Shown: positions 1 through 64,000 of the stretch, piece after piece
Layout: every line of letters starts with the position of its first letter
Position numbering within the stretch: the stretch's first letter is position 1
Source of the DNA: Nannochloropsis oceanica
Lineage: Eukaryota > Sar > Eustigmatophyceae > Eustigmatales > Monodopsidaceae
DNA: 64,000 bases
Reading direction: 5' to 3'
Assembly: GCA_004519485.1 (NCBI GenBank)
Contig: CP038131.1
Span: forward strand, 331,501-395,500
Notes under the pieces: model-generated
The model's database searches: none
Told to the model about the DNA's origin: nothing
The model's input: the letters and a program-made list of their open reading frames with translations, nothing else
Position numbers and translations under genes: made by a program

Positions 1-285
1 GCATTCATGATGGAGCCTCGGTAAAATTCCAATCGCCATCCTAATAACATATGTAGTGTAAATTAAAAGCAACATCACTCGCCGCTCAAAGCTCCCTCCA
101 TGTACGCTTAGCTCTATCTTCATTCATTGCGCTCGCTTTTTACTTTGTTGGGCTTTCCCACTAACCTTGAGTGAAGGAAAACGTTCCATCAAATTACAAT
201 TTCCACTCTTACGGAGTTTCTCTGACTCTACAAAACCCCTTAAACCAAACTCTCTCACCCGCCCGGCCCGCAACTATACTCACAA
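1..285. other. Left-edge intergenic sequence
   Basis: This stretch lies downstream of the RPA12 stop codon at the window edge. I see no gene in it. It probably holds the RPA12 3' untranslated region. Confidence 0.5.
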
Positions 286-790
286 TTAGTTATTTTGTGA
301 ATACTTGTGTCCACACTTCTTGCTTAGACACTCATAAAACACCGTCGACCCCTCATCCGCCGAACGCAGCTGCATGGTGTAAAAGCTCATCTCTGGATGG
401 CCACACTTCGGGCAAGGCTCGTCTACCTTGGCATGCCGGCTGTCCCCTCCCTCGTCGTTTCTATCCTCGCATACCCCATCTGGTTTGGCAGCCGCTGCCA
501 GCTCCTGGTACCAGCGCGGCGCAGGTTTCTCGGCACTGGTGGTGATTATTTCTACTTGACCCAACTCTTTGTTTGAAAGAAGATGAATAGATGTATGTAG
601 TGAGCTGTTTGGCTTCGATGTGGCAGGGTGGGAAGCAACGGGTATGGAGTTGACGGAGTTTTGAGGCTGGAAACGTACCGTCAAAGGTCGTGGAAAATTT
701 ACAGATGCGGCAGACAATTGGGTCCTCATCCGGCAGATCCAGTAGTGCATGGCATTCATCGCAAAAAGGCACGGCTCCGCCTGAGGCCAT
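286..790 (-). CDS. RPA12: DNA-directed RNA polymerase I subunit RPA12
   Basis: Small zinc-ribbon subunit of nucleolar RNA polymerase I (yeast Rpa12, human POLR1H), which takes part in transcript cleavage and termination during rRNA synthesis. Two exons, 790-679 and 554-286, join in phase at a GTACGT donor and a TCAAG acceptor and give 126 aa, close to the family's usual 120-125. The N-terminal ribbon has C10/C13 and C27/C30. The C-terminal TFIIS-like ribbon has CPKCG, then RSADEG, the acidic hairpin used in cleavage, then a final Cys pair (ECLSKKC). The start at 790 puts the first Cys pair at the usual place. The gene is divergent from LSM6, with 361 bases between the start codons. Identity is clear; the splice join is inferred from sequence alone. 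Confidence 0.93.
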
Positions 791-1151
791 AGGTGTGGAG
801 GGATGGATCGTCGGAGATTCCAACTGAGATATGGAGGAATGGAGGAGTCGTGGGGAGGTTAGAGCGGCGCCTACCAGATACTGATAAAGTCTGTGGACTA
901 TAATCCATATGAAATGCATGTCGACATGAAATGTACGTAGATGTATCTGTGTGAGGGTTGGGGTGAAAATGAGGTGGCTGGAAGCCTCGTAAGAAATACT
1001 CGCCAGTTACCAAGTAGTGTCTATCTTGAGATTTGGGCCGAAGAAATAATTTGGGCCGGAGAGATGAATTTGGGCCTCGGTTCGCAGCTTGTTTCAGAAC
1101 TCAATCCCTGTCATACACACAAACAACCACAGTAACGACAAACCAAAGGTC
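791..1151. promoter_or_regulatory. Divergent intergenic region, RPA12/LSM6
   Basis: These 361 bases separate two start codons that face away from each other, so the region should hold both promoters. I see no clear TATA box or other motif. The pairing of an rRNA-synthesis gene with an RNA-processing gene is notable but may be chance. Confidence 0.5.
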
Positions 1152-2210
1152 ATGTCTGACGCATCACCGTCTACCACGACGACGGCAGCGCAAGGCCCCG
1201 GTGGCCCCACAGCGTCCGAGGCCAAGCCTGCTCAGGTGAGGAAGCAATGGAAGAATTGTGATGATGATGCGGATTGGAGGATCGAATGACACGTCTGTGT
1301 GAGCTAGAAGTGCGCTAGGCAGCCAATTTCACCCAGTAAGGACAACCACGATCAAATCATGTGGTGGTGGTCGTGCAGTCGCTGTATTGGCATGGTGCCT
1401 CCAAGCATGCCGTTCATTTCTGCTCCCCCTAGCTCTCTCCCTCACACCCTTCCTCCCTCGTTTTCCAAACCATTACCACCTGCCCCGACAGAACAAAAAA
1501 GTGACTGAGTTCCTTAAAACCATCTTGGGCCGCCCCGTGGTGGTTAAGCTGAACTCGGGCGTGGACTATCGAGGTACGTTGGGCTATTAGGGTGAGGGTG
1601 GGGGCGAGGTCGGGCATGTGGCGGGTGCAGCAAAGCCCCAGGTGTGCATCGAAAAGAATAAAGATGCGATGGACAACAGCTTGCTGTCCATCAATGTGTG
1701 CTGGCACAGATTCTTTGAGAAGGTAGCAGGTCGTCACCGTCTTATACTCTCCCTATCAACCACTCTTCCTGCCTTTGAGTTAAGGCGTGCTGGCCTGTTT
1801 GGACAGCTTCATGAATATTGCCATGGAGCAAACGGAGGAGTACGTGCATGGACAGCTGAAGGCTAAGTACGGTGATTGTTTCATTCGCGGAAATAATGGT
1901 ACGTTTATTTTTCTTAGCAGGGATGTGAGTGGATGCACTTATAGTACATACTTGCAAGGCAGCCTTCTTCCGCGCCTTGCATCGGCCTCACGTCCTTGAT
2001 TGAAATTTAGTCAATTTCGCCACATGCCTACAGGTGCGACAAATATAGTGCATCGTGCGTCTTCGTGGGCGTGTTGAATGTGTCTTGAGGCTTTCATGCC
2101 TGAAAATCCGTTTTTAAACCTCCTTTTAACCCTCACCCTTTCATCCTCCGCCATTTGGACCCCCAACCTTCAACACAGTTTTGTATATCTCTACGCAAAA
2201 GCGGAGGTAG
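1152..2210 (+). CDS. LSM6: U6 snRNA-associated Sm-like protein LSm6
   Basis: Component of the LSm1-7 (mRNA decay) and LSm2-8 (U6 snRNA) heptameric rings. Four exons, 1152-1235, 1492-1573, 1785-1898 and 2179-2210, join to 103 aa. The core reads as the Sm fold: exon 2 carries the LGRPVVVKLNSGVDYRG strand pair (Sm1), and exon 3 carries LACLDSFMNIAMEQTEEY followed by KYGDCFIRGNN (Sm2). The last exon gives the closing LYIST strand and ends KRR. The family is usually about 80 aa; here an extra Thr/Ala/Pro-rich N-terminal stretch of about 28 residues forms exon 1. Two of its three donors are GTACGT. The gene is divergent from RPA12. Confidence 0.94.
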
Positions 2211-4356
2211 CATCTTCTCCCCTTAAATGGTGCATTTGAGAGAAGGGCGGGCACTAAGTGATGGGCACGTAAAGCTCATTGAACGGAGGGGAGAGAAGCA
2301 AGTCTATGTTTATTAAAGAGCGCGTGCAATCACCAATACGGGCCACCGGCCAAAGGACAAAGAGGGAAAGTATAGAAGTAGGGATTATTGTTTGTTTTCC
2401 CGCTTTTGATCGCGGTGCAAAGTATGGCTGCCGGTCCTGCGTTGTAATAAAATAACAACAGATACAAACCCAAAATATCCTTTTCGTCTTTTTTCCAACT
2501 TTTCTACTTCTCCCTCGCTCCATTTCTTTCTTCTTTCAGCCACCTCCATATTTTTGTACGCTCAAGCCTCCCACATAAACTCACTCACAAGTGAATATGT
2601 GCTACGCGAGACAGCTGCGTTGAAGGAAAATCAAAAGCGATGCTGAAGCAGCCTATCAAAACAACTGGTTCAAGTATGTAATCTGTACATCAAGTCTTGT
2701 GGCATGGACATAGGACAACATGAACTACTTACCAATGCCATTACATGCATGAAGAAGCGGCGGCGGAGTCAGCAGCTCTTTTTCTACATCGAGGGTTGCT
2801 GAGAGGTGTCAAGTGGCCAAGCCGAGTCCTCAGTCATTCTGGAATCAATCACAGAGAGAACACAATACTCCTCATCATCAGCTCACGTGCTCCAAATCCC
2901 GTGGAAAATCAGGGTGGTACATTGGGCGCCTGGTTGATCTTGGAAGTGGCGGTCTCGTCGTAGACGTCCACCAGCGTCAGGCCCGGGTCCCAGAACATCA
3001 AAATGGGTCTGCGGAAGGAAAGAGAGAGAGAAAAAGCGTCCGAAAGTCCAACAAAAGAAAACCACTAAGGTAAATACTCTCCCTCAGACAAATTCGCTGT
3101 TTTCCTTTTCTCTTCTTTCTTGTCTTTCTTCATTCAATTCGTGTCAGAGGCCTACTTTGGGACTGAAGAGGGAGGAAAGAATATCACACTGTCGCCTCCT
3201 TCCATTTCTATCCATCGAACCCTATTTTCTCGTCCCCTCTCGCATTACACGTGTAGATGATTATCTTTTGCGTGGTGTGTGTGTCCTGTCACTGTGTGCG
3301 CGCCCCTATCCCTCCATCCCTCCCCTCTCAATCTCTGTTATATGTTCAGTACCGGATAAAGACACACATGTGGACATGCAACTTCCTCTTGCTGTCCACA
3401 AGCGCACACATTCATGTCCAAACACTTCTTTTTCTTTCTTCTTCTTCTCTTTGTCAGGCAATTTCCCCTTTCTTCCCCCAACCCCTTCACCTTTCTCCTG
3501 CATCTAGCACACCAACACGAGCGAGGGGATCACCCGCGTGCCGTCCCACACCAACCCCATCAATCGGCGTGTCCTTTACAAGGTGCAGCCCAGGATGAGC
3601 GCAGAGCGACGTTGAGCGGGCACCGAATGACTAACAGCATTCGAAGAAACTGAAACAATAAGTATAAGAACTGGACACGTCGGTAGCGACAGCTGACAGC
3701 TACATAGACAAGCCGACAGGTGCCGAGCGAGAGAGCCCACGGGCACGTACGCTGAAATCTAAGCCATTTTGGACATATGTGCCTGACAATGTCCCAAGAC
3801 ACTATCCTGAAAGTATCTGTGACTTTCGATGAGTGTATGTTAAGATCGTTCGATATCAACGTCGGATTTGTTGCTCGGCAGAAACGGCCTCTACTCCACC
3901 CTTCCCCCTCGCCTCGCACGCATCGGTTTTGCCCCCGGTGTTCTTCGGCCTCTCTTCTTCTTTCTCTGCTAAAGGTATTTCATCTGACGCAGAGCGTGAC
4001 CAATCTGTCTTTGCATCTTAAAGATTAAGTGCAAAGTGTCCAATTGCTCTGTGCAGATAAGTGAATGGATTGTGTTGGCAAGGTTTGCCTCCATGCTATT
4101 TATGTCGCCTAGCTACCGCGGATCCTCTCAAAGCACCAAGTACTACTGTTCCTTGACCCGTCACATCGAGTCACACACATACACATGTGCTGGCACTACA
4201 TATAGATCTCCCTCTATACGTATACCCGTACCCCAAATATGCTCACGCCGTCCTATAAATCGATGTTTTCTAATAACGACTTATTAGATGCTTGCTTTGC
4301 TTTCACCGCCCAATCACAGCAACGCGCCTGCCTTTTAGCACCATCCATCAAGGCCA
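2211..4356. other. Gene-poor region with two ambiguous splice-flanked ORFs
   Basis: About 2.1 kb without a gene I can support. Two short ORFs on opposite strands sit next to good polypyrimidine-AG acceptors. One is 2909-3008 on the minus strand, ending ...QAPNVPP. The other is about 3511-3616 on the plus strand, ending ...QPRMSAERR. I could not find an upstream exon that joins either in phase. Other ORFs here are short and composition-driven. The final part (about 3880-4350) may be the promoter or 5' leader of the Gln-rich mTERF gene. Confidence 0.4.
2909..3008 (-). CDS. Possible terminal exon of an unrecognised minus-strand gene
   Basis: A CT-rich tract ending in GCAG precedes a 100-base segment. 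Read in phase 2, it encodes PILMFWDPGLTLVDVYDE and a further 14 residues before a stop. The residue mix (Trp, Phe, hydrophobic strand-like runs) looks like real protein rather than low-complexity noise. I do not recognise it and found no upstream exon ending in the matching phase, so this could be a chance ORF. Confidence 0.25.
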
Positions 4357-6538
4357 ATGAACTCCCTAATCACACAGCGCAGCGACATTGGACCCTGCCA
4401 CACCAGTGACCAGTCCCACAGGCCTACCGAAGCGCTTGAGAGGGTGGCACATGGAGCCGGGGTCGTGATCTCACCCAAGGGGGCACAAGTCTCGCCGCCC
4501 CAAGCCCCCATGAAAGCACGCCCGCCCTTCCAAATGACACTTGCGGGGGGCAGCGGCAACCATACATTTACTGCCAATAGGAGCGATTATAGGAGAAGCA
4601 CCAATCCCGATATGGGTGGCGATGGAGTGGCTTCAACGCGCCTGCGCTTAGAGTACGCTGAGGCTAGTAACAGCAGCACGGACCCCATCTGGAACTCCTC
4701 CTACTCTCTCGACTCCTTGCTCACGGCTGCCTCCTTTTCGAGAACCGCCACTTCATCCAAGCTCATGCACAACCATTCTTCTATCTCGCTTGAGCCTACC
4801 ACGACAGATTTGTCCATGGCGTTGACGGCGAGAGAGAGGGAGGAAGACGCAGACATGGCAGCAGCGGCGGCCACTCTGCTCTCCGTCCGACCCTCCACCG
4901 AGCCCCTCCTACCTTACACGCCGCCTGCTGAATCAGAGAAACGGCTGAATAAATACCACGAGCACCAGCAGATCCTGCCTCAGCAGCTCCAGCAGCAGCC
5001 TCCGGAGCAACGACAGCAACAGCAGCCTCCGGCCAAGGCGCATCGCCGCGGACCCCCGCGTAAGTCTGCGGTACAAGCTCAGGCGTTGGTGGCAGCTGCC
5101 GTTAAGAATGGAGCTATTATCGACGACGAGGACGACAACGAAGAGGGGTACAATGAAACGGTGCATGGAGGGTGGGCCAGGGGGAGGAAGGGAGGGAGAG
5201 AAAACATGGCTATGGATATGGAGATAATAGAGGAGTGGGAAGAGGAGGACGACGATGATTCGATACTTGAGGCTTCATATACCGCGAGCAAGAAAAAGAA
5301 GAAGAGTATGAAGGGCTCCATTGGGTACGTATTGGTGATTCCACGGGCGGGAGAGGCAGAATGAATGATTGTGGGGGGTGGCCATGTTGTTGCTTTTTAG
5401 TTGTCGTTGATTGAGTTGCTAATAATTAGTTGTCGTCCGGATGATGGACAGACGATTGAGTAACCGTCCTCTCTCCCTTTCTTCCTCCTCCTTTCTTCGC
5501 CCCCACCACAGCCGCCGTGTCCCTGACGAAAAACTGGTTGTTATGGCGGACTTCTGGCGTTCCAAGGGCCTCTCCTCTAAATCCCAACTTGACAAGCTCG
5601 TCGCCCTAGCTCACAGCCGCAAGCTCTTTTCTGACCCCCCCCGAATCGACCTGAAACTCCAGCAACTCCGCTCCATGCTCCCCGGCGCCGACGTTGTGAA
5701 AATCGTCAGCAACGCCCCCAACATCCTCGTATACGACCTCATACTCTCCATCCCCCCCAAACTCCACGCCCTCCAACGCCTCCTTCCCGGCTGCGACGTT
5801 GTCAAGGTCATCGTCTCCTCCCCCCATCTCCTCACCTTCAACATCGAATCAAACATCGCCCCCAAGGTCCAGCAGCTCCGCCGCCTTCTCCCCGGGGCAA
5901 ACATTGTCAAAATCATCTCCTCCGCGCCCAACCTTCTTTCCTACGACATCGACGGCTCTCTTTCTCACAAGGTGCACGCACTCTTTCATCTACTTCCGGG
6001 CGCAGATGTGGTCAAGCTCATCTCCTACGCCCCTACCTTACTCTATCACGACACGGAGGCAAGCATTGCGCCGAAGCTACGAGCGCTTGCTCTGCTGCTG
6101 CCGGGGTGCGACGTTGTTAAGATGGTGTGTGCAGCTCCTCCCCTCCTGTGCTCCGATATTGAGGGGAGTATCGCGCGGAAATTGCTTTGGATGTGCGAGA
6201 TGGTGAATGGGACAGAAAAGGAGTTGCACGAAAAGATCGAGAGTAACCCTCGACTGCTAACGTGCGGGTATGGCGTCGTCTTCGGGCGGTTGGAGTTCAT
6301 CGCCCAGGACAAGGAGGAGAATGTGGCAGTGAAGGAGCTGAGGTCTGTGCTGTTGGCGCCGGTGTCAAAGTTTGTGAAAATGTGGCCGGGATATCCGATC
6401 TATCTGGCGCAGCAGTTGGTGAATGCTGAGTGGGCGCTGGCGAGGGGGCGGGATGTGCAAGAGGTGCTCAGGAGAGGGGCGAAGCACCTGGAGAAAGAGT
6501 ACGGAAACTGTTTGAGGAGCGTCGTCAACAAAGATTAG
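4357..6538 (+). CDS. Gln-rich protein with tandem mTERF repeats
   Basis: mTERF proteins are helical-repeat proteins that bind nucleic acid in mitochondria or plastids. Two exons, 4357-5324 and 5512-6538, join with a GTACGT donor, a long pyrimidine tract ending CCACCACAG, and matching phase (2 then 1 base), giving 664 aa. Residues 1-322 are low-complexity: Gln-rich near 205-230, then acidic, then a KKKKK run. Five repeats of exactly 35 aa follow at about 368-542, each with a core like LLPGADVVKIVSSAPNLL, then a degenerate sixth and a short C-terminal tail. An alternative is two genes, with the second starting at 5441 (365 aa). The phase match and strong acceptor favour one. The true start is uncertain, and I cannot see a clear organelle-targeting peptide. 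Confidence 0.7.
5645..6169 (+). repeat. Five 105-bp coding repeats (35-aa mTERF units)
   Basis: Five consecutive in-frame units of 105 bases, each encoding I-x-x-K-[LV]-x-x-L-x-x-[ML]-L-P-G, then a [DN]-[IV]-V-K core, a Pro-containing turn and a variable D-[IT]-E/D-x-S end. The spacing is constant with no indels, which is unusually regular for mTERF motifs. The positions that vary are concentrated after the Pro turn and in the x-x-L-x-x helix face. Confidence 0.85.
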
Positions 6539-6999
6539 AAGAGAAAAGAACGAAGGACGGGCAGAAGAGAGGGAAGGAGGGAAGAGAGACAAATGTTCTT
6601 TATGAGCACATCGTAAGCTAAAAGACTGTATAATTCAAAAGTATAGGAGGGAGGGGGAAGGAAGGAAGGAAGGGAGGGGCGTGATAAGAAGTGAGAGTCA
6701 GTAATATACGTGTGTTCACGATGCTCGCCCCTAGAGGAAGCAGCATCTGTATTTACATGATATGGTGCATTCAATTTATTTGACACCCAGCGGTCATCGT
6801 GCTCCAATTGACACGAATTCAATGCATGACTTAAAAAAAAGGGGAAAAGAAAAAAGGAAGAGAAACAGAGACAGAGAGAGACAGAGAGACAAAGAATGTG
6901 TGTGTGTGTGAGAGAGAGACAGAGAGATAGAGATGGACATAGAGAGAGAGAGAGAGACAGACAGTGAGAGACAGACAGAGAGAGAGAGAGAGAAAGAGA

Positions 7000-7049
<50 letters not shown>

Positions 7050-7592
7050 CAAAGAGAGACAAAAACAGAGACAGAGAGAGAGAGAGAGAGAGTTTTGGAG
7101 CAAGAAAAGCACCATTCTATGGAGGGTGCACTATGTCATACGAGATTGCATACGCACATGCCTGCGTGGCCGACTCTTTCCAGCACAATCATTAGAAAGC
7201 CAATAAACCATTCAAGAACAGATACTCACAACGGGAAGGTGGAGAATTAGGAGAGGAGAAGGAGGAAACATGTTATCATAGAAAGTAGAAATGGGGAGGG
7301 AGGTGGGGTAGAAAAACGAAGATGACCTCTGATCCTATCGCTTACCCGTATTTTGATTTACTTTTCCACTTTGAAAAGCTGTACATAATTTTGTCTCGCT
7401 CTTGTCATTTTCCTCGTCCTCTCTTCCTCCTCCCATGTCAGGCACCCATGCCTTCCTTCCCTCCCCTTTCACTTCGTCCCTCAACCTCTCAGGTATGCAG
7501 AACTCAGGAGATTCAGCTCGCCACACACTCGTCACTGCACCTCGTGAGCAACACACCTCTCCCTTCCCTTTACCTTGCTCCCCTCTTCCTCA
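6539..7592. other. Convergent intergenic region
   Basis: Lies between the 3' ends of the mTERF gene (+) and the AAAP transporter (-). Apart from the GA-rich tract at 6835-7092 I see no gene. ORFs in this stretch are Ser/Leu or Arg/Glu runs caused by that tract. Confidence 0.6.
6835..7092. repeat. GA-rich (polypurine) microsatellite tract
   Basis: About 260 bases of almost pure purine on the plus strand, built from GA, GAGACA and GAAA units with a short TGTG run near 6898-6910. It explains the Arg/Glu ORFs on the plus strand and the Ser/Leu ORFs on the minus strand. A tract like this could form triplex or slipped structures. Confidence 0.9.
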
Positions 7593-9324
7593 TTACTTCG
7601 CGATGTTTCTCACACTCTCTACCGTACCCACCACCATTGCAACCAGTCCCGCAAGAATCACAAGGCCCGCCACTCCGTACACTCTTGCTTTCTCCCACGA
7701 AGAGGCATGCACATCCTCTTTCTGCAGAGCCCACCACATGGCGGCAGGGAATACGAAGCCGATGAGAGTCACAAAAGTAGCACCGATGAGAGAGGTGAAA
7801 GCCCCTAGGTTAGGAACACAGGCGCCGACGAGGCAAGTGAGAAGGACCTCGATTGCTCGGATGATGCGAGCTTGGGCTTGTTGGGTGAGGAGGAAGGACG
7901 GGAGGAGGGAGCATGTGGAAGAGAATGAGAAGGGATCATTGGTGATGAGGCGGCTGCTGTCGTTGGTTCCCTCGGACGTTCTTCTCCTGCTCGCATCCTC
8001 CTCCCCCTGTAAAACCCCACAGCCGTGCAGCTGATTGCCAGCCGCCGGCATCACCCCTCCTCCCTCCTGCTCTCCCTCCTCTGTAATTGGAGGCACGGTA
8101 GCAAGCGGATCCCCCAACAAGGCACGCTCGAAAATCTCCGAAGCAACAATTAAGTACACAGGATGCGTGGCTATGAGGGATAGAGCCAGGGCGACCCTGA
8201 CTATATTGACGAAGGCCCCCCGACCCAGGCATTGAATGATGATATCACACGAGCCTAGCCCAGCAGCATACGCATAGGAGGAATAAAATGCCGTGACTCC
8301 CGCAAAGAGGCACACGCCCATCGTCATCACATAAGGAGGTTTTTGCAGGCTTTTCATCGAAGCCGAAACCGGCAGTGTCAAATTTATCCCTTCCAAGGAA
8401 TACACTGCCACACCGTAAAAATGCGGCGCCCCCTCCCACCTCCACTCCCACGGAGAAGGAGTGGGAGAGTCATAGTTGTGATTGGCAAAGTAAATCGTCG
8501 AGCCCACCACTCCTATCAAGTAGGTGCCCAATCCCAAGAGCGACACAAACCACAGGTCCTTCATGAAGGGGATCCAGGACAGAATCGTCAACACCGGAAA
8601 CAGCAATCCACACCACACGGCGCGATGCACGGCCGGGAGGACGTCGTTCAAGCTGCTGCCAATTACTATGACAAACCCAGACGTATAAATCAACGTAATG
8701 GTCGCCATCAGAAAGCGACAGAAGCGGAAGGCACGCGGTCCGAAGATAGCTCCGGCCAGCTCCTCGTAATTTTCCACGACCAGGCCTTGTTCCTCGCGAA
8801 GGAGCTCCTAAGGGAGAGAGGGAGGGAGGGATGAGTACATGAGTTGGCACAGGAGGGCTCAAAGTACGGTAAGCAAGCGACAAGAAAAACCGTTTCAATT
8901 ACGTTCACCTTACCTTGCAACGCAGCAGCATAAGCATTGTCCCAAGACACAATGATGAGACAGACAGAAAGATCAACAAGCCCAAGGGGACCCCCGTGCT
9001 CTCAAAAGCCCCTGGAATCGCCAACACACCGGCGCCAAAAAGGCCTTTGAAAAAAATCAACAACGCAATGCGCGTGCTGGTTTTGTTATGATGTTGTGAA
9101 GATGGGGATGTCGTGCCATTGATCGTGCCACCATTTTCACTTGATAGCTTGCGATAGCCTGCTACTCCTGACAAAGGGGTGGTAGAGCATGTGGACGAGT
9201 CGGGCGTGATGGCGGGAAGTGACGTTGGGGGGGCCGTGGGCAAAACGGGACGCATTGTTTTTGGGGGTCCTGTGGTCGGGTAATGGTAGAGGAAGGGGAT
9301 GAGAAGACGTTGTGCTTGTCGCAT
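7593..9324 (-). CDS. Amino acid/auxin permease-type (AAAP) transporter
   Basis: Membrane amino acid transporter of the AAAP superfamily (SLC36/SLC38-like). Two exons, about 9324-8914 and 8807-7593, join in phase 0 (donor GTAAGG, acceptor CTTAG). The start is at 9324 (541 aa) or the internal Met at 9255 (518 aa). TM1 carries the family signature KGLFGAGVLAIPGAF. Hydrophobic segments follow through to a C-terminal pair near GAFTSLIGATFVTLIGFVFP, about the 11 expected. A hydrophilic loop of about 75 residues (EEGEQEGGG to LLTQQAQA) interrupts the late TM helices and is unusual. It is in frame and could be a genuine insert or an unspliced in-frame intron. Substrate and membrane cannot be told from sequence. 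Confidence 0.88.
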
Positions 9325-10452
9325 AGGTGCCGATAAAGACCTATCGCGTGTATGCAAGCGACGAAGGTTTTCCTGTTTGTCAAGCAGCCCGTGGTAAGAT
9401 TCACATGCAGTTGATTCACGCGGTTGTCCGCGGGATAAGTCGGCTCGTGGATTCCTATCGCAGCCGTGAGCTCTTCTCTCACTTCTGGCATGCTGCTAAT
9501 GTCCTACAGCAGGTCCATTGATTGCTCGTGCGTCAAACACAAATGTGCCTTCGGTAGCTAGCGGTGGGGGGCAACATTGAAGGACGTTATCGAGCATACA
9601 CTCCACGGCGCATGATGCGGGTCCGTTGTGCCGGTTGCATAAGGTGTAAGAGACCCGGGCTTTATGTCAAGCGGACGCTGCTAGACCTTATCATAGTGGT
9701 GCTGTTAGTGCTGGCCATGATAGTGCGCCTGTACAATTAGTGTGTGTCGTGCGGATTAGTGTGTCGCTGAACGAGGACGAGGACGGAGGGAGGCACAGAG
9801 TCTTTCGGGTCTGTTGTACTACTCGTTCGCGACGGGGTAGAATCAAGTCATGAATCATCTTCTACACAACATCGTGTCCAAACACGACATCCTGGCAGAT
9901 GAAATCATCCGACACACAAGAAATCCCCCGCCTCGTCATCTTTTCGTTAATTCAGGTTTTCTCGCGTGACGACAGGCCCATCTGTACCCCATCGTTGGCC
10001 CATACAGTCACAAGCCCCTTTCTTTTTCTTTGTCGCACAACCAATGGCAAAGGCGCGCTCGCAAATTCTAAAACAACTAACTATTGCATTGCTTACTTTT
10101 CTACCCTACTCATACTCAGACTTGCGACCCCTTTTCTGCTTGTGCTTACTATTACATCCCTCTGTATTCTTCCCAGCAAGCGGCATGCCTACTTTGACCG
10201 TGTTCAGCATGAGGCGTCTCCAGGTCCTTGCCACGAGCGTTTAAATCCTAAAAGTACGTGTGTATGAGCGGAACAAATAGAATCGAGGGACTCGAGGGAT
10301 GGTTGCACCGGAAAACCATCAACCCTGCCTCTACTTTTGAAATCCTTCCTGCACATTGCTTTTACACCTGTCACTGTTTTGTACGTGATTCAATCTTATT
10401 CTATGAACGTACTGCTACAAGCACTCGCCCACTTACAGATTCATCCACCATT
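9325..10452. other. Intergenic region upstream of the AAAP transporter
   Basis: About 1.1 kb with no supported gene. The part next to 9324 is the likely promoter of the AAAP transporter. ORFs here have no recognisable domain or consistent codon use. Confidence 0.45.
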
Positions 10453-10751
10453 TCAATAGCTGTCATGGTGTATTGCCTTCCCTTTTGTCTTCATGACGGC
10501 CATTATCACCTCCAGCACCTTTTTCTTGTCCGTCCTCGACTTGTTTTTCATATTTGCTGCAACCTTCTCCACATCCAGCTGGGCCAGCGACTCGGTGACC
10601 GCCTCTTTAGCTTGGCATTCATCTTTGCCTCAAATATGGTGCATGCTTTCATCCTCGCCCTCCCAGCCGCCCAAGCTGCCGCCTCACTGGCCTCTGCCTT
10701 TTCCCGTATCCTCTCTTCCCCTTCTCTTCCCCAAGTAGCAGGAGCTGCTTG
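10453..10751 (-). pseudogene. Candidate small charged protein with an apparent frame change
   Basis: Two adjacent minus-strand frames both look coding. The upstream frame (about 10751 to 10610) reads Ala/Glu/Arg-rich helix, including EKAEASEAAAWAAGRARMKA. The downstream frame (about 10629 to a stop at 10453) reads Lys/Glu-rich helix, including KEAVTESLAQLDVEKVAANM and KKKVLEVIMAVMKTKGKA. They abut near 10610-10630 with no GT/AG intron between them, so a single-base indel would unite them. Possible causes are a decayed gene, a sequencing error or a recoding site. I do not recognise the protein. An upstream exon is likely because the first frame follows a GCAG acceptor at 10745-10748. Confidence 0.4.
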
Positions 10752-11592
10752 TTATCAATGCATACTACACTTGACAAGATTTGGTGACGGCCAGCATTCG
10801 TACGTATTAATTTTGCGGGCGATCAGGATAAGCTGACCAAATAATAGCCCGGGTGGGCTTGCTAGAAATTGCGGCCACGAGGTGGCATGGAACAATCAGG
10901 AGAGCGGCAGCAAGCCTGTGTATGGCGGTATGGATACAATTAAAAGGGAGTCTGTCAAAGTGCAGAGTTATGAAAAGCCGTATGCCTTTCGAAATGAAAA
11001 TCGCGTCTCGTTCGGCCTTGACCTCCTCTACACCTCCGTGACCTACTCCCGGAGCTAGCCAAGAGCCTTCAGCGTCATAAGCGAGGCACGCATGATTCCT
11101 CTCCTGGATACATGCAACGCACACAAATGCTTGTGTCGCAGCAGCGTAAGATTACGGCGGTCAGAGAAGGCAATGCAGTCGAGCCAGCAGGACGAGTCCG
11201 TTGTGTCGGTTGCTCCTTGCTTGTGAAGACACAACGTCTTCACGAACTGGACAAGGCGCGGCTCTGCGGAAGCTCAAGAGCCTCCTCTTGGTGGTGCTGC
11301 TGGTGTAGCCCCAGACTACATTAAAGCTGACATATTTGTAGCAACTGAATATTGGATGAGTCGCGAAAGCGTGTGGCGTCATCGTCAGTCGCGACGAGCG
11401 AGACGGGCGACACGACCTGCTACGTCCGAGTCCAAGCGAGGCGAACGCCATGCTCTCTTTCTACCACATCCTGACCTACTTCTTGTGCTCCCCTCTCTCT
11501 CCTCAACTCATAGGCTTTGCCTCTGCCTTATTGTTCCGTTTCGACCAAGCAACTGTTCCAACAGGAACACAAAGCGACAACCATCATCCTCC
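10752..11592. other. Intergenic region before the C2 membrane protein gene
   Basis: About 840 bases. It may hold upstream exon(s) of the minus-strand candidate at 10453-10751, and near 11450-11592 the promoter and leader of the C2-domain gene. No ORF here has a recognisable domain. Confidence 0.4.
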
Positions 11593-13286
11593 ATGAGTAC
11601 TCTTACTGGACGCCAGCAGGCTAACCCTCAGCAAGCAGCCAGCGTACCCAAGCATAACTCCATGAGCACGATGGGTCGGATCAAAATCCGCCTGAACCGC
11701 GCCCGCAATCTCAAGGTATGGATATGGGTGTAGGTAGGGTGTGATGAATTGTAGGGAAGGATCCCGAAGGCCGAAGGAACAGGAGCGCACCGTTGGCGTT
11801 ATTTGCCACACGAGTAGCATATGGGGAGCCGGCCCGGAAACAGAAGTGATGGGTACATTTAAAAGATGTACGTGAATGATTGGGCGTTGCGGTGAAGCCT
11901 GGTTTCAGGGCGTGCTGGTGGAAAAAAAAGGGGGAAAAGTAGTGCCTGGCTGTGTTGATGTTTCACATCTCCTTTTCATCCATTACACACACGCATGACA
12001 GGGTCCCGAAATACTAGGGATGAGCAACTGCTTGGTGGTCTTTACTTTCGAAGGGAAACGAGAGGAGAGTTCGGTCAAGGTATGTCTTGTTCGTTTTCGT
12101 AGTTGGTTAGGTAAAAAAACAGGGCTGATTAAAGCGATTCAAGCGAAAGCGATTCCCCCTCCTCACTCCTTCCAGATCAGCACACCGGCGTGAAACGATC
12201 GAGCCCCCAAATGAAAAAATATATCCTCCTTCCCACTCTCACCAATGCCCCTGCCCCCCTCCCTTCCCTCCCTCCCTCAGGTTAACGACATAGCCCCCGC
12301 CTGGCACGAGGAGATCACCTTCGACAATGTTCTCTACCCTCCTTCCTCCAAAATATGCATCACCATCGTGTACCGCTCGGGAAAGAAAGATGAAGTATTG
12401 GGGGTGGCATGTCCGGGCTCGAACTTGTGGACGACGGGGGAAACCCCTCCGCAAGTAGGTTTATTAAAGGGAGGAGGGATGGACGGAGGGAGGGATGGCA
12501 GGGCGCTAATTACGCAGACAGGATCGCTTCTTCTTAAATGTCGGAGCTACACTGTCCGACCAGGATGGAGAGAAGGAAAAAGATCTGAAACATGTTCCAT
12601 GCGAAATCCTATTTCTTGTCTTACGCATCTTGTGTGTATTTTTACCCATACTCCGCAGGATCGGTGGTTGCCCGTGGCGACCAAGGAGGGCATCTACGCG
12701 GGAGAGTTGAACTTTCACGTGCACTGGACCAAGACCCAAGTGCGATACCGACAGTCGGTGGAGCTCTTGCAGGTACGTCCTTTTCTTGCCGCCACTTTCT
12801 TTCTTGTCAGCAGTCCGTCTATTGCTTCCACTTGCCCTCACATGCCCTCTTCCTCCCCTCCTTCCCTCCCTTCCTCTCCTTCTCTCCCTGCACCAACAGC
12901 GCGCTGTCCTCAAAACCCAGGCACTTACGTCTCCCTTCGAGCCCAGCATTGAGAGACTCGTCGCCCTCTTCTCGGACTTCCTCTTCTTTCTTGGCAGCCG
13001 AATCAAACGCCTCGGCAACACCCAAAAGGGTGTAGTCCTTGCGTTGCTCGTCGCCGTGCTGGCTGCTGTTGCCACTTGCATCACGGTGCCGGCATTGGTG
13101 TTCTTCCCTATTACCGCTCTGTTAGTGGGGGGGGTGCTGCTGGGATCTGTGTGTGCGTTGCCGCTGGTGATGGTGGGAGGATGGATTGTGCTGTGCACCC
13201 GACCAGTGCAGCAGAAGGTGGTGGGGCCGGTGGTTGAGCGGATGTTGAAGATGGAGAGGGTGAAGAAGCTCTTGACCCTCGATTAG
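11593..13286 (+). CDS. C2-domain membrane-anchored protein
   Basis: Five exons, 11593-11715, 12002-12079, 12281-12454, 12659-12772 and 12900-13286, all joining in phase 0, encode 291 aa. Residues about 27-150 look like a C2 domain: GRIKIRLNRARNLKG opens strand 1, then NCLVVFTFEGK, then PAWHEEITFDNV, the conserved W-x-E-x-[IF]-x-F strand. Residues about 207-263 form two closely packed hydrophobic helices (GVVLALLVAVLAAVATCI and onwards) before a short basic tail. This layout, C2 followed by a C-terminal hairpin anchor, resembles MCTP/extended-synaptotagmin tethers in organisation but not in detail. The acidic Ca2+-binding loops are poorly conserved, so Ca2+-independent lipid binding is possible. 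The third donor (CAA then GTAGGT) is the weakest join. Confidence 0.75.
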
Positions 13287-14595
13287 GAGCGGAGGAATGG
13301 AGAGGGGAGAGATGGAAGCAGCGGAATGACGTTTTTAGCTCTCGATATGAGTTTGTCACTCGTTCCATCGATTTCATTTGTTTCTTTTTTGGGTTTGAAG
13401 AAAGAAGAAGGGAGAGGAGAAAAAGGATGGAAAGAGATTCGGTAAGGTGAAAGGAGAAAGTCTGTGCCTGTGGTTGGCATGTGGGAGATTTCGAGGGTAT
13501 CGATGTAAGAGTATGTCTCGGTGCGGAGGGACGGTAAATGCGGCATGTGGGAGAGAGCATGGTAAGAGAAGGGAAGGATGGAGGGAGATGAGAATGATCG
13601 ATCGATCGTGTCTTTACGTCTGGGTGGTGTGCTGGCGATGTATGTGATGCGAAAGGGGGCCACTTGCATGCGACCTCTCTCTACGTAAGTCAAGGTGAGA
13701 GTGAATCGCACAAACGGAAAGGGAAATAAAGTGAACGAGGTAGAAGCGCGAATAAAGCAGAAAGAGGCATCATACCGACTGGGTCCATCAAAAATGTTTT
13801 TCTTTTCTTGTTTGTTGTCTTTGTCGTTTTGTTTTTGGTGTTGTGGTGGAGAGGGTGCTGCTGCTTCCGACTCGATGCTGCTCTCCTTCGGCACCCTCCC
13901 TCCCTATCTCCTTCCGTGCCGTGTGCTTCAGGACTTTGCCTCGTCTTCTTTTTATCTTCCCATCCCACACAACATCCATGGAAATGCTCCCTGATCTAAC
14001 AATCGATGAGGCCAGCCACTCACTCGCCTGCCTCATCATGACGACCCACTCAACTTAAAGCATCTTTCACCCTCGCGACACTTATGCAATCTATCAGTCC
14101 TTCGAATCCCCCCTCTTCCCCTTATTCCTCTCAATCACTCTATAAATCATCCTCATAAACAAACGCATCCTCTCTCACACCCACCCACCCACCCATCCAC
14201 ATAAGCACAGAGACACAAAACAACCACAAGCGACCCGACGCCCATCCACTCACCCAACCCAACGACAAATGAAAAAAGGAATCACTTTCTCATCATCATA
14301 ATCCTCCTCCTCCTCCTCTTCCTCCTCCTCCTCATCTTACTGCTACTCCTCTTCATCCTCTTCCTATTGCCGCTCCTGCTGCTTCTCCTCCTCCTCCTCC
14401 TCCTCCTCCTCCTCCTCCTCCTCCTCCTCCTCCTCCTCCTCCTCCTCCTCCTCCTCCTCCTCCTCCTCCTCCTCCTCCTCCTCCTCCTCCTCCTCCTCCT
14501 CCTCCTCCTCCTCCTCCTCCTCCTCCTCCTCCTCCTCCTCCTCCACCTCCACCACTGCTAATGCCCCCTTCCATATATCCCCCTCTTTCCCCCCC
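13287..14595. other. Convergent intergenic region with CTC repeat
   Basis: Lies between the 3' ends of the C2 gene (+) and the ELO gene (-). I see no gene. It contains a GATCGATCGATC run near 13595-13606, a C-rich CCCACC stretch near 14180-14200, and the long CTC array at its right end. Confidence 0.6.
14385..14544. repeat. (CTC)n trinucleotide microsatellite, about 53 units
   Basis: Roughly 160 uninterrupted bases of CTC repeat, flanked on the left by imperfect CTC/CTT/CAT units back to about 14300. It ends about 50 bases beyond the ELO stop codon, so it would lie in that gene's 3' untranslated region as GAG repeats in the transcript. It explains the poly-Leu, poly-Glu and poly-Gly reading frames here, which are not genes. 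Confidence 0.95.
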
Positions 14596-16004
14596 CTACT
14601 GCGCCTTCGTTTTTCCCTTCGGCGCCCCTGCCGCCCCCTGCCCGCCTAAAATGAACCTCTTTACCGCAAACTCACAGAACAAATACAGGTAGGTAGAGTA
14701 CATCACTCCACAGGCAATAAGCAGTTCCTGATCCACGGCGCATGTCTCGCCCGATCGGATCTTGTAGATGTAAAAGACGGCAGTGGCGACGCCCACCACC
14801 ATTTGGGAGATTTGCATCATGGTGATATAGATTGGCTTCAGCCAGGAAGGTCGGACCTGAATGGCCATCTGAGGAGGGCGGTCGGGCGGGCGGGAGGGAG
14901 GGAGGGTGGGTCAGTGTCAAGAGAGGCTTAGTTGTTGCCTGGATATAACAGGAGCGAAGCAAGGAGGAAGCGACAGGACGGGAAGAAAGAGTAGAGAAGA
15001 AGGAAGAGAGAGATGAAGGCATGGAAGAAGGGAGAGAGAAAAGGATCTATGTCAGGGGGTAGAGACACGCGTGCACAATAGGAGTGGGAGAAAGGAGAGA
15101 GAAAGAAAGGGATCACGTACCAGGAAGTAGTAGCCATACATAATGGCATGCACCGAATAATTCATGGCCACAAAAATGATACCCGGATTCTCCTTCGTGT
15201 AGCAGAACCAGGTGAACAGGAGGACCGTCACGTGGTGGTACCTAAGGGGAGGAGGAGGGAGGGGCGAACAAAAGGAGGGCGTGACTTCCTATGGTTCATG
15301 CCTCTTGTGGCGATTGATCTCTGCATAAGGACAGTTTGGATCCCTCTGTGTCCTTTTTCCTCCTTTCTTTCCCTATATATGGGTAATGGGCACAAACGCT
15401 CTGCGCCAGGTAAAGGACACATAGCAGCGCATGAATGCTAACTCGCTTTCCCTCTCCTTGGCTCCACCATTCCCCCATCCCAACCCCCGTACCAGTGCAA
15501 GAACTGTAGAGGCTTCTTCCGCAGAACGATGAACACCGTGTCGATCAGCTCTGCCAGTTTCGACAGAATGAAGGCTTGCACCCAAAAACCTACCGCGGCG
15601 TTGCCATACAGAGGCTCCGGGGCCCCGCACGCCACGACACTCAACCCCTTGGTCGCTGTCAGGTAGACAAGGTGAGGCACCACGCGAATCACGCCCATGA
15701 TCGAAAATATGGACAAAGCCAAGTTCCAGTACGCCAAGGGCCACTTTAGATCAAAGGGCTTCTTGTTCTTCATAATGGCTTGTCCACCGAAAATTCCTAC
15801 GACATAAACTACCACCGCCAAGATCGGAACCCAAGGCACGCTCTTCATCCAGTCAAATACAATAGCAGAGTCGTAGGTCTTCTCCCAGTTCATGTAGAAC
15901 GGCTCCAGGGCCGGGAGGACTTGGAACATTTGCGTGTACATCGTTCCGCGGCTGTTGGGGCCGTGGGGCTTGAAGTCCACTCCTTCTTGCAGGACCCACT
16001 TCAT
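14596..16004 (-). CDS. ELO-family very-long-chain fatty acid elongase (3-ketoacyl-CoA synthase)
   Basis: Condenses malonyl-CoA with a fatty acyl-CoA in the ER membrane. Three exons, 16004-15493, 15241-15121 and 14868-14596, give 301 aa, the family's usual length. The first join falls inside the catalytic box and rebuilds it exactly: CACTG plus GTACCACCAC gives H170-W-Y-H173-H174 (HxxHH). Upstream is the KLAELIDTVFIVLRKK signature; downstream are NYSVHAIMYGYYF and the T-x-x-Q-like MMQISQMVVG segment. The C-terminus ends in a basic GKTKAQ tail rather than a clear KKxx signal. In this kind of alga such enzymes elongate C18 or C20 polyunsaturated acids, but the substrate cannot be read from sequence. 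An upstream exon or a later Met start (residue 22) is possible. Confidence 0.93.
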
Positions 16005-17987
16005 GATTGACCGGAATGAGGAATAGATCCTGTGCTGGCTCTGATGCCGTCTGTGAGAGAGGGAGGGTGGGGTGCGTGTGAGTAAGAAGCTATGCTTGCT
16101 TGTATTCGTGTGGAAGCGATGGCCGTGGAATGCCTCGACGGATGCTCATTAATTGCGCCTAGCGTCGTGCATCATGTGTGCCCGGCAGCCGGCTGTCGAG
16201 AATGCTCACTGGAGGAGAGGCTGAACGATGTGCATACCATCCACTACACCCGCTGGCCTCGGGCATACGGATGCACAGCGGCCCCAGCAGGCACAAGAGG
16301 ACCAGTAAGCACGTCCAGCTTGTCCTTCAACGCGTGATTTGGCAGTGGGGCAAGTCGTGTGTGGGTCTAGCTAGGTAGGCATTGGGAGAATTAAGACAGT
16401 CTTGGATGCGGCATTGTGGTGCTCAGCCTCCGCCACTGAGCGCGCCCGGACCTAGGCATGCATTTGAGAAGGCGAGGCGTCGACGTATACCTTTCTTCTA
16501 AGCGCACGCGGCCGCATCCTGTTTGGGAATGTGCTGGAAAGAAATGCCGGCGTCCCGTCATGACACCTCCCCTCTCCAAGCACCATGCCTCGCTAACCCA
16601 GCAAATCATGACAACCATGACAGATGCTGCGTGGCGGGGGGCCGCGAGCAACGTAGAAAGCGTTTTCTTTCTTTGGCGCGTCGCATTACCACCACCATAC
16701 ACCAGAAAGATCGGGTCTCGAGGCACGGACTGCGAGAGCCATCGAATGCCCCGCTGGCGTGCATACTCGCATTTTTACACACGACGTGTGGGACCATTTT
16801 AACAGTATGTTTGCAAGAGCACTAATGAAGCAATGAAGGCCCGGCAAAATAGGGTAACCGATCATTTTGCTTTTCGGGCTCCACGTAGGACCCGGGAGCA
16901 AGAGGTGTCGCCATCTTCTCCATGGTCAAAGTCCCCTCTTACCCGACCATCGACAGTCCCCACCTTAAACCCCACACCTCACACGCCAGTGGTACGAAGG
17001 ATTTTTTTTTCAATGGAGATGTACTCCCCTGTTCCCCACCCTGGAAGAAGGACATCAGCAGCCTTTTGATGAAGAACTCCAACCTGACTCCCTTACCCTT
17101 TACAATCTTTAAACTTTACCAAAGTTCAAATTGTGGACTGCGACTCGTCCACATGAAAGTGGAATCACTAGTTATCACACATCAGCATGATGCGGTGAAT
17201 TTGTACTTAGGCCTTGTACACACCGCCCGTCACGTGCAGGGAGATGGCTTGGCTAGAAACTTGTTTCTCAACTATGAAGAATTTTTTTCTTTCATTTTGA
17301 AAATATTATTTTTTTAGAAATCGAGAGAATAAACAACAGATGGGTCGATGACTGGAATAACCCGTTCCGACCCATAGGTCACCACTACAGGCCTTTAAGC
17401 ATCACAAATATATTGCCCACTTTCTGTCAGAATCGGCCCCCGGGCTCCCTCTCCCCTCCCCCTCTAACTCCCTGTCAGGAAACAATGTCACATTATTCTT
17501 TCTATCTTGTTGTTTCTCAGGTCTTCGGAGACGACCCTTGTCTCGTAGGCACTGTGCCTGAATGACGGACATACTTTAATCAGCGGATCAAGCAAATAAG
17601 GTGGGTGTAAACTTTGAGAGGCCTGACGATTCTGGATTCCCCCTTTTCAAGAAAATGAAATAAGATCAAAGTTGGCAAATTCTGAGTTTGTACAGCTGTT
17701 CGTGCTTTTTACATCTCCTGTCTCATTGCTTGATTTTGATTACTTGTCCATCTGTGGCCTCTCGTATCCATGTCATTCTTGAATACGTACATGCACGCTG
17801 TGCTACGTCTGAAATATATATATCTCGTTTTCAACTATCGCATGACTTCTTTTCGTAAGTCAAAAGCTCCTGTGCTGCTTTGCGGCTGCTGTATCGCCGC
17901 CGTAGCAGTAATTGTAAATAACAATTATTCACAGTGTTCCTAAGATTCCTCACATCTACAAGGAAACCTTTTATTGTGGGGGAAAGA
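16005..17987. other. Long intergenic region containing an organellar rRNA fragment
   Basis: About 2 kb with no protein gene I can support. The left part should be the ELO promoter. At about 17100-17300 lies a piece of organelle-type small-subunit rRNA, described separately. Around 17340-17375 there is a short inverted repeat, TGGGTCG...CGACCCA, about 20 bases apart. The remainder holds only short ORFs. Confidence 0.6.
17100..17300 (+). pseudogene. Organellar (probably mitochondrial) SSU rRNA 3' fragment in nuclear DNA
   Basis: The segment follows the 3' part of bacterial-type 16S rRNA step by step: TGGACTGCGACTCG then ACATGAAAGTGGAATC, then TAGTTATCACACATCAGCATG, then GCGGTGAAT, then GGCCTTGTACACACCGCC and CGTCACG. 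That matches helices 42-44 and the universal 1390-1410 region. The similarity fades on both sides: there is no anti-Shine-Dalgarno end, no GTCGTAACAAGG block and no upstream 16S. It differs from the consensus at several normally conserved spots (TAGTTATC for TAGTAATC). A transferred fragment (NUMT) fits best. Its AT-rich flanks favour a mitochondrial over a plastid source. Boundaries are approximate. Confidence 0.8.
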
Positions 17988-20165
17988 TCAATACAAATCA
18001 CGCCACTCCAGACCAAGCCCGTGCTGATGAGATTTGCCGAGGCGCTCACCATACTCCTGCTGTTTTCGTGTGCACTGCCCGCAGCTCCACGAGTCACACT
18101 CCCCACATATATTGCCGACCGTCTTCCGGAATCCGTGTTCCCACGGGCCCGCTGCCGGCTTGGCCATATCCGCAACTGCACCACTCGAATTGCTCAACGC
18201 AGCCAGTCTCACCTTTCTCACCCTTGCTGACCCCTCCCCAGCATCAATCACACTGCCGTCACCTGCGCAACTCCCTCCACCGTTAGGCCTTCCCTTAGCC
18301 ACCGCCAGGGCCACATCGGTCTTTGCCCTCTCCTCCTCTTCTCCTTCCTCCTCCCCAACCCCCAACACTCGCGCCTTGAACGACCGAGGCCAGACCTTCA
18401 GGACCGTTGCCAATGTGGATGGCCGGCGCAACCATGTCTTGAGCTGAGATGGTGTGGTGACAGCAACTCCCGCGTTCTTACACAAATCTAGCCGTTTCTT
18501 GTATATGTTCGGCTCAATGGGATGGTTGCCTGAATGAATCAGCACTAAGCTATAAAGAGACAAATCTTGCTTCTCAAGATCTCCACACACAACCTGTGGG
18601 GCCTGTCCTGGACCGAACCGTTTTTCCAACCGCGGACGGAGTCTTTCTGCCAGTCTCTCCCCTCGCAATGCCGCCATTATGGACGGACCCCCACTTATCG
18701 CCGCCTTTCCCCCGGCACTGCCGCCGGTACTCCCTCTCCCACTGCTACTGCTGCTGCTCCTGGTACGCTCGATCATTCCTCTGGTAGCACCACCGCTGTA
18801 GCCTCCCTCGTCGTAAGGGTGATGTCCGTCATCCGTCACCAAGATAAGGTCTTGCGGCCCGAGGTTCTCCAAACGATGATTTCCCGCCAAAACGTCAGTG
18901 GGTGGCCCATAAAAGAAATTAATCAAAGACATGTAAAACGTCGAGATATCCACATCCAACGACACCGGTGCATGTTGGATAATCTCATCTTCCTTCTCCC
19001 GAGGCAGGGGACGGAGAAGAGTTTCGTGGAGTCGGGCCTGCTCCGTCCAGCCAACCAATACGTCTAGGGCTGCCTCCTCCCCAAGGATCAGCGAGCCTTT
19101 AGGCAACGCTGCCACCACCGTTTGATACCGCTTAGCCTCAGCATCCCTCACAGCCACGTCAGCCGAATAGGCACAGTCCAAGGCTAGATAGTACGTCTGC
19201 AAGCAAATAAGGTTCTTTCGGCAGTAATCAAGGAGAAGCCGTTCGACTAAAGGCAGAGCGAAAGGGATGGAGAATGGAGATGAGCAAGAGAATAGTTCAA
19301 TGAAACGATGATGGGCATTTTGGGGGAGAAAGCTAGTACAAGACTTCGAGGGAGACGGGAAGGAGGAGAAAGGGGACAAGGGAATGAACGTACCTCGGTG
19401 CAAACCCTCTGAAGGGCGCGTCTCCCGCCTTGGAAACACGAGTAAGACCAGCTTGCTACAGTGCTTGGCCGGGATTAAGGTACCAGGAAGGGCCGTGGTC
19501 TTGAGTGACACTTTCTGAGTCAACGCTTTGGCCAGCATCGCATCATCCTCGTGTGCCTCATCCGAATTGTGCTCCGTCAGGTCCATCAGCACAGGCTCTA
19601 AAATCAGTCCCGTCGCTCCCACGCTTCCCATCGAAGCCAAATGCTGGCGAAGCGTGTCCTTTGCCCAGGAACGAAGCACCTCCATTCCGTGCGCTTTCTG
19701 AAGCTGTTTCTTTTCATTGGAAGCCACATGAAAAATGGTCATGATAGTGCCCTGCAAATCACTCTTAAGAAAGGCTTCAGCAAGGGCTTCCGAAGATGCC
19801 GTAGAGGAGGACGAAGCACGCCCGACGCTCTGCTCGTTGTATGTGGAAGCTTCCGTGGTCACCGACTCGTGGAAGAGGCCATCTGTCAAGAGACAAATGG
19901 CAAGGGATTCGTACTCGAGCTTGGCATGCCACTCAGGGAGCTGGGCGAGCCGACGGGCTACATTTTCACGCTGCGCCAGGGTACCACCATAAATATTCAC
20001 CCCCGGTGGCCGTTTAGTGGTTACAGCGTTGCTGGCCTCGGTTTGCGGAGCAAAGCGGAGTGTTGCTCCAGGGGATATGGACGACATGCCGACCCCCCGG
20101 TGACGGTGGTACTGGTAGAGGCAGACGCGCATGCGCCCAAATGAGGTCGTCCCAAGACGCCACAT
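17988..20165 (-). CDS. Unrecognised protein, two exons
   Basis: I do not recognise this family. Exons 20165-19394 and 19246-17988 are separated by a 147-base intron (donor GTACGT, acceptor TTTAG). Its length is a multiple of three, so unspliced RNA stays open. The spliced protein is about 676 aa. The N-terminus (MWRLGTTSFGRMRVCLYQYH) is Arg-rich and free of acids, as in mitochondrial presequences. Later come an alpha-helical stretch after residue 100, a Ser/Gly-rich linker (RSSSSSSGRGSTGGSAGG), and a segment HSGNHPIEPNIYKKRLDLC that looks like a folded domain. The C-terminus holds four cysteines in CGECDSWSCGQC, a possible zinc site. Function unknown. Confidence 0.7.
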   Translation of the reverse strand: MWRLGTTSFGRMRVCLYQYHRHRGVGMSSISPGATLRFAPQTEASNAVTTKRPPGVNIYGGTLAQRENVARRLAQLPEWHAKLEYESLAICLLTDGLFHESVTTEASTYNEQSVGRASSSSTASSEALAEAFLKSDLQGTIMTIFHVASNEKKQLQKAHGMEVLRSWAKDTLRQHLASMGSVGATGLILEPVLMDLTEHNSDEAHEDDAMLAKALTQKVSLKTTALPGTLIPAKHCSKLVLLVFPRRETRPSEGLHRGTFIPLSPFSSFPSPSKSCTSFLPQNAHHRFIELFSCSSPFSIPFALPLVERLLLDYCRKNLICLQTYYLALDCAYSADVAVRDAEAKRYQTVVAALPKGSLILGEEAALDVLVGWTEQARLHETLLRPLPREKEDEIIQHAPVSLDVDISTFYMSLINFFYGPPTDVLAGNHRLENLGPQDLILVTDDGHHPYDEGGYSGGATRGMIERTRSSSSSSGRGSTGGSAGGKAAISGGPSIMAALRGERLAERLRPRLEKRFGPGQAPQVVCGDLEKQDLSLYSLVLIHSGNHPIEPNIYKKRLDLCKNAGVAVTTPSQLKTWLRRPSTLATVLKVWPRSFKARVLGVGEEEGEEEERAKTDVALAVAKGRPNGGGSCAGDGSVIDAGEGSARVRKVRLAALSNSSGAVADMAKPAAGPWEHGFRKTVGNICGECDSWSCGQCTRKQQEYGERLGKSHQHGLGLEWRDLY

Positions 20166-20440
20166 GGCGTCTGTGGGACGTTTGTCGACTGTGGGGTGTG
20201 GACAGAGAGAAGCGAGACAATTGATACAACAAGGTAATCAAATATCTATTGTATTGCGCTGAAGGGGATGGACGAGCACCTGACGGGTGAAGTACATCCG
20301 ACTCATAGGAGCAGCAGCCTGATTTCTGTACAAAGCACAGGAGGAAAGAGCAGAACACAAGACGTCACATCATCTTCAACCTCTCGTTCTTTGTCCATTT
20401 TTTTTTTTTAATGTAAATATTTTATTTCAATTTCATTTTA

Positions 20441-21649
20441 TCATCCTTCGAACACATCTCCGTCTTTATCGCCCCGCAGAGCGGCGTGCTTAGCAATAGC
20501 GGCAAACAAAGATTGAGTGTGCTCTGCTGACGCACCCACACACGAAGGAAAGACTGTCTGTCCGTATCTCCTACAGTCCAGAGGAGGCGGTGGCTTGCGC
20601 ACGCTACTCACAATATCTCGCGTCCGCTGCATGTAGAGGACGTCTAAATCACCTCGCACCGAGATCTCCATGTCTTCAATCATTCTCCCCATATTCGCAA
20701 CGTGCCCCCCTGCGCTGCCCACCACTGCGTGCGTCGCTTCAGTCGCCCTCGTCACCGTCCCCGCCAAGCAAGCCTCCCCAATGTCGGGATGATCGACAAA
20801 TAAGGATATTTGCACAGTGCTTGTCAATTTATAGCTTGCTGTTGCTCCTGCTCCCCGTGCTGTAGCTTGAACCTCGACTACGTGCATCGAGTCCCAGGTA
20901 CCCTCCCGGAAGGCCCGCGTGCCCATTACCTTCTTTTTGATTGCAAAGCAACCGGCAAATCCATCACCACCGCCTGCTCTGATGCTGTTGTTGCCCCCTC
21001 CTCTGTCATTGGGATCGTCCTCGTCAGGCAAGTCCCAGAAAAATACAGAGGAGACCCCTTGTCCATCATAGTACAGCTCACGATAAATCTGAAAGAGTGC
21101 ATTCGCCTCCACCTCCAATGCGCGCAACGAATCAGGAGGGAAATACAAAGTGGAGGAAAGAGGAGGAGGAGGAAAGTACTTGTTGGACCATGGGGATCGG
21201 TGCGACGCGCCGTCACGATTGTAGTCGCAAAGAAGATAGTGTTGATTCTGATGAGCATGTGGTGGTGAGAAAGGTGGGAGGTTAAAATTGCGCCAGCAGA
21301 ACGAGGGTAGGCTTTATATTGGCTGACAAAAAAGCTTTCAAGCTGCAAGGGTGTGGTCTCTAGTGCGCAAGTCTCATTTCTTGTGCGACGACCAGCCAAA
21401 TGGGCGAGACCACACTCGCCCACTGCCCCGCCGCCCACTCTTTCATACCACACGTACCGTCTCGGGGTCAATGGCTTCTTCCAAAGGGATGTCGACGCAC
21501 TCGGCGAGCTCCTCTCCCAACTCTGGTGACACGAGCTGCATCAGACTCTCGAGGTTGTCCTTCTGCTTGTGGGGTGGTAGACGTCGCATAAGGTTCAAGC
21601 ATGCGCGGAGCTGCTTTCTGGGCGGGATGTTTTTGGCAGTGGTGCTCAT
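20441..21649 (-). CDS. CAPZB: F-actin-capping protein subunit beta
   Basis: Beta subunit of the CapZ heterodimer, which caps actin filament barbed ends. Two exons, 21649-21458 and 21247-20441, join in phase 0 (donor GTACGT, acceptor CATCAG) and give 332 aa. Landmarks match the family in order: LNLMRRLPP near the start, LLCDYNRDG then HRSPWSNKY just after the join, ALEVEANALFQIYRELYYDG, SVFFWDLPD, WDSMHVVEVQ, YKLTSTVQ and NMGRMIEDMEISVR. It is longer than the 270-280 aa of animal homologues. The extra length comes from an N-terminal extension and an insert of about 20 residues (DEDDPNDRGGGNNSIRAGGG) between FFWDL and GFAG, both probably disordered loops. It is divergent from CEP120. Confidence 0.95.
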
Positions 21650-22223
21650 TTTGGCAGTTGCGGGTGGGTTGATATCGGGGTGGAAACAAAGGCGGCGACA
21701 AAGCTGAAGTTGCACCAGGATAGGGTTGGCTGTGCTGTGTGTGACGAGGGGGTGGAAGTCATTACGTGGGAGAGTGTGCTCACGCCTGAGCAAAGCTGAT
21801 CAAAATGTGCCTCTGGCCTTAACTATCAGACCGGCCTTCGTGTTGCTTAATTAGTGCACGAGGTTGAGCCTCCGTGGCACCAAGTTCCCCAGCTCCAGTC
21901 CCTCCTCCCCTAAGCCCAGGCTGCTGGGCTTGGAGGCAGGCCTTCCCGTCAGATTCTCTCGCACGCGGCGTTCATCATTGCATGCCAACAAAATGCAAGA
22001 GGCACTCTCACTTTTCACGCTTCATACAACACACATTTGCACAGCCTCAGATCCTTTATTGCTCCACACCGCGTGAGGTGTCCATGTCCCTTACCTGAGC
22101 ACTGAAGCACTGAAAAGTCGCTGTTGCCGTAGGTTTGGCGAGGCAAGGGCTGCAACAGACAGCCCGCCTGCCCTGGTTTACATCAAACGCGCACTCACCG
22201 CACCCACAGCTGCAAACAGGGCC
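21650..22223. promoter_or_regulatory. Divergent intergenic region, CAPZB/CEP120
   Basis: 574 bases between two outward-facing start codons; it should carry both promoters. I see no gene and no obvious motif such as an X-box, which would be the expected element for a ciliary gene in animals. Confidence 0.45.
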
Positions 22224-24701
22224 ATGTCATCACGAGCATCGCCTGACGAGACAGAGGAAGAGGATTTGGAGGAGCAGACGGCCTTCCCAATTGGACGCGG
22301 GCGGGACTACTTTCTCTTCACCGTCGACATAGTGGGCTGGGGTGGGAACGGGGGAGGCTTGCAGCGGTTGCCTGAGGCTGATGAGGGAGGCATGTGGCTC
22401 TCGTATGTCTTGTTCAAGTCCGTGGCCTGTACTGACCGTGTGTATGCGCTCGAGGAAGAGGTCAAAGGTGGAAGCGGACGGCGGAGCACGGACGTTTTTC
22501 GCTTGCGTAGTGCTGCGTGCGGGGCAGACCTAGCGGCCTGGTTCTCGGGTCGCGATGATGCCGACACCAGCAATGGCAGCATCGGGGATGAGGAGAGTAA
22601 TCGATGGCTGCAAATCTTTTTGTGTGCACCCAAACGGTTCGTGGCTGTGGCGAGATTGGACTTGCATGACTTACTCTTCCAGGGAAGGGCACCCGAAGAC
22701 ATGACAGTAGACTTCTTTCCGCATGAATCTTTCGGGCGCTTCGAAATGGAGGAATGGGGGGAGAATGGGCCACTAGGTATGCCGAGTGGGGTGTGGGTAG
22801 ATGTACGTGTCAGACTGGAGAGGGATTTTGGGGAGGGATCCATAGTGGAGGGAATGGGGGAGGAGAGAGGAAGGCAGGCACGACAGATATCCCCTCCAGC
22901 GGCCGATAAGGGCTTGTCTGGTATACCGCATGCTGCCTCAGCGACACAGACTGTTAGAAATATAAGGGAAGGGGAGGGGGAAGAGGAAGATGAGGAGGAG
23001 GAAGAGACGGGAGAGGAGGAGGAGGAGGAGGAGGAGGAGGAGGTGGGAGAGGACTCCCTGCTGGCCCAACAAGAGGAAGACGAGGCTCACCTCCGTCCAG
23101 CAGGCCGACGGAATTTCCGACTTACAGTAGATTTGCGGGCTGTCGTTGGTTTGAGTCAAGCCCATCAGATTTACCTTGCGTACCATTATCCGCATCTTAA
23201 AGCTGCCGATGCATCACGCGCAGGAGGGAGGGAGCGAGAGACTTCGGCATTGGATCGACCTGTTGTCTCGACGCCTGTCTGGGCTGCGGCCAGGGTGGAG
23301 ACGCCGATGATGCGTGCGTGTTGTACGTTTGATTTTCCGGGGAGTTATGAAGGGTTGGATGAGGTAGCGGAGGGGCATCCTTTTGAAGTAAGAGTTAAGG
23401 CGAAGGATACTGGAGGAAGAATAGGAGGAGGAGGAGTGGAAATTGGGCGGGTGATGCTTCCTCTGCTGGAATTAATGCAGGATACCTCGGTGAGTTTCCG
23501 AAGTGTGATAAAACCGAGGGTATTTAAGTCGTATGATGCGTGCCGACGGTTTGATGCCCGGCAACGCACCTCTTCCTCTGCTGCTGCTCCTCCTCCTGTA
23601 GTAATGCGCGTGCTCGATAGGTACTTGCCTCTCATTGACACCAGCAGCAGCGGCAGTGGTGGCGAAGACGGGGCGTCCTTGCGAGCTGTCCTAGTGCTAG
23701 AGGACTTGGGAGCCGCCGACCCCATCTCACCGGCAGCAACTGAGGCACCAGCAGCATCAGCAGCATCAGCAGAAACAGCGGCAGTCAACATGGTCCAACA
23801 ACAAGCACAACAACCCCACCTATCCACCCTTCCTCCCTCCTTCCCCCTTGCATTGACCCTATTGGATGTGGAAAGGAAAAAATTGGAATTTGAGGATTGG
23901 AGGCATCGGACCGAGGTGGAGTGGTCCGAGAGGCTGCGAGCCAAAGAGGCCGAACGAATGTCGATGCTGGACAGGATGCATGAGAGGAGAAAGAAGGAGC
24001 AGCAGGAGTTTTGGGTGAAGAGACGGGCAGAATTTGAGAGGTTGGAGGCGGAGCTGAAGAGGAGGGTGGGCAAAGTGGAGGAGAGGGAGAGGACGGTGGA
24101 TGGGAGGGAGGAGGAGCTGAAAGCACGCGCGAAGAAGCAGGTGGAGGAGTGTCAGGCCTTGCAGCGGAGGTTGAGGGAGGAGGGGAAACATCAGAAGGAG
24201 GTAGAGGGGCTGAGGAATAGGGAGTTGGAGGGACAGCTGGCGCGCATGACGCAAGCGAGGAAGGAGGCGGAGGCGAAGATAAAAGAGGTCCAGGAGGACT
24301 TTGCTCGCTTTCGACGGGAGGCACGCAAAGCGACACCAACTGTATTGCAACAGGAGGTTGCAACACTCAAGGGGGAAAAAGCGGAATTACTCGTCCGAAT
24401 AGAGCGTGAAAAGGGAGAGAAAACACAGGCTTTCCTAGAAAAAGAACAGTACAGGGCCGCGGCCCAGCGGGTAGCTCGGGCGCTGAAACGGGAGCAAAAA
24501 AGGACGAACGTCAATATTCGGAAACATTTGGATGAGATGCGGCTGAAATACGTGGTGGCGGAGGAGGGAGGGACGTGTCGGCTGGATGGGGAAAGAGGCG
24601 AGCTGCGGGACATCAAAATGACCTTGGACGCTGTGAGGCAGTTTGGGGGCATGCCGACGGGGGAGGGAGGAGGGGGGAAGAAGGGGCGATGGCAGCACCA
24701 C

Positions 24702-24742
<41 letters not shown>

Positions 24743-25610
24743 CCAACAGCAGTATCAGGTCGATGTGAGGAGGGAAAGGGGGGATGGTCAGGGTGGTGAT
24801 AAAGGAGGAGAAAGAGGAGGCGGAGTGGAAGAAGGACCAAGCCGACGACAGCATCGCGCAAGCCCTACCTCTTCCTCCCCACCCCGGAATGAGAATAAAG
24901 AGAACTTTGGAGTCTCCACTCGGTGGGGGCATAATTCCACTTCCTCTGGTGCTGTATGTGGTTCTGCTGGTGGTGCTGCTAGTGGTAGAGGTGCTGCTGG
25001 TGGTGGAGACAGTGGAAGGCTATCGCCGGTGCCAGGGCCACTTCCTATCGCCTTCGGGATGGGAGGAGGAGGAGGGCAGTCACGGGAAGCTCCTCAAGCA
25101 GCAGCAACCGTAACAGGAGTGGCGAGAGCAGCCCTGCTTGAGCAAATAGCCGCCAACCGCCGACGACACCAGAAAAATAATCAGCTGATGCGTCTGATGA
25201 TGAGTGAGGGTGATGACGAGGAGGGTGAGGGGGGGGACGAGGAAGAGGTGACGTTACTTGACCCTCATCCACTTGATCGTGCCGGCGCAGACAGTCAAAG
25301 CCGCCTTTTGTTGGACGAGACTCATCGGTTGAGAACAGAGAGAGAGCTGCTTTTGTCCACCAAGAGGTATACCCTCGACGATCCAGTTATTCAGACTCTC
25401 AATCGCTTGATTCTCGAGAGGGAGAGTGCCAATGCTGCAAGGGCTGCAGGGGAGAGGGAGGGGGAGGGGTTGGGGATGGAGTCACAGGCATCGACGATTA
25501 CATTTGAGGCGGCGCAATCGCGAGAATTTCATCTGCATCGGAAGGAGCAGGAGCAGGAGCAGGATAAGGAGGAGGAAGAGGAGGGGGGAAAGAAGCTGCA
25601 ACGGGTGTGA
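22224..25610 (+). CDS. CEP120: Centrosomal protein CEP120-like, C2 and coiled coil
   Basis: CEP120 is a centriole-elongation and daughter-centriole protein. This single-exon gene encodes 1128 aa with the family's layout. A C2-like domain lies at about 27-200 (DYFLFTVDIVGW at its start). An acidic linker follows at about 250-275. A second C2-like domain spans about 294-500 (FRLTVDLRAVVGL, FPGSYEGLDEV, LRAVLVLEDLG), matching the DUF3668 region of human CEP120. A long coiled coil runs about 541-805. The coil's end, EMRLKYVVAEEG and then GELRDIKMTLD, closely resembles human MRLRYLAAEEKD and ELLDIRNEL. After it come a poly-Gln run (about 827-842) and a low-complexity tail, longer than in animals. 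It is divergent from CAPZB and convergent with the MICOS-like gene. Confidence 0.85.
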
Positions 25611-25973
25611 GCGATTTTTGAAAAGAGACAAGGATGTATTTTTTGGTGCTGTGCTTAAGGAGGTGAGAGGGCAAGAAACAACATGCACGCACACACATAA
25701 AATCAAACGAAACTAATTGAGAGGAGTAACACCCACACCCACACAATTAAGACTTGGATCAAAAATCAACCTCCCCTCAACACAAAAAGCAAAGGTGAGT
25801 TCGCATGCTTTTAAATCGGAGAGCATCCACGTACATAGTAACGGACGCACACACAAGTCAGCGTAGAAAAGAAGAAAGGAGAATGGAATACGAAATACAC
25901 AAACACGGACGACCACCCTTTCCAAAGGAAACACTATTTTTTGAGTTTATTTCTTCTGCGCCTTTCTCACTTC
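25611..25973. other. Convergent intergenic region
   Basis: Lies between the CEP120 stop (+) and the stop of the minus-strand MICOS-like gene. I see nothing here beyond 3' untranslated sequence. Confidence 0.5.
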
Positions 25974-26495
25974 TCATTTCTTGATATCTTCTACGTATTT
26001 GACTATCTTCTCTCGTACCGACCAAACAGCATTGTTCCAGTGACTCCTCATGTCGGTGAATTTGGGATGTTCACCCTTGCTCCACACGTAGTCTGTGTAT
26101 GTCTGATGGAGGGGTTGGCGGAAGGAATGAATGAAAAGAATGAGAAGGCTAGGGATGGTCATGGGAGAAGTCATCGGAGCACGATCCATACAGCGGTATG
26201 ATGGGAAATTACAAGCCCCATCTTGGGAAACCGCCAGAAGATACTGTGTGGCTGCGCGTCACGCGTACAATCCTGGCTCTCGAGCCCGCATCTAATCCCA
26301 CCTCTACCCCTCCTACTGCATGCCCTCACGTACGCTGAGGTTGATGCTGGAGGGGCCACGGATGGGCTCGATGCCCTTGTCACAGTACCGCCGAGGATTC
26401 GAAGCTGTGGCATACTGGTCGAGGGCCAGGCTGGCTTCGTAGAGGCAGGCGGATGCCGCGCCCGCCCCAATGGTGAAGGCGAGGAAGGTGGCCAT
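25974..26495 (-). CDS. Small membrane protein, possibly MICOS subunit (MIC12/MIC13-like)
   Basis: Two exons, 26495-26334 and 26102-25974, join in phase 0 (donor GTACGT, acceptor CATCAG) to 96 aa. The N-terminus (MATFLAFTIGAGAASACLYE) is a Gly/Ala-rich single membrane helix without a cleavable signal. The C-terminal half is soluble, with MRSHWNNAVWSVREKIVKYV as a likely amphipathic helix. This arrangement resembles the small cristae-junction subunits Mic12 (yeast) and MIC13/QIL1 (animals), which have an N-terminal GxxxG-type helix and a conserved W-N near the end. The similarity is in layout only, so the assignment is tentative. An alternative in-frame Met lies further upstream. It is convergent with CEP120. 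Confidence 0.5.
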
Positions 26496-27214
26496 AAGCG
26501 ACGAAGTCAGCAGGCGTAGGAAATGGGAAGAGAAGAAACCAGGAGGCCAGGAAGGGGAAATGATGCAGGCCAAAGCGTAACAACTGTCCTAAAGGATGGT
26601 GTGATAGAGAACGGGTAAATAATGGTTCTCGTCGACCCAAAACACAAAGTTTTGGCGTGCAAAAATTGTGTATCCGCTCCGTCGCGAGTAAGAGCGACGC
26701 CGAGGCCGTTGAAGTCACTTTTAATTTTCATTACTTTGGATGTCTCGAGGACTAGAAACGCCTCGCTCGTATTTGTTGCTCTCTCTGCTTTAGCTTTCGT
26801 AGCCCCATTCCAGAGATGTGGCCACTACTTGGTAAGCACAGAAGTTTAAAGGGCCCCAACGCAATGTAGAATGAGCTCCGCTTGCTCCATGATTTAGGCG
26901 CGGCTAAACTTTGGAAATACACGTAAACTAAATCCTCTCAAGCTAACTGAGGGTCCACGAGAGGCCTTCATTGTCTGATTCTTGACAGAGTGGGTGGATG
27001 GCATTGTCCTTGAAAGTGCCAAGCGAACGTGGGCAACAATCACGTTACTCTGTTGGAGCATATCTATATATTTTCTTTTCTATTATTTCGATTCCAATCA
27101 TTTAAATAATATTTATGTATTTGCGCACACACTATCTTTATATAAATAAATACATACAAATTGGCACCCCACCTTTTCCTCCCTCTCCTCCACCAGGCTC
27201 AAATACACCGTACC
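26496..27214. other. Intergenic region
   Basis: About 720 bases between the MICOS-like start and the end of the acyltransferase gene. Its right end (27060-27160) is AT-rich, with ATATTT and ATAAATAAATA runs that may form the acyltransferase 3' end and poly(A) signal on the minus strand. I see no gene. Confidence 0.5.
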
Positions 27215-29941
27215 CTAGCCCACCCTCTCCTCCATTCTTTCCTCTCCCACCGCCTCTGGTGAGATAACGACCATTGCCTCCTCGTTTTTCTCCTGCTCTC
27301 TATTCTCTACTCCCTCTATCCCCTTGATCTTGACCAGTACCTGCGAAGACGATGACGGTGGCGGCAACCGAGAGAAAAGCAAGCGTTCCATCTCCCCGAA
27401 CGGGGCTTCGACCAAGAAGAAAAACACAACAGCCGAGATCGCCGATAAGGTGGAGTAGCCAACGAAGGCATTAAAGACATGGAGCATGGAGAAGTGGAAG
27501 GGCTGCCCACCATCTGAGCCGATGACGGTTAAAATGACCTGTATTTTGTTCGGAGGGAAATGTAGAGGTTGAATAATTAAAGCTGTTCCGCTTTTGAAGA
27601 CTGAGGGTATAAATGAGTAGAAGAGCACAGCAATTGAAGATAAGAGATAAGAGTGGCGAACATGCATACGTGGAGGCCATCGACCTTTCCCTTTCCCTCG
27701 GCTATACCATACCCTCTCTCCCTCCCTCTCTCGCTCCTTCCCTTCCTCCACTTACCATCGGATGAACCAAGTACGTGCTGTACGTCAACCTGGAAGGAAC
27801 CGCCCAAAACGGTAACTCCAAAAACTTCTTTATCCAGCCTCCCCTCCCCAAGGCCAGCACTCCACACAGCAATACCAATCCCATCACCCAACCCGAGAAA
27901 GACAAGGTGATATACATGCTACTCGTCGTCTGACTCCAGCTTCCGGGCGCCCATCCCAACTCCCTATACGGCCCGAACATTGTCAACGCGAACAGCACCA
28001 TCGCCACCGCCATCACCACCACCACCTGCACAGACACCCTCCTCCCCTCCTTCCCTTCTTTTACAGCCCAATATTTTCCCATTCGTTCTCCCCAATGGTA
28101 CCAAACAATCGCCGCCATCCCCCCAATCAAGAAAGTTGGCATCCGGGTAAAGGTACTCGCATAAAAATCCGCAAAAAACTTGGGAAATCCCGGTCGGTCG
28201 ATGCTATTGATCCTCCACCCCTCCCTTTGTGCCTCCCTGAACGTGTACATGTAGCTTGCCAGGCACAACCCCATCACTAGCGCTAGGCCCCATTTGGGTC
28301 TCCAGAAGGCCAGCGCGCTCACCCACGGAACGAGGAGGAAGAGCTGTTGCACCACGGCCAAGAACCACGACGCTTGGTAGCACATAGTGTAAGGGTTAGA
28401 GAGGATATTGTTGATGTACAATAAGTTCTGCCACCATTTTTTACTGCACTGTTGTGCCTCGACCATAATTCCAGTGGGGGAGGGAGGAGCGCTGCTCATC
28501 AACGGGGCAAGGGCGGTAAAAATCAGGAGCATTACAGCGTAGGCGGGTGTCAGACGCAGGTAGCGACGGACGTAGGAGACCAAGGCCATCTGACACAGCT
28601 TCCGGCCATTTTTAGCGCTGGTGCTGGTGGACGTGCTTTTGAGTGTAGGGCCAGCTGCAGCTCCTGCATCGGATCCCTTCCTACTGTGAGGGGATGTCAT
28701 CCGCTTGCCCAGTTCTTTCAAAAAGAGAAAGAAAGCCAAGAAACCAGCAAGGACTAAGAACGTATCCACCCCTAACAATGAGCCATCCGCGATCAAACCT
28801 GGCATGGTTGCCAAGAAGCCTCGGCCGTAGAACCCCAGCGATTCGCGGGGGTTGGTCACCCCGACGACGGTTAGATTGAAGAACCTGGAGTAAGGTTGGA
28901 AGGGCGTTATTTGTGAGAGTGCGTACCATGAAAGCGGAACTGAAAGACAATATCTGTAACTGAGAACAAGATACGGCAAAAGGGTAGGTTGATTTGCGCA
29001 CAAGAGTATACTCACAGCGTGTGGCCAAGCAGGATCATGCACATGCCCAGCGTCCGAACCGCTTCAAACGACGCGAACGGCCCCCCACGCGGCGGCGCCA
29101 TCAGACTTTGATAATTTCCTGATAGTGAGAAACACATCAGAACCCTTCGCAAAGCGCCATCCTTTTTAAAAATCCGAGGATTCCATTCTCGCCCGTACGC
29201 GTCTACGATCGTCGCGCCCAGCGCCAGCAGAAGCAGCAGCAGCACCAGCATGAGCGCAGACCACGCTGCGACACTGATGGGCTCAACGGTGAAGAAGAGA
29301 GCCTTGTCAGCCGTCATGGCTCCGCAGGCCGTTTTGACCCTGTCGGCCAATTGCTGGGTTATCGGAGGAAAGATGGCTGTCTTTATATCTTCAGACGTAC
29401 ATTCCGATGGGACACACACACCCCACTTGGCAAAAACGGGGATAACTTCAATTCGACAGTAGTTTAATCCGATATATCCGCAAGAATCGGGCACTCCCAA
29501 CGACCAAAGAGGAGCCTCATGAAGGAATTCACCCATTCCAACGCGTTTATCGGGAGCGAGGACGACTTTTTTAAGAACTGGGGGGAGGATTAGACTGAGG
29601 CCTTCGGTGACGCGGCCTGAGAAGAATTCGGCTTGTCGGGCCAAGCGGGTATTTTGAAGGACAGCATTTGCACCTGGATGTTTGTATGATTATAAATCCA
29701 GTATTTTGTGGTAAGATGGTAAGAACGATGTTCGTAGATGTAGTGTGGCAAGCTACGGGGGAAGGATGAGGGGGAATCGGATGGGAGGGAGAGGCTGTGC
29801 AAAGGTATCGAGACTTTCTCTACTTCCATGGTGCTTACCTGCAACGCATGCCGCTGACACGTTGGGGTTTTTAACAAGGGTCTGCAGGAAGGGCGGCGGA
29901 AGCTGCGGCAAGGGCGCCGGTGGGGTAACTGGTGCGGCCAT
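27215..29941 (-). CDS. NRF-6-type acyltransferase-3 membrane protein
   Basis: Polytopic membrane acyltransferase of the 'nose resistant to fluoxetine' type. Four exons, 29941-29839, 29673-29016, 28884-27756 and 27538-27215, close to 737 aa. Residues about 30-170 form the extracellular NRF domain (SGRVTEGLSLILPP, SLGVPDSCGYIG, KWGVCVPSECTSED, with paired Cys). A membrane helix follows, and then the acyltransferase-3 region starts: FASFEAVRTLGMCMILLGHT, where the conserved His ends exon 2. It continues through GVDTFLVLAGFLAFFL, YLRLTPAYAVMLL and LTYSTYLVHPM. Animal relatives are implicated in lipid transport or lipoprotein handling; the acyl acceptor here is unknown. The tail is charged and probably cytosolic. 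Joins rebuild conserved motifs, which supports the model. Confidence 0.88.
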
Positions 29942-30537
29942 AATTATTATTTTCCCTGAGGAAATGGTGATCGGACCGATAGGCGCGCAAACTCCTATTT
30001 CACAGCCCTTATCCGGCGACCAGGAATGATGTAAAGGACGGCCCTTTTTTGTCTTTGAGTATATTGTGTGGGGTAAGACTTGTGCAATTGTGTTGTAAAA
30101 GCGAGGAAGGGAAGACAGCCGGTTCGTCGCAGGATAGGGACGGACGGGGGGACAGCTGGCTACTAATCTGAGACAGATTCGCCGTGCGACTCGCGGACGT
30201 CACATGAGATGTACGTCACGGAGGCGACTCGATCTGAGTAACACATATGTTCATATGTTAATATTTTCCAAATGGTTGCCTACCGACATACACCTTTATC
30301 TTAAAGCTCTGCCCACACAAACGATCCGTGACAATACCAAATTTCTACCTCCACATTCCAGCCCCCCTCCAGGGGTTGCTTGGTCAATCAAAGCAAATTC
30401 AACCAAAAAAGTCCATCCCCTCGCAGTTGGTCACGCACCTCTATTATGTTTGATTAAAGTGGCCGTTTAATAATACAGATCTCTGTATTGGCATAAAATT
30501 TTGACACATTTTATTTTTACTTTCGTCAAAAAGTCAT
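29942..30537. other. Intergenic region
   Basis: About 600 bases upstream of the acyltransferase and downstream of the methyltransferase, both on the minus strand. It should hold the acyltransferase promoter. I see no gene. Confidence 0.5.
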
Positions 30538-32289
30538 TTACTCCTTCTCTTCCTCCAGTCCCGCTCCAAGCAATCCTAGCAAATGTTGCGTGTCCAAACC
30601 AAACATGTTCATCAGTTCTCGCAACTGACCTTGAAACGCTCGCAACTTCTTTGCCTCCAATGGCCGTTGCCTTTTAGTGGCAGCAAGCATGAGGTTCTTG
30701 CTCGTCTCCTCGTCATTGATCCACTCAAATACTTGCGCCCGGTATCCCGACAGCTGCAGGGCCAGCACGCGGATGCTGTATTTAACGGAAACGAAGATCG
30801 TGAATAAATATGTGTGCATATTTTCATTTTCTCGTCCACCCATTTACCAACCGCCTCATCGCCTTCTCTCAATTCCCTCTCACACTGACGAAACATACCT
30901 GTCTGTCACAATCTCCGCCTGCCGCTCCATTAAAATCCCATGCTTCAACACAGGCTGCAACGGCTCTGCCGCCGCAGCCGTCAGCTTCGCCTTCTTCATC
31001 TCCCTCCTCACTTCCTTGTGGCAACAAGGGCTTGCCAAAATGACCCTCGCTTCCGTCTGAACCCCCAAGTAAAGACAATCATCTGTGGCTGTGTCACAGG
31101 CATGCAGCGCTATCACCACGTCATATCTCTCTTGCCCAGCTGTCACCTTCGCCGTGGCCTCTGCGATCGTCCCCCGCGAGAAGCTCAAGCCTCCCCCAGA
31201 ACTGTATCCTAGTCGATCCGCCACGGCGTTGGCCTTGTCAACCACGTCTTGCGTCACGTCCACCCCTCGTGCTTGAACTCGATACCCTTGCGAGGTCAAA
31301 TACTCATAAGCAGCAAACGTCAAATATCCCTTTCCACACCCCGCGTCCAACAATTTCAGAGTCTTTTTCTGCAGGTCTGCTGCAGACATAGCAGTGCTCT
31401 CATTGTCGCTTCCCTCCTTGAGCTGCGAGGCAAGGATTTCCACAAACTTTTCAATTTGTCTGAACTTGTCCTTCATTCCGGCCTTCGGCCTTCCTCCGGG
31501 CCCCAAAATTCCATACTCGTGCAAAAAACTGTTCTTGGTCATCGAGATAGACGATGATAACATCACACGTGCTGCCTCGCCCATTTCCTTTCCGTCTCCA
31601 TTTCCTTCCTCCTTCCCACCTTCTTTCTCTTCCTCCGTGAGGGACACTAATGCCAAGCGCCGCTTCTTTTGTCGGTCATGCGTCCCCACCTCGACTTCAG
31701 CAAATGTTGCCTTATTTCTGTACAAGCGTGCTCTACCCGTGTTTTTCCTCACCTCCAAAACCCAGTCCTCTGCGGTGGTGAAAAGCCGCGCTGCCTTGAG
31801 CGGTCCAGTCGAGGCCAAATGCCCTCGAAGGACAGCAGGTGCGTCGGTAAGCGCATAATTCTTGGTGGTGGTGGAAGTCGGGTGCGTATAGACTATTTGG
31901 AATGTTGGAGGCTTGGATTTATCGCTTCCACTGGTCACGAGTCTGGCTTGTAGCTTTTCAATGACGGGGTTGCTGGCGTCCTTGGGTGGGGCGGGGTTGT
32001 TCGTAAGGGTGAAGCGGACAAAATTGGGTGAAGCGGACAAGAGGGAGGTTTCGAGCTTGCAGGCCATATTTTCGTGGGGCGTGATGGCCATGGCCGAGGC
32101 AAAAAGGGGCGTATAGTATCTTTGTGCCAATTGCTTTGTGGCAGTAGGGTTGGGTAAACGCGAAATGGGCTTGATGAAGGACGAACAAGACTGTTGAACG
32201 TGAATGGGCACGATGGCGTATGTAGAGAGGCACAGAGAGACGAAGACCCCGATTGCGACGACGACCGCTTGGAGCCGATACTCAGGCAT
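30538..32289 (-). CDS. SAM-dependent methyltransferase of the HACDTATD type, probably organelle-targeted
   Basis: Two exons, 32289-30899 and 30775-30538, join in phase 2 (donor GTATGT, acceptor ATACAG) to 542 aa. The C-terminal half is a class I methyltransferase of the Methyltransf_32 type. Motif I (KLLDAGCGKGYLTFAAYEYL) is near residue 315, GVDV follows, then the diagnostic LHACDTATDD near 395 and ILASPCCHKEV. The second exon supplies IRVLALQLSGYRAQVFEWI and DEETSKNLML, standard for this family and lost without the splice. The N-terminus (MPEYRLQAVVVAIGVFVSLC) looks like a signal peptide, which in an ochrophyte would suggest plastid targeting. The substrate is unknown. It is divergent from the ABCA gene. 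Confidence 0.87.
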
Positions 32290-32576
32290 TTTAAATTCGA
32301 GACTATATGATGGTGCGGGACGGAGGGAGGACATCTGTAAGTGGAATAATCTACGAGCGTAAATAGGCTTCAATGGCGGCCGTTGGCGACTCAAATCAGC
32401 ATGGCCCAGTTTGCTTACTTTGATGTGCTTACTTCGCATTTCCACTCTTATTGACCCACCCTCATCTACACCCCACTGTCCAAATAAAAAGGTACCGGGT
32501 TTTGGGTTCAGGAGTTAAGCTCAGCTCAGGAGTTAAGACACGCTAGGGCCGCGGGGCTGCCGCCATATCGTCAGCC
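32290..32576. promoter_or_regulatory. Divergent intergenic region, methyltransferase/ABCA
   Basis: 287 bases between two outward-facing starts. The sequence TCAGGAGTTAAG occurs twice close together at about 32508-32535, a small tandem repeat just ahead of the ABCA start codon. No other motif is evident. Confidence 0.5.
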
Positions 32577-35500
32577 ATGGTGCGGATGAGCACCCAACTC
32601 CGGGCAATCCTCTGGAAGAACGTTCTGCTCAAGCGGCGACATTGGGCTTCCACCTTTTTCGAGGTACTTGGAGTCGTGGGTATGGAGAAGAGGAGCGATG
32701 AATGTGTGTATGTGTAGAGGTGACGACACTGCCCGGATCGCAGCGCGATTCGACTCGTCCACGGCCTTCCCATGGCGTATGCTCCACGCGCCACGTCATG
32801 TGCGTTGGACGGTGCTACAGACCTAGACTTCCTGAAAAACATCCCTTCTACTCGAAATTTTTGTTTTATTTTAATTGAACTAGCTTTGTATTCGTGTCTG
32901 TGGTCCCTTTCCCTGTGAGCTTCAAAGTCTTAGACGCACGGGGCTGCGAGGAGTAGGGGGACGGGCTTCTTCACAATGTGCCAATGACGGCTCATGACAT
33001 GGCTTCATGCTTCCGTCATCCCTGCTTGGGGTGTAGCGTAATGCCATTGAGAGGGTCAAGGGACGGCTTCTGTCCGTATCTGCAATCATTTCCTAGGGGC
33101 AATAAATATTTTTGTGTCGATGAGAATCTTTTTTGCCTTCAAAGCTTCCCTCCCGGGTATGGTATTAAGCAAGCTCACACCTTCCTTCAATTGCTCACAC
33201 ACGAAAGATCCCATTCGTATTCACCACAAACGCCAACAGGTAGCCATCCCCGTATTCTTCATCGGTCTCCTCGTCTGGATCAAAACGATCTGCACCAAAC
33301 GCGACGCCCCCACTGTAGCGTACACCTGTGGACAGACCAAAGGCTTCGACTTCTACACCCCCTCCATCTCCCTCACCAACATCTCCAGCACCTCCCTCCT
33401 CCAATGCCTCAAGCCTCCCGACACCTGTGCTGAGGCCAATTACTACCGGGGCGAACTCTCCGAGCTCGATCCCCGCCTTCCCTCCCTCTACCTCGAATAC
33501 GGCTACACCCCTTCCGGGAAAGGTTATCCCTTCTACGGCATTACCGTAGCCGACGATAGCCAAATCTACTCACAGATTAATAATCAGCTAGCCCAATGGA
33601 ACATTTCTGGACTCGCCAATAACCCCTCTCCCACATTCAACCAAGTCACCGAGTCCTACCTCCGCGCCAACGCCATCCTCGTCGTGTGCCCCGCCTCCGA
33701 CTCTTCCCCTTCCCTCGTCGCCGCTGCCCAATCCCTCTACACTGGCCTCCTGAGCACACTTTCTTGGGAAGGAAAGCATGACCAGGCCGTGGTATTTTTC
33801 CCCTCCCAAGCCGCGATCGAAGCAAATGTCACCGCCGAAGGGTACGAAAAAGGGGTGAAAATTGCCGCAGCCATAGTGGTCAACGAGGTCGATTTGCTCC
33901 AAGGCCCCAAGTGGGATTATTCGATCCGTGTAAATTTCACACAAAACTACGAGATGACTCAAGAGACTGTCGGGTGTTTGTATGCCAATTGTGCTTTTCA
34001 ATACACTGTCCCTACGACTAATTTCCTAGTGAATCCCTTCCAGAAACCGGCCAAAGCCGATTTTATGTTTGGGTATACTTATTCAGCGTTTTCGACGCTG
34101 CAGAAGAGTGTGGACGATTTTATTCTAAATAGCGTGTCGACTCAAGGGCCGGTAGAGACGACAATTTCCTTGGGGCTCTTCCCGGAGCCGGCTTTTCATT
34201 CGGACGATTTCTTAACCGTTATTGCCGCGTCTCTTGCCCTGTTTTTTGTCCTTGCGTTTCTGTACCCCGTTTCGAGGTATCTCCGGGCGTTGGTGTTGGA
34301 GAAAGAGACAAAGATAAAGGAGACAATGAAAATCATGGGGCTATCTGCCTGGGCGGCGAACCTCGCCTGGGTAATTACGATGGTGGCTCAGTCGTCAGTT
34401 ACCGTGCTTCTGATGACCCTCCTAGGCGCCCGCACCGTCTTCTCCTACTCCAACTCCTTCCTTATATTCCTATTCCTCTTCGTCTTTTCCCTTGCTCTTG
34501 TCATGTTTGTCTTCCTCGTCTCCACCTTTTTCAGCAAAGCCAAAACTGCAGCCACTGCAGGGACCATCCTTTTCTTCGCGACCTTCTTCCCCTACTACGC
34601 GCTTACTGGTCCCGGGACGGCCGGCCCAAGGGCCAAAGCTGCCGCCTGCCTCCTCGCGCCTACCTGCCTAGGGCTTGGTGCAGACGTTCTGGCAGCTTTC
34701 GAAGGAGGTTTGATGGGGTTGCAGTGGGACAACATTCACGTTCAGCCGGGAGAGACTAATTTTTCGTTCACTGCAGCCATAGGCATGCTTCTGCTCGATA
34801 CTGTGTTGTATGGCCTTTTGGCAGCGTACTTAGAAGCAGTTCTTCCCTCTGAGTTCGGGACTCATCTACCTTTTTATTTCCCTCTTTTGCCTTCTTATTG
34901 GGAAGGGCTTTGGAAGAGGCTGAGATGGAGCTGGCGTCGTTGTCTAGGGGGTCGAGGGACTGTAGATGATGATTCTGCTGCGGCTGCTGGAGAGGTGGGG
35001 CAGCCGCTGTTGACACTTGCTGAAGACTACGAGGAAAGCGATCGGTATGAAATGGAAGGAGAAGGGGCAATAGTCGAAGGGGACGAAGAAGACGCGCCTT
35101 TGATCGAACCAGTAGACCCAGAGCTGCGACGACAAGCGGTGGAAGGGCGTAGTTTGATTATACGCAACCTCCGCAAAGTTTTTGAGACCACGTCTGGGAA
35201 TAGAGTAGCGGTTGATAGGCTGAATATGGAAATGTATGAAGGGCAGATAACTGTGTTGTTGGGTCATAATGGCGCAGGGAAATCGACGACCATTAGTATG
35301 CTTACTGGGCTTTTGCCTCCCACCTCGGGAGATGCGCGGGTGCGTGGGCTGTCGATGACGAGGGATATGAGTGGTATAAGGCAGCAGATGGGATTATGCC
35401 CGCAACATGACACGCTTTGGCCAGAGCTAACGGTTACGGAGCACTTAGAATTGTTTGGGGTTTTGAAGGGTGTGAAACCTGGGAGAGCCCTCAAGGAGGA

Positions 35501-38500
35501 GGTGGCAAAAATGATTAGCGAGGTCGGCTTACAGGATAAGGCGTTGGTGGAATCCTGCCAGTTGTCGGGGGGGATGAAACGGAAGCTCAGCTTGGGGATG
35601 GCGTTGATCGGGGACTCGAAAGTGGTGTTGCTGGACGAGCCGACTTCAGGTAATTTCCTCCCCTTCCTTCCTCTCTCCCTCTCTCCTTTTGCACCTTCTC
35701 GCCATTCCGCCCATTTGAAACTTCTTTTCATCTACTCCTTCAGGCGTGGACACCTACTCCCGGCGGCAAATTTGGGGGGTGCTCGAACGAAACAAGCGGG
35801 GGCGGGTGATGCTGCTGTCGACGCATTTTATGGACGAGGCTGATATGCTAGGGAACCGAATAGCCATCATGGCCGACGGACGTCTTAAAGCGATGGGCTC
35901 GGGGCTGTTTTTGAAGTCGAGGTATGGGGTAGGGTATACTCTGGTGGTGGTGAAGGAGGGGCAGACCGTACCATCGGCGCCAATTGAGGCTGTTGTCCGC
36001 GCTGCTGTTCCGGCGGCGGAGGTGACCAGCGAGGCTGGCGCTGAGCTGGCATTTCGGCTGCCGTTTGAAGCGAGCCCGGCTTTTGCTGGGTTGTTTCGGG
36101 AGCTGGATGCGCGGAAGGCTCTGGGAGAGTTAAGGATCTCGACGTATGGCATCAGCGTTACGACATTGCTGGAGGTCTTTTTGAGGATTGGCGATGATCG
36201 AGTCAATGCTCATGGATCTCCACGGACACCCTTACTACCACCCTCAGCAGCAGCAGCAGCAGCAGCAGCAGAAACAGAGGTGGAGAAGAAGAGCAAGAGC
36301 ACCTACAAGAATGACATGGCTCTTGTCGCTCGTCCTGAGCGGGGAAACGCGTCGTTCAGTCGACATATGAAGGCCCTGCTGATCAAGCGATACATCTACG
36401 CCACACGCGACCGCAAATCTCAATGCTGTCAACTCGTCCTCCCTGCTCTCCTCATCCTGTTTGGCCTGAGCCTCATCAAACTCTTAGGAAATCCTTTGAT
36501 CCAAGATAATCTTGTTCTATCTCCGCTGATGCTAAATCCCAACTTCGCCCCGGAGGCCCGTAATCCCTTTCCTGTCCTGGCCACTTCCCCTGCCGCCCGC
36601 GCTATCATGGCCGAACTGGATGTAAGTCGGGGATTATCAGCTTCTTATATTGATGTTGCAGCAGCAACAGCAGCAGCAGCAAATGCGGAGGAAGATCCGT
36701 TTAAAGCTTGTGCGGTGGGCGCGACGGAGGTGCTGGCAATGAGTAGCTATTTGGCTAGCACGGCAATTGAGGGCAAGAGTGGGCCAGCCTCCAGGTATGG
36801 TGCTTTGACGTTTGCGAATACGACAGACGCAACCCACTTCACCTACAACTTGTTGTTGAACGCCTCGGCTTTGCATGGGGCGGGTGTGTACATGAATTTG
36901 GTGTCGAACGCGATTTTGAGGACTTTGTTGGGGGTTGAGGCTGGGGCTGACTCGTCGTCGTTGCCGTCAATTATTACCCGGAATCATCCACTGCCTTTGA
37001 CACATGAAGAGGAACGGGCTTCGTTCCTTATAGAGGGCAACACAGCGAGCACATTTGTGTTGATTGGGTTGTCATTCATAAGCGCGAGTATCGCTATTTT
37101 TATCGTGAAGGAAACGGAGAGCAAGGCGAAGCACCAGCAGATCATAAGTGGGGTTTCTCTCCTTGCTTACTGGCTTGCGAATTTCGCTTGGGACGTCCTA
37201 TCGTGGCTTCCACCGCTGGTGATTACCCTTGCACTGATGTACGCGTTTCAAATCGATTCGTATACGACAGGGGAGGCAGCGGGGGCCTTCGTCCTCCTTT
37301 TTGTGGCTTTCGCTCCAGCTGCTACTGCCTTCACTTATGTGTGGACGTTCTGTTTTTCCAGCCACAGCGCCGCGCAGACTGTGATTTTGTTTTTGAATTT
37401 CTTGACTGGCTTGGTGTTGTCGATTGTCTCGTTTGTGCTTTCGCTTATAGACAGCACCAGGGCGATAAACATCAAGCTTCGATATGTCTTCCGTTTGTTC
37501 CCTGCCTTCTGCTTCGGGGACGGTTTGCTTCAATTGGCCCTCTGTGTGGATGACGTTTGCCCGAAGATAAGTGCTGCGGGTATCTCAATCACTGAGCCGC
37601 TTACGCCATTGCATTGGGACGTGACTTTAGCGGATGTCGTGTTTCTATTAGTCGAATCGGCGATTTATTTCCTGATTACTCTCTTGATTGAACATGCGAG
37701 GGCCCAGCCCTGGATTGCTGCGTTGGCGGCCTGGCGGCCTGCGTGGTGGGGGTTCTGGAGGAAGAAGACGCGGGCATTGCAGGAGGGTAAAGCTAAAAAG
37801 GACAGGGAGGAATCAAGTGAGGACAAGCGAGGTGGTAGTGTTAGAGACGGTGGAGCAGGCGCAGAGGAGGACGAGGGTGAAGACGAGGACGTCACAGCGG
37901 AGGCTGAACGGGTGCTGAGTGGGGCAAGCAAGCGCGCCAAGGACGTGGTTCGATTGGAAAAGCTCCGTAAAGTTTATCAGACACCGCAAGGCCCTAAGGT
38001 AGCCGTGCGGGGGCTAAGCTTCGGCATCCCTAGGGGGGAGACGTTCGGTTTTCTGGGTATCAACGGTGCTGGCAAAACGACGACTCTCTCGATGCTGTCC
38101 GGGGAGTTTCCCCCCACTTCAGGGGCAGCGTATGTCGCCGGTCACAGCATCACAACGGAGCAAAACAAGCTGAGGAAGAATATTGGGTATTGCCCACAGG
38201 TAGGGGAGGGAGAGAGGAAGATATGGGGTGGGGATGGGGGTAAAGGAAGATGGTATAGGAGGGAGAGGGAGGGAGAGAGGGAGGGAGGGAAGGAAAGACA
38301 GGGCTTTGCTCATATTTTGATCGCCCTAGCGGAGATGAGAACTTCATTCCGCGCATCCGATCAGTGAGTGACTTACCTCGAACTCCCTTCTTTCCTTTCC
38401 TTTCTCCCTCCCTCCCTCCCTCTCTCCCTCCCTTCCCTCCTCAGTTTTCGGCGTTGATCGACGCCTTGACCACGCGTGAGCATCTCGTCCTCTTTGCCCG

Positions 38501-39630
38501 TATCAGGGGTTTGTCGGAAGCCGAGATCCCTTCACTGGTGGTGGCGAAAATGAAGGAGATGGATTTGTTAGATTTTGCAGATAAAGCGGCAGGGTCGCTT
38601 TCAGGAGGGAATCAACGGAAGGTTAGCATGGCCATAGCTACGATGGCGGAGCCGCTGGTGGTGTTTGCCGACGAACCGAGCACGGGTATGTGGAAGACAA
38701 AGGGCGGACGAAAGGGATCGAGGGAGGGACGAGATTGTGTCGAAAGATGGCCGCATTTTGCTTTTAGTTCCTTTTTTGGTTGTCGAGCGAAGTCGCCATG
38801 TCTGACTCCCTTCCTCTTCCTTCCCTCCCTCCCCTTCCACACCCACAGGCATGGACCCCTCCAGTCGACGCAAGCTCTGGGACGTCCTCTCCGCCATACG
38901 GGCCAAGCAAAGCTCAATTGTCCTTACCACCCACTCTATGGAAGAGGCCGAGGCCCTCTGCACCCGCATCGCCATCATGGTCTCCGGCAAGCTCCGGTGT
39001 CTCGGCATGCCCCAACACCTCAAATCGAAATTCGGCGAAGGCTTTGAACTGGAAGTGAAGCTACATACACCGACTCCTGCCGAACTTGCATCTATAGGAC
39101 AAGAACGTTTGGGCAGGATTGGCAACAGCAGCAATAGAAGTAGCAAGCTCTCGCAAACTGAGTTAAACAATGCATGTGTTGATTGGGGACGGCCGGAGTG
39201 GGCGGGTTTGGTCACGGAAAGGGGATCTGGGGCGACGCTGTGGGCTTTGTTGAGGGATGGAGGGAGGGTGCCACAGGCGACGGTGGTGGAGTGGTTGGTG
39301 GCGGAGGAAGGAGCGAGGAGGTTGGACGGCTTTTTGCGGGAGCAGTTTGGAGAAGGGGTCAAGTTGATTGAGCGGGCGTCGTGGTTTACGTCTCGGTTTT
39401 CGTTGCCGGTGCGGGCGGTGACGGGGGAAGGAGGAAGGGAGGGAGGTGGGGGAGGGAGGACATTGTCACTCGCGGACATGTTTGAGAGACTAGAGGCAGG
39501 GAAGGTCGCGTGTGGGATAGTGGAGTATGCGTTGGGCGAGACGCAGATAGAGGTGATTTTTAACCGGTTGTGCGCCGAGGGGCAGACGGAGGAGGAAACG
39601 AGGGAGGAAGAGGAGGAAGGGAATGTATAG
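32577..39630 (+). CDS. Full-length ABCA-subfamily ABC transporter
   Basis: Lipid-type ABC transporter with two membrane domains and two ATPase domains. Five exons, 32577-32663, 33240-35649, 35744-38199, 38445-38685 and 38849-39630, sum to 1991 aa. Exon 1 encodes the ABCA start, LRAILWKNVLLKRRHW. Each half has a large extracytosolic loop, then membrane helices, then an NBD. NBD1 has GHNGAGKST, LSGGMKRKLS and VVLLDEPTSG. NBD2 has GINGAGKTT, LSGGNQRKVS and VVFADEPSTG. Introns 2 and 4 cut both Walker B Gly codons at the same place, as expected from duplication of one half. A CAG run at 36246-36271 encodes a short poly-Ala. Substrate unknown; ABCA relatives move phospholipid, sterol or acyl-CoA. 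The 576-base first intron is the least certain join. Confidence 0.93.
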
Positions 39631-40202
39631 GAGTAATGAAATAGAATGGAGGGAGAGCGTAGTTGTGTTGTGACTGCATATGCGTCGAGACAAAGTTTTG
39701 TACATCCCGACCAGAGTCCCCGCTGGGGATGAGGATTTGAAGAAGCATAATTCTGACGTTTAGTCAGGCGAGACTTCATTAGAGTGTAGGTGCCTGAAAT
39801 ATATTGTTCCATATCTCAAATCATATTTGGGCAAAACGAACAGAACAAAGTATTTGAAGGGCAGGCCCCTTGTAAGACGACAAAGTCACCTTGGTGAATG
39901 GATATTGGATTCGGTTTCGGGGTGTGGGTCGATGGTAAGTTTGTTTCTTTCGAAGAAATATGGGCCATCATGTTCGAAGGTATACTACATTCCGTCAATC
40001 ATCTTCTCCTTCACCTTTCCTCATCTTCCCCCTCCTCCTCCTCCTTCTCGATTCCCGACCCTCCATGCCCCCGTCCATCGCTCCCTATGTCCGTGCTCCC
40101 ATTGTCTTCGACCTTGTCCTTAAAATCGGCCCCAAACACTGCGCTATCCCTCCGGATATCATCATCCTTCATTTCCTCTTTCCCTTTTACCCTTACTCAG
40201 AT
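39631..40202. other. Convergent intergenic region
   Basis: Lies between the ABCA stop (+) and the Cpn10 stop (-). I see no gene. It contains a CCTCCTCCTCC run near 40030-40045. Confidence 0.5.
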
Positions 40203-40973
40203 CTACGTAAACTTCCCCAGCAAATCCTCATCCCTAAACAACTGGTACTCATCCTCTCCCAGCTTAACCGTGTGCCCTCCGTACTCGGGCAACAACACCG
40301 TGTCCCCTTCCTTCACGCTCGGGGGAATCAGCGACCCGTCTGCCTTCCGTCCACCGGGACCCACGGCGATCACTTTGGCTTCATTCGGCTTGTCGAGTTT
40401 GGTTTCGGGGAGGAAGACACCGCCGGCCGTTTGGGTCTTCGGCAGGATGCGCTGCACAAGAATGCGGTCTGCCAGGGGGATAAGCTTACGCAAAGACTGT
40501 GGGTGAGTATGGTGGAAGGGGAGCAGGTAGAGATGATGGAGAACGTGATTGAGCATAAGTGATGAAGGCACGGGAGTGATAGTAGCGCTTGAAAGGCACT
40601 AAGGTAAACCGGGGAAAGGCATACGACATGGAGTCGCGTACTGGGGAGGGCGAAGGCAAGGGGCGGACAAGACAAGCCTGGCACCTCGCAGACACAGCAC
40701 TCGTATAAGCTGGCGCTGAGAGCGACATTGGTGCTCATTGTCGAGCTGCAGTGAGTTGTCTCTCGGCTCTCCATCTGTGCATACTCATCGTCATGCATCA
40801 GCCCCAGCCTCCTCTATCCTAGGTCTCACGCACATTCTCGCGCTGTATCAATCCCTCCTCGAACCGTACAAGTGTCCAGCCCTCCTCTTTCCCTGAACGT
40901 TGCTCATGTTATAAACTATTCACTCACAAGTTATTTATTCCAGTCTCTGACCCCCCCTAAAAGTACCTACCAT
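40203..40973 (-). CDS. HSPE1: Chaperonin 10 (Hsp10/GroES), probably mitochondrial
   Basis: Co-chaperonin lid for Hsp60. Exon 40496-40203 encodes the whole domain from SLRKLIPLADRILVQRILPK through the mobile loop TQTAGGVFLPE to LLPEYGGHTVKLGEDEYQLF and the end DEDLLGKFT. It begins right after a pyrimidine-rich CCCACAG acceptor. A start codon followed at once by GTAGGT lies at 40973-40971 in matching phase, so exon 1 may code for Met alone, giving a 98-aa protein of normal family length that starts MSLRKLIPLADR. Alternatives are an ATG at 40556 read straight through, or an exon ending in GAG near 40690. The lack of a cleaved presequence is normal for mitochondrial Hsp10. Domain identity is certain; the first exon is not. 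Confidence 0.85.
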
Positions 40974-41505
40974 GGCTGACTGAGTGGAGCTGGGGAGGTC
41001 GTCTAAAGGGGGAGTCTCGGGTGAGAGGCTGTGTGTTGTAGGGCAGAGCGGAGTGAAAAATGGTGAGAGATCAATTCAGTAGCTGGCTACACCATCTCAT
41101 CCTCCTGTACGTTCTCTTTCACTCGAGATCAGACCTAAGCGGCGCACTTGCCTCCGCTCTCTTTCTCGATTGTTCTTCTTGTGGTGGGCGTTGTAATATT
41201 AGAATCGCTAAGAAGGATGATCGGTTGCGACCCTCAAGGAAGCATTGCCTCGCAAATCCTCCTCGCATCGCGGTCGCACACCCCGCTGGCAAAGCTCAAG
41301 GTCTGTGAAAGCGATGTGTCTTTGCTCGATAAGCCGTCTTGCTTCGCGAGGGGGTACATTTTATTTTCTACATTGTCATCTAACTCCACCCACCCGTCTC
41401 TCACCACCAAACCACTACACGAGCGTAGGCCCGCCACACACGACCGTGCCTGCTCCCTGGTCGAAGCCCCTCTTCCTTCCTTTCACATCAAGAAGAAGCA
41501 GCAGC
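40974..41505. promoter_or_regulatory. Divergent intergenic region, Cpn10/thioredoxin
   Basis: About 530 bases between the proposed Cpn10 start and the thioredoxin start. It should carry both promoters. I see no gene and no clear heat-shock element. Confidence 0.4.
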
Positions 41506-42360
41506 ATGGCGAAACAAAACCTGTCTTTCCTTCTGCTGGTCGCGGCCGTCTTCCTCTCGTTCTCCGAGGCCTTCATGGCCACACCCATTTACAGCAGCAG
41601 AGCAGGCACGAGGGCCCAAGCCACCCGCCTGCATGCCGTGGTCGATGCATCCTCCCCTGATGAGTTTGACAAGGTAAGAAGATGACCGATCCTCACAGCT
41701 TCTCGCTAGAATATGAGTGATGAGGGAAATAGACAAGACTGAGAACAAGCGACCGCATGGCTACTGTTTGTTTAAGTATAATTGTGTCCTTTCCTCAGAT
41801 GCGACGTTATTATCGATCCAGATGGAAACGTTTGCGAAAAGAGCAGTACGATATTTATATAGACACGTACCATTACTACCATGCGCCTCAAACTTTTCGA
41901 ATCTCGGTGGATCATGATAACGCAGGCCTCTAGGTGGACTTGATCCCTATCAAGCATCAGCGTTTTGTGACGGTGCATGCTGTCGGTTTATCAATTTCCC
42001 TTACGAGCGTCGTACCCTTTTTCTCCCTCACTGATCTTTCCCTTTCCGCCAACCATACCTCACACGCTTGAACAGCTAGTCACCGGCGCTGGAGAGAAGC
42101 TCCTGATCGTCGACTACTCCACCACCTGGTGCGGCCCCTGCAAGATGATGGCCCCCAAATTCGACGAAATGTCCAACCGGTTCGATGCAGTCTTCGTCAA
42201 GGTCATCGGTGACTCGACTCCTGAAGCGGGACAGCTGCTCAAGAGGGAGGGGGTCCGTTCCGTCCCTGCTTTCCATTTTTGGAAGAATGGGAAGCGCGTC
42301 GATTCGATTTCCGGCGCCGACCCCGAGAGGTTGGAGGATGTGATCTTGCAGAACGTCTAG
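41506..42360 (+). CDS. Plastid-targeted thioredoxin
   Basis: Disulfide reductase. Two exons, 41506-41673 and 42076-42360, join in phase 0 (GTAAGA to AACAG) to 150 aa. The N-terminus is a textbook heterokont plastid bipartite leader: a signal peptide (MAKQNLSFLLLVAAVFLSFS), then EA and Phe23 at the expected cleavage point, then a Ser/Thr/Arg-rich transit part with few acids. The mature domain has the active site W74-C75-G76-P77-C78 after LLIVDYSTT. The cis-Pro segment RSVPAFHFWKNG is in place, and the end, ERLEDVILQNV, is normal for a short thioredoxin. It is most similar in style to f/m/y-type plastid thioredoxins, but I cannot assign a subtype. Confidence 0.92.
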
Positions 42361-42743
42361 GCGAAGGGAAGGGGGGAGAAGAGGGAGGATGGGAAATAGA
42401 GGGCTCCTTCTCCATTGATGTACATGGGGACTGCGCGATAACAGGTGTCCAGTCTGGACGGTGGTGTTACGGGCGTGGGAGGAGATGGAAAGAGAGGACC
42501 AGAAAGAAATATGAGAGAACATGTGTGCAACTGGCCGAGATAGTCGTCTCTGACACTCACCTTAAACATTATTAAAAGAGGGGTTTGAAATAGATACAGA
42601 GCCTGCGCTTCTCTTCTCTTCTTTTCCAGGCGGCTTTTGGTCCAGACTTGGATCATATTCATCGTAGAAAGAAAAACGCACGCACATGTCGTCTCGGCAC
42701 AAGCACAAACACTCGCTTGGAGACGTTTGCTCCTTTTTCCCGC
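42361..42743. other. Convergent intergenic region
   Basis: Lies between the thioredoxin stop (+) and the IFT57 stop (-). No gene is seen; it should be 3' untranslated sequence of both. Confidence 0.5.
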
Positions 42744-43802
42744 TCAATATAGCCTCATAGCCTGCTCATTCTCTCTTCCCCTCCTTGTCTCCTCCTCCTC
42801 GTCCTCCTCCTCTTCCTCCTCCAGTGCCCTCAAGCGGCCAGCTCGATGCAGCAGTATGTGCTGCATCACCCCTATTCGTACGTCAAATGCCTTAATTTCT
42901 TCATTCACCTTTTCCAAGCCTCGTCTCATCATTACCATTGGAGAGTCATATGCCATTCTTTCTCCTCCCTTTCCTCCACTTCCTCCTCCTGTCTGCCACG
43001 TCGAGCCTTCCTCTCCTGATGGGTGTTCCCATCGGAGAGCCTCCTCTTCTTCGCGCTGCAAACGGTCGCATCGATCTTGGAGCCGCCCGAACTCTATCTT
43101 GAGAGTGTCCACCCGTCCTTGTTTAATCTGGTGCGCGTTTTCAGCTTCATTAATTTGAACCTTGACTTGTCCCACTCGCTCCCTGCACCGCTGCTCTTTG
43201 CTTTCACTCTCCTCGTCGTGCTTCAGTGGGAGTTTGGGGTCCCAGCTCTTGCCCTCGGCGACATCTGGACTTGTGCAACTCTTGGATTCTTTGGCTTCTG
43301 TCAATTTAGCTGCCAATTTAGCTTCTGGTTGGAGAGTCGTGAAAGACAACATGCTTGTGGATCCGTTCTTTTCGGGTGCTGCTGCTGCCTCCTCGCTCTC
43401 AGCCTTATTCAAAGTCTCTTCCGATGGCACGTACACTGGAGCTTGCCATACAAATCCAATTTTAGCCAGAGCAGCATTGCAAAGAATGTCCAACAATCGG
43501 CATACGTCCTTTCCGTATCCTAGCTTTAGTGCAGCCATCTCTTCTCCCGTTGACATGCCGCAAAGCTGCAGGTTGCTGAGGTCGGCGACGAGTGCCTCAA
43601 CGGTGGTGTGGCAGTGTGTAGGATCGGATTCACCCTTCAATCGATTGCACAGCCATGATGCTACCGTGAGAAACAGCGCGTGCTGTCGCGGCTGCTTTAC
43701 TACGAAGGACAACCTGTCCAGGCGAGGAGGAGGACACGACAGGGGTCTACCGGCACCCTTTAAATCGAGCACTTTTAGCTTCTCGACGATGGACTCCATC
43801 AT
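42744..43802 (-). CDS. IFT57: Intraflagellar transport protein 57
   Basis: IFT-B complex subunit needed to build cilia. Single exon, 352 aa (animal forms are about 430). The N-terminal calponin-homology-like domain is clear: MESIVEKLKVLDLKG opens it, HALFLTVASWLCNRLKG follows, and GYGKDVCRLLDILCNAAL with KIGFVWQAPVY closes it, as in other IFT57 proteins. The middle, about residues 135-200, is a shortened acidic linker. The C-terminal coiled coil ends with SPMVMMRRGLEKVNEEIKAF and DVRIGVMQHILL, matching the human segment that reads DIRIGVVEHTLL. The stop follows an acidic tail, so the gene looks whole. It is the second ciliary gene in this window, on the opposite strand from CEP120. Confidence 0.88.
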   Translation of the reverse strand: MMESIVEKLKVLDLKGAGRPLSCPPPRLDRLSFVVKQPRQHALFLTVASWLCNRLKGESDPTHCHTTVEALVADLSNLQLCGMSTGEEMAALKLGYGKDVCRLLDILCNAALAKIGFVWQAPVYVPSEETLNKAESEEAAAAPEKNGSTSMLSFTTLQPEAKLAAKLTEAKESKSCTSPDVAEGKSWDPKLPLKHDEESESKEQRCRERVGQVKVQINEAENAHQIKQGRVDTLKIEFGRLQDRCDRLQREEEEALRWEHPSGEEGSTWQTGGGSGGKGGERMAYDSPMVMMRRGLEKVNEEIKAFDVRIGVMQHILLHRAGRLRALEEEEEEDEEEETRRGRENEQAMRLY

Positions 43803-44560
43803 AAGAAAAAGCGTTCCCTGATGGTTTTGTAATGTGGTAAATTTATTGTTATCGACTACTGGTACATTTTTTCTTTGCCGCGTAGCCCTGCATCAAGTGT
43901 ACCCCTACCTCGACTCTTCTCCAGTCTTGCGCTGGGACAGAAGCAGCAGCATCAGCAGCAGCAGATGTGGTCGATGACGCAGAGGAGGTCTGTAGCTGTA
44001 GCGGCTGCGGTGACATACCCTTGATAATTATGTCGTTGTTGTGTTTGTGTCGTCAAAACGATCGAGTGAGAATTTGACACTGAAAGAAACAAAAAAGTGC
44101 TGCTGCGGACGAACGACGAAAATGGTCCTGCCGTTACGCCATCGTGTCCATTCCTGTGTGACGTCAGGTTGCATGCGATAGTTCTAGGATTCAGGATAGC
44201 TACGCAACGACAGAAAAGAACTACCTTCCATTCCACCATTCCATCAATTCCGGTCTCCTATCGATTTCTTTCTTTCATTTTTTCATCCACACGCCGGTGT
44301 GTCGGTATTGCCGTTCTTTTTAAAGGGGTCGTTGTTGGTTTTCTGTTGTTCGTGTTAAGTTTTCGTTCTTATCACCTCATATTATTGCCTCCATATCCAC
44401 ACATTGTCACTTTCTGATTTCCTCCCTCTGTTAAGCCTATCCCGACTCTCTCGTATCTCTATTATTCTTCCTCCATTAGAACCAGTCAGTCATTCTTTCT
44501 TACGTCACTTCATCGCATACTCACTCCCTGTCCGGAACAAAAAGCCCCTTCTTTGCCGTC
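43803..44560. other. Intergenic region upstream of IFT57
   Basis: About 760 bases between IFT57 and the end of the ABCG gene, both minus-strand. It should hold the IFT57 promoter. A CAG run (CAGCAGCATCAGCAGCAGCAG) lies near 43945. No gene seen. Confidence 0.5.
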
Positions 44561-46841
44561 TCACATTAATGCCCGCTTGGCCCGAATCAATAGGAAGACG
44601 TAAGCTAGAAACCGAAATCCCACCAGCAATACCACTAACATGGCAATACAAAATCCAATCTGCCCTTCCTCCACTCCAATATAATCAAAAACAAACTGAC
44701 GCAATTTTGGAGTGTACTTGTCTGAGCCATACTCATTCAAGACAATCGCCTGAAACGCGTACTTTATCATCGACACCTTGTCCAAAGGCACGAAATACCA
44801 GGGCACATTGTCACTGGAATGCAACACCCCCGCGTACAAACTCATCGGCAGCATCAATACTGGTCCTAACGCCACCGCCACGCCATCGTGCCCCGTCAAT
44901 GTTGACAATGCATACCCCAAACTACAACTCGCATTCGCCATCAACACCAAGGTGACGATGAATACAAAAAATCGACTCGCTTCCGGCGCAAAACCGATCA
45001 ACCAGTAAGCAATAGTCCCAAATATCGTCGGAAACAACACCTGATACGGAACTTCTGCCAACGACAAACCCAAAAAATAGGAGCTCGGCCGATTCGCACT
45101 CGTCAGGTACTCCCGCATGAAAACCGCCATATCCTTCGGAATCACCTGCGACACCGTGAACATGGAAGCGATGCTCTGATTCATTATCAATAAAAACATC
45201 GCGCCCAACCTATTCTTAGTCGCGCTCGAGTCAAACGGCTGCTGCAGGTACACCAACCCCAAGATCAAGCCCATCGATATGGCTTGCCCAAATCTTACCT
45301 TCGCCAAGACCGGCTCCCTCCCGTACGACTTCACCGTCCGTTTATAACTCTGTACGAATTGCGTCCAAGCCGTTGCTGGGAACTCCCGACTTGACACCAA
45401 GGCACTCATCCCTCCCCCGCTTCCTCCCTCCTCGACATCCGCCATCCAGGCCCTGTTATCCCTCGCCAGGGTCGACGTTTGGTAGGCGCGCAACATGTCC
45501 TCAACCGGCACCTCCGGCTTCTCCAACAACACATTGACGGCCAATTTCTCGATTAAATAGTCCGCAGGGTTGTAAAACTGAGGGCATTCCAAACCTAAGG
45601 TGTTAGCAAAGTACTCAACACCCCCCGCACGGGTCCCGCAGTAGGCGGTTTGTCCCCGGGCGAGGAGGGTGAGGTGCGTGAAGAGCTCGAAGATTTCCGA
45701 GGAGGGCTGGTGGATGACGCAAACGACGAGCCTGCTGCTGTTCGCCAGGCCCTTGAGAATTTTGCAGACTACAAAAGGACAGAGAGGGAGAGAGAGAGGG
45801 AGTTGGTTTATATCCCGCCTCTTCTCACCAAGTGTACTCCTTCTGACAAAGATTCTGGCAACAGACACAAACCTATTTCCCTCCCCCCTCCCATCCCCCG
45901 CCCCCCGCCCTTGAAACCCCAAACATTCACGTACCTGATAAAGCCATAAAAGCATCTAAACCTGACGTCGGCTCATCCGCAAAGATGATCTCGGGGTCGG
46001 ACAGCAATTCCGTCGCCACCGACAGCCGCTTCCGTTCGCCTCCCGAAATCCCACGAATAAAAGCCTGCGGGCCACCGATCAACGACTCGGCACACTTGCT
46101 CAAATTCACGGCTTCAATCACCTCCTCCACCCGTCGCAAACGATCTGCCACAGCTACTTCCTTCCTCACACGTACCATGGCATGAAATGTCAAATGCTCC
46201 CGCACTGTCAGAGTCGCAAAAAACATATCCACCTGATGCACGTACGCCGTGCTCGAGAAGAAATGGGTATCCACTGGATTTCGATCAAGGTACACACAAC
46301 CCTCAAAACGATGATTCCGCAGCGAAATGCAATCCAGCAAACTACTTTTCCCCGCCCCGCTAGCCCCCATTAACGCCAGCATCTGTCCCTTCTCCGCGTG
46401 CCCCACCACATTATACAAAATATTTCTCTCCGCCTTCATCCCATTCCCTCCATTTAGCGCCGCAAAACTCGACTGACTCCCTCGACCACTTGCCCTCGCA
46501 GTGGCCAAGCGAACACTACCATCGTTGCTCCCAAACGGTCCGCCCGTGTCAGACATATTCCCACCGGGCTGTCCCAACAACTCAAAATTTCCCTGCAGCC
46601 TGGCTATGTGCTTCTTCTTGATTGGCACGCTCAATTTCCGAATGTTCCATCGCAATGATGTGGCAGTGCTGGTCTTGGTGGCGGCCGAGGTCGGGCCTCC
46701 CCCGCCATTCTTCTGGTTTTGGAGATGCAAGCTGGGACTGCTCCCGCTGAGCTTGATTGGGGTCGAGCTGGCGACAGGAAGCTTCCCCAGCTCTACGTCT
46801 CGGTGAACAGCCGCGAATGACTCTTCCTTATCATGCGACAT
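44561..46841 (-). CDS. ABCG-subfamily (WHITE-type) half ABC transporter
   Basis: Half-transporter that works as a dimer, with the ATPase domain before the membrane domain. Two exons, 46841-45935 and 45768-44561, join in phase 1 (GTACGT to TTGTAG) and give 704 aa. The NBD has Walker A GASGAGKSS, the Q-loop in YVHQVDMFFATLTVREHL, the signature ISGGERKRLS and Walker B IIFADEPTSGLDA; the intron falls just after this motif. The second exon adds the switch segment RLVVCVIHQPSSEIFELF and then six membrane helices, including FMREYLTSANRPSSYFLGL and SLYAGVLHSSDNVPWYF. The N-terminal 120 residues are Ser/Gly-rich and not conserved. An upstream in-frame Met exists. Substrate unknown; ABCG relatives export lipids, sterols or toxins. 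It shares a divergent promoter with the CHAT-like/NB-ARC/SH2 gene. Confidence 0.93.
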
Positions 46842-47405
46842 GGTGTAATGAGTATGCTGATGGTGATGGTGACGGCAACGAAGAGGAGTGCGGTCGCCAG
46901 TATATAGGGGTTGGGGAGGGGACGCGGGCAAGGAGGAGGACAAACGAGTCTATGGGGAGACGGTCTTGACGCTGGCAGGCGCCTCTCTACCTCACTTTTT
47001 GACGTGTATGGCTGTCTATCATGCGTAAGTGTGTGGATGAGGTTGAGTCACTTATACTAAAGTGTTAATTGGACCGCCGCTGTTCCAATTCAGGCTCGGT
47101 GCTGGGTGGTCTTGCGTGCAAGGAAAATCTGACTGAGGGCACGCGACCGCGGAGCTCCAAGGGAATCGTGCCCATTCAAAGCAAAGCACGCACCTTCCCT
47201 GTGTGTATATTGGGCCTGTGCATATGGTCACGTGTGTCACTGTCGATTGACACGTGACTTTCTTTGGCAAGATCACTTCCGGCGCCATTATCATCAATCA
47301 GGCTCTCCGAGACTCTCGCCATCATCGCTTCATTGCAAGTTCCTGGGCCAGTCTCATGCTTCTTCACACAACACCATACACCACTCACACACTACAAGAG
47401 GGAAT
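46842..47405. promoter_or_regulatory. Divergent intergenic region, ABCG/STAND gene
   Basis: 564 bases between an ABCG half-transporter and the CHAT-like/NB-ARC/SH2 gene. An in-frame open stretch reaches back to 47232 ahead of the chosen start at 47406, but it reads like leader sequence. No clear promoter motif is seen. Confidence 0.45.
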
Positions 47406-50120
47406 ATGTTTGCCAGGTTTCACTTCCCGGGTTCTAGGTCTTCCAGAGACTCAGGGGCAGCGGCAGCCAAGGATGGTGGGGGCAGCAGCAGCAGCAGCAG
47501 CAGTAAGGATGGAACTCTTCGGCACGTCTCGACGCAGCTACAAGAACCCAACCCCACGCGGTCCCCATCGTTTATGCTTCACGGAGGCGGGATGCCCCAA
47601 GGGCCATTGGCGCCATGTCGTCTCGGATATCTGTACTCGGCGCCGCTGGTTCACAAGGCTGGAGGACAGGCTAAGGAATTGGACATGCAGGACGGGATGC
47701 ACATAGACATTAGCCAGGAACTTGGACGGCTCAAGCGGACCTTGCACGATGCACAACGCCGCATTCTCTTTCGTGCCGAGGTGGCTACAGTGAAGAATTG
47801 TCGGAAGCTCTTGACGATTGGCTGTCGGATGCTGCACTACACGGGAATTGGCAAGCCATCTTGTCTGATTTTTGAGAAAGAGAAGCCTCTGGGGGAGACT
47901 AATATTCTCAACATTGAGACGCTGACAGAGCTCTTCGCGGCGGGCGGGGTACGGACACAGCTAGTGTTTGTGAGTGCACGGCATTCAGAGATTGTGGGGA
48001 GGGCGTTTTTAGCGGCGGGTGTGCGGCATGTGGTAGCTATGAAATGGGATGCCAAGGTCTCCGACCGCGCCGCTTGTATATTCGCTGAGTTTTTCTACCT
48101 GTCCATCGCGATGGGCCGCACCGTACGCCAGGCATTCGAAGTAGCATCAACGGCAGCAGTGACGGAGACGGGGGCTTCGGGGGACGACGAGCAATTTCTG
48201 CTGTTGCCTGCGGAGGGGGACCACGACCTAGCCATATTTGATGACGCGGAAGTGGGGAGTTTCGTGGACGAATCTCCCCCACCAGTGCCGAATACCTGCG
48301 ATCCCCCTCCTGTGCCGTTTGTCGGGCGTAATGTCGCGGTGCAGGAGGTGGTGGGGCTATTATCGATGGTTTCGCAAGGGAACCGTTGTATTACTGTGCG
48401 TGGGCGGCCAGGGGTGGGAAAGACCGCCCTAGCTTCTCGTGTTTGCCAATATCTCGCAGAGCGGAACTTATTTGATGCAATTTATCTCGTCCCTCTTCGA
48501 AGAAAAGTTTACGGGTCGTATGAGAAAGAGACACTGTGCAAAGTCATGGGTGCAGCGATCGGGTTTGAAGACGCGTCAAACGAGCGTGAGATCGTCTTCC
48601 TCCTCCAAGACAAACACCCTTCCGGGCGCGTCATCATGGTCCTTGACGGACCCGACCGTTTCTTCAACCGATCCAATTCCCTCGTACAAGTCCTCTCCTA
48701 CCTGCTGTCACGTATCCATGGCCTCCACCTTCTAGTCACCGCAGAGGGCTCCGTCCTAGGAAGTGGTTCTGGTCGTCTCGAAAGCTCCTCCGAAAAAGTC
48801 GTCCATCTCGGCCCGCTTTCCGACGTGGCAACAGCACACATGCTTGCAAACATTGCTCCTCCTGGTTTCAAACTTGAGGAGATGATGAGTCGACCCTATG
48901 CGACGAAAGAAGAGGCGTATGCAGAATTAGCGGCCTCGCCCGTGATTAGGGAATTGCGGGGCCATCCGAAGGCGATTGTGATGTTTGCCCCTTTGCTCGA
49001 AGATCATCGATTAGAAGATTTATTCGAGAAGGCAAAGCTATGTTATCTTGAGGCAAGTACGGCTGCTGAAATAGATTTGCCTTCGAAGGAGGAGGAAGAG
49101 GGGGGAGGAGGGACGGGGGGGAGGAGGAGTAATTTTGATGCAGAGGCGAAGGAGTTGGATGCGTCGACGCTGGAAAAGGAGACAGAGGCGGCGAGGAGAT
49201 TTTTGAGGGATCCCATGTCCCAGCGATTGTGGCTGGAAGTGGTGCGACAAGGGGGGGCGAGGCAATCGAGTAGTATGCATCAAGGAGTGCCCTGGTATAG
49301 GCTGACGGATGCGCTGCAGGAGGAGTTGAGAGGGGCGTTGGTGGACGCGTTGAGGATGTTGAGGCTCCAAGTTACTGATTCCTCTGCTGCCCTTAGTAGT
49401 TCGGTAACGATGAAGATGTCGGTTGGAGCTTTCGCTGGTGCTGGAGGGGTTGAGGAGAGCAAGGCCTCCATGTCGCCCTCGATGCCCCTGTCGTCTGTGG
49501 GGACGGAAGCGAAGGAGGAAGGAAAAGGCGCCGAGGTATCAACTTATAGGAGAGGAGGGGAGACAGACGATGATGGACTGGTCCGTGGTTTGGAGCCGGG
49601 GGACATTCAGTTTATCAAAGATAGGTTGGGAGCCAGGATGCCGGGTAACGATTTGGTGAAAATCACAGATTTTTCAGTCTTTTGCGAAGGGTGGGTACCG
49701 GTGCAGAAGTCGATCCGGCTGCTCTGTCGGGAGTGGCTCTGTAATTCCCCCCGGCTTGTGCATGGCTTTTTGTCGCGTAAGGAGACAGAGGACTTGCTTC
49801 AAGGCCACAAGGAGGGCACTTTTATCTTTCGCTTTAGCACAAGCCATTTGGGCTTGTTGTCCATTTCGTTCGTCGGCAAACGGCCTGCCTCGATTAGTGA
49901 AAAGAAAACGGACACAGATAATGCTGTGATAGCTCCATTCCGGCATTTTCTGGTTCAAGTGGAGGAGGACAGGCACTGTGTGGTGTTCATGGAACCCGGC
50001 CGCTCCCGGCATGCGTCATTGGAGGATTTGGTCATGTCTTCCACCAGTTTGCTTGAGTTTTATCCGGGTGTACCTAAGGCACAGGCATTGGTGCAGATGC
50101 AGAAGTACAAGAACGATTAG
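47406..50120 (+). CDS. CHAT-like / NB-ARC / SH2 protein (STAND signalling NTPase)
   Basis: Single-exon gene; 904 aa from the Met at 47406. Residues 1-60 are Ser/Gly-rich. Residues about 100-260 resemble the end of a CHAT (caspase-like) domain: LHYTGIG at 143, LVFVSARHSEIVGRAFLAAG at 186-205, then HVVAMKWDAKVSDRAA and AEFFYLSIAMGRTVRQAFEVA. The catalytic positions are changed: Ile148 where CHAT has His, and Arg192 where it has Cys. Residues about 305-540 are an NB-ARC NTPase: FVGR, Walker A GRPGVGKT (333-340), Walker B VIMVLDGPD (409-417), TAEGS near 445 and GHPKAI near 519. Residues about 560-720 are linker. Residues 760-895 form a STAT-like SH2 domain: VHGFLSRKETEDLL, then GTFIFRFS with the phosphate-binding Arg809. 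No membrane segment or signal peptide is seen. Confidence 0.85.
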   Translation: MFARFHFPGSRSSRDSGAAAAKDGGGSSSSSSSKDGTLRHVSTQLQEPNPTRSPSFMLHGGGMPQGPLAPCRLGYLYSAPLVHKAGGQAKELDMQDGMHIDISQELGRLKRTLHDAQRRILFRAEVATVKNCRKLLTIGCRMLHYTGIGKPSCLIFEKEKPLGETNILNIETLTELFAAGGVRTQLVFVSARHSEIVGRAFLAAGVRHVVAMKWDAKVSDRAACIFAEFFYLSIAMGRTVRQAFEVASTAAVTETGASGDDEQFLLLPAEGDHDLAIFDDAEVGSFVDESPPPVPNTCDPPPVPFVGRNVAVQEVVGLLSMVSQGNRCITVRGRPGVGKTALASRVCQYLAERNLFDAIYLVPLRRKVYGSYEKETLCKVMGAAIGFEDASNEREIVFLLQDKHPSGRVIMVLDGPDRFFNRSNSLVQVLSYLLSRIHGLHLLVTAEGSVLGSGSGRLESSSEKVVHLGPLSDVATAHMLANIAPPGFKLEEMMSRPYATKEEAYAELAASPVIRELRGHPKAIVMFAPLLEDHRLEDLFEKAKLCYLEASTAAEIDLPSKEEEEGGGGTGGRRSNFDAEAKELDASTLEKETEAARRFLRDPMSQRLWLEVVRQGGARQSSSMHQGVPWYRLTDALQEELRGALVDALRMLRLQVTDSSAALSSSVTMKMSVGAFAGAGGVEESKASMSPSMPLSSVGTEAKEEGKGAEVSTYRRGGETDDDGLVRGLEPGDIQFIKDRLGARMPGNDLVKITDFSVFCEGWVPVQKSIRLLCREWLCNSPRLVHGFLSRKETEDLLQGHKEGTFIFRFSTSHLGLLSISFVGKRPASISEKKTDTDNAVIAPFRHFLVQVEEDRHCVVFMEPGRSRHASLEDLVMSSTSLLEFYPGVPKAQALVQMQKYKND

Positions 50121-50565
50121 ATTTGGGAGGTTTAAGGTAGAAGGAGGGGGGGAAGTAGCAATAGGTTAGAATTTTGGTCGCGACAGGGTCGAAAAAGAAG
50201 GGAGCCGGAGAAGGGAGCAGAATTTTGTGAACATAGATGTGTACGTACAGAAAAAAGTCCGTTTAAGCAAAAGCAAATATCTATGCATGTGAAAGATGGG
50301 TCGTGTTCCGGGCATGTTGCGTTGGGAAATGGAAGGCCGTAGTAAGAGCCCAGTCAACCAACCTTCTCGGCACATACACACCTGCCTGCCGTTTTGCTTC
50401 AACCATCATGGGCCTCGTTCAAATCACGCACCAAAAGGTCGCAAGCACGTGCCTGTCGATATGTGCATTGCCCATCTCAACCCTTGTAACAATACATTGT
50501 ACACTCTTAACATAGCGATGCACCATCGACGTCCACCAGCCACATTTGTGACCTCAATTCCGCTC
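50121..50565. other. Intergenic region
   Basis: 445 bases between the STAND gene and the coiled-coil gene, both plus-strand. An in-frame open stretch begins at 50296, so the coiled-coil protein could start further upstream. Otherwise nothing is seen. Confidence 0.45.
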
Positions 50566-52170
50566 ATGACCGCCACCAAGACTCCCCATCTTCTTGTCTC
50601 GGACTCAGAGACGCCTAATCAGCGCTCCGAGGGGGAGGACCAGCCTGAATGCCGGCATGACGGCACCGAGGAAATAAAGCGCTGGCATCGGATACAGAAG
50701 AAGGTAAGGACATCAGGTTCATCACTGCTTTGTATGTTATTGAAGCTCCTCATGCTTGTCTCACTCCGACAGGCCCATGCGCAGCAACCCACTGCCGGCT
50801 CCACTACCTGCAGCAACAGCGGCACCAGCGGTGGCACTAGCAGCGACAGCGAAGACTCCGATGGAATGAATCCTCAGCACCTGACGCTGTCCCGCTCATC
50901 CTTAATGGCTCAGTGGGGTGAGGCCTCCAGCGGGAAAGCTGCCGTGAACGTCGTCAAGGAGCTAGTCGAGGAGCGAAGAGACGACTCGCAATCCAAGTAT
51001 CAGCCTCAAACCGATAACGTAATAAACAAGGCACGGGATTTGTGTGCCCGCATTCGCCACCAAGCTAAAGTCAAGCAACGGGAAGAGCGTAAGCACATTT
51101 TGTTGCAACGGTACGTCGGTATGGACTGCCCAGGCTCCTTTCCTTGTTTATTCTCCACCTTCCAATGTTGGCACTCTGAACGACCTTCCCTCTTATTTCT
51201 ACCATTTCCTTGTTCCCCGTCATTCACAAACCTACGTACGGATCAGACAAAAAGCTCGTGACTTGGCTCGGCAGGCGGCGGAGACTGCTCGAGATGAAGG
51301 GACCCGGAATGCAGCCTTGCGGATACACGCACAGAAAGAGGTGACCGAGGCAGCGCGTCGGGAACGAGTGTTGGCAGGAGAGCACGGGTACGAGGACAAG
51401 TCTGAATGCTTCATTGCCCGCAATAATTACTACGGACAAAGGACGCTGTCGGCCAGGCGAAAAGACTCTCTCGCCAGCAAACGGGACCAAGAGCGGTTTC
51501 AGGCAGCCAAATCCCAGATCGACATGTTTTACGCCACGACTCTCTCCGCCCGTGAAGCGCGTCATCAGCGGCAAGCGTCTGTGCAGCAGGCCAAGGCTTC
51601 CCACCGGGAAGAAGAGGATAAAGTAGTACGTTTGATTCAAGCGGCCAAGATGGAGCGGCTGCGGGCAGGGGTCCTTAAGGTATGCTTCTTACGGGCAATA
51701 TAGTGGGGAAAGAACAAATAGAGGAGAGAAGGGCAACTCTTCTCAACTTCAACATTGAATGACACCGACCAGAGCTGGTCGTACACGAGGTAGTCGAGTG
51801 AACACGCGCGATACCCATCCAGTAAAGAATATTCTTACGCCCTATTTCACACACAAATACACAAAAACAGTGGGATCGATGGGTGAAGCAGCGAGCCATC
51901 TTTATTTGGTACGTCAAGGCCCAACACATGAGAAAGCTTCAGCATCAGCACCAGCATCAGCACCAGCAGCGGCAGAAAAAGAAACAGCAGCAGGAAGAAG
52001 CTGAAACGAAGGCGCGTGTCGCTGCTTCTGGTGCCGCATTAGCTCTTTCTTTCTTTTCCTTTGCTGACTGGGCCGTGAATGCAGGAAAATGGTTCAAATG
52101 GCAGGTAGACAACGCTTGCGCTCCCCCTCGTCGCCCCAAAAGCCCGTCCCATTACCTAGATGAGTGCTAG
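50566..52170 (+). CDS. Unrecognised Arg/Lys/Gln-rich coiled-coil protein
   Basis: Four exons, 50566-50703, 50773-51110, 51247-51679 and 51871-52170, join to 402 aa. The first intron is only 69 bases and in frame. Residues 1-80 are polar and Ser/Gly-rich; from about residue 120 the protein is a charged helix (KARDLARQAAETARDEGTRN, SEREARHQ-like spacing, REEEDKVVRLIQAAKMERLR). The last exon begins WDRWVKQRAIFIWYVKAQHM, IQ-like in its Trp/aromatic spacing, then a His/Gln run and a Trp-containing tail. I do not recognise the family. Basic coiled coils of this style occur among flagellar-associated proteins, but nothing here proves that. The start is uncertain; Mets at 50518 and 50296 are in frame. 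Confidence 0.65.
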
Positions 52171-52460
52171 GTGTGACCATATATTTATTCTATGTACGTG
52201 CGTGTAAAACTGAAGGAACGGAGTGAATCGAGAGAGGAACGGACCAGAGTGTGCTACTGAAGGCCTTCACACGCTATTGGATAATAGATCAGCAAATGCT
52301 CCATATTCATGGCGTCAAACAGAAAAAGAAATGAAAGTAATCGGATTACTGGATACTGTCGTCTTTGCTTCTGTCACTCGTCGTCCTCGTCTCAATTCAG
52401 CCATTCCGTGAATATATTTCTCTGTACACTATCTCACGCGTGCGATCCAAGTCCCCTCTC
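52171..52460. other. Convergent intergenic region
   Basis: 290 bases between two 3' ends (coiled-coil gene, +; ALKBH8-like gene, -). No gene seen. Confidence 0.5.
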
Positions 52461-53519
52461 TCAATTGGTATAGCTGCCACAGGCCCCAGCAGTGGCCGCC
52501 CGACTATCGCAGGCCTCGGGGAAAGAACAATCACACACTAGCGGGCTTCCCTTACGCATCCTCCGAAAACTAAGTGAGACGCGGCGGCCCCGCGCGACGA
52601 GCTGACCATTTACCTTGTCTGTTTTCCGACTCGCCAATCCATGACTCCATGCGTACCGGGCCTCTCCCTGCAGCACAAGCAAAGACCTTCGTGGCAGCAG
52701 TAGAGAGCAGCGTGCATCCACTTCTCCCTCTTCCAGTCCATCACCGGCCTGTCTCCTTCTTTGCTTCCTAAAATCCATAACACAAGCACTCCCCAAAGAT
52801 ACAATCAAAAAGCCGTCCTCGAATAGCGAGTGCACATCGATATGATTAGCTATGCCCGATCCCGGCTCATATTCATTCACTGTCATCTGATCTCTCTCCG
52901 CACAAGGAAACTCCTCCTTTGCCAACGGTCCACTCGACCAGGACACACTCAATGCCTCCTGTTGCTTTCGAATACGATTAAGTAAGGCTTGGCATATAGA
53001 AGGAATGGGAGCGACGGGCGCAGACAGCCCAAGTTTCCGGGTTTTGAAATCAATGGCCGCTGCACCATAGTGCTGCGTCCTTCGAAAGACTTGGACGGTA
53101 TCCCATTCCGCGCTATCTACTAGAGCTAGGAGTGCCGCCTCCTCTGCTTCGGATAAAAATGGGAGTATTTGCAGGCCGGGTGGGAGGTGGGCATCGGGGA
53201 AAGGGGCACCTGTGATAGGGTCCGCTTGCACGTCTTCCGGCTGTGGATTAGACTTAGCCTCGTAAAATCGTCCGAACGTGATTTTAACTGGGTGCTGCGA
53301 AAGCCCAAGTGGAAGTATCTGTTTCTGCCATTGTTTCAGGACATCTTCAGCAGTCTGCTGAGTCGCAAAGCAGACAAAGCTCTTGGTAGTTTTCACGTCG
53401 ACGGCCGTTGCGGTTGGAAAGAGGGAGCGGAGACAGGTCTCTAAAGGCTGTTGTTGACCCGCACCCACGCCCAAGAGGCAAAGCGTGTTAGAGGGCTGCG
53501 GAGATGGACAATATGGCAT
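52461..53519 (-). CDS. ALKBH8-like 2-oxoglutarate/Fe(II) dioxygenase with RRM-like N-terminus
   Basis: AlkB-family oxygenase; ALKBH8 hydroxylates the modified wobble uridine of certain tRNAs. Single exon, 352 aa. Residues about 10-80 look like a small RRM (NTLCLLGVGAG strand, then KSFVCFAT as the RNP1-like strand), as at the start of human ALKBH8. The oxygenase follows: GLQILPFLSEAEEAALLALV, RRTQHYGAAAIDF, MTVNEYEPGSGIANHIDVHS carrying the HxD iron ligands near residues 224-226, the second His in YAWSHGLASR near 292, and RRVSLSFRR with the 2-oxoglutarate Arg. The C-terminus holds a short Cys cluster (CDCSFPEAC). There is no methyltransferase domain, unlike the animal fusion, so that step would be separate. 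It is divergent from DCAF7. Confidence 0.9.
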   Translation of the reverse strand: MPYCPSPQPSNTLCLLGVGAGQQQPLETCLRSLFPTATAVDVKTTKSFVCFATQQTAEDVLKQWQKQILPLGLSQHPVKITFGRFYEAKSNPQPEDVQADPITGAPFPDAHLPPGLQILPFLSEAEEAALLALVDSAEWDTVQVFRRTQHYGAAAIDFKTRKLGLSAPVAPIPSICQALLNRIRKQQEALSVSWSSGPLAKEEFPCAERDQMTVNEYEPGSGIANHIDVHSLFEDGFLIVSLGSACVMDFRKQRRRQAGDGLEEGEVDARCSLLLPRRSLLVLQGEARYAWSHGLASRKTDKVNGQLVARGRRVSLSFRRMRKGSPLVCDCSFPEACDSRAATAGACGSYTN

Positions 53520-53881
53520 CCTCTACGCCTGTGGTTGGTGTTTGAATGGTTAGTGCACAAAAGGTTAGGGCGGGGGCAGAGGACGCAGGAGGTTGTTGCA
53601 TCATCCGGCTACATCATGGGCGTGCTGTTGTGTGCTGTTGTGCAATGCTTTTAGCGGCACTTAGCTTAGCGGTCCCTTGTGACACAGCCTGTAGGGTTTC
53701 TTGATTACGCTCATGGCCTTGTACTCACCAGTTACAGCTCCCTTTCGTCTCACAATCCTTTTACACTTGCCCTCCAACTCTGTACATGCAGGCGACATAA
53801 TCAAGCCGAAGCCGTTGCCGGAGTCGCTGGACACAAACGAGCGACGCTTCTACAAGCGCAAGGTCATACACCACGATAAAT
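53520..53881. promoter_or_regulatory. Divergent intergenic region, ALKBH8-like/DCAF7
   Basis: 362 bases between outward-facing starts. A short open stretch at 53793-53880 (SLDTNERRFYKRKVIHHD) runs into the DCAF7 start in another frame; it is most likely 5' leader and I did not treat it as a gene. Confidence 0.5.
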
Positions 53882-55615
53882 ATGGGGGACAGCGGCGGCA
53901 GAAAGAAGGAGGTGAGTCCTGGGAGGGTGTATTGCGGGCGGAAGTCAAGTATTAGGATGGTAAGGGGAGGAAGTGCTTGTCTACGTGTCATTTCATACGC
54001 GGCCTCTGAGCATGGTGGGATAGAATGTGGAGTGCAGCTCGTGGTGGTATGTGGATGTCTTGGGCTCGTGCATGTGTATTAAATGCATGCTTGCAGTGCC
54101 TTGCTTGTAATAGAGTGAGAGTGCGTGATCTGGATGGGGATAGGTGTGCTTGCACGGCTCTTTGCTCCTAGTCTTGGGGCGACAGGTCACAATTGACGTG
54201 AGGGAAGGCCTTATTGGCTGTGTGTTGGGCGTAACCGCCATTTGTCTGTTCCTCTTTGTGCTCTTTCGATGTGTTCAAGTCCCGCTATTCGGAATCTACC
54301 ACATTCCCTTATCTCTCTGTCTCTTTCACCTCCTTCCCTCCTTTCCCTCCCTCCTTCCCCCACAGATCTATTCCTATCAGACCGATTGGCTTATCTTTGC
54401 CATGGCCTGGAACCAACGCGCAAATATGTCCGACCGCTTCCGCATTGCTCTCGGCTCCTGCATCGAAGAATACAACAACAAAATACGAATCATTGAACGC
54501 AGCCCCTCCTCCATTTCCTCCTCCTCCTCCGTCGACTCCACCCCTGCCAACGCCAACGACGACGGTTTTCATAAAGTAACGGAATTCGATCATCCTTACC
54601 CTGCGACTAAGGTGATGTGGTGTCCCGACCGAGAGCCTGTCAGCCCTCAACGGGACCTGCTGGCCACAACGGGCGATTACTTAAGGATATGGAATTGCAG
54701 TGGATCGGAACCCAAGCTGGAGGCGTTGCTGAACAATGTGAGTGTCCGAGAAGTGGGTTAGGGAGGAAAGGCGAGGATGCAGTCAAGTTTTGTCTGCTTA
54801 TTCTATGTCGGCGAACAAGTTTTATGACATTTCCATTCCTTTCTCGCATCTCTTAGAATAAGAACAGCGAGTACTGCGCCCCCCTCACCTCCTTCGACTG
54901 GAACAAGGACGACCCTTCCTTACTCGGGACGGCGTGCATTGACACCACCTGCACGATTTGGGACGTGAACACGCAGCAGGCCAAGACCCAGATTATTGCT
55001 CACGATAAGGAGGTCTATGATATTGGTGAGGAAAGAGGGGAAGGAGGGAGGGAAAGAGGGCCGAGGCGGCTTCAATGGTGTAGCAGTACCACCTTTAACT
55101 CCAACCCCTCCCCTTTTTCCTTCCCTCCAGCCTTCGCCCGTGGCAAGGATCTGTTCGCTTCCGTCGGCGCAGACGGCTCCGTGCGTATGTTCGACCTCCG
55201 CTCCCTCGTCCACTCCACCATCATCTACGAATCACCCGAGCTGACTCCCCTCCTCCGCCTGGCATGGAACAAACAAGACCCGAATTACCTCGCGGCCATC
55301 ATGGCGGACAGCGCTAAAACTTTTCTGCTTGACATCCGGAAGCCCTCCTCGACCGTCGCCGAGCTCGGAGAGCATCAAGGCCCTGTTAATTCCCTCGCCT
55401 GGGCACCGCATTCTGCTTGCCATATCTGCACGTGCGGCGAAGACAGACAAGCATTGATCTGGGACCTCACTGCGCTGCCGGGGCCGGTAGACAGTCCGAT
55501 TCTGGCATACGCGGCGCAGGCGGAGGTAAACACTGTGGAGTGGTTTCAGCAGAGCGCTGAGAGGAATTGGGTGGCGATTGGATTTGACAACCAGTTGCAG
55601 GTTTTGCGGGTGTAA
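53882..55615 (+). CDS. DCAF7: WD40-repeat protein DCAF7 / TTG1 (AN11) family
   Basis: Seven-bladed beta-propeller scaffold (human DCAF7/HAN11, plant TTG1) that binds kinases such as DYRK and serves as a CUL4 adaptor. Four exons, 53882-53911, 54366-54737, 54857-55025 and 55131-55615, give 351 aa against 342 in human. Exon 1 encodes MGDSGGRKKE, and exon 2 continues IYSYQTDWLIFAMAWN, matching human KRKEIYKYEAPWTVYAMNW. Later landmarks are near-identical to animal DCAF7: RIALGSCIEEYNNK, NNNKNSEYCAPLTSFDWN, GTACIDTTCTIWD, IAHDKEVYDIAF, FASVGADGSVRMFDLR, WNKQDPNYLA and WAPHSACHICT. The only insert is a Ser-rich loop near residue 60. Confidence 0.95.
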
Positions 55616-57290
55616 GGCGGGAGGGATGGAAAAAGGGAGGGAGGAAGAGATGGGCTGTATAATGGATGAGATGGAGGGATGGAGAGGTGTAACAGTATGG
55701 ATGTCGGGGCCTTGTCTTTCTTTTGTGTCTGTGGAAGGGGAAAAGGAATGTAGGACGGAGTGGGAGGCAGCGAATGAAAGAGACGCGATCCTTGTCTTAG
55801 GGGGCGGGGGGTGGGGGGGGGGGGGGGGGACGTTTTGTTTGACGACGACCCCTTCCTGCAAGCGATACCTGGTAATCTGGTGATGAACAAATCAACCCAC
55901 TACAGATAGGAGCGCAGGTAGAGAGAGAGAGAAGTGAGAGAGGGAGGCAGACAGGGGAGCGGGCCCAAGGATGCAGCGGCCGTACGTAGTGATGGGCGAC
56001 AGTCTTGAAGCTGTGGATTCCAGCTCGTGGATTGATGTGATTGGTTGCCTTCACTTCGTATCTACCTAATATTCTCCTTCCGCCACGCCAGCGCGATATA
56101 CAAACCGAAGACAAGCATATAAGATGAAGTCCTGCATTCGAATTGGATGGATAAACGAGACCAAACAGCGATGAGAAAAAAGCAAGCGCGCTCGAAACGA
56201 CTGTATGACGTCCAGAAGTCTGATGATGACGAGACAGGGAAAATGATTATTTTTTAAAACCCCATGGAGGAGCGTTTGGTTTTTCTTTTAAGGGTCTTGT
56301 CTCTTTACATATATTCATCTGCTGCTCGGTCTTTGACTTGCACTAGAATAGAAGAGAAACTTGAGACATCCCAAACGTGTCATCGTCGCTTCTGTGATGG
56401 TCCTTTCCCTCACACTTTTTGTGTTCTGTGCCCTTCGATTGCACAGGCATATGAATGGTGGAGTGTAGCTACCGTCTCTACCACACTTCTTTCCTCTGCT
56501 TTAGGACTTCTTCCTCTTGTCTCTGTTTCTTCTCGCTTTTTCGGTCAGAGACGTAGATAACAATCCTCTTCTTTGGTCTCTTCAGCCCGCTTCCCCAAAA
56601 AATGACTATCAATCTTTTCCCTCTACCTCTCAATACATTCGTGTGATAAAAATCGCTCAATTTTTTTCTCCTCTTCCTTCGTCTTCTTTCCGAATTACTC
56701 TCCGTTTTCCCCCCCTCCCTTCGCCCTTCGAGCTCGCCCCTGTAGGGGAGATTTGACCTTATGCTGTACGTATTTATAGGGGTGTGTATGATGAATCAAA
56801 CCCAGATCTACAGGGTTCGAAGCTTTCTGCGAATGTCTCCCGTGGTTCGCAGCTGCATTCTTTTCCATTAAGAAAAAAATCCAATATGGATGGCCCCCAA
56901 AACCATTCTCCCCCTGATGTATGTGTAAATAGATGCCTCATCACCTTCTCCCACGCGTCAGACGTATGTCCTTTCAAAATGTTAAGCAAGGCCCCTTTGC
57001 CTATCTTGTTGGTGTTCCTCACTTTCCTCCTTGTTCTCGCCTATCCTCGGGTTCTGTCTTTGTCGTTTTCAATTTCGACGCACGCTTGCACAAAAAGAGC
57101 ACGCATGGGCACAATCTGTGACATGACAGTTGCAACATTTCCCCCGTCCCGGCCTTTGCTGCTCTTTTTTCCCCTCCACCCAGACTCTAACTCAGGCTCA
57201 CGTTGGCCTTCATGCTCTCTTTCCCCTCTCTTTAGGCACACGCAGTCTGTTTTTACTCTTCTTCCTCGCTTCCTTTCTTCTTCCTTCCCC
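55616..57290. other. Convergent intergenic region
   Basis: About 1.7 kb between the DCAF7 stop (+) and the desaturase-like stop (-). It contains the G-run at 55800-55829. A 367-aa plus-strand ORF starting at 56784 overlaps the opposite-strand hydroxylase exon and is pyrimidine-driven; I reject it. I see no real gene. Confidence 0.55.
55800..55829. repeat. Poly-G run
   Basis: Thirty bases that are almost all G (two breaks, one C and one T), about 185 bases beyond the DCAF7 stop. It could form a G-quadruplex and is also a place where sequencing length errors are likely. Confidence 0.9.
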
Positions 57291-58747
57291 TCACTGTGCA
57301 TGCACATGATAATTATTTTGCTGATCTTGCTCCTCAACCACCCTCTTTCCCTTCCCTGCCCCTCGCTCCCTCCCCCCCCTTCTCGACACGAGCGGGCCAA
57401 ACCACGACCCGACCGGTGTTCCCAGCTCAAGCAAGATCTTCCGGTGGTTGCGCCACATAAGAGGGTATTTGTAAAAGGGAATTGTCGGGTACAGGTGATG
57501 GATGTTGTGATAATTCTGATATATCAAGGGCACCGTCAGATCAACGCCATCGTCCGGAGAGAGCAAGCCACCGATCATGGCCGTGCACCCATACACATCT
57601 TCTGCCCGCGAGGCCTCGTGGGGGTGGTGAGGCGCGTAATCAAACGAGTAGGCCAGGCAAGGGTCAGTTATCATTCGGGGAAGCCCCACAAAGATCCAGA
57701 GCTGGTATCCGCACCCTTTGGAAAGGAGGAAGGACACGCTCAGGAGGATGACGAGCGTGACGAGCACGGCCTCGGCGGCCTCGTCGAAGGGGCGGGAGGA
57801 GATGTCACGGAAGTATCGCCAATAATAATGCAGGGTTTGTGTGCACCAGAAAAAGGGTTGAACCCACTCAGGGCCATGTCCGGCTGACCAATGATCGCTG
57901 ATTTGAAGAAGATAGAGGGGGGAAAGAAAGGGAGGAATGCTGAGCATGATGGAGTCGAGTTTTATACGGAGGAAAACAATTTTAGTGTAAAAGTGCATAG
58001 ATCCCGTACACATGGACACACCTTCCCCCCGACCCTCCCGCCACCTTCTGGTTCCAATGGTTCACATTAACTCACGGGTCTTTTTTGGGGTCATTCGTGT
58101 ACTTGTGGTGGCTCAAGTGAATAAATCGAAATGCTTGAAACGGCGCCTGGAAACAAATCAGTGAGGAAATGTGTCCAATCAGCTCATTCACCCATCGATA
58201 CTCTGCCGAGATCGCCCGATGGGCCGCTTCGTGCATGGCCGTAAACATGGTATATGTCGCCACCGCTGTAACAGGAACGGTCCAGTACGTCGGATTGTCG
58301 TGGAAGAGGAGGATAGGGAGGAGGTAGGTAGTGAGGGAGGCTGCGAAGAGGATGAGGGTGGGCCAGGCGATGGGGTCGTTGGTCAGCTCGTCATGCGTGG
58401 CCATGGCCACCTGAATATAGGATAGAACATGGCGGGAAAGAACGTGAACGGGCGATGTGAAAAACAAGATCAGTAGAAACGAGGAGAAAAAAGCCCAGCG
58501 GCAGCATGGTACAAGAAAAAAACACAAAATGGCTACAACTCCCAGTCCGGGTCGGGGGAGACAATAAAAATGCCTTCCCTCAGGTACCCCACCAGCCCAG
58601 AAGAACAGTATGGGAATAGGAATTGGATACTCGCATGCCAAGACACACAGCACGTACCCGACGGCTTTTGACACTGGGCTCTCGCTGGCGTGTGGTCGAG
58701 GTCATGGAGGGTTCAAGGTCCTCGGAAGAGAGAATGCGTGGTGTCAT
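57291..58747 (-). CDS. Membrane di-iron hydroxylase/desaturase, CrtR-like
   Basis: Fatty-acid-desaturase superfamily enzyme. Three exons, 58747-58658, 58410-58076 and 57897-57291, join to 343 aa. Exon 1 (MTPRILSSEDLEPSMTSTTR...) ends at a GTACGT donor, and the second join rebuilds DPKKDPDHWS. The His boxes are H90-E-A-A-H94, H128-L-S-H131-H132 and H272-N-I-H275-H276, with an extra FDYAPHHPHE (232-235). The last box reads NYHNIHHLYPTIPFYKY, which resembles cyanobacterial CrtR beta-carotene hydroxylase rather than acyl-lipid desaturases. Four hydrophobic helices are visible. It could hydroxylate a carotenoid or another lipid. No clear plastid leader is seen, which argues against a simple plastid role. 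The C-terminal tail is Arg/Gly-rich. Confidence 0.85.
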
Positions 58748-59876
58748 GACTGTAGTTGGTTGCTTGTGGTGCAGATGGAAGGAAAGACCGACAAGCGGGA
58801 TCGATCATCTGTCAAGTATGGTGTGGTAAGGAGAAAGTAATACGTTAAGGGCAAATGGCATGTTTCTTAGAGCGGTGGTGAATGTCAGGGAGGGGGGGAA
58901 TGTGTTGCCAACTCGTTAAAGAATGATACAGGCGCAAGTGATGCACAATACGGGCAAGTAAATGAAGCTGAAAATGATGAACCCACAGAGAACGGTCCTC
59001 ACATCGTGTGATGCATGGATCAAAAAAGGAGGGCTCTGGGAATGGACACCTTGAAGTGTAATGGTCTTGACGCATAGTGGCAGTGGAAGTCTTGGCGTCC
59101 TGTGCAAAAAGCTTGGGGGGCACAAAAGATGCCACCAGATATCCCAACAGACGCACAAGGCATCAGATCTTGCCTTAAGTGGCGCTGGCCCCAAGGGTTG
59201 ACCTTGCGAATACATGTACGGGAGGGCAGAGTTGATCGATGTGATGTCGGTTGAACTTCAAGGAAATTTCGTTCCCGCACTCTTTTCATCAATCTCATGA
59301 CACGCTCCAGCTACATTTCTATTACTGTGGGCTCTGTGCATGTGATTCGATGCGCTAGGAGTGGCCCATCTCCTGTGGTGCTCGTGCATAGCGTCTGGGG
59401 GAACAGGAGCAGGCAGAGTAGAGGGAGGAGTGAGGAGGTTGGTCTCCCTCGTAGCTTGCCTTGAGCTGCCACAGTACTCATGAGGAGTTTTGAACCACAT
59501 ATGGAGAGAATGTAATTTACGGGTCACATTAGACCTTATATACATATTCCTTTTGTAAGAGATATAATAGGGTGGGTTTGTGACATTTTCCTTGACAATT
59601 CCTCAACCGCCGTGTGAAAGGGACAGTAAGGGGACAGGGAAAGTAAAATCCGGAGAAGACTCCCGTGATCGAAGCACCAGGGGAAATCTCGTAGAGCCCC
59701 TATTCGGTCCACAATCCCATGAAACTTTTGCATCCAAGTCATTAAATGGGCTAATTCATTTGCTTCTCTTGTATCTGGGTGCTTTTATGTTTTCAAGTTG
59801 TCATCACCCCACAGGTTTTTCACTTCGCTTCCTTTCACTCATTTCTGCCCTCCCCCTTCGACCAAGTCGTATGCAC
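58748..59876. other. Intergenic region
   Basis: About 1.1 kb upstream of the hydroxylase start and beyond the stop of the next minus-strand gene. Minus-strand ORFs near 58916-59545 lack domains and I do not support them. No RNA gene was seen. Confidence 0.5.
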
Positions 59877-62252
59877 TCATCGCGGCAGCTCGCTTCGAAT
59901 CAGCGCCGTAATCCCCGCTAACCGAGCTTCCAAGGCATCTAACTGCTCTTCCCGCATACTCAAATCGGTAGCCCCGCTCATACCCCCTTCAAATTCTTCA
60001 CCCGACGCCGCTGAGGAGAAGGAAGCGATTAACTTGACCTTCCCGCCATCCTCGCTCGCCCTTCCTTCTTGTCCTGTCGCTGTCGTAGACGAAGCAAAAA
60101 AATCGGGCGCCACAAATTCTTCTTGAAGTTCTTGAAGCTGCGCAAGCAACGATTGAATGCTGTCATAACCATCCACCCCTCCACCTCCCCCTCCGCGCAC
60201 TGATCCCTTCATCTTAATCTTCTGCTTCAGTTTCTCGCCTTGTACCAAGCCCGCCGTGTAGTGTTCTGATGGACGGGGAGTCTCTTTCACTGAATTGTTC
60301 CCAAATAAACCATGTCCACTCTTCCCCTCCCCAATTTCCATCTCCTCCTCCTCCTCCCCCTCCTCCTCCTCCTCCTCCTCCTCCTCCTCCTCCCCCACCT
60401 CCTCCAACTCTCCGCCCAACGTGCGCATCTTGGCGTCAAACACCGCCTGGGAGCGAAGGCGTGCCTGCCGTGCTTCGCACGCTTCCCTTGCATCCTCCTC
60501 CATTCGTCGTCGTGCCCGTGGATTGCTCTTCAGATAGTCAATTTCCAGGCTAGCAAGACGAGCTTCCAATCCCCCCACCATCGAGAGGGGGCTCTCCATA
60601 ACCTCCCCCTCCTCCTCTTCTTCATCCTCTTCGACATCCGAAGATGACGCGGACGACAGCGCAGGTAGGTAAGCCGCAGGTTGCCCTTTGACGTTGTTGA
60701 TGACATTATCCTCCTCCTCCTTTTCTTCTTCCTCCTCTTCCTCCTCTTTGTCATCATCAAAAGCAAGGTGTCGTCTTCGAAGGTGAAGCATCGGACTCCC
60801 GTCTACCGCCTTTCTCTCCCCATCCTCATCCTCATCCTCATCCTCATCTTTATCTTCATCCTCTCTCTGGTCCCTTCCTCGGTCACGCCGCAACATCCGC
60901 TCAATCGCCGCCACCTGGGCTTCCAACGACGACATCTGCTCCTGTAGACCACATCCCTCCTTCGTTCCTTTCTCCTCAACCTGCTCCTTTCCTTTATCAA
61001 AGCGCTGCTGCGGCTGCTGCCGCTGCTGGCATTGCTGCTCCTGGAATCGCTCCTGTGCAAAGTCGTCTTCCTTCTCATCCTCTTCCTCATACACTGGAGA
61101 GGGAAGGTACTCCAGCAGCTGCTCCTCCAGCTCCATCTTTTCTTCACTCATTCCCGATGCAATGCGTGCTGTTGTCGACCTTCTTCTCCTTTCTTCCCTC
61201 CTTTCCTTCTTTCGCTCTTTTGGCCGTGCAGTGGTCGTGGCCGCTGCTGAGACCTTCACCTCTTTGGGATGCTGCCGTACCACTCCACCAGCACCAGCTT
61301 CTGGTCGCTTCCAGTCGCTTTTTATCTCTCCTCGTTTTCTTCCTCCGTCCTTTCCTACAATGTTTTGTCCCTTCTTTACTCTCTCGTCGTCCTCCTCGCT
61401 CTCCTTGCGAGTTGGCTGCTTCTGCTTCTTCTCGCGGGTCACCGTTACAGCCGCCACCAGCCTTCCCTCTCCCCTCCCCTCCTCCTCCGCATTTGCCTTC
61501 TTTTCTTCATTCTCCGCAGGTCCCTTGCGCCATTTCATCTTCTGCTGCAGCTGCTGCTGCTGCCGTTGCTTCTCGCGACGGGCTAGAAATTGCTGCTCCT
61601 TCTGCAGGTCAGACGCGGAACGAGGAGCCTTGGGGCTTACGTCAATGATCCCCCCGTGCTGTTGTTGTCGTCGTTGATGTCGTTGTTGCTGCTTGTCCTT
61701 GTCATGGCCAGAGGAAGACTTGCCGTCGCCCGCCATGGGGACCCACATGACTTCGTAGTGTTGGGGCTTGCTCTTCTTCTCCTGTTGACGCTGCTCCAGG
61801 TTCGGTTGCTTCCTTAGCGCTGCTGCGGTCACGCGACTCTCCTCCTCCACCAGCACCTCGTCACCCACCATCTCCTCCTCCTCCTCTTCCTCCTCGTCAC
61901 GCATTCGGCGTTTGCTTTCGTGTGTCTGCGTCTTGTTCTTAACTTTCCGATCCTTCTCCTTGTGGGCCTTCGTCTCCTTTTTCTTCAGGCTTTTCTTCAT
62001 TCTTTTCGCGTCCGGGAGTGGAGACGTGATCAAAGAGGAGGACGGCAACGACGAGTCCTCCTCTCGGTAATCCCAGGAAGTGTCGGCCGCCATCGCGAGG
62101 GATGGTCCTTGGTGACGAGATGGTCGGTGGTGCGTCCTCGTTTTCGCCGTGGTCTGCTTGGTAGGCCCGGAGAAGGAAAACTTGAGATCAAGTGGCCGCC
62201 CCCCACGCTCCTGCAGGACCTGGTCCACGATCGCACGCAGGCTGTAGCGCAT
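59877..62252 (-). CDS. Unrecognised acidic low-complexity coiled-coil protein
   Basis: Single exon, 791 aa from the Met at 62252 (a GTG nine bases upstream is in frame but follows a CAG, so a 5' intron is possible). The first 35 residues (MRYSLRAIVDQVLQERGGRP, LDLKFSFSG) look folded; the rest is rich in Lys, Gln and long Glu runs, the latter coming from CTC-type repeats at 60345-60400. Within it a short motif recurs three times: LEAQVAAIERMLR, LEARLASLEIDYL and LEARLAGITALIR, the last at the C-terminus, each a likely helix. Residues near 600-640 (SNPRARRRMEEDAREA) form another coil. I do not recognise the family. Nuclear or scaffold roles are possible from composition alone. The next gene on the same strand is CDK5RAP1. 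Confidence 0.6.
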   Translation of the reverse strand: MRYSLRAIVDQVLQERGGRPLDLKFSFSGPTKQTTAKTRTHHRPSRHQGPSLAMAADTSWDYREEDSSLPSSSLITSPLPDAKRMKKSLKKKETKAHKEKDRKVKNKTQTHESKRRMRDEEEEEEEEMVGDEVLVEEESRVTAAALRKQPNLEQRQQEKKSKPQHYEVMWVPMAGDGKSSSGHDKDKQQQRHQRRQQQHGGIIDVSPKAPRSASDLQKEQQFLARREKQRQQQQLQQKMKWRKGPAENEEKKANAEEEGRGEGRLVAAVTVTREKKQKQPTRKESEEDDERVKKGQNIVGKDGGRKRGEIKSDWKRPEAGAGGVVRQHPKEVKVSAAATTTARPKERKKERREERRRRSTTARIASGMSEEKMELEEQLLEYLPSPVYEEEDEKEDDFAQERFQEQQCQQRQQPQQRFDKGKEQVEEKGTKEGCGLQEQMSSLEAQVAAIERMLRRDRGRDQREDEDKDEDEDEDEDGERKAVDGSPMLHLRRRHLAFDDDKEEEEEEEEKEEEDNVINNVKGQPAAYLPALSSASSSDVEEDEEEEEGEVMESPLSMVGGLEARLASLEIDYLKSNPRARRRMEEDAREACEARQARLRSQAVFDAKMRTLGGELEEVGEEEEEEEEEEEGEEEEEMEIGEGKSGHGLFGNNSVKETPRPSEHYTAGLVQGEKLKQKIKMKGSVRGGGGGGVDGYDSIQSLLAQLQELQEEFVAPDFFASSTTATGQEGRASEDGGKVKLIASFSSAASGEEFEGGMSGATDLSMREEQLDALEARLAGITALIRSELPR

Positions 62253-62646
62253 GGTTCCCACCTGTCTGAAAGCGTGCAGGAGGAATGAAAGAAAGAGAGG
62301 CGTTGGCGATGCGTGTGATAGTTATGGTGGGACCGACAACTGGGAGGGAACGCGAGGAAGCAGGGCGATTTAGCGCGTCTAGGTTAGGGCAGAGTGAGAG
62401 GTGGTGTGGGTAACAACGCGTGGGATAGCTCAAGTTTTGAAGGAGCGCGGACCGAAGGACCCCAAGGAACACACAGAAAACGCGAGGCCGGTGACAGAAT
62501 CGGATGACGACGATTGCCCGCGGTATGCTCCCACACCGCTCCCACACTCCTCCTCGGCACTGGCCCTGTTGGAAAGTAAAAAGGGAGACCAAACAATTCT
62601 GTGACCCGATGCCTCTTTGTTTTATAATTTGATTTGCCTTTTCCCC
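62253..62646. other. Intergenic region
   Basis: 394 bases between the CDK5RAP1 stop and the start of the acidic protein, both minus-strand. It should hold the latter's promoter and possibly a short 5' exon, because the base sequence reads CAG just before GTGGGAACCATG. No gene seen. Confidence 0.45.
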
Positions 62647-64000
62647 CTAAATACTGTATTCCACTTCCGACAAAACATAGCCTAGTTTACACGCCCCGGC
62701 ATCCACCTCTCTATGCCCCGTTCTCGTCCATGCGCCATGGCCGGCAACAGCAGGGCCAGGAACCGCAGCAGCAAACTCCCGCACACTGCTCCGGCCTAAA
62801 ATCTCGTCACAAAAGAGTGTCTGCGCCTTGGCCTCGGTCACGCGCACCCAGACATAATCCCCTGGCTGCAAAGACACCATTGGTCCCCTCCCCTCTCCAT
62901 TCCTCACGCTCGCAGGCACGTCCCGATACGGAAAAATGCAGCGTTTATTCGTATCACTCCTTCCCGTCCATGTGGGACTATCCGGGGTCGATCGCTTGCT
63001 CGGTCCCTCCACCAGTAACAGATGCTCCCGCCCAACCTCAGCGGCATTACGCGCGGCGGCAACACGACGGAAAGTAGCAATTATCTCTGCCAGCCGTCGT
63101 TGTTTGTCGGATTCAGGCACATTGTCTTGAAGATGGTAGGCGGCATGCGTCCTCTCCCGCAAGGAATACGCAAACAAAAAAGCTTGATCATAGCCGACGG
63201 CTTCAATCAAGCTTAAGGTCTCTAGGTGTTCATCCTCCGTTTCCTCACAAAACCCCGCGATAAAATCAGACGACAAGGAAACGTTGGGAATCACCTCCCT
63301 CGCCCGCTCAACCAAGGCCAGGTAGGCCTCTCGAGTATAGCCTCTCCGCATCCGATGCAATACTGTGCTGCTGCCACTTTGAGCAGGCAAATGCAATGAC
63401 GCACATATCGAGGGCCGTTCGGCAATGAGCTGCAGTAACGGCAGAGGGAAATCCTTTGGGTGGGGAGAGGTGAAACGAATGCGCACCTCCTCGTCCACCC
63501 TTGATACTGCCTCGAGCAGGTCCACGAATCGGGCCCCGGCCTTATCTCTACTCTTGTACATGTTCGAGAACCCTTCCGAAGCCTCATACCTCCCCCCACT
63601 AATCACCGACGCGGTACTTGTGCTGGTGTCATGGAACGAATTCACATTCTGACCCAACAACACCACCTCCTTCACGCCCTGTCCTGCCAGCCTCCTCACT
63701 TCTTCCAAAATACTGTGTAACGGCCGCGAGCGTTCCCGTCCCCGGGTATGGGGGACAATGCAGTATGAGCAAAGGTTATTGCAACCACGCATGATTGAGA
63801 CAAAGGCGCTTTTGTTATCGGGAGAGATACGCGAAGGTTTGATTTCCGCATAGGTCTCATCCATCGATAATTGCACATTCACCCCCTTCTCCCCCGCCTC
63901 CACCACGTCCAGCAACCGGGGCAAGTCTCTATATGCGTCGGGTCCCACAACTAAATCTATCGCTTCCTCTTCCAGTAGCTTCTTCTTGAGTCGCTCGGCC
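62647..64000 (-). CDS. CDK5RAP1: tRNA methylthiotransferase, CDK5RAP1/MiaB family (5' part outside window)
   Basis: Radical-SAM enzyme that adds the methylthio group to i6A37 of tRNA, usually in mitochondria or plastids. The visible part, about 451 aa, runs off the right edge; the N-terminal UPF0004 domain with its three cluster cysteines lies beyond, only its end (VGPDAYRDLPRLLDVVE) being seen. The radical-SAM signature MRGCNNLCSYCIVPHTRGRE carries the CxxxCxxC cluster. Further family landmarks are EVVLLGQNVNSF, RIRFTSPHPKDFP, HLPAQSGSSTVLHRMRRGYT, SSDFIAGFCEETE and FAYSLRERTHAAY. The C-terminal TRAM domain is present (LQPGDYVWVRVTEAKAQTLF). An insert near STSTASVISGG after the GQNVNSF motif is normal for eukaryotic members. 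Start and upstream exons are outside the window. Confidence 0.93.
   Translation of the reverse strand, partial: AERLKKKLLEEEAIDLVVGPDAYRDLPRLLDVVEAGEKGVNVQLSMDETYAEIKPSRISPDNKSAFVSIMRGCNNLCSYCIVPHTRGRERSRPLHSILEEVRRLAGQGVKEVVLLGQNVNSFHDTSTSTASVISGGRYEASEGFSNMYKSRDKAGARFVDLLEAVSRVDEEVRIRFTSPHPKDFPLPLLQLIAERPSICASLHLPAQSGSSTVLHRMRRGYTREAYLALVERAREVIPNVSLSSDFIAGFCEETEDEHLETLSLIEAVGYDQAFLFAYSLRERTHAAYHLQDNVPESDKQRRLAEIIATFRRVAAARNAAEVGREHLLLVEGPSKRSTPDSPTWTGRSDTNKRCIFPYRDVPASVRNGEGRGPMVSLQPGDYVWVRVTEAKAQTLFCDEILGRSSVREFAAAVPGPAVAGHGAWTRTGHREVDAGACKLGYVLSEVEYSI

Follow-up and report, generated by a model that had tools for sequence, protein, structure and literature searches.

The stretch of DNA analyzed here (the window) comprises 64,000 nucleotides of the Nannochloropsis oceanica genome (G000:C5:331501-395500; assembly of 29.26 Mb in 32 contigs) and contains an intronless gene whose reading frame runs without interruption from an ATG start to a TAG stop (Table 1). 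The 904-aa product is identical to the deposited N. oceanica "hypothetical protein VYU27_002850" and matches three Pfam families above their cut-offs: CHAT (31.6 bits, cut-off 24; residues 104-252), NACHT (35.5 bits, cut-off 26.7; residues 328-479) and SH2 (34.7 bits, cut-off 21; residues 786-877). The E-values of 1e-8 to 1.5e-7 rule out chance matches for all three. A sequence-only reading had placed CHAT-like, NTPase and SH2 parts in one protein, encoded by a single exon without frame breaks and carrying the Walker motifs GRPGVGKT and VIMVLDGPD, and in these respects it was right. Structure models cover single parts of the protein other than the NTPase.

Table 1. Features of the gene, in window coordinates
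Feature	Residues	Positions	Strand	Basis
Whole gene, CHAT - NACHT NTPase - STAT-type linker - SH2		47406..50120	+	intronless ORF, 904 aa + stop
CHAT (caspase-like) domain	71-285	47616..48260	+	boundaries approximate
Ile148 (att) in the CHAT catalytic His position	148	47847..47849	+	I in 4/4 Nannochloropsis-like proteins, H in 14/14 others
Arg192 (cgg) in the CHAT catalytic Cys position	192	47979..47981	+	R in 4/4 Nannochloropsis-like proteins, C in 14/14 others
STAND NTPase, NACHT type	303-535	48312..49010	+	Pfam NACHT, 35.5 bits; boundaries approximate
Walker A GRPGVGKT	333-340	48402..48425	+	sequence, alignment
Walker B VIMVLDGPD	409-417	48630..48656	+	sequence, alignment
GHP	519-521	48960..48968	+	alignment; resembles GxP motif
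Helical module before spacer	586-651	49161..49358	+	helices in model; conserved W/L positions
Variable low-complexity spacer	652-727	49359..49586	+	low identity among close relatives
STAT-type linker	728-783	49587..49754	+	STAT profile and structure matches start upstream of SH2
SH2 domain	784-880	49755..50045	+	Pfam SH2, 34.7 bits
Arg809 (cgc) in FRFS	809	49830..49832	+	invariant 19/19
C-terminal tail, with YPGVPKAQAL	881-904	50046..50117	+	aligned to STAT6 YPKKPKDEAF

No related signalling domain was found in the 18 neighbouring ORFs of the window that were scanned. The divergent neighbour (44561-46943, minus strand) consists of two overlapping frames that encode the ATPase and ABC-2 membrane regions of an ABC transporter, probably a single half-transporter gene interrupted by an intron. 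Two overlapping frames at 33114-38367 (plus strand), each with ABC2_membrane_3 and ABC_tran, may form either a single full ABC transporter or a tandem pair. At 42744-43802 (minus strand) lies a match to the intraflagellar transport protein IFT57 (86.6 bits), which is curious as the genus is usually described as non-flagellate, and at 52461-53519 (minus strand) a 2OG-Fe(II) oxygenase (60.8 bits).

Three close relatives share 86, 79 and 80% identity with the 904-aa protein over 100, 93 and 91% of its length and have the same domains; we refer to the 904-aa protein with P0003, P0004 and P0005 as the Nannochloropsis-like group, a grouping whose name we inferred. The N-terminus MF.R shared by P0003 and P0004 supports the start codon, P0005 being cut at its N-terminus. 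The NTPase had been read as NB-ARC: an NTPase with Walker A and B it is, but NACHT is the better fit. NB-ARC reaches only 23.1 bits in the protein against a Pfam cut-off of 23.5 (23.9 in a six-frame genome search), and among 19 aligned family members NACHT is found in 16 and NB-ARC in 10 (E <= 0.01); with NACHT scoring higher here and in more members, and NB-ARC borderline, we dropped the latter label. Both Walker motifs are retained in all four Nannochloropsis-like proteins. In STAND NTPases, Walker B has the form D[GAS]hDE, from which the stretch LDGPDR departs in the last acidic residue, and we liken the downstream GHP to GxP, which we take to be the motif that follows these NTPases. The NACHT profile has five matches in the genome, three of them above the cut-off and the 904-aa gene among these. 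Another STAND-type NTPase, a 2451-aa open frame with NB-ARC and NACHT matches, lies elsewhere (L005/L017, G000:C17:256732-257307). For three proteins compared with NCBIfam and PADLOC, weak matches fell only on the P-loop of P0001, and there were none for P0006 and P0026.

The best structural match of the CHAT part is SAVED-CHAT, the caspase-like fold being closest to CHAT. Across 18 aligned CHAT proteins (the four of the Nannochloropsis-like group and 14 others), the two columns that we take to be catalytic, from the family pattern and the alignment itself, contain isoleucine and arginine throughout the group. The proposed CHAT-like N-terminus is thus CHAT by profile and fold, but its catalytic histidine and cysteine have been replaced. 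With both residues gone, a proteolytic output is unlikely in this alga, and the domain is probably a pseudo-CHAT without protease activity. It is nevertheless among the most conserved parts of the four proteins: the identities of the 904-aa protein to P0003, P0004 and P0005 are 98, 95 and 93% in CHAT and 97, 93 and 96% in the NTPase, compared with 79, 68 and 71% in SH2. A disarmed domain that is conserved nearly as strictly as, or no less strictly than, the NTPase is unlikely to be decaying and likely to have a binding role; the combination of a lost catalytic pair and 93-98% identity suggests a pseudo-protease scaffold. That the gene as a whole is decaying, or that the model is an artefact in which two genes were fused in the reading, is hardly credible. 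The missing catalytic residues would fit decay, but the frame is uninterrupted, CHAT and NTPase are 93-98% identical within the Nannochloropsis-like group, and the gene has co-linear relatives, one of them with a complete transcript. A housekeeping scaffold without switching, in which the NTPase and the pseudo-CHAT form a rigid assembly platform comparable to the caspase-like domain of Raptor and anchored by SH2, is unlikely too, given that Walker A and B persist in all four proteins and that relatives retain the CHAT catalytic pair.

Downstream of the NTPase, the helical module seen in a model (residues 586-651) may correspond to the N-terminal half of an EF-hand-like pair, and within the spacer, residues 661-725 are only 57, 43 and 39% identical to P0003, P0004 and P0005. 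The C-terminal part resembles STATs: by profile and by structure comparison, it consists of a linker and an SH2 domain with a YPxxPKxxAF-like segment, bearing out the STAT-like SH2 that the sequence-only reading had seen there. The phosphotyrosine-pocket residues Arg791, Arg809, Ser811 and Ser813 are invariant in all 19 aligned proteins; Arg809 is presumably the phosphate-binding arginine of SH2 domains, and we assume that the STAT3 residues matching these four hold phosphate. The chain stops 13 residues past Lys891. As a separate stretch, YPGVPKAQAL scores only 7.2 bits against the STAT6 segment, and Tyr901 is present in all four Nannochloropsis-like proteins and absent from P0006 and P0010-P0014; no tail tyrosine after SH2 common to the whole family was found in the alignment of 19 proteins. 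The tail of P0023 contains a tyrosine after YTNGLPKTEAF and is more STAT-like than that of Nannochloropsis. As Pfam finds none of the STAT N-terminal, coiled-coil and DNA-binding families in the 904-aa protein (E <= 1) and the tail tyrosine is not conserved, we rejected membership in the STAT family.

Sequence searches with the 904-aa protein, P0006 and P0023 returned 6, 20 and 4 proteins, respectively, and since each search scored only some 8,000 candidates sharing most words, the spread of the family is a lower bound. According to a precomputed domain list, CHAT, NACHT and SH2 occur together in nine proteins outside the Nannochloropsis-like group (P0006, P0008-P0014 and P0019). P0006 is an MMETSP transcript labelled "type:complete" with all three domains, so that in its lineage, they are carried by one message. 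At E <= 0.01, SH2 is found in all 19 aligned members and CHAT in 13, the six members without CHAT starting downstream of it in the alignment. Two further proteins keep RFSE in their SH2. In P0023, CHAT exceeds its cut-off with 39.9 bits, and NACHT and SH2 fall short of theirs at 18.3 and 17.7 bits; P0026, from the oomycete Peronospora effusa and labelled "SH2 domain-containing protein" in UniRef, scores 45.1 bits for CHAT, 22.0 for NACHT (cut-off 26.7) and 20.2 for SH2 (cut-off 21). The check for the same domain order in other stramenopiles thus came out positive, with nine full relatives and the diverged P0026, and by these comparisons, CHAT - NACHT - STAT-type linker-SH2 appears to be an unnamed and undescribed stramenopile signalling family.

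CHAT is joined to a STAND-like NTPase in P0021 (Pelagophyceae), P0024 and P0027 as well, but for these three no SH2 is listed at E <= 1. The 1236-aa P0027 combines leucine-rich-repeat matches below the cut-off with CHAT and nSTAND1, showing that CHAT-STAND proteins with other companions turn up in the same searches. In a tree of CHAT and NTPase from 18 proteins, computed with both catalytic columns taken out, the four Nannochloropsis-like proteins (98/98) and the nine P0006-like proteins (96/97) each group together, and one change suffices for the three SH2-less proteins (98/98). Six very long end branches and an unresolved backbone prevent the dating of SH2 gain or loss from this tree, and the long stem of the Nannochloropsis-like group (1.78 changes per column) indicates fast change before the present stability.

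SH2 (PF00017) has two matches in the genome, the 904-aa gene and L001. The latter (G000:C4, match 987959-988141; 48.0 bits) has a weak match to the EF-hand-like Cbl_N2 before its SH2 and acidic stretches and below-cut-off TPR matches after it. Three exact patterns for canonical tyrosine-kinase loops, including HRD[LIVMF]AxRN and HRDLRAAN, found no match in the genome, though such patterns miss other forms (e.g., HRDIRAAN) and loops split by introns; among 148 matches to PF07714, the best 8 kinase loci all have HRD[LIVM]K-type loops. The two Y_phosphatase matches in the genome are weak and by motif presumably resemble dual-specificity and Cdc14 enzymes. Spt6-type and some other SH2 domains bind ligands other than phosphotyrosine. 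Here, too, the domain might recognize phosphoserine, phosphothreonine or an unphosphorylated peptide that sets the NTPase, and the makeup of the kinases and phosphatases speaks for this. We think it rather improbable all the same: the four pocket residues are invariant, the kinase patterns have the gaps just described, and TKL or dual-specificity kinases are able to phosphorylate tyrosine. For Phytophthora infestans, passages of PMC3019232 put the number of tyrosine kinases at two and that of plausible SH2 proteins at only four. Phosphotyrosine reading by the 904-aa protein would be our inference from its sequence, and the same goes for nucleotide switching and any immune role.

Given which domains are present, that their order is conserved and that the Nannochloropsis-like group has lost the catalytic pair, we see about an even chance that the protein works as a member of a stramenopile CHAT-NACHT-linker-SH2 family in which SH2 is the input, NACHT the switch and CHAT the output. 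The linker-SH2 would dock onto a phosphotyrosine through Arg809, either on a partner or on another subunit; docking would let the NACHT NTPase exchange its nucleotide and oligomerize, and the output would come from the clustered CHAT domains. In relatives with histidine and cysteine, CHAT might then cleave a target, whereas in Nannochloropsis, the conserved pseudo-protease may hold or mask a partner. A bolder version, which we consider less likely than not, sees in the family a phosphotyrosine-gated, apoptosome-like machine that predates animals, with the C-terminal half of a STAT as its sensor and with the Nannochloropsis protease later disarmed into a scaffold. A true NLR-like receptor for immunity or cell death in Nannochloropsis strikes us as very improbable. 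Fungal CHAT-bearing NLRs are reported, in passages of PMC12881547, to act in cell-death control, but according to Pfam (E <= 1), the 904-aa protein has no LRR, WD40, TPR or ankyrin repeats, and SH2 takes the place of the C-terminal sensor repeats of NLRs; furthermore, the protease pair is gone, and there is strong conservation in place of diversification. A single CHAT match in the genome, five NACHT matches and no sensor repeats lead us to prefer the idea of a conserved signalling hub to that of a classical immune receptor.

Signalling through phosphotyrosine and SH2 and the caspase-fold and STAND machinery are usually viewed as separate systems, and their conserved fusion in a single chain makes the control of an NLR-like switch by tyrosine phosphate directly testable outside animals. 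The fusion exists in stramenopiles both with and without the protease residues, and a group that has naturally lost the catalytic pair offers a way to tell protease and scaffold roles apart. The use of a STAT-type linker-SH2 without the remaining STAT bears on the origins of STATs. If the apoptosome-like machine were real, tyrosine phosphorylation would be tied to a STAND and caspase-fold switch within one chain, and the STAT linker-SH2 would be an ancient mobile module not confined to transcription factors.

As far as we found, these sequences have public database entries (an N. oceanica hypothetical protein and a Peronospora "SH2 domain-containing protein") but no published description. No paper in the literature searched, which lacks most subscription journals, has "CHAT domain" and "SH2 domain" together, and the CHAT-NACHT-SH2 order is described in no title or abstract start among the matches listed; the whole words "SH2" and "CHAT" are both absent from PMC7159879. 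Gao et al. 2004, as referenced in a passage of PMC12470777, concerns the STAT linker-SH2. The nearest mention that we met, in passages of PMC8195603, places SH2 among the adaptor domains at the C-terminus of NCOA6-clade TRADD-N proteins in conflict and apoptosis systems; those passages do not contain the CHAT-NACHT-SH2 order, and TRADD-N, which defines these proteins, is absent by Pfam from the 904-aa protein.

Among known systems, STATs (STAT6, STAT5 and Dictyostelium STATa) also have a linker in front of SH2 and, after it, a segment of the YPxxPKxxAF kind, but in our protein, CHAT and NACHT replace the STAT N-terminal, coiled-coil and DNA-binding parts, and no tail tyrosine is family-wide. 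The fungal CHAT-bearing NLRs, as far as passages of PMC12881547 describe them, likewise join an N-terminal CHAT effector to a STAND NTPase, but have repeats where our protein has a linker-SH2 C-terminus and the Nannochloropsis CHAT has lost its pair. The bacterial SAVED-CHAT and Craspase TPR-CHAT proteases have the CHAT fold with other partner domains, and their catalytic His and Cys are replaced by Ile and Arg in Nannochloropsis. A protease fold without catalysis, here predicted from sequence, recalls pseudo-caspases such as FLIP(L) (PMC7586951), although the Nannochloropsis protein has CHAT, not a caspase, fused to an NTPase and SH2. P0026 of Peronospora effusa has CHAT, NTPase and STAT-like linker-SH2 in the same order, but unlike the Nannochloropsis protein it retains the CHAT His and Cys, and its NACHT and SH2 scores fall below the cut-offs. 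Each domain is known, and the new part, as far as we found, is a STAND protein with a STAT-type linker-SH2 as its C-terminal module.
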